This document shows, one piece after another, positions 1 through 64,000 of a stretch of DNA of 64,000 nucleotides; the first letter of the stretch is position 1, and the number at the start of each line of letters is the position of its first letter. The notes below the pieces were generated by a model. That model searched no databases and was not told the DNA's origin. It was given only the letters and a program-made list of their open reading frames with translations. Origin of the DNA: Porphyra umbilicalis (Eukaryota; Rhodophyta; Bangiophyceae; Bangiales; Bangiaceae); assembly GCA_002049455.2 (NCBI GenBank), contig KV918775.1, positions 372,001-436,000 on the forward strand, read 5' to 3'. The translations under genes were made by a program, and so were the position numbers.

Positions 1-2777
1 CGGTAAGTGCGTGCTCCATGCACACGGCCGACGGATGCATCACATCCAACGTCAGTGGTACCACGATGAGCAGCAGCATCATCTCGATCATCTTCACCAA
101 CCAGGGCACCAGGCACTCGTTGGTCACGAGCAACGCGTTGGTGGCGGGCGTCTCGTACGCCTCCATCCAGATGCCCTTGATCAGCACCAAGTCCTGCAGC
201 ACCACGAACACCACGAGCGCGCCGGTCATCAGCGCCATCGGTTCCTCGGCCGTCGAAATAACCTCCACCATCGCCTCCATTGTCGCCACCTCCACCGCCA
301 TGACCACGACGTTGTTCACCGCGTCCTAGACCATCACCACCTCCGCGGGCAACCCCTCCTCCGCTGTCACCGGGCCCGCTGTCATCGTAGGCGTCGTCCG
401 AGTCTCGCATGACTCCAGCGTCTGCTTGCTCGTCGTCAGACACGTCACGACCGTTGAGTAATTCCTCTGCAGGTTCATCCTCAGAGTCCCTGAGGCCACC
501 TGGTTGATGGGCGTCGATTATGCGGCGGACAAGGCTACGCAAGCGCCTTGGGGCGTGGGCCTTCTCCCGTTGGCTCGTGCCGTGACCTCGGAGAAGGCGG
601 GCTGCTTGTCGCGGCTGAGCCGACAGCAACATCGCCACAAACGCAATCAGGTTGTCCGCTGTCGTCTCTCGCCCTCCCGCCCGTGTCTTTAGCACCGAAA
701 TGGGAACCAAGGCTCGCAAGCCATCCTCAACAAGCTTTGTCTTCCGCGAATCGTCGCAGGTGCGCAGGTAGGTTGTGCATATGGCCACCGTCAACGCGCG
801 GAAGAGGCCTGTCACAACGTGCTCGTCCCATCCTCCCTCACCTCTCTCAACAGAAGAGGTGTCAATCACAGCCAGCGCCGCCTCTGGTACGGACTCATCC
901 GAGAGCGCCGTGCCTGAGCGCACAGCGCCGACCACCCGCACGACGGTCTCCCGCAGACCGGTCACAACGATGGCCCACCAGGTACCACCCGTGCACACGG
1001 GAACAACCGTCGTGCCGGCGCTGAACACCATCCGTTCCACGATCGCGTCACGGACTCGGCCAACAAGGCGATAATTGCGGGCCACTGAGGCTGCCATGTC
1101 ATCAGCGGTTAGAGAGGTCAGCACACGGAGACCGCCGTAGCCGCCGTCGCGGCCGAACTTCGTCAGGAACCAAAGGAAGAAACCATCCACCACGCGCCGA
1201 GAGAGCGCATTGCCCTCTGCAAGAGAAATTCTGTCAACCGGGAACAGCTCCACACGCCGAGGGGCCAGGGAGGGAAACAGGAACGGTGGATCATGGTGAA
1301 CCCTCGGCGGGGGGGGGCGCTGCAGGCATGCGCCCACCTCTGCGGCAGTACAATGCCATTGACGTCGACGTCGATGCCGTCGCGCGCTCTCCGTGGCAAC
1401 CGTCATGTCATCGTCGTCGACGCCGTCTGCGTGACCGCGCTGCTGTGCGGAAAAGCGCGGGCGACCCTCTCTGACAACCTCCCCAGAGCCATTGGGGGCA
1501 ACTAGCCGAGCTGGCCCTGGGGCAAACGGGTCAGCCAGTCGTGGAACATCGAGCGGCCGATGACTAGGTGCAGGCAGGCCCCTCGCGAGGCACGGAGAAC
1601 CCCGCAGGGGTGTCCGGCGTGAATTGGTGTGCGATGGAGCGTCATGGGCGGCTGGCGCGGGAGCGGTGTGGTCGAGCAGCGGCCGAGCGGGACTGTCGGC
1701 AGGCGGCAGCTCGCTCCGTCCGGCGTGGGCCTCGGCAGTCGCGTTGAAGGGGCGCGGCCGTGGCGGGCGCATCGTGCCCGCTTGCAACCCAGTTGCACAA
1801 CCGCCATTGCACGCGTGCCACTGCAAGGCACGCTGCACAAATACAGAGGAAGTGTCGGCGGCATCGGGTGCGGAGCGGCTGACGTCATCTTCCAAAGCCC
1901 TTACAGCCGACGACAATAGCGAATCCAGGGCGGCGGCGTCGCCGCAACCACCGGAGCAGTTGGGCATGGTCCGCAATTGATCTGCGCTGGGAACAAATTG
2001 TCGACCGGCAATCTCAAGTGCGCTCAGAACCATCCGCAACTGGGCCATTGACAGTCCCCCTGTGGATTGCCCAATCAGCGGCCGCCGCGCGTCATGCAGC
2101 ACTCCCACTAGTGCGGCAGCCGACGGCCGTGGCTCGCCGTCGCCAGATGCGTTGGCGGCGTGCACCGAGGCGCGATCCGACACTACTGCAGGCCGGTTAC
2201 GCCAGCGATTGGCGCCTGCGTTGCCAGGAGCATCTGGGGCCACACCTCCCTGTAGATGCAGGCGCCGCATCGCGCGGTTCGGGGCGGTCGCAGATATCGC
2301 CGCCCCGTGCTCCGGCGCCGATCCGGTCCGTGACGACGCTCCCAGATCACGGTCGGGTGCTGGTCTGCCGCGACCTTGGCGTGCCACAGTTTCTGAGGGT
2401 CCGTCGCCGCCCATGTGAGAGCCGGCCCCGCGACTTCGCCTCTTGGATCTTCCGCGGCCGCGAGCACGGCCGCGGCCGACGTCACCACCGTCGCCGCTCG
2501 ATTGGCCCGCATCACAATGCGAGGGGCCCACAGCAGACCGCCGCGCGAGGTCCTCGGCGCGCTGGGCGGCACGGGCCGCCACACGCATCTGGGCAGCGAC
2601 ACGCTGCGCCCGCGCAGCTTCGGCCTGGAGCACCTGCGCCTGCGACATCGCAGGCTGCGCGCCCCGGGACTCGTTGCGCTGCCGCTTGTTGGGCCCGTTC
2701 TCAGTCGGAGCGTCTTCAGACGCGCTCCGGTTGCCACCGCTGCCACGGCACCAGCTCGTGTCCCGATCCCCATCCAT
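1..2777 (-). CDS. Unknown protein, partial (runs off left edge); possible degenerate Ulp1-like domain
   Basis: One minus-strand frame is open from an in-frame stop near 2850 to base 1, about 925 codons from the ATG at 2777, with no stop inside the window. The first ~400 residues are low complexity: a Gln/Ala coiled coil (around 2670-2540), an RGRGRSKRRS basic patch near 2470, and Pro/Ala-rich sequence. Around 1260-650 the sequence becomes globular, with RRVVDGFFLWFLTKFG (about 1200), VVPVCTGGTWWAIVV (about 1000) and TTADNLIAFVAMLL (about 640). The order resembles C48/Ulp1 peptidases, but the catalytic His and Cys positions look replaced by Trp and Asn. An acidic stretch (DSEDEPAEELL, near 480) follows. 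From about 325 to 1 a different frame (325..1) reads as a hydrophobic, well-formed exon, so a small intron or frameshift near 330-420 is likely. I do not recognise the family. A mobile-element origin is possible, given the satellite beside it. Confidence 0.5.
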   Translation of the reverse strand, partial: MDGDRDTSWCRGSGGNRSASEDAPTENGPNKRQRNESRGAQPAMSQAQVLQAEAARAQRVAAQMRVAARAAQRAEDLARRSAVGPSHCDAGQSSGDGGDVGRGRARGRGRSKRRSRGAGSHMGGDGPSETVARQGRGRPAPDRDLGASSRTGSAPEHGAAISATAPNRAMRRLHLQGGVAPDAPGNAGANRWRNRPAVVSDRASVHAANASGDGEPRPSAAALVGVLHDARRPLIGQSTGGLSMAQLRMVLSALEIAGRQFVPSADQLRTMPNCSGGCGDAAALDSLLSSAVRALEDDVSRSAPDAADTSSVFVQRALQWHACNGGCATGLQAGTMRPPRPRPFNATAEAHAGRSELPPADSPARPLLDHTAPAPAAHDAPSHTNSRRTPLRGSPCLARGLPAPSHRPLDVPRLADPFAPGPARLVAPNGSGEVVREGRPRFSAQQRGHADGVDDDDMTVATESARRHRRRRQWHCTAAEVGACLQRPPPPRVHHDPPFLFPSLAPRRVELFPVDRISLAEGNALSRRVVDGFFLWFLTKFGRDGGYGGLRVLTSLTADDMAASVARNYRLVGRVRDAIVERMVFSAGTTVVPVCTGGTWWAIVVTGLRETVVRVVGAVRSGTALSDESVPEAALAVIDTSSVERGEGGWDEHVVTGLFRALTVAICTTYLRTCDDSRKTKLVEDGLRALVPISVLKTRAGGRETTADNLIAFVAMLLSAQPRQAARLLRGHGTSQREKAHAPRRLRSLVRRIIDAHQPGGLRDSEDEPAEELLNGRDVSDDEQADAGVMRDSDDAYDDSGPGDSGGGVARGGGDGLGRGEQRRGHGGGGGDNGGDGGGYFDGRGTDGADDRRARGVRGAAGLGADQGHLDGGVRDARHQRVARDQRVPGALVGEDDRDDAAAHRGTTDVGCDASVGRVHGARTY

Positions 2778-2845
2778 ATCCGGCGTGTGGCTTGCCAGCG
2801 ATAGATTGTTGCCCGTACCAGCGGGTAGCTCCGCGATTCGTCAAT

Positions 2846-3725
2846 CCCTTTCGGGACTGCGTGGTCCCTTTCGGGACGCGAATCACAACCAACCCTTTCG
2901 GGAGGCCACAGAGCACGCAGGTAGCGGTGTGGCGAGCCCCGAGCACCATAGATCACACAGTTGGCCGTCCCTTTCGGGTTAGTTGGCCGTCCCTTTCGGG
3001 GTGCTGTGCGCAGTCCACCCTCACGGGGGACCGACTCACCGATGGTGATCCGGGCCAGCAGCTGTCGAACACCGATGACGACTACAGGTCTTCCTTTTCA
3101 GGATACCGTGTGTGGTCCGCCTTTTCAGGGGACCGCAAAGCCGATAGATAGACGTGCACGAAGACCAAACAACGCCGATGACACAGCTGGCTGTCCCTTT
3201 CGGGGTGCAGTGTACGGTCCGCCCTTTCGGGGGATAACAACGACGGTCGGTTGTACAGCGCGAAGGCATGCACAGTTCGTCGACCCTTTCGGGGAGCCGT
3301 GCAGCGTCGACCCTTTTCAGGGGAGCCGTGGAAGGGGGGCGTCCCTTTCCAGGTGCCGTGCGGTCTCGACCCTTTCGGGGAGCCGTACAGCGTCGACCCT
3401 TTTCAGGGGAGCCGTGGAAGGGGGGCGTCCCTTTCCAGGTGCCGTGCGGTCTCGACCCTTTCGGGAAGCCGTGCAGCGTCGACCCTTTTCAGGGGAGCCG
3501 TGGAAGGGGGGCGTCCCTTTCCAGGTGCCGTGCGGTCTCGACCCTTTCGGGGAGCCGTGCAGCGTCGACCCTTTTCAGGGGAGCCGTGATAGGGGGGCGT
3601 CCCTTTCCAGGTGCCGTGCGGTCTCGACCCTTTCGGGGAGCCGTGCAGCGTCGACCCTTTTCAGGGGAGCTCGTGGAAGGGGGAGTCCCTTTCCAGGTGC
3701 CGTGCGATGTCCACCCTTTCGGGGG
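2846..3725. repeat. 86-bp tandem array with CCCTTTCGGG-type sub-motifs
   Basis: From 3306 to about 3720 the unit recurs exactly every 86 bases (starts at 3306, 3392, 3478, 3564 and 3650). Each unit holds three roughly 28-bp sub-units centred on CCCTTTTCAGGGG, TCCCTTTCCAGG and CCCTTTCGGGG. Upstream (2846-3293) the same sub-motifs occur at irregular spacing, for example CCCTTTCGGG at 2846, 2866, 2893, 2969, 2991, 3195, 3222 and 3284. The array lies between two divergently oriented unknown coding regions. Because 86 is not a multiple of three, any frame through it cycles through all three peptides; all three are open on the plus strand. Confidence 0.9.
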
Positions 3726-3759
3726 TGATCGATGGTGGCAGACACAGCGTGCGGCGGGG

Positions 3760-3804
3760 TAGGGGGGGGGGAGAAACAAAGCGGGGGGGGGGGGGGGGGG
3801 GGGA
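3760..3804. repeat. G-rich low-complexity run
   Basis: Two poly-G tracts, the longer more than 20 bases, follow the 86-bp array directly. Such runs recur through the window and coincide with apparent frameshifts in genes. Confidence 0.8.
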
Positions 3805-4860
3805 ATAAGCGGGTTACACTTACGATGATGAAAAAGAGAACGCCCACAGCGCCCAGCGCGGGGGGGTGGCGGGGAGCACGCCGTTGCCACAACGGATCGG
3901 GTGGCACAGAGATGCGGGGCAGTGCGCGGTAGGACGACGGTGCGGCTGGCGTCAGCAACCAGTGGCATGTGCTCGGCTGGGAGGAGGGGGCGCTGCCTCG
4001 ACGGTGCGCGGGGATATGGCGGTCTGACAGACGCTTGCGGTGCCCGATCGAGGTGTCCTCTCGTGGCCTCCGTGGCCGTTGGATCTGCGGGCGCCGCGCG
4101 CGTTTGTGTGGCGGCAGATCCACGGTGGAGGGTGCCGCCGGTCGAATCGAGATCACTCGTCGACCGGACCGATCGCAGCGGATCGTTTGCAATTTCCCGG
4201 ACAGATGCGGCGAAATACGTATTGGAACATCAATTGTCTGTAGTTGCACAGAGATCAATCCACGCCGGGGCCCCCAGCGAGAGAGTGCAGCTAGTCTGGA
4301 CCACACGATTCTTGCGTCCCCTCGCCGTCCGCGTTGCCACTGGATGCCATAGTAATTCTTCTCCTGGGACTCTTGCGAGCGCTTCAGCGGCAAGTGCGAC
4401 AGCGCCCCGACAAGGCAGAGCCCCCTGACCTACAAATGCATTTACTGGACGGGGTCTGGCGCCTGCGTGGCGGTATCTCAGGGGCGAGCTCACGACGAGA
4501 ACTGACCCGTCGCGGACGTCCACCGGACTGGGGCCATTGCTCTCAGAAGAGCCAGTGCCCGCAGGGCCTCGTCCCACTGTACCTCTCCTTGCCTCGGCAT
4601 CGTGCGTCCCGCACCCCTCGTCATCTCTCTTTGACTCCGCACCGCGCGTCCCGTGGCCCTGGCCCCCCGTCAGAGGCCTCTTGATGACGGTTGCTTGTGA
4701 CGAGTTTCTCTTGACTGGACCAGCCGTTGCCCGCGCCCGTCGCCCTGGTTGCCCGTGATAACTCTGTTGATCTCGGCTGCTTGTGACGACTCTCGGTTGA
4801 CTGGGAGAGCTCTCGACAGCGCCTGTCACCCTTGTCGACCGTGATATGTCTGTTACTCGC
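3805..4860 (+). other. Possible upstream exons of the gene ending at 5995; no firm gene
   Basis: No complete reading frame is convincing here. In one plus frame, sequence from about 4440 to 4690 reads plausibly (Pro/Ser/Leu-rich with SEEPVPAGPRP), and the same frame is open from 3901 to 4427 apart from one stop. These may be upstream exons or decayed parts of the gene whose better-supported exons begin at 4861. Transcript data would be needed to place exon borders. Confidence 0.3.
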
Positions 4861-5995
4861 AGTTTCTGATAACGACTCTACATTATCTGGGCAATCCCTA
4901 GACCTCTTCCTCGCCGCTGCCTCAGACGTCGCCATGCCTGGCAGTGACGCTGATGACTGTAACGACGTTCCCGGGACACCTGGGCCCAACTCGCCCGCCG
5001 TGGACTCCGCGCTGCTCTCTAGTGTCTGGAGCTCTCATGGAGTACGTTTCTCCTGTCCTTGACCTATGTGACTGCGCGCTCGTCCAGCACCCAGCTTTCC
5101 GTCGTGCGCATGCCGCCTCTCGTCCTTTCGTTCGTGCCGGATCTGACTCTGACGTTTTCCGCTTATGGACACTGTCTACGGGGTCTCATTTTTCGTCGTC
5201 TTGCTGCTACCTGGCTTTCCCTCGTCGCAGGATGAGGTCGTTGGTTTGTTTTCTAGGTACGGCCAGGCAATGCTCAAGAAGATCAGCTACGGTTCCGTGA
5301 GCCCTGGAACGAACGGTCACTCGGTCGACTCGCCCAAGCATGATTGCATGTCATGGTTAGCGCCTCCTGGACACCTGGAGGGCCCGAACAGAGATTGTAC
5401 GCGATCCCTCAGAGCTGTGGTTAACAAGGCGGTTGAGAAGTGTGTTACCGGAGTGGATCACGCTGCAAGCGGCTGGGAAAACAAGCGACGGGAGGTGAGG
5501 GCGGCGTTGAGAAGGGGCCTGCGTACTCGTTGCAACCGACGCCGTAACTCTGCACGACTGCTGGCTTACCGTACCTTGGGAGTTTACATGGATGGTGACG
5601 TCAGTGAGGCCTCTTTGGAGCGTGTGGTTGTGGCGACTGATCCAGGGAATGCCATGGACGCGGACGCTGCGGTTGCGGTGCCTGGGACCTCGAGCCCTGG
5701 GTACAGACTGAAGATCAAGGACGGGGATCGCGAAATGGAGAGAGCACTGGACTTGAGCGGCGTTGCGGCCTCTATTGTTGCTGAGCTCCTGTTGTTGGAA
5801 CCGAGTCAGGTTTGGACATCTGTGCGAGAAGCATGCGCGGCCTGCTTGAAAAAGTATGTGGATGCGACGGAGTACCCCAAGTTCTTGCGTCCAGAGAGCC
5901 TCGAGGCCCGCAATGGCGTTGTCCGCTGCATGCGCGACGAGCTCAGGGATCTTGAGGCGGGTGACATTGACCTTTCGGATGAGGAAGCCGACTAG
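4861..5995 (+). CDS. Unknown spliced protein, 3' exons
   Basis: Two exons join cleanly. The exon at 4861-5041 follows a good acceptor (TTACTCGCAG) and ends at a GTACGT donor. The exon at 5231-5995 follows TCGTCGCAG and ends in TAG. Both are in the same phase, giving about 314 residues. The first part is acidic and Ser/Asp-rich (SDNDSTLSG, GSDADDCND). The second is basic then helical (ENKRREVRAALRRGLRTR, LKIKDGDREMERALDL) and ends in a very acidic tail (DIDLSDEEAD). The start codon is not found and probably lies in upstream exons. No known domain is recognised. The gene is divergent from the edge-open minus-strand ORF across the satellite array, so the two could belong to one element. Confidence 0.45.
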
Positions 5996-6114
5996 ATCCC
6001 TCGCGCGACACGTGATGATACCCCCGCGGTGCATGCTGCGCGTCCAGCATCATGTCTTGGCGTCCACACATCCTGGAGCCAGCGTGACAGATCATGCGAA
6101 CGTGCAGCTGCCAC

Positions 6115-6780
6115 CGGTTTATTTCTGCTCTTTTTTCTTTCTTTCTCGTTTTATTTTTCTCGTGGGTTTTTTTATCAAAGACGAGTAAACCAAAAAAACG
6201 TACGTCGCTTCCCAGGATTATCGCGCGCGATCATCACGGAAAATATGAGCGGAAGTGCTCCTCAGTTAATTTCTAATACTGTTCTCTTGTTTATTTCTCG
6301 GCAGTCCCTCAAGATGAGATACTCGCAGAATCGAAGAGTGAGAATGAGGGCCGCTCCACGAACCATCTAGCAGATCGTTCCTCTGACCAGCGCGGGGATT
6401 GCAGTGTGGATATCCTCTGACATGGGCTCTGTGATGGACTCACATGTGGTCGATTGTATCGTCCCCATGACCATCATACAAATGAAGTGCAGTACGTGAT
6501 TGGACACCATTCCTCGAAAAAGGAGAGGGATAAATCACCATTTAGTATCTGAAACAGTCTGTGTGGACCCGTAGGGACAACGTAGACAAGAGTATCCTTC
6601 TGACTGCATAACGAACGTGCCAACATATTGCTGGTCATCGAGTCTGCGGAATAGTCTCTCATACGTTTTGCAGGATCAGATGCCGTCTTGTTCGGCAAAC
6701 GGTCCTGGACACAGTTCCTGAACTGATCGCAGGATCATCCTCGGGTAAATGCTAAAACAATCCCATGATCAAATCACGGC
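6115..6780. other. Lower-GC, T-rich intergenic island
   Basis: Base composition drops sharply from the surrounding GC-rich sequence. 6118-6180 is a T-rich tract (TTTATTTCTG, then CTTTTTTCTTTC), possibly the 3' end region of the gene ending at 5995. No gene is seen. The island continues through the 200-bp duplication that follows. Confidence 0.6.
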
Positions 6781-7160
6781 AATTCCGACTCTCACTCGTG
6801 GAACTATCCTACCAGGCTGCCAGAAAAATCCGGAAGATAATTCCACAACCGTCGACGACCTTATTCCCAGAATCATTCATCGAAGAGTCCGGCGGCATAT
6901 CCCAATTCAGCCTCCTTATTTATATTAGCGAAACATATCTCAATACATCCCGTGATTCAATACAAGCGCGTAGGCACGAAAATTCCGATTCTCATTCGTG
7001 GAACTATCCTACCGGGCTGCCAGAAAAATCCCGAAGATAATCCCATGACCATCGTCGACCTTATCTCCAGGATCATCCATCGAATAGTCCGTCGGCATAT
7101 CCCAATTCAGCCTCCTTATTTATATTGGCGAAACATATCTCAATACATCCTGTGAATTTA
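6781..7160. repeat. 200-bp direct tandem duplication (two copies)
   Basis: The block starting AATTCCGACTCTCACTCGTG at 6781 is repeated from 6981 at a spacing of exactly 200 bases, and identity stays high up to CAATACATCC at 7141-7150. Mismatches are scattered substitutions (for example CCGGAAGATAAT versus CCCGAAGATAAT). The copies carry no long conserved reading frame and are much less GC-rich than the flanks, which suggests an inserted element or remnant. Confidence 0.85.
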
Positions 7161-7980
7161 ATACCTGCACGCAGTGTATGATAGCGGGGGGTTTCCAAGC
7201 CACTTTAGAAGTTCAGGAAACTTCAATCCGCCATATCTCCGATCGACCAGTCTCATGTGCAATGAGGATTCTATCGTAAGGTGCCACAACTGTACAGTCA
7301 ATATCCGGTTATATCCACTCCAGTCATACATCACCCTGCTGCATAACTGGGAGAGCAATTGTGCCCAGAATGGGCTTTCCTGACACTGTGGGGAGGGCCA
7401 AGTACTATTTCCGCTCGCGGCACGCTCTTTGTAGCCCACCTGTTTCTGCATGCCTGTCATTCGCGTCAGCGTGCGACATAAGGGGATACTGTACTGTATT
7501 GACTGTACAGTAGATCACTTTGAGGTAAAGCCTGCACATTGGTCGAGCCATTCGCGCGGGGCCTCACGACCAGAGAAACCCATGGCTCTGGGAGCATCCA
7601 GTCAGAGCGAGAAATTCAGCTCCCGACGTCGACGCACCGGCGTAGCGGGGGCCACTCGATGGACACCCTGGGGGGCCCCTGATGGCACCCCACCTGCTGC
7701 AACGCTCGCGTGGAATACGACAGCCATTCCTGACGAACCGGCTGTCCGCGCATGTCACGATAGGACCCGCCACCGCGCAGCCCTTCTGTTGTGGTCACGT
7801 GGCGCTCCTGCTCTGTTTTTGTTCCCACCTGTCCACGTCCACGACGTCTACCTCTTCTGCGCACTCCCTCTGTTCGCGCCGGCGCGGCACACTGTCTTCT
7901 GGTTTTCGTGGGTGGATCTTGTACCGTTGCCGCTCGTGCGGTCACCCCCGCCCTCGACGGCTGTGTTTGCCATCGGCGCC
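7161..7980. other. Intergenic, no gene seen
   Basis: The end of the lower-GC island grades into GC-rich sequence that would be the upstream region and 5' leader of the gene starting at 7981. Reading frames here show no domain or codon-usage support. Confidence 0.5.
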
Positions 7981-8862
7981 ATGTCTTTCGAGACGGGCGC
8001 GTACCAAAATGCGGTCGCGATGATGAATCCGGCGGGCGCGCCCCACCCTGCGCCGGGGGACTCGACGTTCCCAGTGCGTGTGCGGCCTGCTGAGGCGGTG
8101 TTCCTGATAAAGTTGACAGACTCTTGCGGTATCCCCAACGCTCTCGTTATTGAGGTAAAATTGTCGGCTGTCCTCCAGCGTTCCTGTTGGGTGCTCTTGT
8201 TATGGGGTTTTGGTCGCCTTGAGGGATCTGCCTCATCACAAGTAAGCTAACGTTTTCGTTTCTTTTTGTTTCCTCGTGCTGATGGTTTGTCTGCCATCGT
8301 GGTGTCTCTGAATGCGTGTGCTGCCTTTTTGGTTGGCTGAGGGGTCGGGGGCTTATGGCAGTTTGGTGGCCAGCCACACTCTTATGGCGTGCAATCCACA
8401 CGCTTCCTCAAGAACAAGAAGCGGACGGTGTCGCTGATGCCCAAACCTGGCTCACCTCCAGACGCGCTGCCTACGCCCCTGTTCATCATCAAGCTGTACG
8501 GTGTGTGGTCCCGCTATTTTCGCATCTACAACGCAACGACCAGCGAGTGCGTAGTGACGGTCATGACCCGGGACCCGAGCAAGACCGACAGCAGCGACCG
8601 CACCATCCGGTCGCAGTCGTACGGGTGGTTCGGCGACAACACCTCGGTGGCGCCGTTTTTTTCCGTCGACGGCGACGCGTGGTCCAGCGGCTGTCGGGTG
8701 GTTGGCGCGCCGCATCGGGAGCCTCTCTTCACTCTGAGCAAGCAGGGGTATGCCAACCAGTACGGTCTACTGGTGGAGGCACATCTTGACTCGGCCCTGA
8801 TGTTGGCCTGTGCCATCGGGCTGCTTGACTTGTATGGGCCATCGAGTGCAAGACTCTTCTAG
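7981..8862 (+). CDS. LURP-one/tubby C-terminal-like protein
   Basis: Exon 1 is 7981-8154 and exon 2 is 8374-8862, separated by a phase-0 intron (donor GTAAAA, acceptor GGCCAG), giving 220 residues. The strand-rich pattern, with FLIKLTD near the start, LYGVWSRYFRIYNATT in the middle, GDAWSSGCRVVG, and the closing hydrophobic helix LVEAHLDSALMLACAIGLL, matches the order of the LURP-one-related/tubby-C-terminal fold: a beta barrel around a C-terminal helix that usually carries a D-x-A-L/F pattern. Proteins of this fold bind membrane lipids or act in defence-related signalling in plants; the role here is unknown. The family call rests on pattern only. The donor is the one reconstructed intron without GTACGT. 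Confidence 0.5.
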
Positions 8863-9018
8863 TACCTTTTGATTGTCGTGCGTGTACATACATTTTTTTA
8901 CACAACTAGTTCCTGTTGCACTGGGTGCCGCTCATCCACTGTGGTGCCGAGCTCCATACAGTCACAGAACCCAACACGAAAGGGTAACCGTTTCGACGCG
9001 TACAGCGCGTCAGAGCGC

Positions 9019-10161
9019 TTAGGGCTTGTCCATTGTTGTGGTCGCAGGCGCCCCTGCGGACGCCCCGTTCCCGCCCACTGATGGCACGTCGGCGAGCGCT
9101 CGCTGCGTATTCTCTGCATCGTCGTGGAGCTTGGACGCAGACGCTGACAGACCCCGAAGGCACCGCTCGCAGTCGGCAAGAAGGGCGCGAAATTCCGTCG
9201 CGGCCCCGAGAAAAGCCGACAGGTGCGACCAGCGGGCTTGCAGTAGCTGCTCCTCCGCGCTCACCCGCTGCAGCAGACGGTCCAGAGTAGCCTCCGAGGG
9301 TGAGTCTACCTCCGACGCAGGAGCGAGGTCAACCGTTCGACCTGCAACCGCAGCTCCTGCTGACCCGACCAATTGCCGATGGCCGCGGCGGTCGGGCGCC
9401 GCCAGTCGCTCCATGGCGGCCAGCAGCTGCCGTGATGGGACACTCCCATCGTCTTGAGTGTTGGTCGAGGGTGGCACGCTGCGCGGCTTCGCGTCTACCG
9501 GTCGAACTCGTTGGTTCGCGCCCACCAGCGGCAGCAGCGACAGTGGCCGCACGGGTGGCGCGACGGCGGGTGTTCCCCCAGAGCCATTCCCGGTGCGGGT
9601 CTGCCGCGCCGCAGACAGGTGCTTTTTGATGATTCCCTTGCGAGGCGCTGAGGCCGTCCAGCTAGCGCCCGACCTGATGGCGTCGTCGACTGCAGCAACC
9701 GTGCCCTCACCTCGACCACAACCGAGGTGCGCCGAGCCGTGGGCATCCTGGATGCTGCTACCGCGACCAGACAGACGTGTCAGACGCCGAGGGGCCTCCG
9801 CCAGTCCTGCCCGACGGGGGGCGTGGGTGTGGCTTGCCACATCCACCGCCGCGTCCACAGCCTGACCCGCCGCCGGCACAACGGCTTGCAGAGGAAAAGC
9901 CGCACGTCGCGAGTTGCTGGCGGCCTGCCACGGCACCAGCCTCGTGTCCTCCCCCTGAAGACGTCGGTCTGAAGCACCGGCAGCGTGCGCGGCGACCGAG
10001 AAGAGAAAGCCTGCATTTAGCGGCGCACATGAGCAGCGTGAAGAACCACAGTCGTAGTAGACCAACGCGGCCACGAAGCGGGTCCGAGCGGCCGAGCAAG
10101 CGCAGAACCACAAGCACCCGCGCAAGAAAATGCATAACCAAGCCATGGCGATCGTCAGCAA
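9019..10161 (-). CDS. Hypothetical coiled-coil protein
   Basis: A 380-codon frame whose C-terminal ~120 residues have clear heptad spacing (EATLDRLLQRVSAEEQLLQ, then FRALLADCERCLRGL), predicting a coiled coil. The middle carries a basic patch (PRKGIIKKHL) and Ser/Pro-rich linker. The first ~60 residues are Cys- and Leu-rich and look less like protein, so the true start may be an internal codon or an upstream exon. Small kinetochore, BLOC/BORC or tethering subunits have this look, but no family can be named. Confidence 0.4.
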   Translation of the reverse strand: MLTIAMAWLCIFLRGCLWFCACSAARTRFVAALVYYDCGSSRCSCAPLNAGFLFSVAAHAAGASDRRLQGEDTRLVPWQAASNSRRAAFPLQAVVPAAGQAVDAAVDVASHTHAPRRAGLAEAPRRLTRLSGRGSSIQDAHGSAHLGCGRGEGTVAAVDDAIRSGASWTASAPRKGIIKKHLSAARQTRTGNGSGGTPAVAPPVRPLSLLPLVGANQRVRPVDAKPRSVPPSTNTQDDGSVPSRQLLAAMERLAAPDRRGHRQLVGSAGAAVAGRTVDLAPASEVDSPSEATLDRLLQRVSAEEQLLQARWSHLSAFLGAATEFRALLADCERCLRGLSASASKLHDDAENTQRALADVPSVGGNGASAGAPATTTMDKP

Positions 10162-11141
10162 CGCGCCCCAAGTGCAGCGTCAGCAGCACACGTAATATAT
10201 ATGCATTCTCCATGTCCTGCTTGCATTCCAAGCCTCACGTTGCTATGCTGAAGCCCTACCGGCCGGTGGACCGCGGACCACCGGGCAAACGTACGAGATG
10301 TGATTGGCAAAAAGGGACCAGATTTGAATGTCGGATGCCCCCGGCGCCCAGTCGACCGCATGGTGACGAGATCGTGCCAACCGACACGACGCTCGAGAAG
10401 CCGCACGTACAGTGGGAGAGGCGCGGCCCAAGAGGGGAGACGGTATGCCTCTTCACCACAGGCCGTGCCTCCCGCAACCCCTGCCCATGCCGGTCTAAAC
10501 CATGGCTGGCGACGCCGCCCCGGCACACGCCAGCGACGACACGACCACAACTGCCAGGGCCGACGCCACCACACGGCCCAGGGCCGCCGGCTCTGGACAG
10601 GCCAGCCCCGCTGCCATTGCACAGGCGAGCTCTGCCGCCACAGCACAGTGTAACGGGCCCAGAACCGTCGTCAAAAGCAGGCATGTTTTTGCCTGTCTTG
10701 AGCCTCTTGGTGACCCGTTTTCTTGTTTGAAGAAACAGAATTCTTGTGCAAAAAACAGATCGACCCCCCTTGACAGGTTCTCAGAGCCCATCCCATGCGA
10801 GGTCCTTGCAAAATTTTGTTCGGGAGAACACAAATCAGGCCTCACGCGCACATATGATAGCGCCTGCGAGCAGAGCCATAGATGCTTCTCCGCGTCTCTC
10901 TCTTTCAAGAAGGGAGGAGTGCATACGTCTCATGCTGCGTCTCTGTACGAGCGGAGGTGCATCTATCCGCGCTTTTGGCGCCCTTTCTGGAAAAACGCGG
11001 GCTTGGCAGAGCCCAAGAGCGGTTTGCAGATTTTCTGTTCGCTCCAAAACACGCAAAAGCAGACGTGCTCTTGACGACGGTCCTGGGCGTGCTGCGCAGG
11101 CTGACGCCCGCCAGACACAGGCGCCTGCAGACCGCCCGCCC
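10162..11141. other. Intergenic, no gene seen
   Basis: Lies downstream of the AFG2-like gene and upstream of the coiled-coil gene, both on the minus strand. Reading frames on both strands are short or lack domain content. 10660-10920 is less GC-rich than average. Confidence 0.5.
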
Positions 11142-12319
11142 TCAAAAGGTAGCGTCGACCATCACGCCCTTGGCCGACGCCACCCAATTCCGATAGAAGT
11201 CAATCACCTCCGTGCTCGTCCGAGGGCGCACCCGCCGCAGCGCCGCCGCCCAGTGGCGGGCGGCCACGACGCGGGCGCCCGCCGGGTCTTCCGCCATGGC
11301 CGCCAGCGCCGCCTCCCGCACCAGCGACGCGACTTCGGCGCCGCTGAGGCCGTCCGCGTCGGGGCCGGCGACGAGCGCGGCGAGGTCCACGCCGGGGCCA
11401 AGCGGCACGCCCCGCGCGTGGATGGCCAGGATGGCCCCGCGGGCGGCCGCGTCGGGCAACCCAACGTACACGAGGCGGTCCATGCGGCCGGGGCGAAGCA
11501 CCGCCGCGTCGACCAGGTCGGGCCGGTTGGTGGCGCCAATGACCACCACGTGGCCCGCGCCGCCGTCGCCGTCGCTGTCACTTTCGTCACTATCCGTGCC
11601 ACTGCTGTCCGTCTGCGTGTCGCCACTGTCACCGCTGGACACATTGCCAGCGTCAGACATCACGGCGCCCGGCGGCGACGCCTTGGCCCCGTCGTCAAGC
11701 GTCATCTTGCGCAGCAGCTTGGCCGATGCATCCGCACCGCCGGCTCGGCCGCGGCGTCGGACAAGGGGTGGGGACATGCCCCCACCAGAGTCGATGCCGT
11801 CCATCTCCACCAGCAGCTGCGCCAGCACCCGTGCTTCAGCGCCACTGCCTCCCCCCCCGCCTCCCGAGCGGGAGGGCGCGAGCGCGTCGACCTCGTCGAA
11901 AAAAATGACGCACGGGGCGGCCTCGCGGGCGCGCCGAAACGTCTCCCGCACAGCCTTTTCGCTGTCCCCCACCCACTGAGAGAGCAGCTCCGCGCCCTTG
12001 ACGGAGATGAAGTTCGCACGCGCTTGCGTGGCGACCGCCTTGGCGAGCAGCGTCTTGCTGTTGCCAGGCGGCCCAAAGAGGAGGAGCCCCTTGGGGGGGG
12101 GGAGGCCGTACCGCCGCAGCGCGGCGCGGCCGGCGGGGGTGAGCGGCCACTCGACGGCCTCGCGAAGGCGCGCCTTGACCGCCGCCTGTCCGCCAACGTC
12201 TGCCCAGTCGACGCGGGGGACCGACACCCATGAGGAGCGCAGGGAGGAGGGGCGTGTCGCCCGCAGGGCGGCCGCAATGTCCGCCTCTGTGATGGACCAG
12301 CCACCGCCGTCGCTGCTGT

Positions 12320-12353
<34 letters not shown>

Positions 12354-14293
12354 GTCGCTGGAAGCGGGCCCGTCGGCCGGTGCCGCGCGGCCGAGCGCCG
12401 CCGCCACCGCCGTGCGCCACGCCGACGCCAGGTCCGCCGCCACCAACCCGTGCGCGTCGGCGGCCAGCCGCGCCACCGCCGCGTCGGCCGCAGCGAGGCG
12501 GCCCGACCGGCGGGCCGGGGCCGCGAGGGCGGCGAGAATGCGCCCGCGCGCCCGCGGCGTCGGCACGCCCAAGCTCAACTCGCGGTCCATCCGGCCGGCC
12601 CGCCGCAGCGCCGCGTCGACGGCGTCGAGGGCGCTGGTCGTGGCGAGCACCGCCACGGGGCCACGACCGCCGCCGCCGCCCGCGCCCGCCGCCGTGAACG
12701 CGGTGGTGGTGGTGGCGGCGGCGGCGGCGGCGGCGGCCGACCCGCCCACCACCCCATCGACCGCCGCCAGCAGCGTCGCCGTCGCGGCGGCGGCGGCGCC
12801 CGCGCCCCCCGCCACGCCCAGCGACGCGCCGGCCGATGAGCGCGCGGGCGCCAGCAGGTGCACGTCATCGAGGACGACGACCGCAGGGGCGCGCGCGGCG
12901 GCGCGCGCAAAGGCGGCCGCGACGGGGTCGCTCTCATGACCGCCGCCGCTGCCGCTGCCGCCGCCGCCGGCAACGGTGCCGCCGACGACCAGCTCCACGT
13001 GCGCGCCAGTGGCGGCAGCGGCGGCCAGCGCGAGTGCCGTTTTGCCAACGCCGGGTGGGCCGTGCAACAAAATGCCACCGATGGGGCCGCGGGGGGGGGG
13101 GGGGGGGGGGCATTGGGGGCAGTCGGCGCGCCGGCCTCAGCCGACGCAGCGGCGGCGACCACGCCCGCAAAGGTCAGGTGCGCGCGAATAGCAGCGGCGG
13201 CGGCGTCAATGCCTCCCAGCTGGTCTAGCGTCAACCAGCCACGTCCTGCCGCCGCCGCCGGCGTGGTCCGCCGCGCTGCGCCGGCGGCCGCCTCGGCAGT
13301 GACAAACAACAGACGCGTCGTGCTCGTCACGCGCGCCGCCACGAGCGCCGACCCCTCCGCCTGCCCATCCCCATTGATGGCAAGTGGCACCCCACCTGCG
13401 GCGTCTGCTACGGACGTGGCGGCCACCTCCAGGCCAACGTCGACTCCCCGGTGACACCAAGGCCCCAGCGCCATGCCCGGCAGCAGCAGCCGCCCCGCCA
13501 GGCGGCTGCGCAGGGCGACGGCGACCGTCGGCGCTGCGGAGAGGGCGGTCACCGCCGCTGCCACGGCAAAAGCAGGCGTCCAGTCGGGGCGGGGGACGGG
13601 CCAGCCAGTGACGGCGAGTGTGACCGCTGCCGCGTCGGCCACGGTGATGGACGGGGAGACGGACACGCGGGCGGGGGGCACCACGGCGGTGGCCGCGGCG
13701 GTGGCCGCCGCGGTGGGAGTACCACCGCCACCGCCGCCGCCACCAGCCTTAGATGGCCCCGAGGATGCGCGTGGCGGGGTGGCCGCCGACGCTGCCGACG
13801 AGCGGCGGCGGCCCGAGCGGGCGGCGGAGGCGGGCGACCGCCGCGCCCGCGGCGACGCGCCCGCCGCGACGCCGCCACCGCCACCCGCCGCTGCCGCACC
13901 AGCGGCCGACGCCGCGCGCAATTCGGCCGCTGACACGCCGAGCGTGGTCACCGAGTGCTCGTCAAGGGCGACGGCGTCGGGCGGGACGGCCGCCGACGGC
14001 CACGCGGTGACAACGACGGCACGTGGCGGCGGCAGCGGCTCGGCCCGGAGGGTGCCATTCCCTTGGGCAGGCGCCGGTGGTCCAACCGTGGGGGAGGTGC
14101 CGTCCACGCGCACGGAAGGGGCGCCGGCGGGGCGTGAAATTAGCAGCGGCTGGCCGAGGCAGAGCGCTGCCGCCCGCAGGGTGGCTGGCGCAAGACACGC
14201 AACGCCGCCGTCGAGAACGGCGGGGGGGGGATGACCGGGACGACCGCGAGCGCTACCGATGGGGATGACACGTAAGGGTGGGCATGGTGCCAT
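11142..14293 (-). CDS. AFG2/SPATA5-type tandem AAA ATPase (CIP111-like), frameshifted
   Basis: With one base restored in a run of 20 Gs (13091-13110) the gene reads 1050 codons. An N-terminal Cdc48-like domain (CLAPATLRAAALCLGQPLL, VALDEHSVTTLGV) is followed by D1 with Walker A GPPGVGKT and D2 with Walker A GPPGNSKT. The Ser in the D2 P-loop is a hallmark of the AFG2/CIP111/SPATA5 branch (usually GPPGCSKT). D2 has Walker B VIFFDEVDAL, sensor ATNRPD and arginine fingers RPGRMDR. In yeast the enzyme recycles Rlp24 from cytoplasmic pre-60S particles. D1 is odd: Walker B reads VVVLDDVHLL, with Asp where catalytic Glu is expected. D2 contains an ~80-residue Ser/Asp/Thr-rich insertion between VEMDGI and VVVIGATN. 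The frame break is probably a homopolymer error, since the total length becomes an exact multiple of three. Confidence 0.85.
13091..13110. repeat. G20 homopolymer inside the AFG2-like gene
   Basis: Twenty consecutive Gs encode part of a Pro run upstream of the D1 P-loop on the minus strand. The reading frame on either side differs by one base, consistent with one base missing here. Confidence 0.9.
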
Positions 14294-14846
14294 AAGCCCC
14301 AGGAGCAGCGGGAAAGAAAAGGCGGGATGGGGGCGTGGAGTGCGGTGCCAGCCGGCGCGACGGCCAAACCGGCAGGCGCCGTCGTCGCGGTGTCGTCGTT
14401 GCCAATGTCGACTGCCGGATCAAGGGCGACTTAATATCATACCGTTCTTGTGCGTTAGAAGGTAATTTTACGCAGAAGTTGTCGCAAAAACGATTTATAA
14501 GTACGATTTTCGTTTTTGCTGTTGCGTAACGTGCTGTACGCACCCCTCGCCACTTCATCCTGAAAGCATCCCCGTCAGCAACAGCCGCCCCCACGCTGCG
14601 CTGCATTCACGGCGGAGACGTGCCGCGATATACTTCCACCCCTGACCACCTGTCGGAGCGAGCACACCGCTGGTGCCTGTGTGGCACCAGCCCGTTACCT
14701 CTCTCTTTTAAGTGATACCGTCGAGCCAAGGCGGTGTGTCGGGGCATCTTGGGTCGGCAGGGTCCGGTGGTGGGCACCTGCCTGCGCCTCCTTGGCGGGT
14801 CCGGCCGTCGCCGCCCCTCTGCTCGTCCTCGCGCGCCGCTGAGGCC
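14294..14846. promoter_or_regulatory. Shared upstream region of two divergent genes
   Basis: This 553-bp region separates the start of the AFG2-like gene (minus) from the start of the ArfGAP gene (plus). The central part (14420-14530) is distinctly AT-richer, with TTTATAAGTA near 14495. It presumably holds both promoters; no specific element can be assigned. Confidence 0.4.
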
Positions 14847-16852
14847 ATGGCTTCTCGGGAGAAGAACTCGGCGCTAGATGCGGCGCACCAAGCGATCCTC
14901 AAGGAGATGCTGACGAAACAGGAGAACAAGTCGTGTGCGGACTGTCGCACCTCGGGGGGTACGTTGGCTGGAGCCTAGCGGGTACCTTGGATGTCTCGTA
15001 CCTCGTGCCACTGATGCGCAGTGTGAGTCAGAGATGGTGATCAGTGTGTGTGCCATGAGTTTCAGAGCCGACCTCATCCGACACGTGTATTTTTTATGCT
15101 CTGGAAGCAGTTCCTCACCGACGCTTTCCTTCCTCCGTGCACTGCGAGTCTAATGTGGTGTATTGACATGCACTTGCCGTCTCCGTGTGTTTGGCATTGT
15201 CACCTGCTCTCACTCTTTTCTCCCGCTCTTCTCTGACACCGGACGGCACGTCGCAGTTCCCCGCTGGGCGTCCACCAACCTGGGCGTGTTTGTTTGCATC
15301 CGCTGTTCGGGCTTGCACCGCAAGCTCGGCACCCACCTGTCGGTTGTGCGGTCGACCACCCTGGATACATGGACGGCGGACCAGATGGAGCGCTTCCGCT
15401 CAATGGGCGGCAACGCCAACGCCGCCGCCCGTTACGAGGCGCGGCTGCCTCCTAACTTTCGGCGCCCCGACTCGACTGACGCTTATGGGATGGAGCAGTT
15501 CATTCGCGACAAGTACGAGCGCAAGCTTTTCATGGAGGGCGGCGGCGGGGCAGGCGGTGCCGGTGGTGGCGCGCGCCGCGGCGGCGATGGCTTCCGCGGG
15601 GGCGGCGGCCGCGACGGCTACCGTGGCGGCGGCTACGACGGCGGGCGGGACCGCTACCGTGACGGCGGGTACGATGGGGGGCGGGACCGCTACCGAGATG
15701 ACGGGTACGACGGCGGCGGCCGGGGCGAGGAGCGTGCGCGCGGCGGCGGAGGCGGCGGCTTTGGCAGCGGCTATGACGAGCCACCTCCTCGGCGCGGCGA
15801 CGGTGCGGGCCGGGCGCCGCCGCGGCGAGGCGGGTACGGCGACCCGCCTCGGCGGAGCGGGTATGATGACCCACCGCGGCGGCCTGCAGGTGGACCAACT
15901 GCCGGCGGCGGCGCCGGCGGTCGGCACGGCCCGGCGTTTGATCGGCTACTCGACATGGGCTTCTCCCCGTCGATTGCCAGCCGTGCGCTAGAGGTGTCTG
16001 GCGGCCGCCTTGCCGATGCGGCCGACTGGGCGGTCGCGCAGGCGCCGTCGGCACCGACGCTGGGGGCGGGCCGTGGGGGTCGTGCCGCTGCGCCGGCACC
16101 TGCGCCGCCGGCGGCCGAGTTTGACCTGCTCTCCTTTGACGACGGCCCTGCGGCGGGCGGGGCGGCGCCGGCCGCGGCCAAGTCTGGCGGCGCCGGCGCC
16201 GGCGCCGGCGGTGACGGCTTCTTCGACTTTTTCGGGGGACCTCCCCCCGCCGCCCCGCCCGCCGCCTCGGCACCGCCCTCTGGCCGGACGGCCGCCGCCC
16301 CCGTCGCGGCCGCCCCGGTTGCGCGACGCACCGACGACTTTGCCGACTTTGCCGCTTGGGACGCGGCCGAGGCCGCGCGCGGCTCCGCGTCACCGTCGGC
16401 GGTTGCGGCTGCGGCCCCTGCGGCTGCGGCGGCGGTGCGGCCCAGGGGTCCGCTGAGCGCCAACCTTGCCGCCCTATACTCGCAGGCGGCGCCTCCTCCG
16501 CCGCCGACAGGTGCAGCGGCGGCGGCGGGCGGGCCGCCACCCGCCGGCGCACCGCAGGCCCGGCAAGGTGCCCCCGACTTGGCCGCCACGTACGCAATGT
16601 ACGCGTCGGCAGGGCCGCCACCACCCGCACCGGGGCGAGCGCCGGCCGTGGTGGGCGGCGGACGAGCGGCGGGGGGCGCGGCGGCTCCCGCTGGGACTGC
16701 CACTGCAGCTGCGGCCGTTGCCGCGGCCGCCGCGGCGGCGGCCGCCCCGCCCCCGCCCGTGCACCCGCCACCGCCGCCGACGGCCGACGGCGCGGGCGGC
16801 GGCCCCGCCCGCTTGAGCGTCGAGCAAATGAAGGCGCTCGGCATGCGCATTC

Positions 16853-16884
<32 letters not shown>

Positions 16885-16977
16885 GCCGCGGCGGCTGCTG
16901 TGGGGGGCGCCAAGGTGCCGGCGTCGCTGGGTAAGGGGGGCCCCCCGAAGGACCCGTTTGCTGACCTTTTTTTGTAG
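14847..16977 (+). CDS. ArfGAP with RGG-like and UBA-like regions (SMAP/AGD5-type)
   Basis: Exon 1 is 14847-14958 and exon 2 is 15257-16977 (donor GTACGTTGG, acceptor GTCGCAG, phase 1), giving 610 residues. The ArfGAP zinc finger is split by the intron: CADC at residues 30-33 and CIRC at 51-54. The following [15 protein letters not shown] and LDTW complete the catalytic module that stimulates GTP hydrolysis on Arf, with R53 as the arginine finger. The finger spacing is CX2CX17CX2C, one residue longer than usual. Next comes a Gly/Arg/Tyr/Asp-rich block (about 135-220), then a UBA-like helix bundle ([20 protein letters not shown], about 250), acidic-aromatic motifs ([16 protein letters not shown]) like clathrin/adaptor-binding peptides, and a tail KDPFADLFL. 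It probably acts at trans-Golgi or endosomal coats. The UBA and RGG additions are unusual for this family. Confidence 0.85.
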
Positions 16978-17238
16978 CCGCGGGGCGCAGAGGGCGGGGC
17001 GGCGGTCGGCGGAGACGTTGGTCAGCCGCCTTGCAGGCGCCCGTGCTGGCGTCTGCTTCCTTGAGTAAATGACGATGTAGAAGTACGCACCTAACCGTCT
17101 GCTCATGCGTACCCTGATACCCCCCGCCCCATGATTTGTGTCTCTGCCTCCACGCTACCCGTGTTTCACTCCCGCCCCTCACTTCGTCAGCGACCCCCAA
17201 CAACTCCTTGCTCTTGTTACACTTCCGCCTCTCACTTG
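16978..17238. other. Convergent 3' intergenic region
   Basis: A short gap between the converging ArfGAP and TLDc-like genes, Cys/Thr-codon and C-rich. It must hold both 3' ends; no clear terminator motif is recognised. Confidence 0.4.
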
Positions 17239-18318
17239 TCAACGACCCCCAAAAAGCCGTCCAAAGAAGCCGCCCCCCCCTTTCTCTTTCTCCCCCCCCT
17301 CCACCGCTGGCACTGGCGCCCACTGCTCGCTGACGTACACGCGTAGGGCGGTGACCGTGACGGATGAGCGCCCCCCCCCAAACAGCGTCCGTCCCCCACC
17401 TGGCAGCACCCCGTATTGCGTGCCGAGCACCGACACGGCACGGTCTGGGGGCAGGCCCTTGGCGTCATTCATCGGCATCGCGAGCGCGTCGCTACCCCAC
17501 CGCACCGCCCAGTCGGCAAAGTCAAAAATCGCCGCGCCGCCGCCGCCGACCTTGTCGGCGACGAGGATGGAGCCGTCGCCGCCCGCCCACGCCGCCACCG
17601 CCGCCGCGCTCGCCGCCGCCGTGCCGCCCGCCGACGAGGTGGCAGCGGCCGCAGCGGCGCCATCCCCGCTGCCACCGCCTTTGGCTGCCGCTTCGGCCGC
17701 CGCCGCCGCCACGGCCGCGGCGCCCGCGGCGGCCTCCGCCCCCCCCGGGGGAGGCTCCCGGAACAGGAAGGCGGTTAGTGAGTCGCGATAGTCGTCCCGC
17801 GAGTCCCAACCGACCGGGTTGTAGCCACCCCAGACGCCCCCGCCGCCGTCCGCGTCGCACCCGACCAGCAGCGTCGGGACGCCGCCGAGGTCGACGGCCG
17901 CGTGGAAGGTATCCATCCAAAATGGCGCCCCTGCAGTTGGCGGCGGGTCGCCAACGTCCCCGTCTCTGTCACCACGGTCCGCGTGGGGGCTCTCCCCGCC
18001 CGCGTAGACGCACACGAGGCGGGTGCCGCCGCCGAGGCGGGTGCGGGCGTCGAGGAGCGCCGCCAGTGGACTGCCCGCCGCCGGGACGACACCGGGGCGG
18101 CCAGGCGCGGCGGATAGTAGGTCAGCCAGGGTGGCGGGCGCGGGGAGGGAGGTGAGGGAGGGGGAGGCTGCCGATGGAGGTGGGGAAGATGCTTGCGCTA
18201 CCCAACGGGGGGTGCCGGGGGGGCGCCGGCATGGGCGACCAACCAGCGGGAGGGGGGCAGCCACCGTCGAACGCGTCCACGTGCGGGTGCCAACGGGCGC
18301 GAGAGGGAGAAATGCCAT
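17239..18318 (-). CDS. TLDc-like domain protein, probably plastid-targeted
   Basis: 359 codons from the ATG at 18318 (an upstream in-frame ATG at 18372 is less likely). Residues 1-45 (MAFLPLAPVGTRTWTRST) are hydroxylated, basic and free of acidic residues, as in transit peptides. The body carries a TLDc-type signature: FHAAVDLGGVPTLLVGCDADG, GGYNPVGWDSRDDYRDSLTAFLF, then IFDFADWAVRWGSDALAMPM and SVTVTALRVYVSEQ. This order matches plant plastid/nucleolar TLD proteins of the At1g32520 type, recalled from family knowledge. A poly-Ala/Gly insertion (about 200-245) splits the domain. TLDc proteins are linked to oxidative-stress resistance and V-ATPase regulation; the plastid members have no settled function. 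Confidence 0.65.
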   Translation of the reverse strand: MAFLPLAPVGTRTWTRSTVAAPLPLVGRPCRRPPGTPRWVAQASSPPPSAASPSLTSLPAPATLADLLSAAPGRPGVVPAAGSPLAALLDARTRLGGGTRLVCVYAGGESPHADRGDRDGDVGDPPPTAGAPFWMDTFHAAVDLGGVPTLLVGCDADGGGGVWGGYNPVGWDSRDDYRDSLTAFLFREPPPGGAEAAAGAAAVAAAAAEAAAKGGGSGDGAAAAAATSSAGGTAAASAAAVAAWAGGDGSILVADKVGGGGAAIFDFADWAVRWGSDALAMPMNDAKGLPPDRAVSVLGTQYGVLPGGGRTLFGGGRSSVTVTALRVYVSEQWAPVPAVEGGEKEKGGGGFFGRLFGGR

Positions 18319-18896
18319 GATTAGAGGTCTCGGCCTGGACTCCTGCTTGGTAGCCGTCCTTGTTTCGGACAAGGATGGGGGGACGGGCTGTGCAGCTCAT
18401 CGGTTGTCGGCGGGCCAAGGGTCGGTCATGGGGAGCTCGACCCTGAAACAGCAGTGGTGCACCTTGACTGCTCAAAAAGTGACACCCCACCACCATCGAT
18501 GCACGGACGGAAGCTCAACAGGTGTAGGGACGTTGCACAGGTCATGTGCATACGGAGACAGAAAAGCCACAAAGCGCTCTTGTTCCAGACCTGCCACTGT
18601 ATGGGCATCTGGTTGATGTAAGACACAAGTCTTAGCAACAAGACTACAGATTGTAGAACCACGTGATGGTGACGAGGCAGCAATCCAACTAAATCGAAAA
18701 AAGGAGGACGGCACGGGACGGCGGCCCAACAATAACCCCACATGAGCGAGCAGGCGGCAGAAGAAGCAACATCCGTTTGACGCTACAAATCAGCTAAACC
18801 AACGCGACGCAGTGCGGCAAAAAAAGAAAACAAGCACCCAGGGACGAGGGACGCCGCCGGCGCGGATGGCCAACCTCGCCCCCTCGTACTCTCACA
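18319..18896. other. Intergenic, no gene seen
   Basis: Between the importin gene's 3' end and the TLDc-like gene's start, both on the minus strand. It should contain the TLDc-like gene's promoter and the importin 3' UTR. Confidence 0.4.
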
Positions 18897-21800
18897 CTAG
18901 TGGTCCGCACTCGCCGAGCCGCCTGCATGGTTGGCGCCGCCCCCGACCCCCGCCGCCCCGTTGCCGAGCAGCTTGGCGTGAGCCGCCGGCGACAGTGGCG
19001 CGAGCGCCGCCTCCAAAACCCCAGCCGGAAGCACTGCTTGCATGCGCGCGATGACCGTCACGGCGCGGCCGCTGTACTCATCGTCGAGAAGCTCCGTGCC
19101 GATGACGTCGGCCAGGACGGCCAACACCCTCGGCAGCCCCGCGTACGTAGCACCCCCAAACACCCGCTCGTCCCCACGCTCACAAGCGCGCACTAGCGCG
19201 GCGTGGACGACGCGCGCCTCGGCCACGTCCGCGCGGAGGGGCAAGTAGCTGAGCCACACGCTCGTCAGGCGAGAGGCCACCACGTCGCCGCCAACGCAGC
19301 CGGCTTGCATCTCAAGAACCTTAGCCAGCGCGCATACGGCATTGTCAGTGGCCATCTCCGAGCCCTCCTCGCGCGACGTGGGAGCAGTAATGACCGCCTC
19401 GAGGGCGAGTGCCGCCTTGGCGCCCCCCGCAGCCATAAAGGCAGCACTAGCTTCGGCGCCGTTCAGCGCGCACACCTCTGCCGAGGCGCCGACGCCGTAC
19501 GTGGCTGCCTGCCGCACGTCCGGATCCTCATCGGTGGCGTACGCACAAAGCGCGGGGAGGACACGCGGAATCCACGCCAAGCCCGCCGCACCGCCATGCT
19601 CAACGACGTCGTCAAAGACGCACAGCGCCACACGGCGCTCGCCGCCGCTGCGATCGCTCGCCAACAGCGCATAGAAGTGCTCCAGGAGGGTGCTGAGTGC
19701 GGGCAGGCCACCGCTGCGGACGACGGTGCCGACAGCATCGCCGACGTGGGAGAGGAGCTCGTCCTCTCTTGCCTCCTCTTCATTAGCGTCCTCGTTCTCT
19801 TCTTCGTCCCAGCCGTCCTCCTCGGCGGCAGCTACTCTCTCACGGCGACGGCTCTCCGCCTCGGTGACTACCCGTTCCAGGCAGTTGGCCACCGCATTGA
19901 GCACGGACTCGGCGTCCGCACCGCTGGTCACGTGCACGCCACCGACATCGACAATCTCGCCAAGGGCCTCAACCATGGCCGAAAGCACCTCCGTTTCTGG
20001 CTCGTTCGTGATCGCCTCGAGCAGCGTTGGCAGCATGAACGCCACCAGCTGGGTAAGCGCAGTTGGCGCCGCCGTTCCGCTGTTCTTGACGCACCGCAGC
20101 AAGTCAGGCAGGCAGTTCGCCGCTGCTGTCCGCACCTCGTCATGGTAGAAGAACTGCAACAGGGGCACCATGAGCTGCGCCACGGGCTCCACGTAGTCCA
20201 TCATCCCGACGCCCAGCTCGGTCACAAAGCACGTCAGCATTGTGCAAGCCGTCGCCTTGTCCTCCAGAGCCGCCGTTCGGATGCCAATGCGCTTGTCCCC
20301 AAGAGTCACCGTCTCCAGACCCTCTTCCTCATAATCAGCATCGTCGCCGAGCACCTCAATGTCCGGCTTTTGCGAGGCGGCCGTCAGCAGACCGGGCATG
20401 ACGTAGGGCAAGTAAGGAAGAAAGCCGTCACGCAGACAACGGCAGATGCGCGCATACGCTTGCATGAGATAGAAGGCCTGCGGGTCGTCCACGCCCGCGT
20501 CGGCAGACGTGCGCACCAGGGCATCCATCACCTGAGCGGCGTCGGCACCAAAGCGCTCGCGCCCGACACTCAGGCCGATCAGGGAGATGCACTCCATGAC
20601 CTTGCCCCGAAGCCGCCGCAGCCGCTGGTTGCCCGCCGACCGGGTAAGAACCGCCTTGAGCGGCGGCATGAACGTGCCGTAGTACGTGTCAAACTGCGTC
20701 TCGGCAGCGTCCGCAACCGCCGCAATGGCCGTCACCGCCTGCTCCTGCGTCATCAGCCGCGAGGACTGCAAGAGCGACATGAGCTGACCGAGCAGGGTGT
20801 CCAGGTAGGGCGCCATGATCGCTGGCGACGCCTCGTCACAAAAGTTGATCACCGCCGCCGCCGCGTGGCTCTGAACCCGCGCGCTACCTTGCCCCGACTG
20901 GCCGTCCGCGCCGCCGTCCCCGTCCGCCATGACACCGACAAGCGCGGGCAGCACCTGCGCGTGGAACTGCTCCTGGATGCCCGGCCCGAAGTCCGTGCAC
21001 ATCTGCCCGATGCAGTTCACCGCCGCCCACCGCACACGTGGGTGGGGGTCCTTGAAGGAGCGCAGTGCGAGGCCAACCACCGAGCCGAGCTTGCCGCCCT
21101 CGAGCTGCTTGCGACAGCCTTCGCCAATCTGGGAGATCGCCAGCAGCGCCGCGTGCCGGTTCATCCATCTGTCGGCCGAGTTGAGGTAGGCCGGCAGCAG
21201 CTCCTCTGCCACGGGGAGAACCGACTTGCCGCCAAGCGCCATCGCCAAGCGGTCCAGCGCCTCCTGGCCGGCGCTAAAGTTGGTGTAATCGGACGAGTCC
21301 TCCTCCTCTTCGTCCCGCGTGTGCCACTCAGGCTCGTCCTCGAGCTCCAACATCATACCCAGTGCCACTGGCAGCACGCTGCGGACGTAGGTGCCGAGCT
21401 TGCGGCACGGGCCAGGCAGCTTCTCAGCGGCAACGACCAAAAACTCGAGGCCGAGCTGCCGCGTGTTTTCCTCCAGCGCCGCCGTCGACGAGACGGAGAG
21501 CATCAGGGTGGCAGCCAGGCCGAGCTGCGACCGCCAGATCCGGGGCTCCGCGTCCAAGACCTCGACCAGCAGCTCCATGCACGTGCGAGCTTCAACCTCA
21601 TCCCCCGCCGCCAGGGAGCCGCTGACGACCTGGAGCATGGCGGGGAGCTGCGGCTCAAAGGCGCGGCAGGCCTTCGACTCGAGGACGCTGAGAGTAGCGC
21701 ACGTGGCCCGCAGGGCGGCCACACGCACAGCGGGCACGCTGTCAGCCAGGCCAACCTCCACCGTCGACCGCAGCGTCGGCGCCTGTTGCTCGAGCTCTGG

Positions 21801-22605
21801 AGCGCTCATGTAGGCAGTGATCTGCGAAAAGATGTAGAGGGAGCTCTCCCGCTCCGTCGCGACCGTGCTGGTCGACAGCGACAGCAGCCGTGGCAGCAGC
21901 TCCGGCCACCCATTGTCCGACAGCAGGTGGCCGCCCAAAGACCCAATCGTGTCACAGAGCTGTGCGGGACCAAAATCAAACATGGACGAGGGAGAAGAAC
22001 AGGACTTGAGGGGAGCAAAACAAGTGAGAACGCATGAACAGAAAGCTTGCACACTCCACGAGAATGTCCACCATGCTGGTAGCGTCCCATCGCGGCAGCA
22101 TCTGCCCCCATTCCACCGCGTCGGCTCGAACCGGCCAGGAGTGGCCGAAAGGGCCTTACTCAACACCCCAATGGATGCGCAGATAACACCAAAGCCACCG
22201 CACTGGGTTACCAGACGCGCATATACAGAACACACTTGCTATCGCCTCCTCCCCCCTCAACAAACGTACCTTCTTCCTCAGCCCGTCGCGGTAGTCCCCC
22301 TGGATAGATTGCAGAAGCGTGCTCTTCACCCCCAGCCGCACGCGTTCATCCGCTCCCGACCAAAGCTCCTTGGTGGTGCGGCGGAGCAGCACCGCCGCGG
22401 CTTCCCGCACCAGCTCGTCCGACGACGCCGTCGCGAGAACCGCCAGCACCTCGAGGCAGACACTCGGCGACCCCTTGGCCGCGTTGAACTGGGCCTCAGC
22501 CTCCCCGCGGACGGCGTTGTCCGGGGACTGCAGGCGGCGGAGGACGTCCTCCATCACCGAAGCGGCAGTGCCCCCATTGGCCGACCCGTTGGCGTCGGAC
22601 GCCAT
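18897..22605 (-). CDS. IPO5: Importin-5 / karyopherin beta-3 (Kap121-type)
   Basis: Exon 1 is 22605-22270 (112 codons) and exon 2 is 21959-18897, joined across a 310-bp intron (donor GTACGTTTG, acceptor CCGCACAG), giving 1132 residues, close to the ~1100 typical of importin-5. The junction restores LRKKLCDTIGSLGGHLL, matching the family's K(V/L)CD...VAELA segment. The protein is a run of HEAT repeats, among them MNRHAALLAISQIGEGCR, HPRVRWAAVNCIGQMCTDFGP and the acidic loop WHTRDEEEEDSSDY. A second acidic loop (DGWDEEENEDANEEE, about residue 880) is the conserved insert that contacts Ran and cargo. It carries ribosomal proteins, histones and other cargo into the nucleus. Its antisense strand holds a long meaningless open frame. 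Confidence 0.95.
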
Positions 22606-23757
22606 GGTGCTGGCGACCGCAGCGACGCAGCGACACGGAGACGACAGGTGCCGCGCGCCGCCACAGCCGCCCGCGCGTGTGCACGAGCGCCGCCACCAAT
22701 CGCGAGCGACACACACGACGATAAAGAAGACACAGCGACGGGGAGGCGGCCGGATGCACGACGCGGGGACGGCCACCCCGGGGGAGTCACCGGTGACGCG
22801 CTCGCGCACAGGCGCAGGCTGTAGCGGGGGGGTGGACAGACGGCGTACTGTAAAAACACTGACGACCAAAAGGTCGCCACAGTCCCTCGCCGGTGGGACG
22901 GCACCTTTGATCCACTGTGCGCCCTACAAGGCCGCACAGAGGGTGGCGGGTGGCAGGCAACGGGCAGGTCGCGCCCCGACGTCGACGGCGGGCGGCGGCG
23001 GTGGCGACGCTGCCAGAGCGGGACGCGTCGACGGCGCGCGGCGACGCCCACACACTGCGAAGAATGGCCCCAGCGCGTCAAGAGCGGGTCCCGCGTTCGC
23101 TGTAGCACCCATCGGCTGCCACTGAGAAGAATTTCAACGCACGGTAGGGCTGTAAATCAACCGCAGTGCACGGGTGTTTTCTTCAGCAGCATACTTATTA
23201 TTGACTTTCGACCGAAGTAGCACCTACAGGAAGCCAGGAGAAGTGGCCTCTTTCGGCCAACCCACCTCTGCTGGGTTGGCGCGCCTCGAGTGTTTTTGGC
23301 GCTCGTGTCCTGGCGCCTCGACCTCGTGCCGCCTGCTGGCGCCGGCGGCAACGTTTTCAAACACAGACTGAGACATCGTACCGCCTCGACACCACGGCGG
23401 ACGCGTTGTGGCCGCACACTGCCCCCTGACGCAACACGATTGCGTGTTTTGCCGACGTGGCCACCGCCTGGCCGGTGCTTCCTGGTTGGCCAGGGCGGTA
23501 CGGCGACCGCTGGCTGGCCTCGGCAACGACGCGTCTGACAGCAGCCGGCGTCGACGAGTCCACCGGTGGATCTGACAAGACGGGTGGGAATCGGCCCCGT
23601 CGCCGACGACGAGAGGCCGCGGGATCTGCTCCGTGCGTTGGGACAACCCAGAGCGTCACCAGAACAGGTCAGCCCGCTGCTATACCCACTGTGCGGCTTC
23701 ACGACCCTCCCTAGCTCGCCGTCCATCGGCCCAGTCCTCCACTCTGTTTGAGCAGCG
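22606..23757. other. Intergenic, no gene seen
   Basis: Upstream of importin-5 and downstream of the conserved protein gene at 23758. Several frames are open on both strands, but none has a domain or steady codon bias. A lower-GC patch at 23150-23230 is the only compositional feature. Confidence 0.5.
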
Positions 23758-24722
23758 TCACTTGCTGGCCACGCCGAGGAACGCCTCGAGCGCCGTCGCA
23801 TACGCTTGGCAGTCACGGCGGTAGAGGGCGAGACTTGTGCCCCAGTCTTTGTTGAACGACGCAATGGCTTCATCGCTCCTGCTCGCCGGCAGCGCCGTCC
23901 CAAGCGCACGGGACCAAAGAGAAACAGCGTCTTCCAGGTCGGACAGCCAGACCAGGCAACACCGTCAGAATTAACCGGGCATGACACATCCAAGGCATCC
24001 GTAATAGTCCCTCAGTCACCCACCGCACCACTGCCAGCGGGATGCATCCCCTGTATCCTCCGCAGCACGTGCGCGCACTCAAGGAAGCGCGCGACGCAGC
24101 AGTTGCGCAACAAGCAGGGTTGCCCCGACGCCACCGCAGAAGCACGAGCCGGTAGGCTGCCGTCAGCGGGCGGTCCAACACGCCACCAACGACGCGGTAC
24201 ACAGCGGGCAAGCAACGGTCGCCTGGCTGTGCCGAGGCAAAGCCGTAGCTATACGTCTGCGTCTTCCCCCCCTCGTGAATCACACCTCCGCGTGGAATTT
24301 AGAGGGCCCCCCCCTCGGTACGAGCGGCGCCCCCCCCCCCCCCCCGCCCCCCTCCAACGTACATGGTGGTATCCCCGACATACCGACAGCGGCCGCCGCT
24401 CCCCCGTGGCGGCACCACCCCCCACCCCCGCGACCGTACCGCCGCGGCCACCGGGCGGCCGGCCAACAGCGCCGCCGCCGTCCGGGGGTCGGTGGGCGAC
24501 CGCGGCAGAAAGTCATACGCGGTGACGGCCACGGGCGGCGGTCGTCGGTCGACGGCGCCGCCCGCGGCCGCGGCGGCAGCGGCGGTGGCGGCCGGCCGCG
24601 CCACAAGTACGGCGGCGTGGAGGGGCGGCGACGCCGCGGGCGCGCCGACCAGCGGCAGCGCCAGACGGTAGACGGCGGCCGGGGCGGGGGTGGCGCCGTC
24701 GGCGGTGGTGGCGGCGGCGGTG

Positions 24723-24758
<36 letters not shown>

Positions 24759-24907
24759 GCTGCCGGGCGCGGGGCCCCACCCCGTCCGGGGGGGGCCCCA
24801 CCGTGGGGGGGTGGGGGGGGGCGCCGCCCCCCGTTGACGCGAGCACCGCCACCGCCACCAAACGGGGAGAGGGGGGCGAGGAAAAGCAGCGCCGCAGGGG
24901 TGGCCAT
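23758..24907 (-). CDS. Conserved algal/plant protein, permuted papain-like pattern
   Basis: Exon 1 is 24907-24363 and exon 2 is 23878-23758 (donor GTACGTTGG, acceptor GCGAGCAG, phase 2), giving 221 residues. The join creates RYVGDTTMSDEAIASFNKDW, in keeping with the family pattern CWFVG...A...FN..W recalled from plant homologues. Conserved blocks are LHAAVLVARP, VTAYDFLPRSPTDPRTA, LLAGRPVAAAVRSR and the C-terminal TSLALYRRDCQAYATALEAFLG. The early His (in LHAAV) and late Cys (in RRDCQAY) are placed as in permuted papain-like folds (LRAT/PPPDE/NlpC-like), so an enzyme is conceivable. That is inference. The N-terminus (MATPAALLFLAPLSPF) may be a targeting sequence. No function is established to my knowledge. 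Confidence 0.65.
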
Positions 24908-25695
24908 GCCGCCACGTCCCCGCGTCAAGGCAAGGTGGAGGGGGGGGGGGGGGGGGGGGAGGGCGGCTCGGACGGCACCCGCCGCCGCCCCCGCCGCCGC
25001 CGCCGCCCGCCGCCGCCCGCGGGCGGGGCAGCGGCAGACAAACCCGGGCCGCCCCCGGCAGCGTGCTGGCGGCGACGCGGGCGGTCGGCGGAAACGGCTG
25101 GGCCGCCCGCCCGGCGGCGCTCGGGCGGCGAGGCGGCGGCCGCCGCGGCGCGCGTGGCCGCGCGCCCGGCGGGCGGCGCGGGAAGCGCCGCGGCGGGCGG
25201 AGCGACGCCCGCCGACGGAACCGCGGGGCCCAATTGGGGACATCCGCCACCACGTGCCGGCGGGGCGCGCGCGGCGGCCCACCGCGCCCCCACTTGCAAA
25301 AAAAAAAATCCCCGGCCGCGTCGGTGGGCGTGGGGGTCCACCGCACAGAGACCGTCTCCCGTGTGACCAGGGAGCGGTTCAGGCCTCCGTTTGCGTCACA
25401 TGCAACAGCGCGGCGGAATCGGTGCCAGTCACACGCACGGGGCGGTGCCCGGTTTGGACTTTGCACGCGTGGATTGCCCGCAGCCGGCTTGGCGGGTCGA
25501 CTGCTCCCCCCAACCCCCACCACCCGAGGGGGTTGGTCGCAAACAGCAACAGGGATCTCTGCGGTTCCCACCCCCGCGCGCGCGTGGCGCCCATGACGGT
25601 CGTCTGCGCGATACGGTCCATGAGCAAGAGGGCAACAAAACAATAGATATCCGAAAAAGAGCGAGGACCCACCCCGACCGCAGACACTGCGGCGG
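24908..25695. other. Intergenic with G20 tract
   Basis: Between two minus-strand genes. A run of about 20 Gs lies at 24939-24959, 30 bases upstream of the start codon at 24907. Long open frames on both strands reflect extreme GC content and do not look like genes. Confidence 0.5.
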
Positions 25696-27371
25696 CTAAC
25701 CCCGCGAACACGACGCGTCGTGTCCTCCCCCGTGACCCACATTGCGGCAGCCGCACGGGGAGTCGCCCGCGGGCGCCGCCGCCGCCGCCGCCCCACCCAC
25801 GCCATGACCATAGGCGCCATCAAGCGCCCCGTTGGGCGCGCCGCCGCTCGCCCCGGGCGCAACCGGGCCTGGCGCCGCTGCCGCGTGGGGTGGCGGCAAC
25901 GCGTGGAGGGCGTACCCCGCTCCCGCCGGCATGTGGAAGCCACCCCAGGGTGCCGGCGGGTGGGGCGCGTCGCTGCCAGTAGCGGCGGCGGCAGCGCCTG
26001 GCGCGGCGCCGGGCGCGCCCCACCCCGGCACCCAGTGGTACGGCCACATCCCAGGGTGGATGGGCACCATGCCCGCGGGCGGGGCCATGCCCCCCGCAGC
26101 TGCGGCGGCGGCCGCAGCCGCCGCTGCGGCAGCCGAGCCATCTGGGTTGTGCGCGACGCCTACCGGCGGCAGCGGGTGGCCGTGCGGGGCTGCCACGGGC
26201 ATTGGCCAGCCGACACTGCTATACCCGCTGGGCGGGGGTCCGGCCGCCGCCGCGGTCGGCAGCGCCGCCGGGCGCGCCCACACCAGGCCCATGCCGCCCA
26301 TGTGGGGGTGCGCCGCAGGGTGGGCCGGGGGCGCCACCCCGCCTTGGACATGCGCCTCCGGCCCCGCCCCCGACGTCGGCACGCCGCCAGTACCGCCGCC
26401 GTCGCCACCGCCGCCACCGCCGCCGGGCGCCCCGAGGCTGCCGCCACCCCCGGCGCCGCCGTCGGCTGACCGCCCCGCACTCGGGAATCCGGCGCCACCG
26501 CCGCGGACGGCGGCCATGTTGGCCATGGACGTTGCCCACCCGCCCCCCGTGGCGGCGGCGGCGGCGCCCTTGGCTTCAACAACCGCCGCCAGCGCGGCAC
26601 GCAGGCGGCCAACTTCCGCCTCTGCCGCCGCAGCCCGCTCCGCCGCCGCCCGTCCCGCCGCCGTCGCCCCACGCTCCCGGCGGCGGAGCTTGCCCACATA
26701 CGTCACCGCATCGGTGACGACCGCTTCCATATTGCGGCGGCTGCCATCGGCGGGTGTCGGCAACGTTCCCGCAAGCGCCTCAACAGACGCGCGCAGACGG
26801 TGGCGGCGGAGCTGCTCAACCTCCTTGTGCCGCTGCTTCTGGCACCGGGAGCCGCTCGGCGTGGAGCTGGTGCCCCCCGAGCCGGACGTCCGACGGCTGG
26901 CAGTCGGTGTCGTTGATGCCGGCGCTGCCGCCGGTGGCGCCGCCGACGCCATGTGCTTGGCACCGCCGCCTCCGCCGCCACCTCCCCCATTACCGCTCAT
27001 GCCACCGGCGTCGGCGTTCCCGACGCCGCTCATGCCGGCGCTCATGCCACCACCGGCGCTGCCGTCCCTAAAACTACCACCACCATAACCACCGCCGCCC
27101 AAGTTCCCACCACCGCCTCCAATACTGCCACTGCCCGCACCAAAGCTGCTGCCGGCGCCAAGGCTCCCCCCGCGACTGCCAGCACGGCTGCTAACGGGCG
27201 CCGACCGGCTTGACGCAGCGGCAGCGGCGCTAGGCGACGCGCCCGCCGGCGGGAGGCCGGCCCAGCCTAACGACCGGCCCGGGGGCGGGGGGGGCGCCGC
27301 AACGGTCGACGCGCCACGACCTTGGCCACCGCCACCACTCCGGCGGCCGCCGTCGCCCCCGCCACCGGCTT

Positions 27372-27427
<56 letters not shown>

Positions 27428-27552
27428 GGGGACATGCTCGTCGGCGTCACCGACCGGAGAGACATGGCGGCCGCCGCCGCCGCCGTCGCACTGACCGCGC
27501 CGGTGGCGGCCGGATGCGACGATGGCGGCGGGCGGGGAGACCGTAGTGACAT
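25696..27552 (-). CDS. bHLH transcription factor
   Basis: 618 codons from the ATG at 27552 (chosen because the sequence further upstream is hydrophobic Phe/Ser-rich and looks like leader). A single bHLH domain lies at about residues 230-290: basic region CQKQRHKEVEQLRRHRL, helix 1 RASVEALAGTLP, a short loop with SRRN, helix 2 MEAVVTDAVTYVGKLRRRE, then an Ala/Glu leucine-zipper-like helix. The H-x3-E-x3-R spacing expected for E-box contact is recognisable (H..EVEQLR). The rest is low complexity: poly-Gly from a (GCC)n tract, Gly/Ser-rich blocks, and a Pro/Ala/Gly/His-rich C-terminal half that may act in transactivation. Target genes cannot be inferred. Confidence 0.8.
27367..27424. repeat. (GCC)n trinucleotide tract coding poly-Gly
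   Basis: About 18 consecutive CCG/GCC triplets lie within the bHLH gene and encode a poly-Gly run on the minus strand. Being in triplets, length change keeps the frame. Confidence 0.9.
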
Positions 27553-29258
27553 TGAGAAGTCGACCCCCAACACCGGACAAAAGGGAGGGAGGGAGCAGGA
27601 ACGAGGGAAAAGGAACACACACAAAAACAAAGTATGAGGAACGTCGTGCGGAAAGGGGGAAAAAGAACACGATACCCGCCAAAGCTGACTAAAAAGCGCC
27701 ACCGACGGAGCACGGAAGGGCACTAGCGCGGGGCACGGCCAAGACGACGCACCCCCGCCACAATGCTACAGGGCCGGCGCACGTGATGCACGCAACGCCG
27801 TGACACAAGCTGCGCTGTGATGTGGCCGTCGCACGTGACGCAGCCGGCGGGCGCCTCGGCGCGTCAAAGGCGGCCGAGGAAGCGCACTCCCGGCGGCGGG
27901 CTCGCATGCGGTGCACGTGATGCGGCGCACCCCACGGGCGTGGGCGCGGCGTTTCAGGGGCGTCGGCGCGCGGATACCAGCCCCTGGCTGAAGGCGGGCC
28001 GAGCGCGAGGATGGGTGGTGGGTGGCCCCTCAGCAGGGAGTTAAGGGGAGGGGGGGCCGACGCCTCGACGGGCTTTTCTAGGAACCCCGCCAATCACAGC
28101 CCGAGCGAGGGCCTCCCGCGCTGCAGTGTCTGTGGCGGCGGGCGCGACGGCGCCCACAACCGTGTCTGACGGAGCCTGGGGTGAGGGCGGCGGGTTGGGG
28201 CGGCGGTCGCTGGGGCCGCACGTGTTGGGGCCACTGCCCTTGCGGGGGCGCACGTGGTGGCCGGTCGACCGACGCCACCCAACAAGAGGGAGGTCTCTCC
28301 GGGCCACTGACGGCCGCCAGAAGGGGCATTAGATTCTTCGTGCAATTGGTGGTGGCTGCTGACTGGTTGGACGACGACAGCCCCAGCTGGCTCGTGACTG
28401 CCCTCTCACGTGAGGTGTTATTTAAATCAAAACATTGCGCCGGCGTAAAATTGACTTCAGTCTTCTTGCTTCTATTGTTGTTTAGAAGTGGACTAATATA
28501 AACCAACGGTATAACTCGCTCGTGTGTATATCCAAACACGATTTGGGTGTCCCTCGGACGGAACCGTCAGCGTCGACCACGACAGCGTGGCCACCATCAG
28601 TCACCCTGCCTCCCCCCTACTGTACTGTACTGTACGTACCTCCTCCCGCACCCGCCCTTTCGGTGGGGCACGCCCAGTCTGGCCTCTGGCTCTGTGCCCG
28701 GTCGCGATTCGATTTGGACCGCCTTGTTTGCTGTGGAGCAGCCAGCTGCCAGCTGAGGTCGGGTACTTGTCTTCGTGCTGCTGCCATCGTGCTTCGACAC
28801 GCCTGCCGCCTATCGCGCCGGCTCTGTGCGGGGCAGCCTTGCTCGGGTTGTTTCTTGTTTCCCCTGCGGGTCTTCAACCATGCTGCATGCTGGTCGCTCT
28901 GGGTTTCGTACGTTTTTCGTGTGTGCCCCTGCTGTTGTGGCATGTGTGGTGGCGGCAGGGGGCGGGGGTGGGTGACTATCCGGTGTCTTCAACCCCTTAC
29001 GCACTCGGACGCCCGTACTCTGATGTTTTCCAAGCTGCTGCTGCGGATTTTCCATGCCATTGTGTCTGGCGCATCGTGCTGACGGTTTCTAGGCTTCTCC
29101 TTTGCTGTTCTGCCCTTTGTGCCTGCTTTTTGGCACGCGCTGCTCCCTCCCTCCGTGCTATTCCACCTGTACCTGCCCCCCGGTGCGTCTTGCATCGCGT
29201 GCGTGTCTTCCCCAAAGCAGTTCACGCGCGGGCCACGCAAGCGTACCTCATTGCCGTC
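27553..29258. promoter_or_regulatory. Divergent intergenic region, bHLH / UBAC2-like
   Basis: A 1.7-kb region between the starts of two divergent genes. 28405-28520 is AT-richer (GTTATTTAAATCAAAAC; TAATATAAACC near 28493) and the palindromic TACTGTACTGTACTGTACGTAC occurs at about 28620. The TTTAAA box could serve either promoter. No gene is supported; the long open frame at 28524-29258 only leads into the UBAC2-like start. Confidence 0.4.
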
Positions 29259-30114
29259 ATGGCGGCGACGCTGGTGCCGACGCTTCTTGCGACGCGGCCA
29301 GGCCTGCTTCCCCGCCCCCCGCTAGCGTTCCCCCCGCCCCTGTCCCTGCTCGTCTTGTCGGTCAGCCACGGGCTGACGGTACGGTCGCCCGCGTCGCTCA
29401 TTGCCGGCGCCCTCTTTCTGTACGGCACCCGCCACGTGGAGCGGCTGTCCTCGACGGGCGTGCACGGGGCGCGCCTGGCCGCCGCCGCCGCCCTCTACGC
29501 CGCGTACACGCTGGTGGTCGGCACGGCAGGGGTTGGCGTTTCCCCGGGTCCCTGGGGAGTCATCGGCGTCCTCGTGTTGGATATGGCCATTGAGGTGCCG
29601 CCGCTGCTCGGCGGACCCGCCCCAGGCTTGGGCGTTGGCGACACGGGGGTGATGGTCGGCCTCGCGCTGCTGGCGCTGCTGCTCGGCGGGCCGGGCGCCG
29701 CGGCTGCGGCCGCAGGCGGTCTGCTCGTGGGGGTGGTGCTCCGCCTCGGTCGCGGGGGGGCCGCCCTGCGCTCGCCGCCGCGTGTGCCGCCGCTGGCGCC
29801 GGGCGGCTCTCCGTCGGCGGCTACCATCGGCGACCGGCGGGAGCCCGCGGCGGACGGCCGGGGGGGTGCCGACGAGGCAGGGGGGACGGGGGGGCGACCA
29901 ACGGTACGGGGGGGGGAGTGCCGCCGGTGGCGTGCCCGTCGTGCCGGCCGAGGAGCGCGTGGTGGGGGGGGAGGAGGAGGAAGAGCCGGCGGACGCAGGC
30001 GTCGCCGCGTTGGCCGCGATGGGCTTCTCCGTGGAGCGGTCACGGGAAGCGCTGGCGGCGGCGGGTGGGGATGCGCAGACGGCAGCCGAGATGCTGTTAG
30101 CCGGGGGCACATAG
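29259..30114 (+). CDS. UBAC2-like rhomboid pseudoprotease with UBA domain, frameshifted
   Basis: From the ATG at 29259 the first ~180 residues form several membrane segments (LSLLVLSVSHGLTV, ALYAAYTLVVGTAG, WGVIGVLVLDMAIEV, VMVGLALLALLLGGPG), as in rhomboid-like ER proteins. After a G-rich stretch (29856-29920, several runs of 7-8 Gs) the frame changes, and the new frame gives GVAALAAMGFSVERSREALAAAGGD and an end at 30114, a typical UBA domain. Rhomboid-like membrane part plus C-terminal UBA is the UBAC2 architecture, which works in ER-associated degradation and binds ubiquitin. No rhomboid GxSG/His dyad is seen, as expected for UBAC2. The frame change needs one base removed or two added, so it is probably a homopolymer error. 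Confidence 0.7.
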
Positions 30115-30320
30115 GCCGCGGGTGTGCGGCTGGTTCCGCTGCGTTTTTTGTTTGTCTGTTTCTCTCCTTGCCGTTTCTTTGCAGTTGCTTGGTGCCACCT
30201 CCGCTCCGCTGTTCTTTTGTAGACTGTGCTTCCATGCCGAATGGGATGCTCGGGTGCGTTTTTGTCCATGTGCCACTACTGCAGGGTGTGGGTAGAGAGC
30301 GCGTCGGCGACCCGGCGGGC

Positions 30321-30626
30321 TAGTGTCTATTCTACCGCCAAATGGCATCAAATGATGCCCGGTGGTGCATCAAATGATGCACCCTCTCACAGGGCCAGAC
30401 AACGACGGTTCGACCCCCTTTTTTGGCGTCTGGAGCACCCCCCGTTTGTATCCGTAGCACAATGGCTCCGAGTTCCCCCAAGAGTAACAAGACATCTCTG
30501 AGTCTGTTTCTGTTGTCAAAAGGAGCGCGCGAGGCCGGGAAGCACGAAAAAAATGGTGCCAAAAAAGTGCATCAAATGATGCCCAGGGCATCAAATGATG
30601 CACTCGGTAGAATGCAGTAGACACTA
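30321..30626. mobile_element. MITE with TA target sites and hairpin-rich inverted ends
   Basis: The left end TAGTGTCTATTCTACCG (30321-30337) mirrors the right end, whose reverse complement is TAGTGTCTACTGCATTCTACCG. TA dinucleotides bound both sides, as in Tc1/mariner-type insertions. Each end carries two copies of GCATCAAATGATGC (30345, 30367, 30569, 30588), each able to fold on itself, so the inverted ends extend to about 65 bases. The interior has further inverted pieces (TTTTTTGGC and GCCAAAAAA). No transposase is encoded, so it is non-autonomous. Confidence 0.8.
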
Positions 30627-31029
30627 AATAGCGACTGTGGTGGCCGTCAGCGCAGTGCTCACAAACGCCAGGCTCGTGACAAGCCGGAAATTCTTGTCAC
30701 GCACCACCGGATTCTCGCACAGTAGCCTGCTTGACACGTCCCCCTGGGTCAAAAACGAGGGTCGTCTGTCAAAACACAGAAAAAGCTTGACAACCCCGCT
30801 GCCATGGGCGTTGCGTTCACGTGTGTCGCGCCTATCGCGGTCGTACGGACGTCCTCTATCAGAAGAGGTGAGAAAAAGTGGCCGTAGAGGCCAGTATGAT
30901 GGTTCGGGCAGGGTTGTCAGCATTTGGTTTGGTTTACTAAACCTGAACCGAATTCTACCAGATTCAAAAGAACGCTGGATGATTCTGGTAGAATATAACA
31001 TGGCACGTTCTGTATTTATACTAAATTAA
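30627..31029. other. Lower-GC spacer with inverted repeat, possible element remnant
   Basis: No gene is seen. An imperfect inverted repeat (TTCTACCAGATTC near 30953 and GATTCTGGTAGAA near 30978) echoes the TTCTACC of the neighbouring MITE ends. The stretch up to 31030 is AT-rich for this genome. Confidence 0.4.
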
Positions 31030-31185
31030 TTTTTATACGGCCGGGACTGTGATGTAGTTCTCGGCTTACCAGTGCACCTTCCGCCAGACACCGAGGTCGT
31101 CCTCCGCTGCACGCCGGGTGGCTTGCTCATGCGCGAGACGGGCTGCCGCTTTTGCAGCCGCTGCGGCCGCATGCACTCTCTTTGA
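31030..31185 (+). pseudogene. Orphan C-terminal coding fragment with zinc-ribbon-like cysteines
   Basis: A short frame ends at TGA 31183-31185 with GGLLMRETGCRFCSRCGRM, preceded by EVVLRCTPGG: a CxxCG knuckle with an upstream Cys, like the zinc ribbons at the C-terminus of class II ribonucleotide reductases and some RNA-binding proteins. Nothing upstream extends it (stop at 31027) and the MITE lies nearby, so it is probably a terminal exon or the remnant of a truncated gene. The family call is weak. Confidence 0.3.
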
Positions 31186-32545
31186 CTCTACCCTCCCCAA
31201 ACTCCGTCCGCCCCCGTCCCCACCCGCACCGTTGCCTTCCTCTCCGCCACGTTCATCTCCACTACGTACCAGTGGCCCTCTTTGTTGTTTTTCTTCCCAG
31301 CATTTTGGTCTGTCTCACCCTCGGCCCGACTCAAGGGCGTCTTTCCTAAGCACCGTGGCGGTGCCGCGTGGCCGCCCGCTGCCGCCATGGACGCCTCGGT
31401 CGCTGCCCTGCGGGCGGCGCTCGAAGCTGCTCAAGTCCCCCCCCCTGCCCCCCCTGCCCCCCTGCCCCCCCTGTCCCCTCATCCCAGGCGGGCGCGGGTC
31501 CCACTGGAAAGCGCGCGTGTCAACAACTGTCGATGCTCTCGACTAATAGTCTGTTCCCCAAACCTGCGTACATCAGGCGTCTCATCACGTGAGACAGACG
31601 ATGTGCTGTAGTTCAGGTGCATTGTGTGTGAATATATTGTGCTCCTCACGAAGATAACATCCACATGGACACAAGAATCGGTATCGCGACGGCGATTGCC
31701 AATTTCTTGGCCCAGGCGGCGATACAGTCATTATTCGCTTATGTGCCATTCACTTGGAGAGCATGCTCTACAAGTGAATGGCCCCTAGAGCCTCAGGACC
31801 GCGATCTCTCGCGATCTCGGACTGAAAGAGGGTGCTACTTTTGTGGCGCACCCCTGCCATGAAAACGCATAACGACTGTACCGACTGATGGTTCCGGCAT
31901 TCGCAATGCAGGTCTCGGTGGGGCGACAACGCGCGCGTGCTCGTGGGTTCAGAATTAGTGTGGCTCTTCAGAGGGGTGCTACCTCTATCTTTATGTCACA
32001 AATCTCTTTCGACATCATTACTGTCCGACATTAAAATGATAAAAATAAGTACGTCCTTAAGGATTTTCGACGCTCGTGGTGAGTGTGTTTCTGCTGATTC
32101 CAGAGGCTTCCGCGTAGTTGTCGCGTCGGACCACGTCCCTTCAATGCGCCATCATTGCTGTCCGCCCTGCCTCCTCTCCCCTGGACGCCCTCGCATCGCC
32201 TGCTGGCGCTCCGCGTCGCTCGGCGGATGGAAGCCGCTTTCGGCCCCGCGCCGGTGCTCCCTCACGCCCCTCTGCTTGGTCGTGTCTCGGCGCGCGCGGC
32301 CACGTCACGGTCTTTTTGAAGGGCAGACGCTGCGCGTCGCTGTGGCTGACGGTGGCGGTCCGTCTCCCCTCGGACGAGGCGCCGTGGTGTCGCCCCCCGG
32401 TCTGCGCCGGCCACCCCCACTGCTTGCCTCATCCAGCACGTCTCCCCGCCCGCTCTTCCCCTCCCCACGTCGGCCTCTGCCCGTCGGCGTCGTCCCCTTC
32501 CCCTTCCCTCCCCACTGCGTGTCTCCCCCCCCCATCTTCCCCGCC
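31186..32545. other. Intergenic; isolated start-like fragment and lower-GC island
   Basis: An ATG at 31387 opens MDASVAALRAALEAAQVP, then runs into a Pro repeat and decays; it could be a truncated first exon. 31540-32080 is a lower-GC island that includes a 38-bp palindrome. 32100-32545 is C-rich leader before the ZFAND1-like start. Confidence 0.4.
31745..31782. repeat. 38-bp near-perfect palindrome
   Basis: Arms GCCATTCACTTG and CAAGTGAATGGC flank a perfect inner palindrome AGAGCATGCTCT. Only one base pair of the whole 38-bp structure mismatches. It lies in a lower-GC island without genes. Confidence 0.85.
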
Positions 32546-33895
32546 ATGTCGCCTCTTCCCCCCGACGGCGCTCGCTGCGCCGTCGCCACCTGCGGCGACT
32601 GGCAGCTGCTCCCCGTCCGCTGCGACGCGTGCCACGCCCTCCACTGCACCGCCCACGCGGCGGCGCACGCGCACGGGTGCGCGGCGGCGGCCGCCGCCGC
32701 CGCCGCCTACACGGCCATTGCGTGCCCGGCGTGTGGGGTGGCGCTGCTGCCGCCGGCCGCACGGAGCGAGGGGTTTGGCGGCTGGGGCGGCGCCGCCGAC
32801 GCGGCGGTCGCCGCCCACCTCGACGCGGGGTGCCCGCGCGGCCGCGGCGCCGTCGCGGCGGCGGCGGCAACGGCGGCGGCAGCGGCGGCGGCGGCGGCAC
32901 GCGGCGGCGCGGGGGGCCGTGGCCGCCGCGCCGCGGCTGCCCCCGGCGGGGCGGTGGCGCCCCCCTCGACGCCCTACACGCGCTGCGCGCGGGCGGGGTG
33001 CCACACCCGCTCCCCCGTGGCGGTGGCGTGTGGCGGGTGCGGGCGCGACTTCTGCATCGCGCACCGGCTCGAGGGGGACCACGCGTGCGTCGGGCGCCCG
33101 GCGGCGGCGGCCGGCGGCGGCGGCCGCGCCGGCGGCCGCGCCGGCCGCGCCGCCCAAGCGGCCGCCGTCGCCGCCGCGCGCACGGTGCGGCCGCACGAGC
33201 GCGGGGGGGTCAAGGCCGCCACGCCCGCGGCGGTGGCGGCGGTCGGCGCGGCCGCCACGCCCGCCGCTGCGCCGGCGCGGCGGCCGCGGTCGTCCCCCCC
33301 CCGTCTGGGGCCCCCACCGGCGGCGCGCCGACCGTGCGGCTGGCGCCGCGCAACACGCCCGCGTCGGCGGTGGCGGTGACGGCAACCGGCGGGGACACCC
33401 TCACCGTGTGTGCCTACCTGCCACCGCCGTCGCGCGAGGCGCCCCTGTACGTGGCGCTGCCGCTGCGCGCGACCGTCGGCGTTGCGCTCGACGGGTTGGA
33501 GGCGGCGCTGCCGGCGGTGGCGGCGGCGCGCTCCGCCGCGCGCGTCCGCCGGTGGGGGTGTGGGCGGTCGGGCCCGCCGGCGGCGTGGCGCGCCTGCCCC
33601 ACATGGGCGTCGCGTCCGCGCTCGTCGCCGCCCGCGCCCTCGGCGGGGGGTACGCGCTGGTGGTGGATGCGCCCGAGGCGGCCACCGCCGAGGCGGCAGA
33701 GGTGGCGCCCTTGCCCGCTCGGTGGGCGCCGTACGTGCCGGCGCTGGCCAAGGCGGCGGCGCGGGCGGCGGCGGCGGCGGCGGGGGGGGGGGGTCCCCGC
33801 CCGCCCGGTCGGGGCTATCGTTTGGGCGGCCCAAAAAGGACGGCCTGGCGGTTGGCGGCAAGTCGACGGGCAGCTCGGCGTGCCGCGTCAGCTAA
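32546..33895 (+). CDS. ZFAND1/Cuz1-type AN1 zinc-finger protein, frameshifted
   Basis: Start ATG at 32546. The first AN1 finger reads CAVATCGDWQLLPVRCDAC followed by HCTAHAAAHAHGC; the second is CARAGCHTRSPVAVACGGCG followed by DFCIAHRLEGDHAC. The C-terminal half (TLTVCAYLP, LYVALPLRATVGVALDGLEA, HMGVASALVAARALGGGYALVV) resembles the divergent ubiquitin-like domain of ZFAND1/Cuz1, and the end is KDGLAVGGKSTGSSACRVS. Cuz1/ZFAND1 binds Cdc48/p97 and the 26S proteasome, especially under arsenite stress. Reading through requires three one-base corrections in G/C-rich stretches near 33295, 33548 and 33785, after which the length is 450 codons. All three shifts have the same direction (one base missing). 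Confidence 0.75.
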
Positions 33896-36800
33896 GGGGG
33901 GGGGTGCGTGGGGGCACCCGCTGACGTGACACGTCAGCGGGACACACTGGGCCACTGGGGAGGGAGAGGCCTGCGAGGAGTGTACGGCGAGGGAGGACGG
34001 GTCGCCCGTCGGGTGTGGGGCGCCGTCAAACCGCCCCACGCCCGCGCGCGCTCCGTGCGGTCCTGTCTTGCCTTTTTTTGGGCCAGTCGGTCTTTTTTTG
34101 GGGGGCGCGCCTCCCACCTCTATTGACGTGTGTGGCGCAGCCGGGCGTGGGCCTCACCTCACAGCGGCTGTGGCCGGTGGTCCTCGGCACGCAGAGGGCG
34201 GGCGGAGCGTGGCGTGACCATGTGTGTTCGGCCTTTTTTGTGGGCGCACTGTTGCTGCCTACGGAGCTCGTCTACGGTTCGCGCCTCTTTGTGTTTCTTT
34301 TCTGTCCTCGGGCATCGAGTAAAAACACGCACGAACGACTCTCGCTCCACTCACCGTCGACCAAGGACCCTCTGGGCGTGGCCTTCGCCAGCCCCGTACA
34401 GCCGGCTTGCTGGCAATTAATCCCCCTCCAACCAGCGTCGGCCGCATGGGACCACTGGCCGTTGGTGGTGGCTGGGCCGGCCGCGTGTCTGCCGCGGCTG
34501 TGACTCGCATGGGCCCCGCCTATCACACCAGCTGTTTGATGTTGCGTGTCCGGAGCCGGGGCTGGGAGAGCAGAGCCCCGGGCAAAGCTGGTGAGGATCT
34601 CAGTGGAGGTGCGGGTCCTCCGCCCCCCCCAACCGCCGCGCCAGACACGGCTGTCCCCAGAGGACAGCTGGTGTGTGGGGGCTCCTCAGTGCCCCGTGTA
34701 TTCAACACGGCGCCGGACGACGGGTTCTTCACGCGGCAGATGCTTGCGCGTAGGTGCCTTGAAGGGCCTTTTCCTCCACGGGCCCGGTCGCGGAAGGACA
34801 GTAGCATGAGTACCTCTCTAGCGATCCTCCGTCAGAGTCCTTTTTTGGTGGCAAGGACGCTTTGTAGCGCTGTGGGCCCCGACCAGGTCCGGCAGGGGGC
34901 AGTCTTTTCGGTTTCCAGAGCGGCGCTTGCGCGATATGCCGATAGTGGGCTACTGTATAGTGCGCCCATCACTTTTCACATCGGCATCCTGCACCATGCC
35001 CCGCATCCTGATGCGCGCGTGTGGACAGCGCTGATTTGAACAGACGGCACTGACACCTCGCACGGGTGGACTGGGTGGTGGTGGAGGCACTTTCTGCGCG
35101 GCTCGCGCGGAGCCCTATTCCGCGCTTCGTTTCTCCAAAGTTGTAACAAAACCGTTGTCTGCGGCTACCCTCGGTCAACCATCGATGGAAGGCGAGGTGC
35201 AGCGGGGCAAATGATGGACTCGACAGAGCTTACCAGGTGCCGCCCTTTTCGTGCCAGCCACCGATGGTACGTGCTGTGCGGTACAGAAGCCGGGATCTAC
35301 CACTGACCGGGTTGCTTTGAGACGAAAGCTGTGCTAGACGCGACAGCGCTCTGGTATCTGGCTCTTAGTTGCCGCCGGACCATCCGACGCCCACTACGCA
35401 GCTGCTGTAGAGGTCTCTTCGACCGCTTCCGTTTCGTTGAGTGTCTGCGTGTCTCTACCAGCACACGAAGCGGGGGGCATTCAATTCATATGACTGGCGG
35501 GCGTCGGTCTCGGGAGAAACGAAGGGTGGAGCTGGACGAAACGTTAAAATATCCAGTAACAGACGTGGAAGAAGGGGGTCAGCAAGCACCGGTGGACCCC
35601 AGACTCTCCGCATCGTCCACGTCAACCAGTGTACTCGGCATGACGCCAGGCATTCTTGCGGCGTAGATGCACCTGCATGTGGAGTCATCTACCGTGTGCG
35701 ATTCTCGAACACACCACGCTGAAACCGTGACGCGGTCGTAAGAAACGTCGGGTCCTGCCCGACCGGCACGACTCGTGTCAGGCGTAGCGCGGAGGACAGT
35801 GCCCCGCAACTAAAAAAACCGGGACGATGCAACAAAGCATGCCACGTTACCAGCGGGGCGTGGGTGGCAGGCGCAGCCGGTCCGACAGTAAGTCCGTTAG
35901 CCACAGGGCCCCATGAGCTGGTTCAGTTAGTCGGGTCACACTACGACAGCAACACAATTGATATCAACACCAGTTTGATGGCCGCAGAGAGGGAAGGGAC
36001 GGCACCTTTACAGATTTCTTTGGCGGAGCGCGGCGGTCCCGACTCGAGAGCTGCGCGTCGCGGCACACCGTTGGCACGGCTCAGCACCTCCTGGTGTTCG
36101 GTGCTTGCCAATGGGGCCCCCCGCTCTTCTCAGACAGACCACCCCCACTCTGCGTGACTGGCTGCGACAGTGTCTGTACCAAGGAGATGCTCCGCATCTA
36201 CCCGCCCGTCAAATATCATCCAACCCAAGACGGGCGGTGCTGGCAGGCCATTTGTACGGTTTTCCCGTGCCCGCAGAGGACACGGGTCCAGCCGGCGCCC
36301 TCACGATACGTATTTTTTCTGTGCGTTGTTCTTTGTCAGACGCATCTGCCGCCCCACGGGGGGTGCCTGGGGCGTCCCGGCCGCAGGTACTCCACCGACC
36401 GAAGACCCCACCCGCTGGCGCTTGGAAAAATACCCTCGCTGCCAACGTCGAGCGCATTCGCCGCGTGGGATTTGTGTGAGCGGCGGCGCCCGCGGCCCCA
36501 CCTTTTGACATCCGCCCGGCACGAGGGGTGGCCGTGGCGCGCACGCGCGACAGCTCGCCAGCGGCCGCCACGAGTGGCCCACCATGAGCTGACGACTACA
36601 CCTCTCCACCTGACTGAGACAGCCGCAGCGTGTAATGTGAGCCAGGGCGGGCACCTGAAGCGGCGACAGCCATTGTGCGCACCAGTCGCGAACGAAAATA
36701 AGCCAACGCAGCCGCCTGCGCCCGACCTCCGCCGCCCGTGCCAGCGCCGTGTCAGGGTCACCTCGCTATAAGCCGTCCCGCCCTCCCCAGCCCGCGCGCG

Positions 36801-37308
36801 CACGCAACGGTGCGTCACGCGGGCGTACGGTGGGCCTTTGCCTTAGTCGGTTGACAGCGCTGACGAATCCTTCTGCAATAACGCGCCCCGGTACACGGCG
36901 GCACCTTCCTCCGCGGCTGAGGCGGGGGGGAGGGGCTTCCCCCCGGGGGGGCGTTGCGGACATTTTGTCAGGACGAGGCCCGCACCTGCCTCGGGTAGCG
37001 AGATACGGGCGTGCGGCTGCGCACCTCCTGACGGGCCATCCATTGCGTCATTGCCGTCCCTGCAGCCGCCCGTGCGCCAGACGGTTGCGCGCGCCGGGCG
37101 GTTGGGGGCTCGGTCCCCGTCCGTACAAGAGGCGGATCAGCGCACACGCTCCCGCGCCCGTCGGGGCGACGGCCAAGCGACGCACCGCGTCCGCTCCCCG
37201 CCGTGCCCACCCACGAGAGCGCCGCTGCCGCCGCCGCTCCCCCCTCCTGCAAAGCTCGACCACGGTGCGTTGTGCGGCCCGACGAGCCCCCCCGCGCCGC
37301 CGTCGACC
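33896..37308. other. 3.4-kb region without a supported gene
   Basis: Many frames are open on both strands, but none has a recognisable domain, low-complexity signature or splice-consistent join. Some parts (34800-35900) are less GC-rich than the genic flanks. It may contain decayed elements or non-coding transcription units. Confidence 0.4.
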
Positions 37309-38504
37309 ATGCCGCGCGCCCTCCACCCGCACGGCGGCGCCGCCGCCGCCATGACCCCCCGCCCCCGCACCGCGCTAATGGGCCGCGGCACCGTCGCGCG
37401 GCTGGCGGGCCTCTACACCCCCCCCGCCGACCCCGTGCCGCTGTCGCCCGCCGCGGCGCGGCTCCTCCCCTACACCACCGAGGCAGCGTGGCAGCGCCCA
37501 CCGGCGGCGGCGGCGGCGGGCACGTTGGCGGGGTCGGCCTCGACGACGGCGGCGGCCTCGCCGCCCGCCTCGGCGGCGCCGTCGCCCGTGGGCGGAGGCG
37601 GCGACCGCCGGCCGCGGCGCCTGCCGCGGCCCGCATCCGACTCGGACACGGCGCCACCGTCACCTGTCGATGGCGGCTGCCGCGGCCGGCCGGCGACACC
37701 CGCCACCCGCCTGCTGGCGGCGGGGGGCGGCCGCCCGGGAGATGGCGGCGGCGGCTGGGGCGGCCGCGCGCCACTGCCCGCCGCGGCGGCGGCGGGGCGT
37801 GCCCGCTGCGACGGTGGCGCGGCTGTCGACGCGGGCGTCCTCTGGGCGCCGCCGCCCACGGAGTGGGGCGGCGGCGACGGCGGTGGCGGGTACCCGCACC
37901 TTCCGCCCATCCCGACCGTCTCCCTCGGGCCGTCCGTCGGGTTTGGGGGGGGGGGGCGGGGGCGGCCGGCGCTTGTGCCACGGTGGGCGGGCAACATCTG
38001 CCGTTGCCCCCCGCGTGGCAGCCGACGACGCCACCGTCGCGGGATCGGGCGCCGTCGCCCCTTCCGTTTACGGTCATTGTCGAAGTGCACGTGCCGCCAC
38101 CGTGGCTGGGCAGCGGTGGCGGCGGCGTCGGCGGCGCCGGTGGCGGCGGCGACGGGCACGGGGCGTCACCCCCCCCCCACGGCGGCGGTGGGTTCCGCGT
38201 GGGCGCCCCCCCCTATGGGCCGGCGACGCTCCCGACCCCCCCCGTGCGGCGGCTCTTCCGCTGCACCTACCCCGGATGCGCGTCGGTCGCGCGCTACCGC
38301 TCCAACGCCAAGACACACGCGCGGTTGCACACGGAGGAAAGGCCGTTTGCGTGCGAGGTGCCGGGGTGCGGGCCCACGTTCAAGTGGGCCTCCTCCGCGT
38401 CGTACCACCGCAAGCGGCATGCCAAGGCGGCGGGGCGGGTAGGGAGGGGGGGGGGGGCGAAATCTACGGGCGGCGGCAGGGGAGAGGGGGCGTTGGAGCC
38501 ATAG
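37309..38504 (+). CDS. C2H2 zinc-finger protein, frameshifted
   Basis: With one base added in the poly-G at about 37945-37960, the frame from ATG 37309 to TAG 38502-38504 is 398 codons. Two TFIIIA-type C2H2 fingers lie near the C-terminus: RCTYPGCASVARYRSNAKTH followed by ARLH, and ACEVPGCGPTFKWASSASYH followed by RKRH, joined by a TEERPF linker close to the canonical TGEKPF. The N-terminal 300 residues are Ala/Gly/Pro-rich with scattered RP motifs and no known domain. It is likely a sequence-specific DNA-binding regulator; nothing indicates its targets. Confidence 0.7.
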
Positions 38505-39239
38505 CATGTCGTATGATCTGGTGGTTGTGTCCTCTTCCTTAGAGAAGCGCGCTGAGCCCGCCAAAGGACAGTGAAAGAAAAAAGGGGACTGAACGGACGT
38601 TCGAAAGAAGCGCAGCGGTGGCGCCTGTGTCTTCAGTCTACGGCTCGTCCACTGGTCGGACTCCTAACGCCACGTTCGAAGGAGCACCGGGACACACAAT
38701 AAGAGCATGGGGGCGACATTTACCCTCTGCAGGGGATGTTGGTTGCTTCCCAGCGCCGACCCCTGCAGGGGTCAGGGAGCAGCTGCTCCCTCGCCAACCC
38801 TGGATACCCTGATGGTCAACGGTGGAGGCCCACCCCTGCCGGCAGGTGGCATGCCATGGCATGCTACCTGTGGCGCCACAACCGCAGTACGCGAAGATCT
38901 CCCTGATATGTTTTTGAAGGGCGACTGCGGCAGTGGGGTTACTTTTCGGTGACCTTATGCTGGAACCGACCACGACCGGGGTGGCAAGAGCCCATCAGGC
39001 GAGCTCCGTCGGTGGCGTATGGATAGTTGACCACGGTCGACGACCGTTCCCGTCTCGCTCGCCACAGCTCGAGTCGGTGAGCTCCTCATCTGCCCTCGCC
39101 CCACCCTGACTTTTCTGCTGGTTTCTTTTCCTCCGCTCGCCCCCCCGCTTTGTTATTTTCCGGCGGTTGGCTCTCTGAGGTCATCACGTGGTAGGCTTGA
39201 GCGGTTTCCCCCGCTCCCTCACTCCCTCCCGCTGTCGCC
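38505..39239. other. Intergenic, upstream of SufS
   Basis: No gene seen. 38740-38870 includes short inverted pieces (ACCCCTGCAGGGGT near 38760; GGCATGCCATGGCATGCTACC near 38850), possible remnants of a small element. Confidence 0.4.
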
Positions 39240-40750
39240 ATGGCCGCCCAGTCGGCAACCGCCTTTGTGCCCGCCGCCCCGTGGGGCGGCCCCACCTCTG
39301 TCGACAGCGGAAGGTTCCCGCGCTGCAGCAGGCCCGCCGTCGATGGCGCCCCTCCCGCCCCCGTCGGTGGGACTTTGTCGCGGCCCCGGCGGCGGCCGTC
39401 GGCGGCCCCCCGCATGGCCGCGGCGGTCAACGGCGCCACCCCCCCCCCCCCCCCCCCATCACCCCACCCTCTGCCGCCGCCGTCTCTGCCGGCGAGGCGA
39501 TGGCCGAGACGGAGCGGGCGCGCTTCCCCACCCTCCACCAAACGGTCAATGACCACCCGCTCGTCTACCTGGATTCGGCGGCCACGAGCCAAAAACCCGA
39601 CGTGGTCCTCGACGCCCTCACCTCCTACTACTCGACGATCAACAGCAACGTGCACCGCGGCGCGCACTCCCTGTCCGCGGCCGCGACAGAGGCGTTTGAG
39701 GCGGCCCGCGACGCGGTGGCGGACCTCATCCGCGCCCCGTCGCGTGCCGAGGTGATTTGGACGCGCAACGCGTCGGAGGCCATCAACCTCGTTGCGTGGT
39801 CGTGGGGGACTGCCAACCTCGGGCCGGGCGACGAGATTGTCGTGTCGGTGATGGAGCACCACTCCAACCTCGTCCCGTGGCAGCTACTCGCGGAGCGCAC
39901 GGGCGCCGTCGTCCGCGCCGTGCCCCTGACGGCTGGCCAAGAGTACGACGTGGGGGCGTTGCAGACACTCCTCGACGGGGGCAAGGTCAAGCTCGTCGCC
40001 TGCTCCCACGTCTCCAACGTGCTTGCGTGCGTCAACCCCGTAGCGGACATCACGGCCGCCGCGCACGCGGCGGGCGCTCTGGTGCTCGTCGACGCGTGCC
40101 AGTCGGTCCCCCACATGCCCGTGGACGTGACCGCCCTCGGCGCCGACTGGCTCGTCGCGTCTGCCCACAAGATGTGCGGGCCGACCGGCGTCGGCTTCCT
40201 CTGGGGCCGCACCGAACTCCTCAACGCCATGCCCCCGTTTCTCGGCGGCGGCGAGATGATCCAAGACGTGTTTCTCGACCACTCCACGTACACGGGTCTG
40301 CCCCACAAGTTTGAGGCGGGCACCCCGGCGATTGCCGAAGTCGTGGCGCTCGGCGCCGCCGTCGACTACCTCAACGGCCTTGGCATGCCGACGGTGGCGG
40401 CGTGGGAGGCGGAGCTCGGCGCCTACCTGTACGACCGCCTGACGGCGTTTGCGCAAGTGACCGTGTATGGCCCGCCGACGCACCGCGCCGCCCTGTGCGC
40501 CTTTAACATTGAGGGCGTGCACCCGTCGGATTTGGCCACCTTCCTCGACTTGGAGGGCATTGCCGTGCGGGCGGGACACCACTGCGCGCAGCCGCTGCAC
40601 CGGGAGCTTGGCGTGGACGGGTCGGCGCGCGCGAGTTTGTACCTGTACAACACGCGGGCAGAGGTCGACGCGTTTGTGGACGCGCTCGTCGCCGCCACCG
40701 AGTTGTTGGGCGTGACGCTGACGCCGCGAGTGCCGGCAGCGTCGGCCTAG
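39240..40750 (+). CDS. Plastid cysteine desulfurase, SufS/NFS2-type, frameshifted in transit region
   Basis: The mature enzyme is intact: [30 protein letters not shown], the PLP lysine in [10 protein letters not shown] (about residue 310) and the sulfur-accepting cysteine in RAGHHCAQP (about 450). These are SufS (group II NifS-like) hallmarks. It takes sulfur from cysteine for the SUF Fe-S assembly pathway, here probably in the plastid. The N-terminus beginning [17 protein letters not shown] at 39240 is in another frame and reads as a Ser/Arg/Pro-rich, acid-poor transit peptide; the two frames join if one base is added in the poly-C at 39439-39457, giving 503 codons. Without that correction an in-frame ATG at 39500 would give a cytosolic-length protein. 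Confidence 0.9.
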
Positions 40751-41140
40751 ATAGAATGGTAGCGAAGGGACAGGGAGGTGGGGGAAGACGTCGCTCATGC
40801 GTCGACCACCGTCGTTGAGGGCAGAGGGTGTAGGTGCGGATACCCATGTGGGGGGGGGGATGCTTGGTCTGGCGCGGCGCTCTGATGCATACAGACAGCA
40901 TCATGCAAACAACAACAGTAAAACCTGCCAGGATTAATCCGTGTTACCATACGACCCTGTCAGTACGACAAGCCCGTCGAGTGTGTCTGGGGTCCCTTGC
41001 CTACTGTGCTTTCGCACGGTAGGCGACGGGCGGCTGGCGAGCTGGGACACGTGCGTGACGCAGAGCAAGCGTCCTCTACGTCACTGCCGTACCCCGAGCT
41101 CACCACCCGCCCCCCGCCGCCCCCCCCTACTCCCCGCGCG
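40751..41140. other. Convergent 3' intergenic region
   Basis: Between the 3' ends of SufS and the DHHC-like gene. 40890-40960 is AT-richer (CAACAACAGTAAAACC). No gene is seen. Confidence 0.4.
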
Positions 41141-42718
41141 CTACTTGGCCTTTTGCACCGGCGGCAGCGGCGCGCGCGCCTGCCCCCGCCGCAGCAGCCG
41201 GCCCGGCGCCAGCACGTCGGCCACATTCGCCACCACCCCCCGGTCATACACGTTGACGGGGGCCCCCCCCACGCGTCGCCCAACCCCCCCCCCGCCCGCC
41301 CCGCCGCTCCGCCCGCAGGGCGGCCACAAACGCGCCCGCCCCGTGCGCCGCGTCCCACACCGCCCGCGCGTCGGCCACGGCCGCCCACTTTGCATTCTCA
41401 TTCGTCGTCTCGGCGCGGGCGACCATCTTGACGTGCCAGGCCATAAAGGCGCCGAGGACGGCCGCCAAGACGGCAAACGCGGCGCCGACGACGACCACGG
41501 GGCCACACACGTACAAGGCCAGCTGTACGGCGGCGACCGCGTCGAGGCGCGCCGCCGCCGCCGCGTCGAGGCGCACGCCGCCGCGCACCCGAAAGGCCGA
41601 CCGCGCAACGGCGGCGCCGAGCGCCGCCCGCGTGACCGACGCGCACACGGCGGCGCCGTGTGCAAAGGCGCCGACGTGGACGGCGAGGAAGAGGAGGAAG
41701 AGGCGCCGGTTGAGAGCCCCCACGTCGTTGGCCACCCACCCGCAGTAGTGGTCATAGACGGCGACGCAGGTGCCCGTGAGGGGGGAGTGTTTGGAGCGCG
41801 CGGGTTTGCGCCGCCGGCAGGTGTGGCAGAGGGGGAGGGCGCCCGCCGCCGCCGGGGGGGGGATGCCCCGGTGGGAAGGGAGGGCGCCGCCGCGGGGGGG
41901 GGGGGGAGGGGGTGGCGGCGCCTGCCGACAGCAGCGGCGCGGTTTCGGTCGCCGTCGCGGGGCGAGCGGCAGACGACGCCACGTCCGTCGCCGTCAGCGT
42001 CACTGTCGCTGTGGCGCCAGCGGTAGCGCCCTTGTCGACCGCCGCTGCGACATTGGCCGCGTCGCAAGTCCCGCCACCCGCCGTCACTGTGGTCGCGGTG
42101 CTTCCGCCCGGCGGCGGCGGTCGCCGCCGCGCCCCCCCCCCGTCGCCGCGTGCCTCCCGCGCCGGCGGGAAGAGCAGCCCGTCGGGTGGAAAAGCGGCCG
42201 CCCACGCGCCCACATTCTCCGCCGTCAACACGCCCGCATCCGACACGACGATGGCCACCCACGAGGCGGCGGCGGCCGCCAGCGGCGCCCACACCACCAC
42301 CGCCAGCCGCCCGACGGGCGGCAGGCGGCCGACCCAGCGCCCTGGGTACATCCCCCCCCCCCCCCCCCCCCGCCCACCAAACGCCGGCTGCAGGGGGCGC
42401 CGCGTCGCCCCACACCCCCCCCAAGCGGGGCACCAGCAGCGCCTGCGCCGTCGCCGCGACCGCCCCGAGGAGCACCACGTAGGCGGCGGGCATGCCGCGC
42501 CGCGCGCCCCACCGGTCGGCCGCCTCGAGGGCGGCCGCCCCGCGCGCGGGGCCGAGGAGCGCACCGCACGCGGCGGCGGGCGCGGCGGTGAGCGCCGCGT
42601 AGGCGGCGCCGACGCGCGTCCCGTCGGCCGACGCGCGGCCGCCGACGAGGAGGATGTAGGCGAGGGTCGGGAGGAACAGGACGTAGGCGACGAGCAGGAG
42701 GGTGATGAGGTCAGGCAT
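41141..42718 (-). CDS. DHHC-family palmitoyltransferase with DHYC motif, three apparent frameshifts
   Basis: The start MPDLITLLLVAYVLFLPTL (42718) and AYVVLLGAVAATAQALLV are membrane segments. The cysteine-rich domain, near 41830-41720, reads CHTCRRRKPARSKH, then TGTCVAVYDHYCGWV and ANDVGALN. A C-terminal membrane part (LALYVCGPVVVVGAAFAVL) and the family's closing motif VNVYDRGVVANVADVL follow, ending at 41141. S-acyltransferases of the Swf1/ZDHHC4 type have CxxC...KPARSKHC...DHHC. Here DHHC is DHYC, as in yeast Akr1/Pfa5, and several zinc cysteines are replaced (KH-C to KH-S, NCVG to NDVG). Three frame changes fall at C/G runs near 42353-42374, 41890-41912 and 41285-41300; correcting one extra base each gives 524 codons. 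They are probably sequence errors, but loss of function cannot be excluded. Confidence 0.7.
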   Translation of the reverse strand: MPDLITLLLVAYVLFLPTLAYILLVGGRASADGTRVGAAYAALTAAPAAACGALLGPARGAAALEAADRWGARRGMPAAYVVLLGAVAATAQALLVPRLGGVWGDAAPPAAGVWWAGGGGGGDVPRALGRPPAARRAAGGGGVGAAGGRRRLVGGHRRVGCGRVDGGECGRVGGRFSTRRAALPAGAGGTRRRGGGAAATAAAGRKHRDHSDGGWRDLRRGQCRSGGRQGRYRWRHSDSDADGDGRGVVCRSPRDGDRNRAAAVGRRRHPLPPPPAAAPSLPTGASPPRRRRAPSPSATPAGGANPRAPNTPPSRAPASPSMTTTAGGWPTTWGLSTGASSSSSSPSTSAPLHTAPPCARRSRGRRSAPPLRGRPFGCAAACASTRRRRRASTRSPPYSWPCTCVAPWSSSAPRLPSWRPSSAPLWPGTSRWSPAPRRRMRMQSGRPWPTRGRCGTRRTGRARLWPPCGRSGGAGGGGVGRRVGGAPVNVYDRGVVANVADVLAPGRLLRRGQARAPLPPVQKAK

Positions 42719-43458
42719 GGTGACGCATGGCGGAACGCTTCGAAGAGGAGGGGGAGGTGAGGAGGGATGTTGGGGAGGGACGCGGGTCGGAGGGGGAGCG
42801 AGCGACAGGCGTCCGTGGTGGGTCGTGCGCCCGTAGCGGCAGTCTGGCGAGGGGGCCGTACTGTGGGTGATTGGCGGAGCGGAGGAAGACGGACTTAGGC
42901 CGCGCACAACTTGGGTGATGCAACTCAATTGTGTGCATTGTTGGTGGATCAAGAAGAAGTCGCGAAGGTGAATATGCACAGTCCGCCGCCGTCGCCCGCG
43001 GCGGCCGCTGAGTGGCTCCCTGCACCCTCTTGCAAAGACAACTCTACCTCTGGTCCATTCAGTGCCGCAGCCTCATTTTGCAGACGAACATTGGCCGTCG
43101 CCGCCGTCGCCCGTATCCCACGCTGGCTCTGTTTCTTGTTTTCGCGACCGGCGCACGCTTTGCGCGGGGGGGGGTTTGGGATACTCGGGTTGCCGTCGGC
43201 GGCGCCGCGACTGTGCTTGTCTGGCACGCACACACCCCAGAGCGGTCGCACGAAGTCTCTCTGGACGCCCCTTAAACCGCCACCATCACGGCCACCACCA
43301 CCACCACCGCCACTACCACCGCCACCACTGCTACCGTCTTGCCGCCGCAGTCGCGCGAAGTTTGTCGAGTGGCAGCTAGGCCCCGCCGCTGCTGCACTGC
43401 CCTAGGCGTCGCACCTGCCTCTACCGTCTCCCCCGCCATTGTTCCGCCGCCCCTTGAC
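42719..43458. promoter_or_regulatory. Divergent upstream region with (CCA)n tract
   Basis: 740 bp between the starts of the DHHC-like gene and the helicase gene. A CCA-rich microsatellite lies at 43276-43333. An open frame runs from 43339 into the helicase, but the ATG at 43459 is the better start because the Lys-rich acidic N-terminus follows it. Confidence 0.5.
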
Positions 43459-45678
43459 ATGGGTCGAGGCGAAGGCGTGCCCGCGATGCTGGACGAGCCG
43501 GCGGCGGTCGCCTCCCCCGTCGGTTCCCCAACCGACAAGGAGCGCGCCAAGATGGAGCGTAAGGAGAAAAAGTCGGCCAAGAAGGAGGCCAAGGACTCCA
43601 AGAAGAAGGACAAGTCGGACAAGAAGCGGAAGCACTCGGCCGACGACTCGGCCATGGCGGTGGAGGAGTCGACGCCTGCCGGCTCGCCGGTGGCCAAGCG
43701 GTCCAAGCCGGTCAGCCCTGCGCCGACCGAGGTGCGGGCCATTGCCGTTGGCGACGGAAAGATTGTGTTTGGCGACGCGGACGAGGAGGACCGGCAGCTG
43801 GCCAAGGCCGCGACCGCCGACGGCAAAACGGCCATCCCCGAGGCGGACGACCTGGCGCTGGACAAGTACGCCCTGACGCCACCCACCGTCAAGGCGCTGG
43901 CGTCCAAGGGCATCTCCGCCCTCTTCCCCATCCAGGCGGCGACCTTTAACCTGCTCTTCCACAAGAAGCGGGACATGATTGGCCGCGCGCGGACGGGCTC
44001 GGGCAAGACGCTCGCGTTTGTGCTACCGATTGTCGAGGCGCTGGCGGCGGCGGAGAAGGCCGGGCAGGCGCCCCGTCGGGACGCCAAGCCGCTGGTGCTG
44101 GTGCTCGCGCCAACACGGGAGCTCGCGCAGCAGGTCGAGCGGGACTTTGAGTGGGTGGGCGCCGCGCACGGTTTGAAGTCGACGTGCTTTTACGGGGGCT
44201 CCGCCATGCACCCGCAGAAGACGATGCTCCGCACCGGCCGCGGGGTCGACATCCTGGTTGGCACGCCCGGCCGGGTGCTCGACCACATCAACCAGGGGTC
44301 CCTCAACCTCGCTGGCGTCCGCTTCATTGCGCTCGACGAGGCCGACGAAATGCTCTCGATGGGCTTCTCGGAAGACGTGGAAAAGATTCTGTCGGCGTGC
44401 ACCGCGCCCGTCAAGCAGACGCTCCTCTTCTCCGCGACCATTCCCCGGTGGGTCAAGGACCTCTCTGCCAAGTACCTGCGCTCCGCGGAGACGGAGACGG
44501 TCGACATGGTGTCGGACGCCAAGAACCGCACCAATACGGACATCACTCACCTGATGCTTGCGTGCCCGCCAATGTCCCGCGCGGGCGTCTTGGCCGATGT
44601 CATCCGCGTGTACGCGGGTGCCTCGGGCAAGTGCCTCATCTTCACCGACACCAAGGCGGAGGCGACAGAGCTGGGCACGACGCCTGCTGTCACGGCCGCG
44701 CTCGGCACCGTGGGCATCCTGCATGGGGACATTCCACAGGGGCAGCGGGAGACGACCATTGCCGCCTTCCGCACCGGCAAGCTCCGCGTCCTCGTTGCCA
44801 CGGACGTGGCCGCGCGTGGCCTGGACGTGCCCAACGTGGAGCTGGTCCTGCAAACCCACCCCCCGACCAACTATGAGACCTACATCCACCGGTCGGGCCG
44901 GACAGGCCGGGCGGGCAAGACCGGCACCGCCGTGACGTTCTACTCGCTCAGGGAGAAGAGCTCCATCGGCCTCATCTCCCACAAGGCGGGCATCAAGTTC
45001 AAGCGGGTGTCCCCGCCCCAGACCTCTGACATTGTCGCCGTCTCGAGCACCGAGACCATCCAGCAGGTCAACAACGTGCCCCCCGAGACACTGCAGGTGT
45101 TTGCGTCTTCTGCTTCTCGGCTGCTCCGCGAGTACAAAGCGCCCTCTGGGGTGTCGGAGGAGGACAAGCCCCGCGCTGCGCTCGCGTCTGTCCTCGCCTG
45201 TCTCGCTGGGTATGCCACCGAGCCGGTCACAGTGCGGTCGATGCTCTCCTGTTTTGAGGGGCAGGTTGCCGTCGTCATGACGTCGCCGGTGCCGCTCGTC
45301 AGCCAGAGCGTCGCCTGGGGGCCCATCCGCCGCGCCTTCTCTCACGGCCTCTCGTCGGGCGCGCGTGGGCTCGTCCTGACACCCGACCACTCGCAGGCGG
45401 TGTTTGACGTTGCGCAGGAGTACATCAAGGAGGTTGAGGCGCACGTGCCGGGGCCAGACGGGGTGTCGTTTTCGCTCGCGTCGGGGGAGCTGCCCGAGCT
45501 GGAAGAGGAGCGCTTTGACCTGCAAGCCGCGCTCGCCGCAAACTCTGAGCGGAAGAACGCGTGGCGCGCGCGCACGAGCGGGGGGGGTGGGTTCCGGGGA
45601 GGTGGCCGGGGCGGTGGCGGCCGCTTCCGGGGAGGCCGCGGCGGCGGCGGCGGCGGCGGCGGCGGTTGGAGGCGATAG
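43459..45678 (+). CDS. DEAD-box RNA helicase with GUCT domain, DDX21/RH7 type
   Basis: 739 codons, uninterrupted. A Lys/Glu-rich N-terminus (ERKEKKSAKKEAK and KKDKSDKKRKH) is likely a nucleolar signal. Q motif FPIQAATF, motif I ARTGSGKT, Ia APTRELAQQ, II DEAD, III SATIP, then [21 protein letters not shown] and HRSGRTGRAG make a complete helicase core (about 145-520). A GUCT domain follows (VAVVMTSPVPLVSQSVAWG and neighbours, about 590-680), which is confined to the DDX21/DDX50/Gu and plant RH7/PRH75 group, and the tail is an RGG/Gly box. The family acts in rRNA processing in the nucleolus, and plant RH7 also in cold response. Overall length and order match the family. Confidence 0.95.
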   Translation: MGRGEGVPAMLDEPAAVASPVGSPTDKERAKMERKEKKSAKKEAKDSKKKDKSDKKRKHSADDSAMAVEESTPAGSPVAKRSKPVSPAPTEVRAIAVGDGKIVFGDADEEDRQLAKAATADGKTAIPEADDLALDKYALTPPTVKALASKGISALFPIQAATFNLLFHKKRDMIGRARTGSGKTLAFVLPIVEALAAAEKAGQAPRRDAKPLVLVLAPTRELAQQVERDFEWVGAAHGLKSTCFYGGSAMHPQKTMLRTGRGVDILVGTPGRVLDHINQGSLNLAGVRFIALDEADEMLSMGFSEDVEKILSACTAPVKQTLLFSATIPRWVKDLSAKYLRSAETETVDMVSDAKNRTNTDITHLMLACPPMSRAGVLADVIRVYAGASGKCLIFTDTKAEATELGTTPAVTAALGTVGILHGDIPQGQRETTIAAFRTGKLRVLVATDVAARGLDVPNVELVLQTHPPTNYETYIHRSGRTGRAGKTGTAVTFYSLREKSSIGLISHKAGIKFKRVSPPQTSDIVAVSSTETIQQVNNVPPETLQVFASSASRLLREYKAPSGVSEEDKPRAALASVLACLAGYATEPVTVRSMLSCFEGQVAVVMTSPVPLVSQSVAWGPIRRAFSHGLSSGARGLVLTPDHSQAVFDVAQEYIKEVEAHVPGPDGVSFSLASGELPELEEERFDLQAALAANSERKNAWRARTSGGGGFRGGGRGGGGRFRGGRGGGGGGGGGWRR

Positions 45679-46040
45679 GATTCTCGCCCCGGGTCAGCAC
45701 GCTGTATCATTTTTTGGAGTTTTTGTTGTTTTCGGATTTCTCCTTTCAACGGGAGACTTTCTGTGTGATTGGGCATGCAGGGTGCCCGGCTGGTGTTTGC
45801 CGTGGGGTGCTGGCGTCGCCACCAGCCATAGGAAGTGTCTTTCAGAAGACCTACGACGGCAGTCTGTTCACTTGCGTGGAAGACTGGCTTTCTGGCGTCG
45901 GACAACAGGCTTGCAGCAGCGTGCGCCCCGGAGGTCCGAGTCCAAGCCACTGCGACGTATCTGGGACCCACTCAAGTACCGCAGACCCAAAAAGCCATTT
46001 ACAAACACGACCCAGCTTGCATAGCAAAGCAGCCCCCGCC
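45679..46040. other. Convergent 3' intergenic region
   Basis: Between the helicase stop and the RPN12 stop. A T-rich tract (TTTTTTGGAGTTTTTGTTG) follows the helicase by about 30 bases and may serve 3'-end formation. Confidence 0.4.
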
Positions 46041-47475
46041 CTACACAATCCGCTCCAGCTCCTTGGCGTACTCCATGTTGCGCTTGATGAGGTCCATCGA
46101 CAGCTCCAAGTCGACCGCCGCCTCCCCCGAGTCGTCCCCACCAAAGCGGATGGTGCTGCCGTCTACCACCCAGCCCCGTTCCATGGCCAGCGTATCAACA
46201 TCCTCCTCGTCATCCAGCGACAGCAGCCGGCACAGCGTGGTCTTGTCGAGAACCTCGTACGCGCGCTCCGCGCAGTCCGCCGTCTCTTTCCGCGCCGTGA
46301 CGCAAAGGGTGTCCATGAAGAATTGGAAGGACGCGTCCGGGACGTCCGACGCGTTCGCCAGGATTGTCGCATACGCGCCATCGGTCAGCTGCTGCTCCAG
46401 CCGCAGAGCGTACGCCACGTGGGAGTCGGTGCGCAGCTCCGTCGGCACGAGCTCCAACTCCGTGTGGAACTCGGCAATCCGATTTTGGGCGATCAGCCGC
46501 ATCAGGTTCAGGCCGAGCAGGTGGCCCGCGCGCGCGGAAGTCGGCAAGACATTCGCATAGTCGAAGTAGTAACTCTTGACCAGCGACACATGACGTTCAA
46601 ACGATGGGATGTCCTGCAGAAGAATACCAGGCAAAGGAACGTCAGCAAAAAACCAACACAACAAAAGACACCAGCACAGCCATACGAGAAACAGACTGGT
46701 CAGCAACCTTGTTTGCCAAACTGACTTCTGCCAAATCACGTACACCGCCGGTCCCGAGCACCAACGCGTCGGATGTTCTCACAGCTGGAACGAAGAGAAA
46801 GTACACGTACCTCGGTGAGGATGCTCAAATGCACAGCCGTCTCGTACACATCACGAGCAAGCTCAAGCTCGCTACGGTAGACCAGAAATGGGAGCAGGCA
46901 TTGCCAGCAAACAGATGATTCAGCAACAGCGATGAGAGGGCGCTCCACGAAGTCGGGTCAGTAAGCGGGAACAGAACAACTGGGGCAAGCAGAATGGGTC
47001 GATCCACCACAGGGCCTCCAATGCAACGGGCCGGACAAGCACTCCTTATTGGATGCAACAAAGCAGAAAAGCACAAACCAGTCGAGCAAGCACGTACCTG
47101 ACAGCGTCCGCGGTCAGCGTCGCACCAGGCTGCAGCCCAGCCAGTTGCGTCAGCGCAATCTACAAAATCCGAACGAGCAAACATGGAGAGGAAAACATCG
47201 TACGACGCAGCCAGGAAGTATAACACGGCGTCCATCCACACAGCTTGCTCCACAGCAGTCAGCAGTCGATCTCAAGCGGCCTCGTGATGGCGGAGCACAG
47301 GACACAGAAACCATAACAGTGGTCTTTCAGATAGCCGCAGTGGACAAAGAGCACCAGGCGGCGAGCCACATACCTTGAGCTGCACCAGTAGCTTCTTGCA
47401 CCTCGCCAAATCAGGCTTCGGTGACTCCAGCTCCTTGCGCAGGTCGGCCAGGCCAGACCGCACGTTGGTCGTCAT
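46041..47475 (-). CDS. RPN12: 26S proteasome lid subunit Rpn12 (PSMD8)
   Basis: Four exons: 47475-47374, 47159-47098, 46871-46811 and 46613-46041. Donors are GTATGT, GTACGT and GTACGT; acceptors are TTTGTAG, ACCGTAG and TTCTGCAG. All phases join, giving 265 residues (human PSMD8 core about 257-267). Typical segments are YYFDYANVLPTSARAGHLLG, AEFHTELELVP, YALRLEQQLTDGAYATIL and ASFQFFMDTLCVTARKE, followed by the PCI-type winged helix ending in MEYAKELERIV. Rpn12 is the last lid subunit to join; its C-terminal helix signals lid completion before lid-base association. Exons 2 and 3 are only ~60 bases and would be missed by frame scans. It is divergent from RPN3. Confidence 0.95.
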
Positions 47476-48147
47476 GGCTGAACCAGGAGCTAACCTCAGC
47501 GGAAGCTGCCACGTACCAAGGGATCAGCAAGAGGTCCCCAGGCCAGTGTTCGATCCAGTCGCGAGCTCGTGGTTTGGGGAGGGAGGCCGTTGTTCCCAGC
47601 AGCAAGCGGTGACGAGGGACAGCGGACTGTTGATCGACCACCACGAACACTCGCTTGCTGGTGATGCTGCTGGCGTCTTTCCCGCGGGAGACTTACAGCA
47701 ATTCGATGAGTGTTCATCTTCCCGACCGGTGGCCAATCATGTGCCTCAGTGAGGCACTCTTTGGATTGTCGAGGCAGAACCTGTCGAAACATAGCCCCCC
47801 TTACCCCTCTCCACGTGCTCCATTGTGGCTGTTTCGCTGACACAAAAACATGGAATCTAGGATTGCGGGCAGGCAGCAAGCTGCGCGATCGAGTGGAGTG
47901 GGGCCCAAGCAGAGACACCAAGCATTGGCGGCTCGCGCTGCTGTCACTTCGACTGCTCCGGCCTGCCCGTCTACGACCCGAACCATCCCTCTGTCGGCCT
48001 TCGCTGCTACCCCCGCCTACTCGAACGGTGTTCGGGAATAGCGGGGGCCTTTCTCGATCCCTCCCGCTCTTCCACGACAGCTCTGGTTGCCCGCCCTTTG
48101 GGGTTGTGTTGAGGGACAGGCCATCGTTGTTCCACTGCCACTCGATC
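47476..48147. promoter_or_regulatory. Shared 672-bp promoter region of RPN12 and RPN3
   Basis: The start codons of two proteasome lid genes face away from each other across this interval, the only space for both promoters. A candidate inverted pair is not obvious; short GC boxes occur near both ends. Shared transcription would suit subunits needed in equal amounts. PACE-like motifs (GGTGGCAAA) were not seen. Confidence 0.6.
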
Positions 48148-50044
48148 ATGGTCGCCGCCGATGTGGAGATGAGCGACACGCCCGCCAAGACCGTAGCGCC
48201 TGCCGCGGAGAAGGTGGCGTCAGCGCCGCCAACGGCAGAGTCGATCCTTGCTGGTACGTGTTGATGTTCGCCTGAGGGTTCAGGCTTTTGTGGCCCGATG
48301 TCGATGACGTGCGCTTGTCGGATTGCTGTGGTGGACCCTTTTCGACTTGGTCGTTGGTTCTTGCAGTACGTCGATGGAGCCTGCTGCGGCTTAGCTGGCC
48401 TTGATTTTTCTGTGCCTTGCGCTTTCTTTCGGAGACGGCGCCGTCGCGAGCTGTACTGCCGCCCGGTCCCGATAGTGATTGCTAACTAGTTTTCCTCCTG
48501 AACTCTCTGATCTGGTGTTCATTCCCGTTCGTGCTTTGGAATGTTGCCTGTGCGTCGTTCATTGTGACCCTGGTCCGGCTGTTGTGGCGTGCTGCTCCCC
48601 TGCTCGCCCCGCAGAGGTGAAGCGCAATGTGACGACCATCGACAAGGCTGTGTCTGGGAAAGACATGCGCCTGCTCTCGCGCGTGCTCCGCGGCACCACC
48701 CGCGTGCGGAACAGCATTTCTCCATCGGTGTTGGCGACGCTCATCCGCTCGCACGCCATGGAATCGGACGCAAAGAAGGAAGCGCTGGCGACGCTCGCTA
48801 CTCTTCCGGCGCCCGCATCCACCTCGGACGCGGACAACAGCATGGACGTGGGTACGGACGGCGCGTCGGACTCGCCTGCCACGTCGTGCTCGCCCGAGTC
48901 GGGTGCTTACCTGCTGATCCTCGCCGTGATGCTGACGGTGGACGCGCGGAAAGGCGCCAGCGACGCGACCGCTGCGGTGCGGCTGGTCGACGCTCTCGTC
49001 GCCCACCTGTCGTCGCTCAACCGCCGCACGCTCGACGCGCTGACCGCGCGTGCATTTTTCTTCTACGCCCGCGTGCATGAGCTAGCGGGCAGCCACGCGG
49101 GCATCCGTTCGCAGCTGCTCGTCGCGTACCGGTCTGCGACGCTTCGGCGGGATGTTGCCACGCAAGCGACGGTGCTCAATGCGCTGCTGCGCAACTACAT
49201 CTCCTTCCGCCTGTACGACCAGGCAGACAAGCTGCTATCCCGCGCACCCTTCCCCGAGACCCGCTCAAACAACCAACTGGCCCGGCACTTGTACTACGTG
49301 GCGCGCGTCAAGGCGGTCCAGCTCGACTACTCGGAGTCGCTGACGTGCCTCCAGCAGGCCGCCCGCAAAGCGCCCCAAAAGGGTGCCCTCGGCTTCCGCA
49401 CGCACGTGGCGGTTATGGCCATTGTCGTCCAGCTGTTGACCGGTGACATCCCGGACCGGTCCACCTTCCGGGTGCCAGAAGCGCCGATGCGGGCGGCGCT
49501 GGAGCCCTACCTGCGCCTCACCGCCGCCGTGCGTGTCGGCGACATGTCGGCCTTTGTTGAAACCGTCGAGCAGTTTGGGGCGACCTTTGACGCGGACGGC
49601 ACGCGGTCGCTCATCGGGCGGCTGCGGCACAATGTGCTCAAGACCGGGCTCCGCAAGCTCTCCGCCTCATACTCGCGCATCTCGCTCGCGGACGTTGCCG
49701 AGCGGCTCCTCTTGCCGAGCGCCGCCGAAGCCGAGGCGGTTGTTGCCAAGGCCATCCGCGACGGCGTGACTGAAGCGACGATCGACCACGAGGGCGGGTG
49801 GATGCGCTCCACAGACGCGGGCGACGTTTATGGCGGCCCCGAGCCGTCGGACGCGTACCACACGCGCGTGACGTTTTGCCTCAACATCTACAACGAGGCG
49901 GTGCGCGCGCTGCGCTTTGCCGACGGGGCGGCGGAGGAGGAGTCGGTCGAGGCCCTCCGCGCGCGGCTCAAGGAGGAGCAAGAACTGGCGCAGGCGATTG
50001 CGGATGGGGAGGTGGACGACGAGGAGGACGGGGACGACTTTTGA
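48148..50044 (+). CDS. RPN3: 26S proteasome lid subunit Rpn3 (PSMD3)
   Basis: Exon 1 is 48148-48253 and exon 2 is 48615-50044 (donor GTACGTGTTG, acceptor CGCCCCGCAG, phase 1), giving 511 residues. Helical TPR-like repeats (LIRSHAMESDAKKEALATLA, FFYARVHELAGSHAGIRSQL, RHLYYVARVKAVQLDYSESL) lead into the PCI domain (LRKLSASYSRISLADVAERL, IDHEGGWMRSTD) and an acidic C-terminus (DGEVDDEEDGDDF). Rpn3 is a core subunit of the 19S lid that contacts Rpn7, Rpn12 and Sem1. The first exon is short, Ala-rich and acidic. Confidence 0.95.
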
Positions 50045-50305
50045 GAGGGCGGCGCCGCTCGTCGCCCGTGCCCACGGCCTGGCGCAGTGGGTGGCGCGCA
50101 CGCGTGTGGGGCCTTGGTGTGCTGTTCCCCGTGTCACTGTGGGGGCGCTCTTGCTTTTTTCTTTTTTTTTGTGTCGCGTCCACTGCCACGCGCCACATCA
50201 CACCACCTCTCTTTTGTGTGTACTGTACCCATCGCACCGTACGTATCGACACATCCACGCGCCCGTCGTCGCCGGCCTCGCCCCCGGCCCGCCCCCGCGG
50301 TGTCC
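50045..50305. other. Convergent 3' intergenic region
   Basis: Between the RPN3 and TDP2-like stops; a T-rich tract (CTTGCTTTTTTCTTTTTTTTTG) lies at 50150-50171. Confidence 0.4.
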
Positions 50306-52070
50306 CTAGGGCGGCAGCGGCAGCAGCAGGTCGACGAGCACCCCCCAGTGGTCGCTCGGGAAGACCCCCCCCCCCCCTCCCCCCCCACGCGGCCCGTGCC
50401 GACGACTGCCATGTGCTCCGTGGCCGGCCGCCGGCCCGCCGGGCCGGTCGTGTAGACGCGGTCAAAGCGGGCGCGCGGCGCGTAGGTGGCGTCGGGGAAG
50501 GACTTGTTGTCGTTCGCCGCCGTGTCCCACGTGTACAGGGCGGCGGCGGGGGAGCCTGCCGGGGCACCGCCATCAAAAAGAAAGGGAAAAGAGGGGACGG
50601 CGGGGGCACCGCCCCACCGCGGTGGCCATCGTCCCAGAGTCAGCGACGGCGAGCGCGTGCGCAGGCGGCGCGCGGCGGCGGCTCTCCAGGGGGGCGGCGT
50701 TCCGCGGCGGCCGCGGCGGCGCGGCCGCCGCGCGGGCGGCTGCCACGGACCCAGATCAAAGCGGCAGCCGCGCGGCGGCCGCCAGACCATGTCTCAACGG
50801 CGGCCGCGCCACCCCACGGCGGCGCCCCCCCCTCCCCCCCCCCCCCCTCCCCCCCCCCCGACCAACGTACCCGCTTGCAAAAACGCGTCACTGACGCGCG
50901 CGTCCCCCCCCCCCGGCGTCGCATACCGCTTGGGCGGCGGCGCCTCCTCCGCCACGTACGCCTTGCGCACGAGCGTGGCGCTCACGTCGGCGGCGCGGAG
51001 GTTGCCGTCGCCCCCCCACACCGCCGCGGCCCCCCCCGCCGCCGCCGCGTTCATAGCGTCCACAACCGCCCGCAGTTGGGTGCGCCGCTCCGCCGTCGCC
51101 GTCGCCTCGGCCGTCGACTCGAGGTGCGCCGTGCCGACGGTGAGGCGCAAGCCCCGCCCGCCGCCGGCGCGCGTGGCGCCGCCGCCGCCCCCGTCGGGCG
51201 CCGCGACGCGCACCGTGGCGGTGGCGGTGAGGAGGTCCCGCCCCATGCGGGAGCCCCGAAAGGGCACCCGCGCCACCGACCCGGTGCCGTCGACAAAGGC
51301 GCCGTCGCGCACGAGGAGGAGGGTAAAGTAGGGCGGGGGGTGGGGGCCCGCGTAGGGCGGCGACGCGCCGCCGGCGGCCGTCGTCGGCCACACATCCTCC
51401 ACCACCTGGTAGCGCGGCGGCGGCGGCGCCGCCGCCGCCGCCGCTCCCGCCGCGGTCCCCAACGCCCGCGGGGGGTCCCCACACAAGCCCGCGACGAGCA
51501 GCTCAAACGCGGCCGCGCCGTCGCCGTCCACGTCGGCGGTCGACACCTCCTGCAGCGCCACCACATCTGGGGGCGGGGTGAGGCCCCGCACGACGCGCAC
51601 CGCCTCGCGGGTGCGGCGGCCGACCGCGCGCGTGTCCATATCCACGTTCCAGGTGAGGAAGCGGAGGCGCGCCGCGTCGCCCGTGCCTCCGGCCGCGGGG
51701 ACAAAGGGGCACGGGGGGGGGGCGGCGGCGGCGCCGGTGGCGCCCCCGACCCCGCCGACGGCGCGGCCGCCCCACCACCGCCCGCCGGCCGCCGCGCCGC
51801 GGCCGCCCGCGCCTCGGCGGCGGCGGCGGCGGCGGCAGCAGCGGGGTCCGCTGCGCGCCGCCGGCGCGTCGGCGGCTGCCGCGGCGGCGACGCGGAGCCG
51901 TCAGAAATGACAATGGGCGGGGAGCGCCCGCGCTTGGGGCCCCGCCCGCCAGCAGCGGCCACGGCCGTCGCCGCCGACGGCGGCGCCGCCGCCGCCGCCG
52001 ACGCGGCGGCCGCGTCGCCGTCGGGTGGCGGCAGCGTCGACGCGCCCGACGACGTGTCGGCATCGGCCGA

Positions 52071-52105
<35 letters not shown>

Positions 52106-52181
52106 ACGGCGGCAGCGTCGACGCGCCCGACGAGGTGGCTGGCGAGGCGCCGCCCCGCCGGCCGGCCGGCGGCGGCGCCAT
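50306..52181 (-). CDS. Tyrosyl-DNA phosphodiesterase 2-like (TDP2), frameshifted
   Basis: Exon 1 is 52181-50871 and exon 2 is 50555-50306 (donor GTACGTTGG, acceptor CCCCGGCAG). Two one-base additions in C/G runs (about 51713-51722 and 50365-50390) give 520 codons. All motifs of the Mg-dependent endonuclease/exonuclease/phosphatase fold are present: LRFLTWNVD, VVALQEV, GTAHLES, GGDGNLR, VSDAFL, ARFDRVYT and the terminal FPSDHWGVLVDL. The TWN, LQE, GDxN and SDH elements together are those of TDP2, which removes topoisomerase-2 tyrosyl adducts from 5' DNA ends. The N-terminal ~185 residues are Ala/Pro-rich with SPPIVISDGS, an SIM-like or acidic patch. The start at 52181 is the first ATG in frame before the low-complexity part and is not certain. 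Confidence 0.8.
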
Positions 52182-53552
52182 GGCGGTCGCGCGGCGGGTC
52201 GCCCGCGCGCCGGCCGTCGGGCGCGGCGGCGGTCGCGCGGGCGCGGTCGCGCGCGGCGGGCGGCGGGGGGGGGGGGGGGGGCGCGCGCGGCGGCGGCGGC
52301 AGCGCGGAGGAGCGGCGGGCACCAGCGCATGGGGAAAGGGGCGGGGGGGGGGGTGTTGGCGGGGCGCCGCAGGGAGGGGCAACGTCGGGGGGGCGGCGTC
52401 GGGGGGGCGGCGTCGGGGGGGCGGCGTCGGGGGGGGCGGCGTCGGGGGAGTAGCGTCGGGGTGACGGCGTCGGGGGGGTAGCGTCGGCGGGGCGGCGTGT
52501 CGGTGGGGCGGCGTGTCGGTGGGGCGGCGTGTCGGTGGGGCGGCGTGTCGGTGGGGCGGCGTGTCGGCGGGGCGGCGTCGGCTGGGCAGCGTCGGCGGGA
52601 CGAGGCCGGCAGGTCGGCGGTGGCCGTCGCCCGCCGCGATCAGCGGTCGAGCAAGGAAGCGAAGAGGCACGGCAAAGCCGGTCTTCTTTTTTGAACGTGG
52701 ATCACGACCACGTTCAAACGTCGGTTGGCAAGTAAGTACAAAAACGACCCAGTCTTCCTTTGCCTCCAAGTTGTTTTCGACCACGAGGCAAGCCGAGGTC
52801 TGACCAGCGGGCCAGCTGGCAGGCCCCAGTCTGCCCCGAATGCGTGGAGTGTCGCAGCCAATCCCAGTGTCAGTTTTGTACCGGTCCAGCCATTGACCTG
52901 ATAGGGGACACGTTGTGGCCGCCATCGACTCGTGGTTTGCGGCTGGGTCCACTGACGACGCGCAGGGCGGGTTTTCTGAGTTGCTGGCCGCCCGTCCAGC
53001 CACCAATTGCGAAGCGGTACGAAACGGTCATTGTAAATATTGGCGGTCACTCAACCGCCGCCCGCACACCGTCTGCTGCCTCCTCTGCGCAGGTGTCGTG
53101 TGCAGGTGCACGACCTAATCGGCCGGCGAGCGTCCGCTAATCGCATGAACGTGCCAATCGCTCCACCTCCGCACGGGGCCGGCACAGGACCACCCACAAG
53201 GCCGCGTTGCAGACCAACCCGCTTGCGCGCCGAGTCTGCGTCCGTGCCTCTGCGCAGCGGGGCCGGCCGAGCGGTTCCCCATTCCCCCCCCCCCCCACCG
53301 AGGCTCCCACCAGGCCACACATTCGCACGCGCCCCAATTGGGGTCGAAGTTGTCGGCGACGTTGACAGCACGGCGGCGCGTGTCCCGCGGCCCTGTGTCT
53401 CGACGACGTCACCGGCGACGACGCGGGCGCGGTGGCGGTGGCACGTGCGGTGGCCACAGCGACGACGACAACGACGGCGGCGGCGCGGGGACGGCGTGAC
53501 TGGGGACACGCACACACACACACAACACTCTCTAGGGAGGCTCCTTCGTGGT
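52182..53552. other. Divergent intergenic region with minisatellite and (CA)n tract
   Basis: 1.37 kb between the starts of the TDP2-like and DDX3-like genes. It contains the 16-bp minisatellite (52373-52590), a lower-GC patch (52680-52760) and a (CA)n run (53507-53525) 30 bases before the DDX3-like ATG. No gene is supported. Confidence 0.5.
52373..52590. repeat. 16-bp GC-rich minisatellite
   Basis: GTGTCGGTGGGGCGGC recurs exactly every 16 bases at 52497, 52513, 52529, 52545 and (variant) 52561. The preceding 52373-52490 carries diverged units of the GGGGGGCGGCGTC type. It lies upstream of the TDP2-like start. Confidence 0.9.
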
Positions 53553-55714
<2,162 letters not shown>

Positions 55715-56138
55715 TTTGCCTCGGCCCGTGTGTTTTCGTTGTGCGCTAGGAACACTACGGGCGCGTTGAGCTGGGGGGGCAACGGACCGTGCGCCTTCCC
55801 ACTGTGCGCGTGTCTGCGTGTGCGTGCACGAGCGCTAGGGCGTGAGGTGAGGCGGGGGGGGTTCGGCGTGGTTTGCGCGCCCGCGTGTGTCCCCCCCCTG
55901 CCCTTGCCGACCCGTCTTCTTGGCCGTAGTAGAGGCGTGGCTCTCTGGCGCGGGTGGTTGCGCACGTCGCCCGCTACATGCTTCGTCGATGCGCTGCCAT
56001 CCTTTGTTTACTTGATCGGCCGAGCCTGAGGAGAGTGAAGAGTGTTGGGGGGGTTCCCTAGCAGACCTGGATGGTGCGCGGAGTTGAGTTGAGTGGAAGC
56101 GCGGCGTTTGTGTCGGTGGCTGGCAGGCACTGCGTACA
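55715..56138. other. Intergenic, no gene seen
   Basis: Downstream of the DDX3-like gene; no convincing frame on either strand. Confidence 0.4.
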
Positions 56139-56600
56139 TTGTTTTTCCTGTTTCTCGCTTTGTTGGTGGTGGCCCCTGCGGTTGGGAAATGTCGGCTGTG
56201 GCTGCTGCCTGCAAGCGCTGTGTGCGTTGCATCTCTGTGGGTGCCGACGAATCACGCTTGGACGTGGGGCGCCTGGTACCATGGTGCTCAGGAGGGTCTT
56301 GGTTTCGCGTGCGCCCACACGCCAATCCGGCGTTTTCCTCACCGCCCTGCCTTGCACAACGACGGCGCTTGCAAATGCATCGCCGGCGCGGCGCCCATCG
56401 TCCTGTTTTCTGTCCATGAGCGCGATGCGCCCCTGCGCACGGCGGCGCGGCCGTACGCGGACCCAGTGGCTATCAGCGTCGTGGTCGACGACGGCATTGG
56501 GCACGGCAGTGTGGGCGCGACGCTCCGCGAAAGTCTGGTGCAACTGTGGGCGGCTCCTCCCTCTGCGTCTGTTGTGCTGGTCCGTGAGCGGCAGTCATGA
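56139..56600 (+). CDS. Hypothetical protein, weak PSMG3-like C-terminus
   Basis: The last ~60 codons (about 56390-56600) have the strong G/C third-position bias of real genes and read APIVLFSVHERDAPLRTAAR, then PVAISVVVDDG and a helix TLRESLVQLW. This loosely recalls the C-terminal half of proteasome assembly chaperone 3 (VLLG.DEPL...A, then a strand and a helix). The upstream part is not convincing in any single frame, so exons or a frame break may be involved, and the start is unknown. The call is tentative. Confidence 0.25.
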   Translation: MFFLFLALLVVAPAVGKCRLWLLPASAVCVASLWVPTNHAWTWGAWYHGAQEGLGFACAHTPIRRFPHRPALHNDGACKCIAGAAPIVLFSVHERDAPLRTAARPYADPVAISVVVDDGIGHGSVGATLRESLVQLWAAPPSASVVLVRERQS

Positions 56601-56911
56601 CGCCAAGCGGGTTTGATGTGGCTCACTATCCTACCCGCCCCAGGCCCTGATCCTATGTTTTTTGTGTTGTTTTTCTTTTCTGTTTCTTTATCCATACGGG
56701 GTCGTTCATCGACTGCCTCGTGCGCAGGCAATTGCGATAATTTTCCTTTCTGCACGTCCCGCTGTTCTTCTATGCGCAGCTGCCTCCACCCTTCTCCTCC
56801 GTCGCAATACTCTGGCGATGTGCAGCGCCAAGCCCGAGCCGGTCAGGCAGGGCCCGTCGCGCAACTCGCCAGCCAGTGGCCAGCGCCGCGTCGACCCCCC
56901 CCGCCGCCCCA
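56601..56911. other. Intergenic, no gene seen
   Basis: Between the 3' ends of the hypothetical gene and Ytm1; T-rich around 56655-56700, otherwise unremarkable. Confidence 0.4.
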
Positions 56912-58471
56912 TCACGCGTCGCCGCCCCCACCCAGCCGGTACGCCCGCACTTGCCCGTCCGACCCACCCGCAAAGAGCCTCCCCCCCCCCCCCCTTCGGC
57001 CGCCAAGGCGAGGACCTTCCCCCCCCCCCCCCCCCCGCGTCGGCCAGCCGGTCGGTCGGCGCCGCAAGCGACCGCACATCCCACACCGCCACCGCCCCAT
57101 CGTGCCCGCCCGTCGCCAACCCAACCGCCGATGTCCACACCACCGCCGACGCGATGCCCGCGTGGCCCCGCCGCGGCGGTGATGCGCCAACGACCACCGC
57201 GCCCGCCGCGACGCGCGCGTCGAGCAACCGCACCGCCCCGTCAATCGCCGTGACGGCGAGCACCGACACGGGCGGCGGCGGCGACGCGTCGCCGCCGCCG
57301 CCGCCGCCGTCCCCCGCCGCCGACGGCGGCGCGAGCGCCATGCCCGTCAACGCCTTGCCGCCCGCCGGCAGCGTCACGCGCACGACGCCCGCGTCGACCG
57401 CCCACAGCCGCACGAGGCCGTCCCACGAGGCGCCCGCCAGCTCGTCGGCGCCGCCAAACGCCACCGCCGCGACGGGCAGGTGGCGGGGCCCCCCGTCCAG
57501 GCGGCGGCCGCCGAGCGCGGGCACCGTCGACGGCGGGCGTTTGCGGCCACGCCCGGGGGCGGCGGCGGCGCCCGCGTCGGCCGCCCCACCGTCCCCGTCG
57601 GGGGCGGCCTCGTCCAACCGGGCGGCGCGGGCGTCGACGACCCACACGTCCCCGTTGGTGCCGCCCGCCGCGACGAGCGGCGGCGCGCCGGCGTCGCCCG
57701 CCGCGGCGGCCACCGACGCAAACGGCGTGGCCGCCGTCGCCACCTCGTCGGACCGAAAGACGCCGCGAAGCGCCGGGGGGGGGGCGCCGCCGCCGTCGGC
57801 GGGCGCCGCCGCTGCCGCCGCCGCCGCAGACCAAAGGCGCACCGTCTCGTCGCTGCCGGCGGTTGCAAACGCGCCGCCGCCGGTCAGGTCTGGCAGCCAC
57901 GCAACGCCCGCAATCGGCGCGCCGTGCGCGCCCGCCTCCCCCGTCACGGGCGGCGGCGGCAGCGGTGGCGGCGACGGCCCGCCGTTGGCGCCGCCGCCGC
58001 CGGCAGCGGGCAGGTGCATTAGCAGCGGTGCGCCAGAGTAGATGCCCGCCAGCAGGGTGGCACCGCCGCCGCCGCCCCCCGCCGACGCCCGCCGCAAGGC
58101 GAGGCTGCTGACCCACTCCCCCGCGTCGGCAACGGCGCCGTCGGCGACGGGCGGGGGCGTCGGCAGGCCGTAGCGGAGGTCCACCACCTTTTCGGTGCCG
58201 AGGCGGCGGCGGCGAAGGAACTTGACGAGCGTCGTGCGGAGGAGCTCCCCAGTCGCGACGACCGTAAAGTCCAAGGCGGGGCGGCCGGCTTTTGGGGGGG
58301 GAGGGGGCACCGCCCCGTCGGCCGACGCGAGGAGCGTGTGCACCAGCTCCGTGAGGCCCTTGCGGCCGAGGGGGGGGGGACCGCCAGCTCCACGCCGTCA
58401 GCCGCGCGGAGGGCCGGGGGGAGCGCGGGGGCGGCCAGCAGCCGAATGGGGATGGTGTCGGGGGCGTCCAT
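56912..58471 (-). CDS. YTM1: Ribosome biogenesis WD40 protein Ytm1/WDR12, frameshifted
   Basis: Start MDAPDTIPIRLLAAPALPP at 58471. One base is missing in the G run at 58370-58379, and two more in C runs near 57018-57035 and 56982-56996; corrected length is 520 codons. An N-terminal NLE/UBL domain (LDFTVVATGELLRTTLVKFL, EKVVDLRYGLP, EWVSSLAL) is followed by a seven-bladed WD40 propeller (IAGVAWLPDL, TAGSDETVRLWS, ASWDGLVRLW, TAIDGAVRLLDAR, TGGHDGAVAVWDVRS, FAGGSDGQVRAYRLG). In the PeBoW/Nop7 complex Ytm1 joins Erb1 and Nop7 for 27S pre-rRNA processing, and its UBL is pulled by the Rea1 AAA ATPase. Blade spacing is interrupted by Gly/Ala-rich loops, as in other proteins here. Confidence 0.88.
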
Positions 58472-59904
58472 CGTGGTCCGGGGGGGGAGAGCGGACGAGG
58501 CAGTGGCCCACAAGACCAAGAAGACTGCTGAGGTACGTGGGAAGATGCTAAAGTGGAGATGTAGAGCCGCTCGCCAAGATGAAAGGTGGAGTTTGGTGGG
58601 GTCGGCAAGGCGGAGCAGGGGGCAGTACTCGGCCTGCGCGCCAGTGGCCGTCGAATCCGCATCAAGACGGTTGTCGCCGCCGACGTCCCAGTCGTGAAAC
58701 GGCTGCATTGACGTGATCCAATGATAAAGGTAGCACGCCTGAACAACCTTGCAGAAAATGAGTCCTCCGTGCCCGCGGCTTCCTCACTCACGCGTAGCCA
58801 GGCCAGCGGAGCAGCATGGTGGCGCCGGTATTCGTCCGCGACAGGGCGCTGGCACCGGCACAGTCGACCCGCTGAGTGGCATCTTGTTCCACTGGCTGTC
58901 CGCACTGTGGAAATTTTGGTAGGGAGTCCAGCGACGCTCGGGGCGTCTGGTGCTATCCGGGAGGGCGATCGCCCGGCCCGCGATCGGACGTGGTGTCCCC
59001 TCATTTCTCACTAGCCGATACATGCTCGCGCTCACTCGCGCTCACTCCCTCTGGTGTTTCTCCCGTCAGACGCTTCCCCCGCGTCTTAGTTTTCCCATGT
59101 CTCCTCTTTCATCACCAGCAATCGCCTCCTCGTGTGCAGCCGTTCCCGCGGCGGCAGGTGATGCCGAACGCGTCCCGCTACCGGTCTCCCACGCGGCGGA
59201 TACACAATGTTACGCTCTGCCGGGCGCTCGGGCCCTTCCGCTATTGTGCCCTGTGCCGAAACGCGTCACTCTGCCCGGCTACTTGCCTTGATGAGGGTAC
59301 ACCCATCCGTTCCGTCTCAGTGACACCCCGTCTCGAATCATCGCACTGCCATACGCAAGATGTACGCTGTGCCCAACGCGCATACGTATGGAACAGGCTT
59401 CTGTCCTGCAGAAGAAACAAAAGCGATCATGGCAGTGGGGCCCGTGCACGGCTCTTTTCCGTCAGCCGCGTTGTGGCGACGCTCGGCCGCTGGATCGAGG
59501 CCTTGTGGTAGACGTTGCATCAGATTGCCACGTGGATCACTGCGAGCCACACTGCTCGAGTGCCGCGCACCACTCGATGGCCGATGGCTATCGAACCTAC
59601 GGATTGGGGTCTGTCCTGAGCCACAGTCTCATCCGCGTCCAACTCGCCACCCGCGGGAGCAGTGGGCAGGTGTGACAGCGATCTGTCGATTCATCTACGA
59701 CCGCCCACTGGACACGCCACACCACTGGCACGGTCTGCAGAGACACACATTCCCGCTGCACCGCTCTCTTCTCCATCGGTACAGCCGCCGTCACTCCCTC
59801 TCCATCCTGTGTGCTCCATCACCAAGTTGCTGTCGCCACCTCCCGTGCATCTCATCCTCTTTCTCGCGCCTCTCCGCGGAGTTTTGGTGCTCATTGCTGG
59901 TACC
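58472..59904. other. 1.4-kb region without a supported gene
   Basis: Divergent interval between Ytm1 and the plastid-type protein gene. A start-like fragment at 59098 (MSPLSSPAIASSCAAVP) is followed by a GT-rich junction and could be an isolated first exon, but no downstream exon fits. Otherwise nothing is seen. Confidence 0.4.
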
Positions 59905-60561
59905 ATGGCTTTTGTCGGTGTCTGGTCGCTCCCTGGCGCGCTGCCGCGCGCCGGCCGGTCGGCTACCTCTGTCGACCGGCCAAGCGCCTCTCCTGTGCAC
60001 AAAGCGCCAGTGAGGCAAGCCGCGTCAATGGCTGCCGAGGAGCCCGCCGCTGCCGCCGCCCCCGGCGCCACCGCGGAAGCCGCCGCAGCCACCACCCCCC
60101 CCGCCCCCGTCGTGGACGAAGCGGCCGTCGCGGCCGTCCAGGACACCACCGCCAAGCCCGCCTCAGCCGCGTGGACGGCCGCACTCCAGCGGCTGTCCGC
60201 GGCCACGCCGTCGGTGCCAATGGCAGAGGTGGAGGCCGCCCTGGAAGAGGCGGACGGCCTCGAGATGAAGGCCCTGGAGCTGCTGACCGCCGCGTCGCAG
60301 CGCATTGCGCAGCGGGAGGCGCAGATTGCCGAGTACCGAGCCAGCGGCCGGATTAGCGCGATGGAGGAGGCGGCACTGCGGCGCCGGGTGGTCGGCTCCG
60401 CCGCGGACTTCTTCAAGAGCTACGTCGAGGTCAAAGGCGAGTACGTTGACCAAGGCTACGTCGACGAGAGCAGCGACACGATGGGCAAGGCGGCCAAGGC
60501 CGTGCAAAAGTTCTTTGGTAAGTTTACCAAGACGTCCGACGCCGACAGCGGGAAGAAGTGA
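59905..60561 (+). CDS. Plastid-type protein of unknown function
   Basis: 218 codons from ATG 59905. The first ~40 residues (MAFVGVWSLPGALPRAGRS) fit a plastid transit peptide, with a second Met at residue 42 (SMAAEEP) that may mark the mature or alternative start. An Ala-rich linker leads to helices VPMAEVEAALEEADGLEMKA and RISAMEEAALRRRV, then SAADFFKSYVEVKGEYVDQG, YVDESSDTM and a basic amphipathic end KAVQKFFGKFTK. It is strongly helical and soluble. No family is recognised; the compact conserved-looking KGEYVDQGYVDE motif suggests a defined role. Confidence 0.6.
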   Translation: MAFVGVWSLPGALPRAGRSATSVDRPSASPVHKAPVRQAASMAAEEPAAAAAPGATAEAAAATTPPAPVVDEAAVAAVQDTTAKPASAAWTAALQRLSAATPSVPMAEVEAALEEADGLEMKALELLTAASQRIAQREAQIAEYRASGRISAMEEAALRRRVVGSAADFFKSYVEVKGEYVDQGYVDESSDTMGKAAKAVQKFFGKFTKTSDADSGKK

Positions 60562-61201
60562 GTGCTGCATAGGTCTGGGGTGCATCCCGCCAGAGAGTTG
60601 GCATTTTTGTTCTTATTTTTTGATGTACGTACATTTTTTTATCAGAGCACTCTGTGCTCTCTCCATCGAGTTCCTCTGGCTGCTCGCTACGTACCGGACG
60701 CCTCGTACTCCAGTGACAACCGCTTTGGACGGAGGCCACCCCTGGGAGCCATGGCCTGTGCCTTTCCTCGCCATCGGCAGGCGGTAAAATCACGTCTCCT
60801 GCTTCATGAAGTCACTGCAGCGGGATCGCCTGTAGTTACGAACAAACTCAGCGAAGGTCCACCGTACCCGGCATCAGTTGGATGTCTCTTCGTCTGCGTT
60901 GGCGCCCCCAACAGGTGTGTCATCCCATTGCGGCACCGATGCCAGTACCATCCCAACACACAACGCCGCCCCGCTCATCCCGGCATGGTCGCGCTACTAC
61001 ACGTGACAATTCGCGAGAACGTTGTCCTCCCGCCTGATGGTCATGTGCAGGCATATGCGCACAGTGCGCCTGCTTCGCTCGTCCTCCACTGCGGCGCACG
61101 TTCGCTCCCTCTCGGCAGAACTGCACATTGGGTACCGCACACCACCATGACACATTAACACAACCTTTACAATGCACAGGCCGGATGTCACCAGAGCACA
61201 A
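60562..61201. other. Convergent 3' intergenic region
   Basis: Between the plastid-type gene and RPT5 3' ends; 60595-60660 is AT-richer (TTTTTGTTCTTATTTTTTG). No gene is seen. Confidence 0.4.
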
Positions 61202-62539
61202 TCAAGCAAACATGTTCAGCGCCGGCTTCTTCTTGGCCTGCACCGTGATGATGCCCTCCACAAAGTCCTCGTGCACAATCTCCGAGCGGTCCGCGCGTAG
61301 GGCCTGTACGCCAGCCTCTGTACAGACCGACTTGAGCATGGCGCCGTTAAAGTCCTCGGTGCTGCGCGCCAGCTCCTCGAAGTTGACGTCCTTGTTGACG
61401 TTCATCTTGCGGGAGTGGATTTGCATAATGCGCGCCCGGGCGTTCTCGTCAGGGTGGGGGAACTCAATCTTGCGGTCAATCCGGCCCGACCGCAGCAGCG
61501 CAGGGTCCAGAATATCCACCCGGTTGGTGGCCGCCACGACCTTGATACGGTCGTCCGACGAGAAGCCGTCCAGCTGGTTGAGCAGCTCGAGCATTGTCCG
61601 CTGCACCTCGCGGTCACCGCTCAGCTCGGAGTCAAACCGCTTCGTGCCGACCGCGTCCAACTCGTCAATAAAAATGATTGTCGGCGCCTTCTCCTTGGCC
61701 AGCGCAAATGCGTCGCGCACGAGCTTCGCGCCGTCACCGATGAACATCTGCACAAGCTGTGGTCCGGCCAGCTTGAGGAAGGTGGCGTTGGTCTGCGCTG
61801 CACAGGCACGCGCAAGCAGCGTCTTGCCCACTCCGGGGGGGCCGTACATGAGCACGCCCTTCGGCGGTTTGATGCCGATCTTCTCAAAGCGGTCCGCGTG
61901 GGTCATCGGCAGGACCACCGCCTCCACCAGTTCCTGGATCTGCTTGTCTAGGCCACCAACATCACCGTAATCCTCCGTCGGCTTCTCGTCGACCTCCATG
62001 GCCTTGACGCGCGAGTCATACTCCGCCGGCAGCGCCTCCAGGATCAGGTAAGAGTCCTTGTTGACACCCACCAGGTCCGCCGGCTTGAGCTCCGTCGCCG
62101 GCACAAGCCCCACTACTGGCAGGAAGATGGTCTGACGCGTGCTCGTCTTGAGCACAACCGCCTTGCCGACGCGCTGCGCGTCCAGATCCACATTCCCGCC
62201 ATCCTCCTCCTCGTCCTCCTCCCCAACGTCCAGCACCTCCACGACGTTACCGACCAAGTAGGGTAGCTGTTTGTTGAGCTTGATCTTCTCTTCATTCTCC
62301 TTGATGCGCTCCTTCAGGCTGCTCTTTTCCGCCGACAGCCGCAGGGACTCGTTGCGCAGGAAGCGGACCTCCGCCTCCAGCAGCCGCGTGCGTTGCGTCA
62401 GCTCAGCAGAGGTGGCTCGCAAGATTTCGGCGCTGAGTTCCTCCGCCTCTGCCGCGCCGTCGGCGCCGCCGCCATTGCCAGCCGCGCCGGCATCCCGCAT
62501 CTCATCCTCCGCAGCCATCAGGGCAGCAGCCGCCGCCAT
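61202..62539 (-). CDS. RPT5: 26S proteasome base ATPase Rpt5 (PSMC3)
   Basis: 445 codons from ATG 62539, single exon. The N-terminal acidic Ala-rich segment is followed by a coiled coil ([39 protein letters not shown]), an OB domain ([21 protein letters not shown]) and the AAA domain with [36 protein letters not shown] and [30 protein letters not shown] and [17 protein letters not shown] are Rpt5-specific. Rpt5 unfolds substrate and docks on the 20S alpha ring by its C-terminal HbYX tail. Here the tail is LNMFA, so the penultimate residue is Phe instead of Tyr. A Glu/Asp-rich insertion ([11 protein letters not shown]) lies in the OB domain. Confidence 0.96.
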
Positions 62540-63028
62540 CGTATCGAGAGAGCCGCGACGTTCCTCAAACGAGCGATGTACCGCAGAAAAAGGAAGACGA
62601 CCGACACCGGAGCAGCTCGAACGCTCAGCCCACACAACAGGCAGCTACTCGCGCAGGGGGGGCGAGCAACAGAAAGCGACCGGTATCGGAGGTCGATTTG
62701 AGCCCTCTGAGCCAGCACATCAGCCTCCTCCCCGATGCGCAGACTGTGCGCTGCGCAGCTGTTGCGAGCGAAAGGTGGTGCTGGCTCTTTCTGAGCTGAC
62801 AGCATTCCACTCCGGATTCCGGAGTTAGGTACCAACTTGATATTCGGTGACATGTTAAGTACATGTTTAAAGGGTCGAAGACAAAAGCATGAACGAAAAA
62901 GGGAGACACGGAAGGCACGTTGGCCACAACACCACAGGCAACAGGCAGGAAACAGGCTTCAAGCAAAGAGCGCCGTATCCCCATTTTAGAAGCAGGCCGA
63001 GAGCCCGAAGGTGGACCCTTGACCAACT
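62540..63028. other. Intergenic, upstream of RPT5
   Basis: Separates RPT5 from the upstream Pex22-like gene on the same strand, so it should hold the RPT5 promoter. 62830-62890 is AT-richer (GTACATGTTTAAAGG). No gene is seen. Confidence 0.4.
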
Positions 63029-63738
63029 CTAGTCATCCAGCAGCGCGTGCAAGGTGGTCCGGCCTGGGCCAGGCGGCGCAACACCATCGTCCCCGACTGT
63101 CCGGTCCAGCAGCTGCACGCTCTTCACAAAACGTCCGAGCGCGTCGACGACGCCAGGTGCCTCATCCAGCGCCAATTGCGGTTCCAGCTGCCGTACCATG
63201 CTCACCCGCCCCTCCACCGTCTCGCAAAAGAGCGCCTTGTGTACGTTCATGCCCGCGGCAATCACGCCGCCGTCAACAAGCGCCGACACAACCTCCGACT
63301 CCCCCTCATCCGAGGACACCCGCGTCAGGAGGTACAACTCCACCGTTGACGCCAACGTGCACAGGGCCGGCACCACTTCGGGCCGAAGCGTCAGGCGCAT
63401 GGGGGCGGAGGACCCGCCACCGGCCGACGCACCGCCGATCGGCGGTGCCGTCAAAGACGAGGACGCGGAGGACGCGATGGGAGGGGCGGAAGAGAGGGTG
63501 AAGAGAGCCCCGCCCTCCGCGTCAGAGCCAATGGTGAGCCGCCGCACGGTGGCCAGTTTCCGAGGCCGGTTGGCTGCAAAGAAGGGCGGCGCGATACGAG
63601 CGACAGAGAAACAGATGCACCACTCCAGCAAAAGTCAGAGAGAAGACGAGAGGGAACATCACACAAGGCAATGCAAGGGACACAGAACAAGTGAGGAAAG
63701 AAGACAAGTACGGTACGACGGTCAGTGAGGAGTGCCAT
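63029..63738 (-). CDS. PEX22: Peroxin 22-like protein (Pex22), N-terminus uncertain
   Basis: The last exon is 63573-63029 (acceptor TTCTTTGCAG). Its sequence follows plant Pex22 closely in pattern: VPALCTLASTVELYLLTRV, EVVSALVDGGVIAAGMN, HKALFCETVEGRVSMVRQLE, LDEAPGVVDALGRFVKSVQL. Pex22 anchors the ubiquitin-conjugating enzyme Pex4 on peroxisomes, for recycling of the receptor Pex5. A small exon 63738-63717 (MALLTDR, donor GTACCG) would join in phase, but Pex22 needs a membrane anchor, so an earlier exon near 63760-63970 (SSVGGMLLAGAV is hydrophobic) or beyond the window is more likely to hold the true start. Confidence 0.65.
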
Positions 63739-64000
63739 GCGCAATCAACTTGCATGCAGCACCAGTTATGTAAGCGGCCTGAGCCAGCGACCAAAGCAGA
63801 GTGAGTAGTCCAAATGACCGCGGACAGCCCCAGCGAGAAGCATCCCCCCCACGCTGGACATCGATGGAACAATAGCAGCTGCCATACCATCGCGCAAGGA
63901 GCGGCGACCGGAAGCTCGGCCACTCCTTCCTCCTGAGCCGGGTCCAGTCCCACCCACGTCCTCCACACGGGGGCGCCTGACATTGGGCGCGCGGTCCCTG
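63739..64000. other. Right edge, possible 5' exon of the Pex22-like gene
   Basis: A minus-strand frame (63966-63766) carries a short hydrophobic stretch that could be the Pex22 membrane anchor. Splice borders to 63573 cannot be fixed from sequence alone. Confidence 0.3.

Follow-up and report, generated by a model that had tools for sequence, protein, structure and literature searches.

A tandem array of GNRA-loop mini-hairpins within a giant En/Spm (CACTA) transposon of Porphyra umbilicalis that carries a JmjC gene

The tandem array of short GNRA-loop hairpins described here is an internal part of a 14,541-bp En/Spm (CACTA) transposon of the red alga Porphyra umbilicalis. The stretch analysed, hereafter the window, comprises 64,000 nucleotides of contig KV918775.1 (positions 372,001 to 436,000), and the element spans the sequence between C15:364636 and window position 7176. 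An earlier note on this DNA had described the array as a satellite whose stems, by their compensatory change, suggest selection for a folded RNA or DNA. Rather than a free satellite, the array is a component of the transposon, and we find no support for the view that its stems are selected to fold as RNA or DNA. With a probability of about one half, we regard it as a fast-turning cis-regulatory array of this giant element, which may be the target of an anti-silencing protein. Throughout, C-numbers denote contigs of the genome searched (83.8 Mb, 665 contigs), the window lies on C15, and positions without a prefix are those of the window.

A giant transposon with a JmjC gene

The element is assigned to the En/Spm (CACTA) group because of its termini, its flanking duplications and a Transposase_21 match above the cut-off. 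The left terminus reads CACAGCGCG, while the right terminus CCTGCACGCAGTG (7164-7176) ends in CGCAGTG and reads CACTGCGTG as its reverse complement; the terminal inverted repeats begin with CAC, as in CACTA elements. The target duplication is 2 bp long (ta/ta at the window's element), and the flanking dinucleotides are equal in five of the six copies of which both ends were read, with a mismatch in C31. The Transposase_21 match (C15:366808-367149) lies in a plus-strand frame at the left of the element and scores 36.4 bits against a cut-off of 28.6; a shorter piece alone reaches 27.2 bits, which is under this cut-off. The right half of the transposon occupies positions 1-7176 of the window, and the left end lies outside it. 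At the right end, a 200-bp subterminal repeat is present twice (6781-7164), and the tandem-repeat search listed no tandem repeat in the 2.4 kb of the left end. Giant En/Spm elements of 16-20 kb with four to five ORFs have been described in Chondrus crispus (Kojima et al. 2013, cited in the accessible text of PMC6431247), and they resemble the present element in superfamily, size class, the possession of several ORFs and a red algal host. A FemAB_like gene (C15:362758-364275, L028 5759-7276; E 7.8e-104) lies directly left of the insertion. The subfamily to which the window's element belongs is represented twice on one short contig (C415:24000-55754).

The interval from the transposase to the array is occupied by a long minus-strand frame (C15:368781-374840) of 2,020 codons from stop to stop, or 1,999 codons from the ATG at 2775-2777; its N-terminal part forms the open frame at 3-2777 of the window. 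The part outside the window contains a JmjC domain (PF02373, E 2.1e-14; 59.8 bits in the genome search), whose closest relatives of solved structure are JMJ13 (E 2.3e-21) and the KDM4 enzymes, with the HVE...H positions aligned. The frame looks like a genuine gene, judged by this domain and by a dN/dS of about 0.26 in codons 451-750 between C15 and C64, the only pair in which the entire minus frame is open, other pairwise blocks being mostly gaps. In other blocks of this pair the ratio is about 0.1 (codons 1801-1950), 0.7 (codons 301-450 and 1351-1500) and above 1 (codons 1-150, with one synonymous and eight other changes). Comparison of the recent copies C64 and C4 gave no clear constraint on the JmjC frame. 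Visual inspection of the minus frame had suggested a Ulp1-like protease, a reading dropped for want of Pfam support.

The JmjC gene is a standing part of this transposon lineage. Among 105 JmjC matches in the genome, 59 are located 2.6-4.0 kb from a Transposase_21 match, with about 1.7 expected by chance and with both match lists being lower bounds. All 59 pairs are arranged tail-to-tail, including the pair of the window's element (C15:366808-369851). With so many pairs in one genome, the counts of JmjC genes in such genomes are therefore swollen by transposon genes, regardless of what the array does.

The middle of the JmjC frame (window 1-2000 and C15:370500-372000) differs by 13-35% and is partly unalignable between copies that are otherwise mostly 94-100% alike. 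Diversifying selection on this hypervariable region was considered and rejected, as the region has an excess of synonymous as well as nonsynonymous changes. It is probably a mosaic of older segments, which explains this pattern better. When C15 is compared with C4, the central part of the JmjC protein is strongly different while the array differs by ~4%, so protein and array are not changing together at that level. Diverged repeats of ~300 bases, ~360 apart, were also noted within the JmjC frame (window 52-351 and L009 4267-4956), and other copies contain repeats ~510 bases apart in varying number.

The array and its counterparts in sister elements

The array is placed between two divergent genes, the minus-strand JmjC gene and a plus-strand gene referred to here as the right gene. 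It is composed of a degenerate head (2845-3231) with ten spaced GNRA mini-hairpins and an 86-bp tandem array (3280-3724; 5.2 copies, 96% matches) with the other 16, both read on the minus strand. Each 86-bp unit includes three sub-motifs, CCC-GAAA-GGG, CCCT-GAAA-AGGG and CCT-GGAA-AGG. The earlier note had reported these sub-motifs, and their coordinates and letters proved correct. In 2801-3760, perfect Watson-Crick stems of 3-5 bp that close a GNRA loop number 26 on the minus strand and one on the plus strand, which also bears out the reported confinement of GNRA loops to one strand. The loop is GAAA in 20 of these stems, GGAA in five and GTGA in one (3018-3027, in the head), and the reported outlier with five pairs was located at 2864-2877. 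When CCY-NNNN-RGG was counted on the minus strand of 2778-4930 for any loop, GNRA was present in 26 of 26 instances. For comparison, GNRA stems of at least 3 bp number 61 on the minus strand and 35 on the plus strand of the whole window, so that sequence beyond the array has ~0.5 per 960 bp. The core pattern has 25 matches in the whole element, all of them inside the array and in a single orientation. A G-rich tract, read by eye, lies directly past the array (3756-3803, plus strand), and G-rich stretches are also present past the C16 and C182 arrays. An Rfam search of the window returned no matches at the gathering threshold, and no match was found in the phage collection searched.

The array region is present at eight other genomic loci (nine in total) with 92-96% identity, and at each of the eight the likeness extends past the array. 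Its length in the copies compared ranges from 831 to 1,110 bases. BLAST rows below the set length limits were left out of the copy comparisons, and the copies without an alignment anchor (C31, C415a, C70 and C142) were cut at 520 bases.

Sister elements carry arrays as well. Seven of the ten sister pieces read have a tandem array, located either next to the minus-gene start or ahead of the right gene, with units of 138/276 bp (C87, C2 and C76), 197-200 bp (C182, C8 and C15:476k) or 164 bp (C16). We refer to the window's array as type I and to these three as types II, III and IV, respectively. The other three pieces (C164, C19 and C8:309500-315500) have no array; in the last of them, the likeness to the window stops at 2875 and one CCC-GAAA-GGG hairpin is present. 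In all six sisters checked, the minus frame begins next to the array and continues without a stop as far as the piece extends, although only 79 codons are covered in C8. The sister arrays have a different sequence at the equivalent place, with units rich in inverted repeats, mostly with loops other than those of the window and, in several cases, with stronger dyads. The core motif of the window occurs once each in C87, C2 and C19, where it has the loop GTAA and an equivalent context.

All folding z scores were taken against dinucleotide shuffles. In the sister arrays they range from -2.5 to -8.5 for the 138-bp units, from -2.2 to -6.6 for the 197-200-bp units and from -0.9 to -3.9 for the 164-bp units. 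When the proportion of bases located in stems is taken as the measure, only type III clearly exceeds the G+C-rich window; types II and IV are middling and type I is ordinary. The numbers of changes per column in stems and in other columns of the plus-strand structures are 1.45 and 1.91 for type II, 0.34 and 1.59 for type III, and 0.15 and 0.42 for type IV, with pairs below 60% Watson-Crick cells left out and type IV representing one element (six rows, three distinct). Double changes in stems account for 8, 6 and 0 cells, respectively. The slower change of stem columns in these types fits conserved sites equally with a conserved fold. The G-U wobble strand test showed no strand bias in types II-IV beyond the strand used for structure prediction, and it is uninformative because the bias follows the strand of the predicted structure.

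The right gene probably includes a first exon at 4934-5041 (plus strand, 36 codons; similar in L025 and L026) and a second exon at 5231-5995 (plus strand, 254 codons and a stop), joined at a GT..AG boundary read by eye. Its DNA identity is ~69-74% across many sister elements. The product has no Pfam match, its best E value in a PDB sequence search is 0.012, and an AlphaFold model made without an alignment was useless (pLDDT 39). Pfam scans found no DNA-binding domain in the JmjC protein or in the right-gene product. Between the array and the right gene lies the block TCGAGATCACTCGTCG (4147-4162), and TCACTYGTC is found past the array in all eight elements examined (C164 and C19 left out).

An A+T run, which is a candidate TATA box, lies between the array and the ATG in five of seven elements compared (C87, C2, C182, C8 and C15:476k) and is absent in the window and C16. 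With this candidate box in types II and III, the array would therefore lie upstream of transcription and not in a leader, and its position weakly favours a role of the array as DNA over one as RNA. The array had been placed just upstream of the minus-strand ORF, as its possible leader. The placement holds, as 67 bases separate the ATG from the first hairpin; the leader role is not supported, and the candidate TATA boxes of types II and III speak against it.

A proposed regulatory role and known systems

Starting from what was directly observed, namely the element with its ends and duplications, the frames, the position of arrays in sisters and the change of array sequence, we propose that the array may act as DNA. 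Its repeats, in part dyad-symmetric, would offer candidate binding sites close to the promoters and so form a platform that sustains expression of the element's own genes. The short dyad CGTCCCTTNCGGG, single in some sisters, would have been amplified to ~26 copies in the window's subfamily. An element protein, either the JmjC protein alone or together with the right-gene product, could be recruited to the array and might there remove repressive histone methylation. Against this proposal stand the failure to find a DNA-binding domain in either protein, the separate change of protein and array between C15 and C4, and the three sister pieces that have no array. If the JmjC gene and the array do cooperate, another transposon lineage would escape silencing by a histone route while doing the host little harm, and the replacement of arrays from one subfamily to the next would reveal the evolution of target choice.

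The VANDALs are Mutator-like transposons. In Arabidopsis, their noncoding tandem repeats are the targets of VANC, the element's own anti-silencing protein (accessible text of PMC5735166 and PMC10398659), and these target repeats vary between related elements (PMC5735166). The present element is alike in that noncoding tandem repeats in a DNA transposon differ between relatives, here as four types at one place in related elements, and in that its protein may act on silencing. However, VANDALs encode VANC, whereas the window's element is an En/Spm element with a JmjC gene. Among the element frames scanned, Pfam gave no match to a VANC homologue (DUF1985/DUF287, named in PMC5735166).

In fungi, TET/JBP dioxygenases are encoded by DNA transposons, EnSpm among them, according to the accessible text of PMC12730594, in which JmjC has no occurrence. 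In both cases the transposon bears a dioxygenase able in principle to lift silencing; TET/JBP acts on DNA methylation, whereas the JmjC of the window's element is of the histone-demethylase type. Soybean TgmR* CACTA elements have reiterated subterminal motifs able to form stem-loops (accessible text of PMC4219821). Stem-loop-forming motifs are thus common to both, but the soybean repeats are subterminal and the window's array is internal and gene-proximal. That the present lineage recruits its own histone demethylase to fast-changing arrays next to its promoters, as a sequence-specific anti-silencing system of an origin independent of VANC and of fungal TET/JBP and directed at histones rather than DNA methylation, is a stronger claim that we regard as rather unlikely.

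In the open literature searched, no JmjC gene was recognised as an En/Spm component, and no internal arrays of CACTA elements were found by title. Multi-gene giant En/Spm elements and CACTA stem-loop repeats are already known, and the novelty of JmjC as a fixed part is put forward only weakly.

Tests for a selected fold and alternative explanations

The main rival to a cis-regulatory array is a functionless minisatellite, produced by slippage or unequal exchange, in which the dyads arise via template switching at small inverted repeats and the stems are unselected. We hold it to be a serious though somewhat unlikely explanation. Across the nine copies, stems, loops and spacers are substituted alike (6/68, 3/40 and 40/372 columns, respectively, gaps excluded), and hairpins do not differ from spacers (9/108 vs 40/372, Fisher p 0.59). 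With gaps counted, the changed columns are 13/68, 6/40 and 49/372. This lack of constraint on the cores counts against a regulatory array, and a functionless minisatellite would show it as well. The minisatellite reading is also favoured by the varying array length between copies and by the total stem content of the array, which is not above the level of the 64-kb, G+C-rich window. It is opposed by the recurrence of arrays with different units at the equivalent place in sister pieces and by the lower rate of change of stem columns in types II, III (0.34 vs 1.59 per column) and IV, the last being one element.

A structured RNA, in which the JmjC minus-strand transcript opens with a row of GNRA hairpins acting in translation, stability or RNA export, appears improbable. 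The core instances of the nine copies have a GNRA loop in 236 of 242 cases and Watson-Crick pairs in 738 of 765 cells, but both shares are upper values because similarity to the cores was the basis on which instances were selected. Among the remaining cells, ten would be wobbles on the minus strand and two on the plus strand (three and two distinct variants), which agrees with a minus-strand RNA. Loop forms common to many copies or sisters also keep GNRA (GGAA and GTGA in the window, GTAA in C87, C2 and C19), a point for the fold view that does not suffice to claim selection. In the head (2836-3240), the minimum free energy has a z score of -2.4 on the minus strand (2 of 200 shuffles as low) and -0.3 on the plus strand. 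The flanks range from -0.75 to +1.8 and other tandem repeats of the window from -4.0 to +2.3, and a low z on a single strand is no proof because these control repeats reach such values. The 86-bp array itself yields only -0.3 to -1.4, so the minus-strand folding check that had been suggested shows folding no better than that of shuffles. Outside the founding forms, four of five loop variants (six instances) lose GNRA and one (eight instances) retains it. Most sisters carry other loops, types II-IV have no wobble bias beyond the prediction strand, and two types have a candidate TATA box between array and gene, all of which weigh against a structured RNA.

The compensatory change that had been read from the stems found no support either; the motifs are duplicates of each other. 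In the 12 distinct CCC..GGG sites, exchanging the outer arms between sites does not worsen their pairing (175 of 500 swaps equally good). When all 18 distinct sites were used, 6 of 300 arm swaps were equally good, in a swap that mixes CCC and CCT stems. Sub-motif C, read by eye, looks like a re-registered stem following a change in one arm. The T-A pair reported at 3093 does have the letters described, but it is private to the window copy and thus no shared covariation: column 3095 is T in the window copy, C in seven and A in one of the eight other copies. If read as minus-strand RNA, the seven copies with C would have a U-G wobble there. The folding, arm-swap, substitution and loop tests all fail to support covariation, and they rule out an RNA leader with selected GNRA hairpins as the main reading. 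We infer that the GNRA appearance is a property of one amplified core, not of a conserved fold.

Binding sites for the transposase or a TnpA-like protein, comparable to the CACTA subterminal repeats, which are direct and inverted and able to form stem-loops (accessible text of PMC4219821), are very improbable given that the 25 cores are separated from the right end by ~3.5 kb and from the left end by 10 kb, and that the core pattern is absent from the rest of the element. It is just as hard to credit that hairpin-rich transcripts serve as a small-RNA target or trigger that feeds host silencing or diverts it: the folding of type II and III arrays does surpass that of shuffles on both strands (z -2.2 to -8.5), but the type I array has no such excess, and feeding silencing would be of little benefit to a transposon.

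Several minor observations were made on the remaining sequence. The segment 52483-52592, in a G-rich tandem repeat at 52342-52599, has z scores of -4.0 on the plus strand and +2.3 on the minus strand, which is a strong strand asymmetry. Two long uninterrupted frames of the window resemble host genes for an importin-like protein (18897-22235, minus strand) and a DEAD-box helicase (53885-55714, plus strand). Contig C665 (at least 170 kb) accounts for ten of eleven phycobilisome matches, which points to a red algal host, and is probably the plastid genome.
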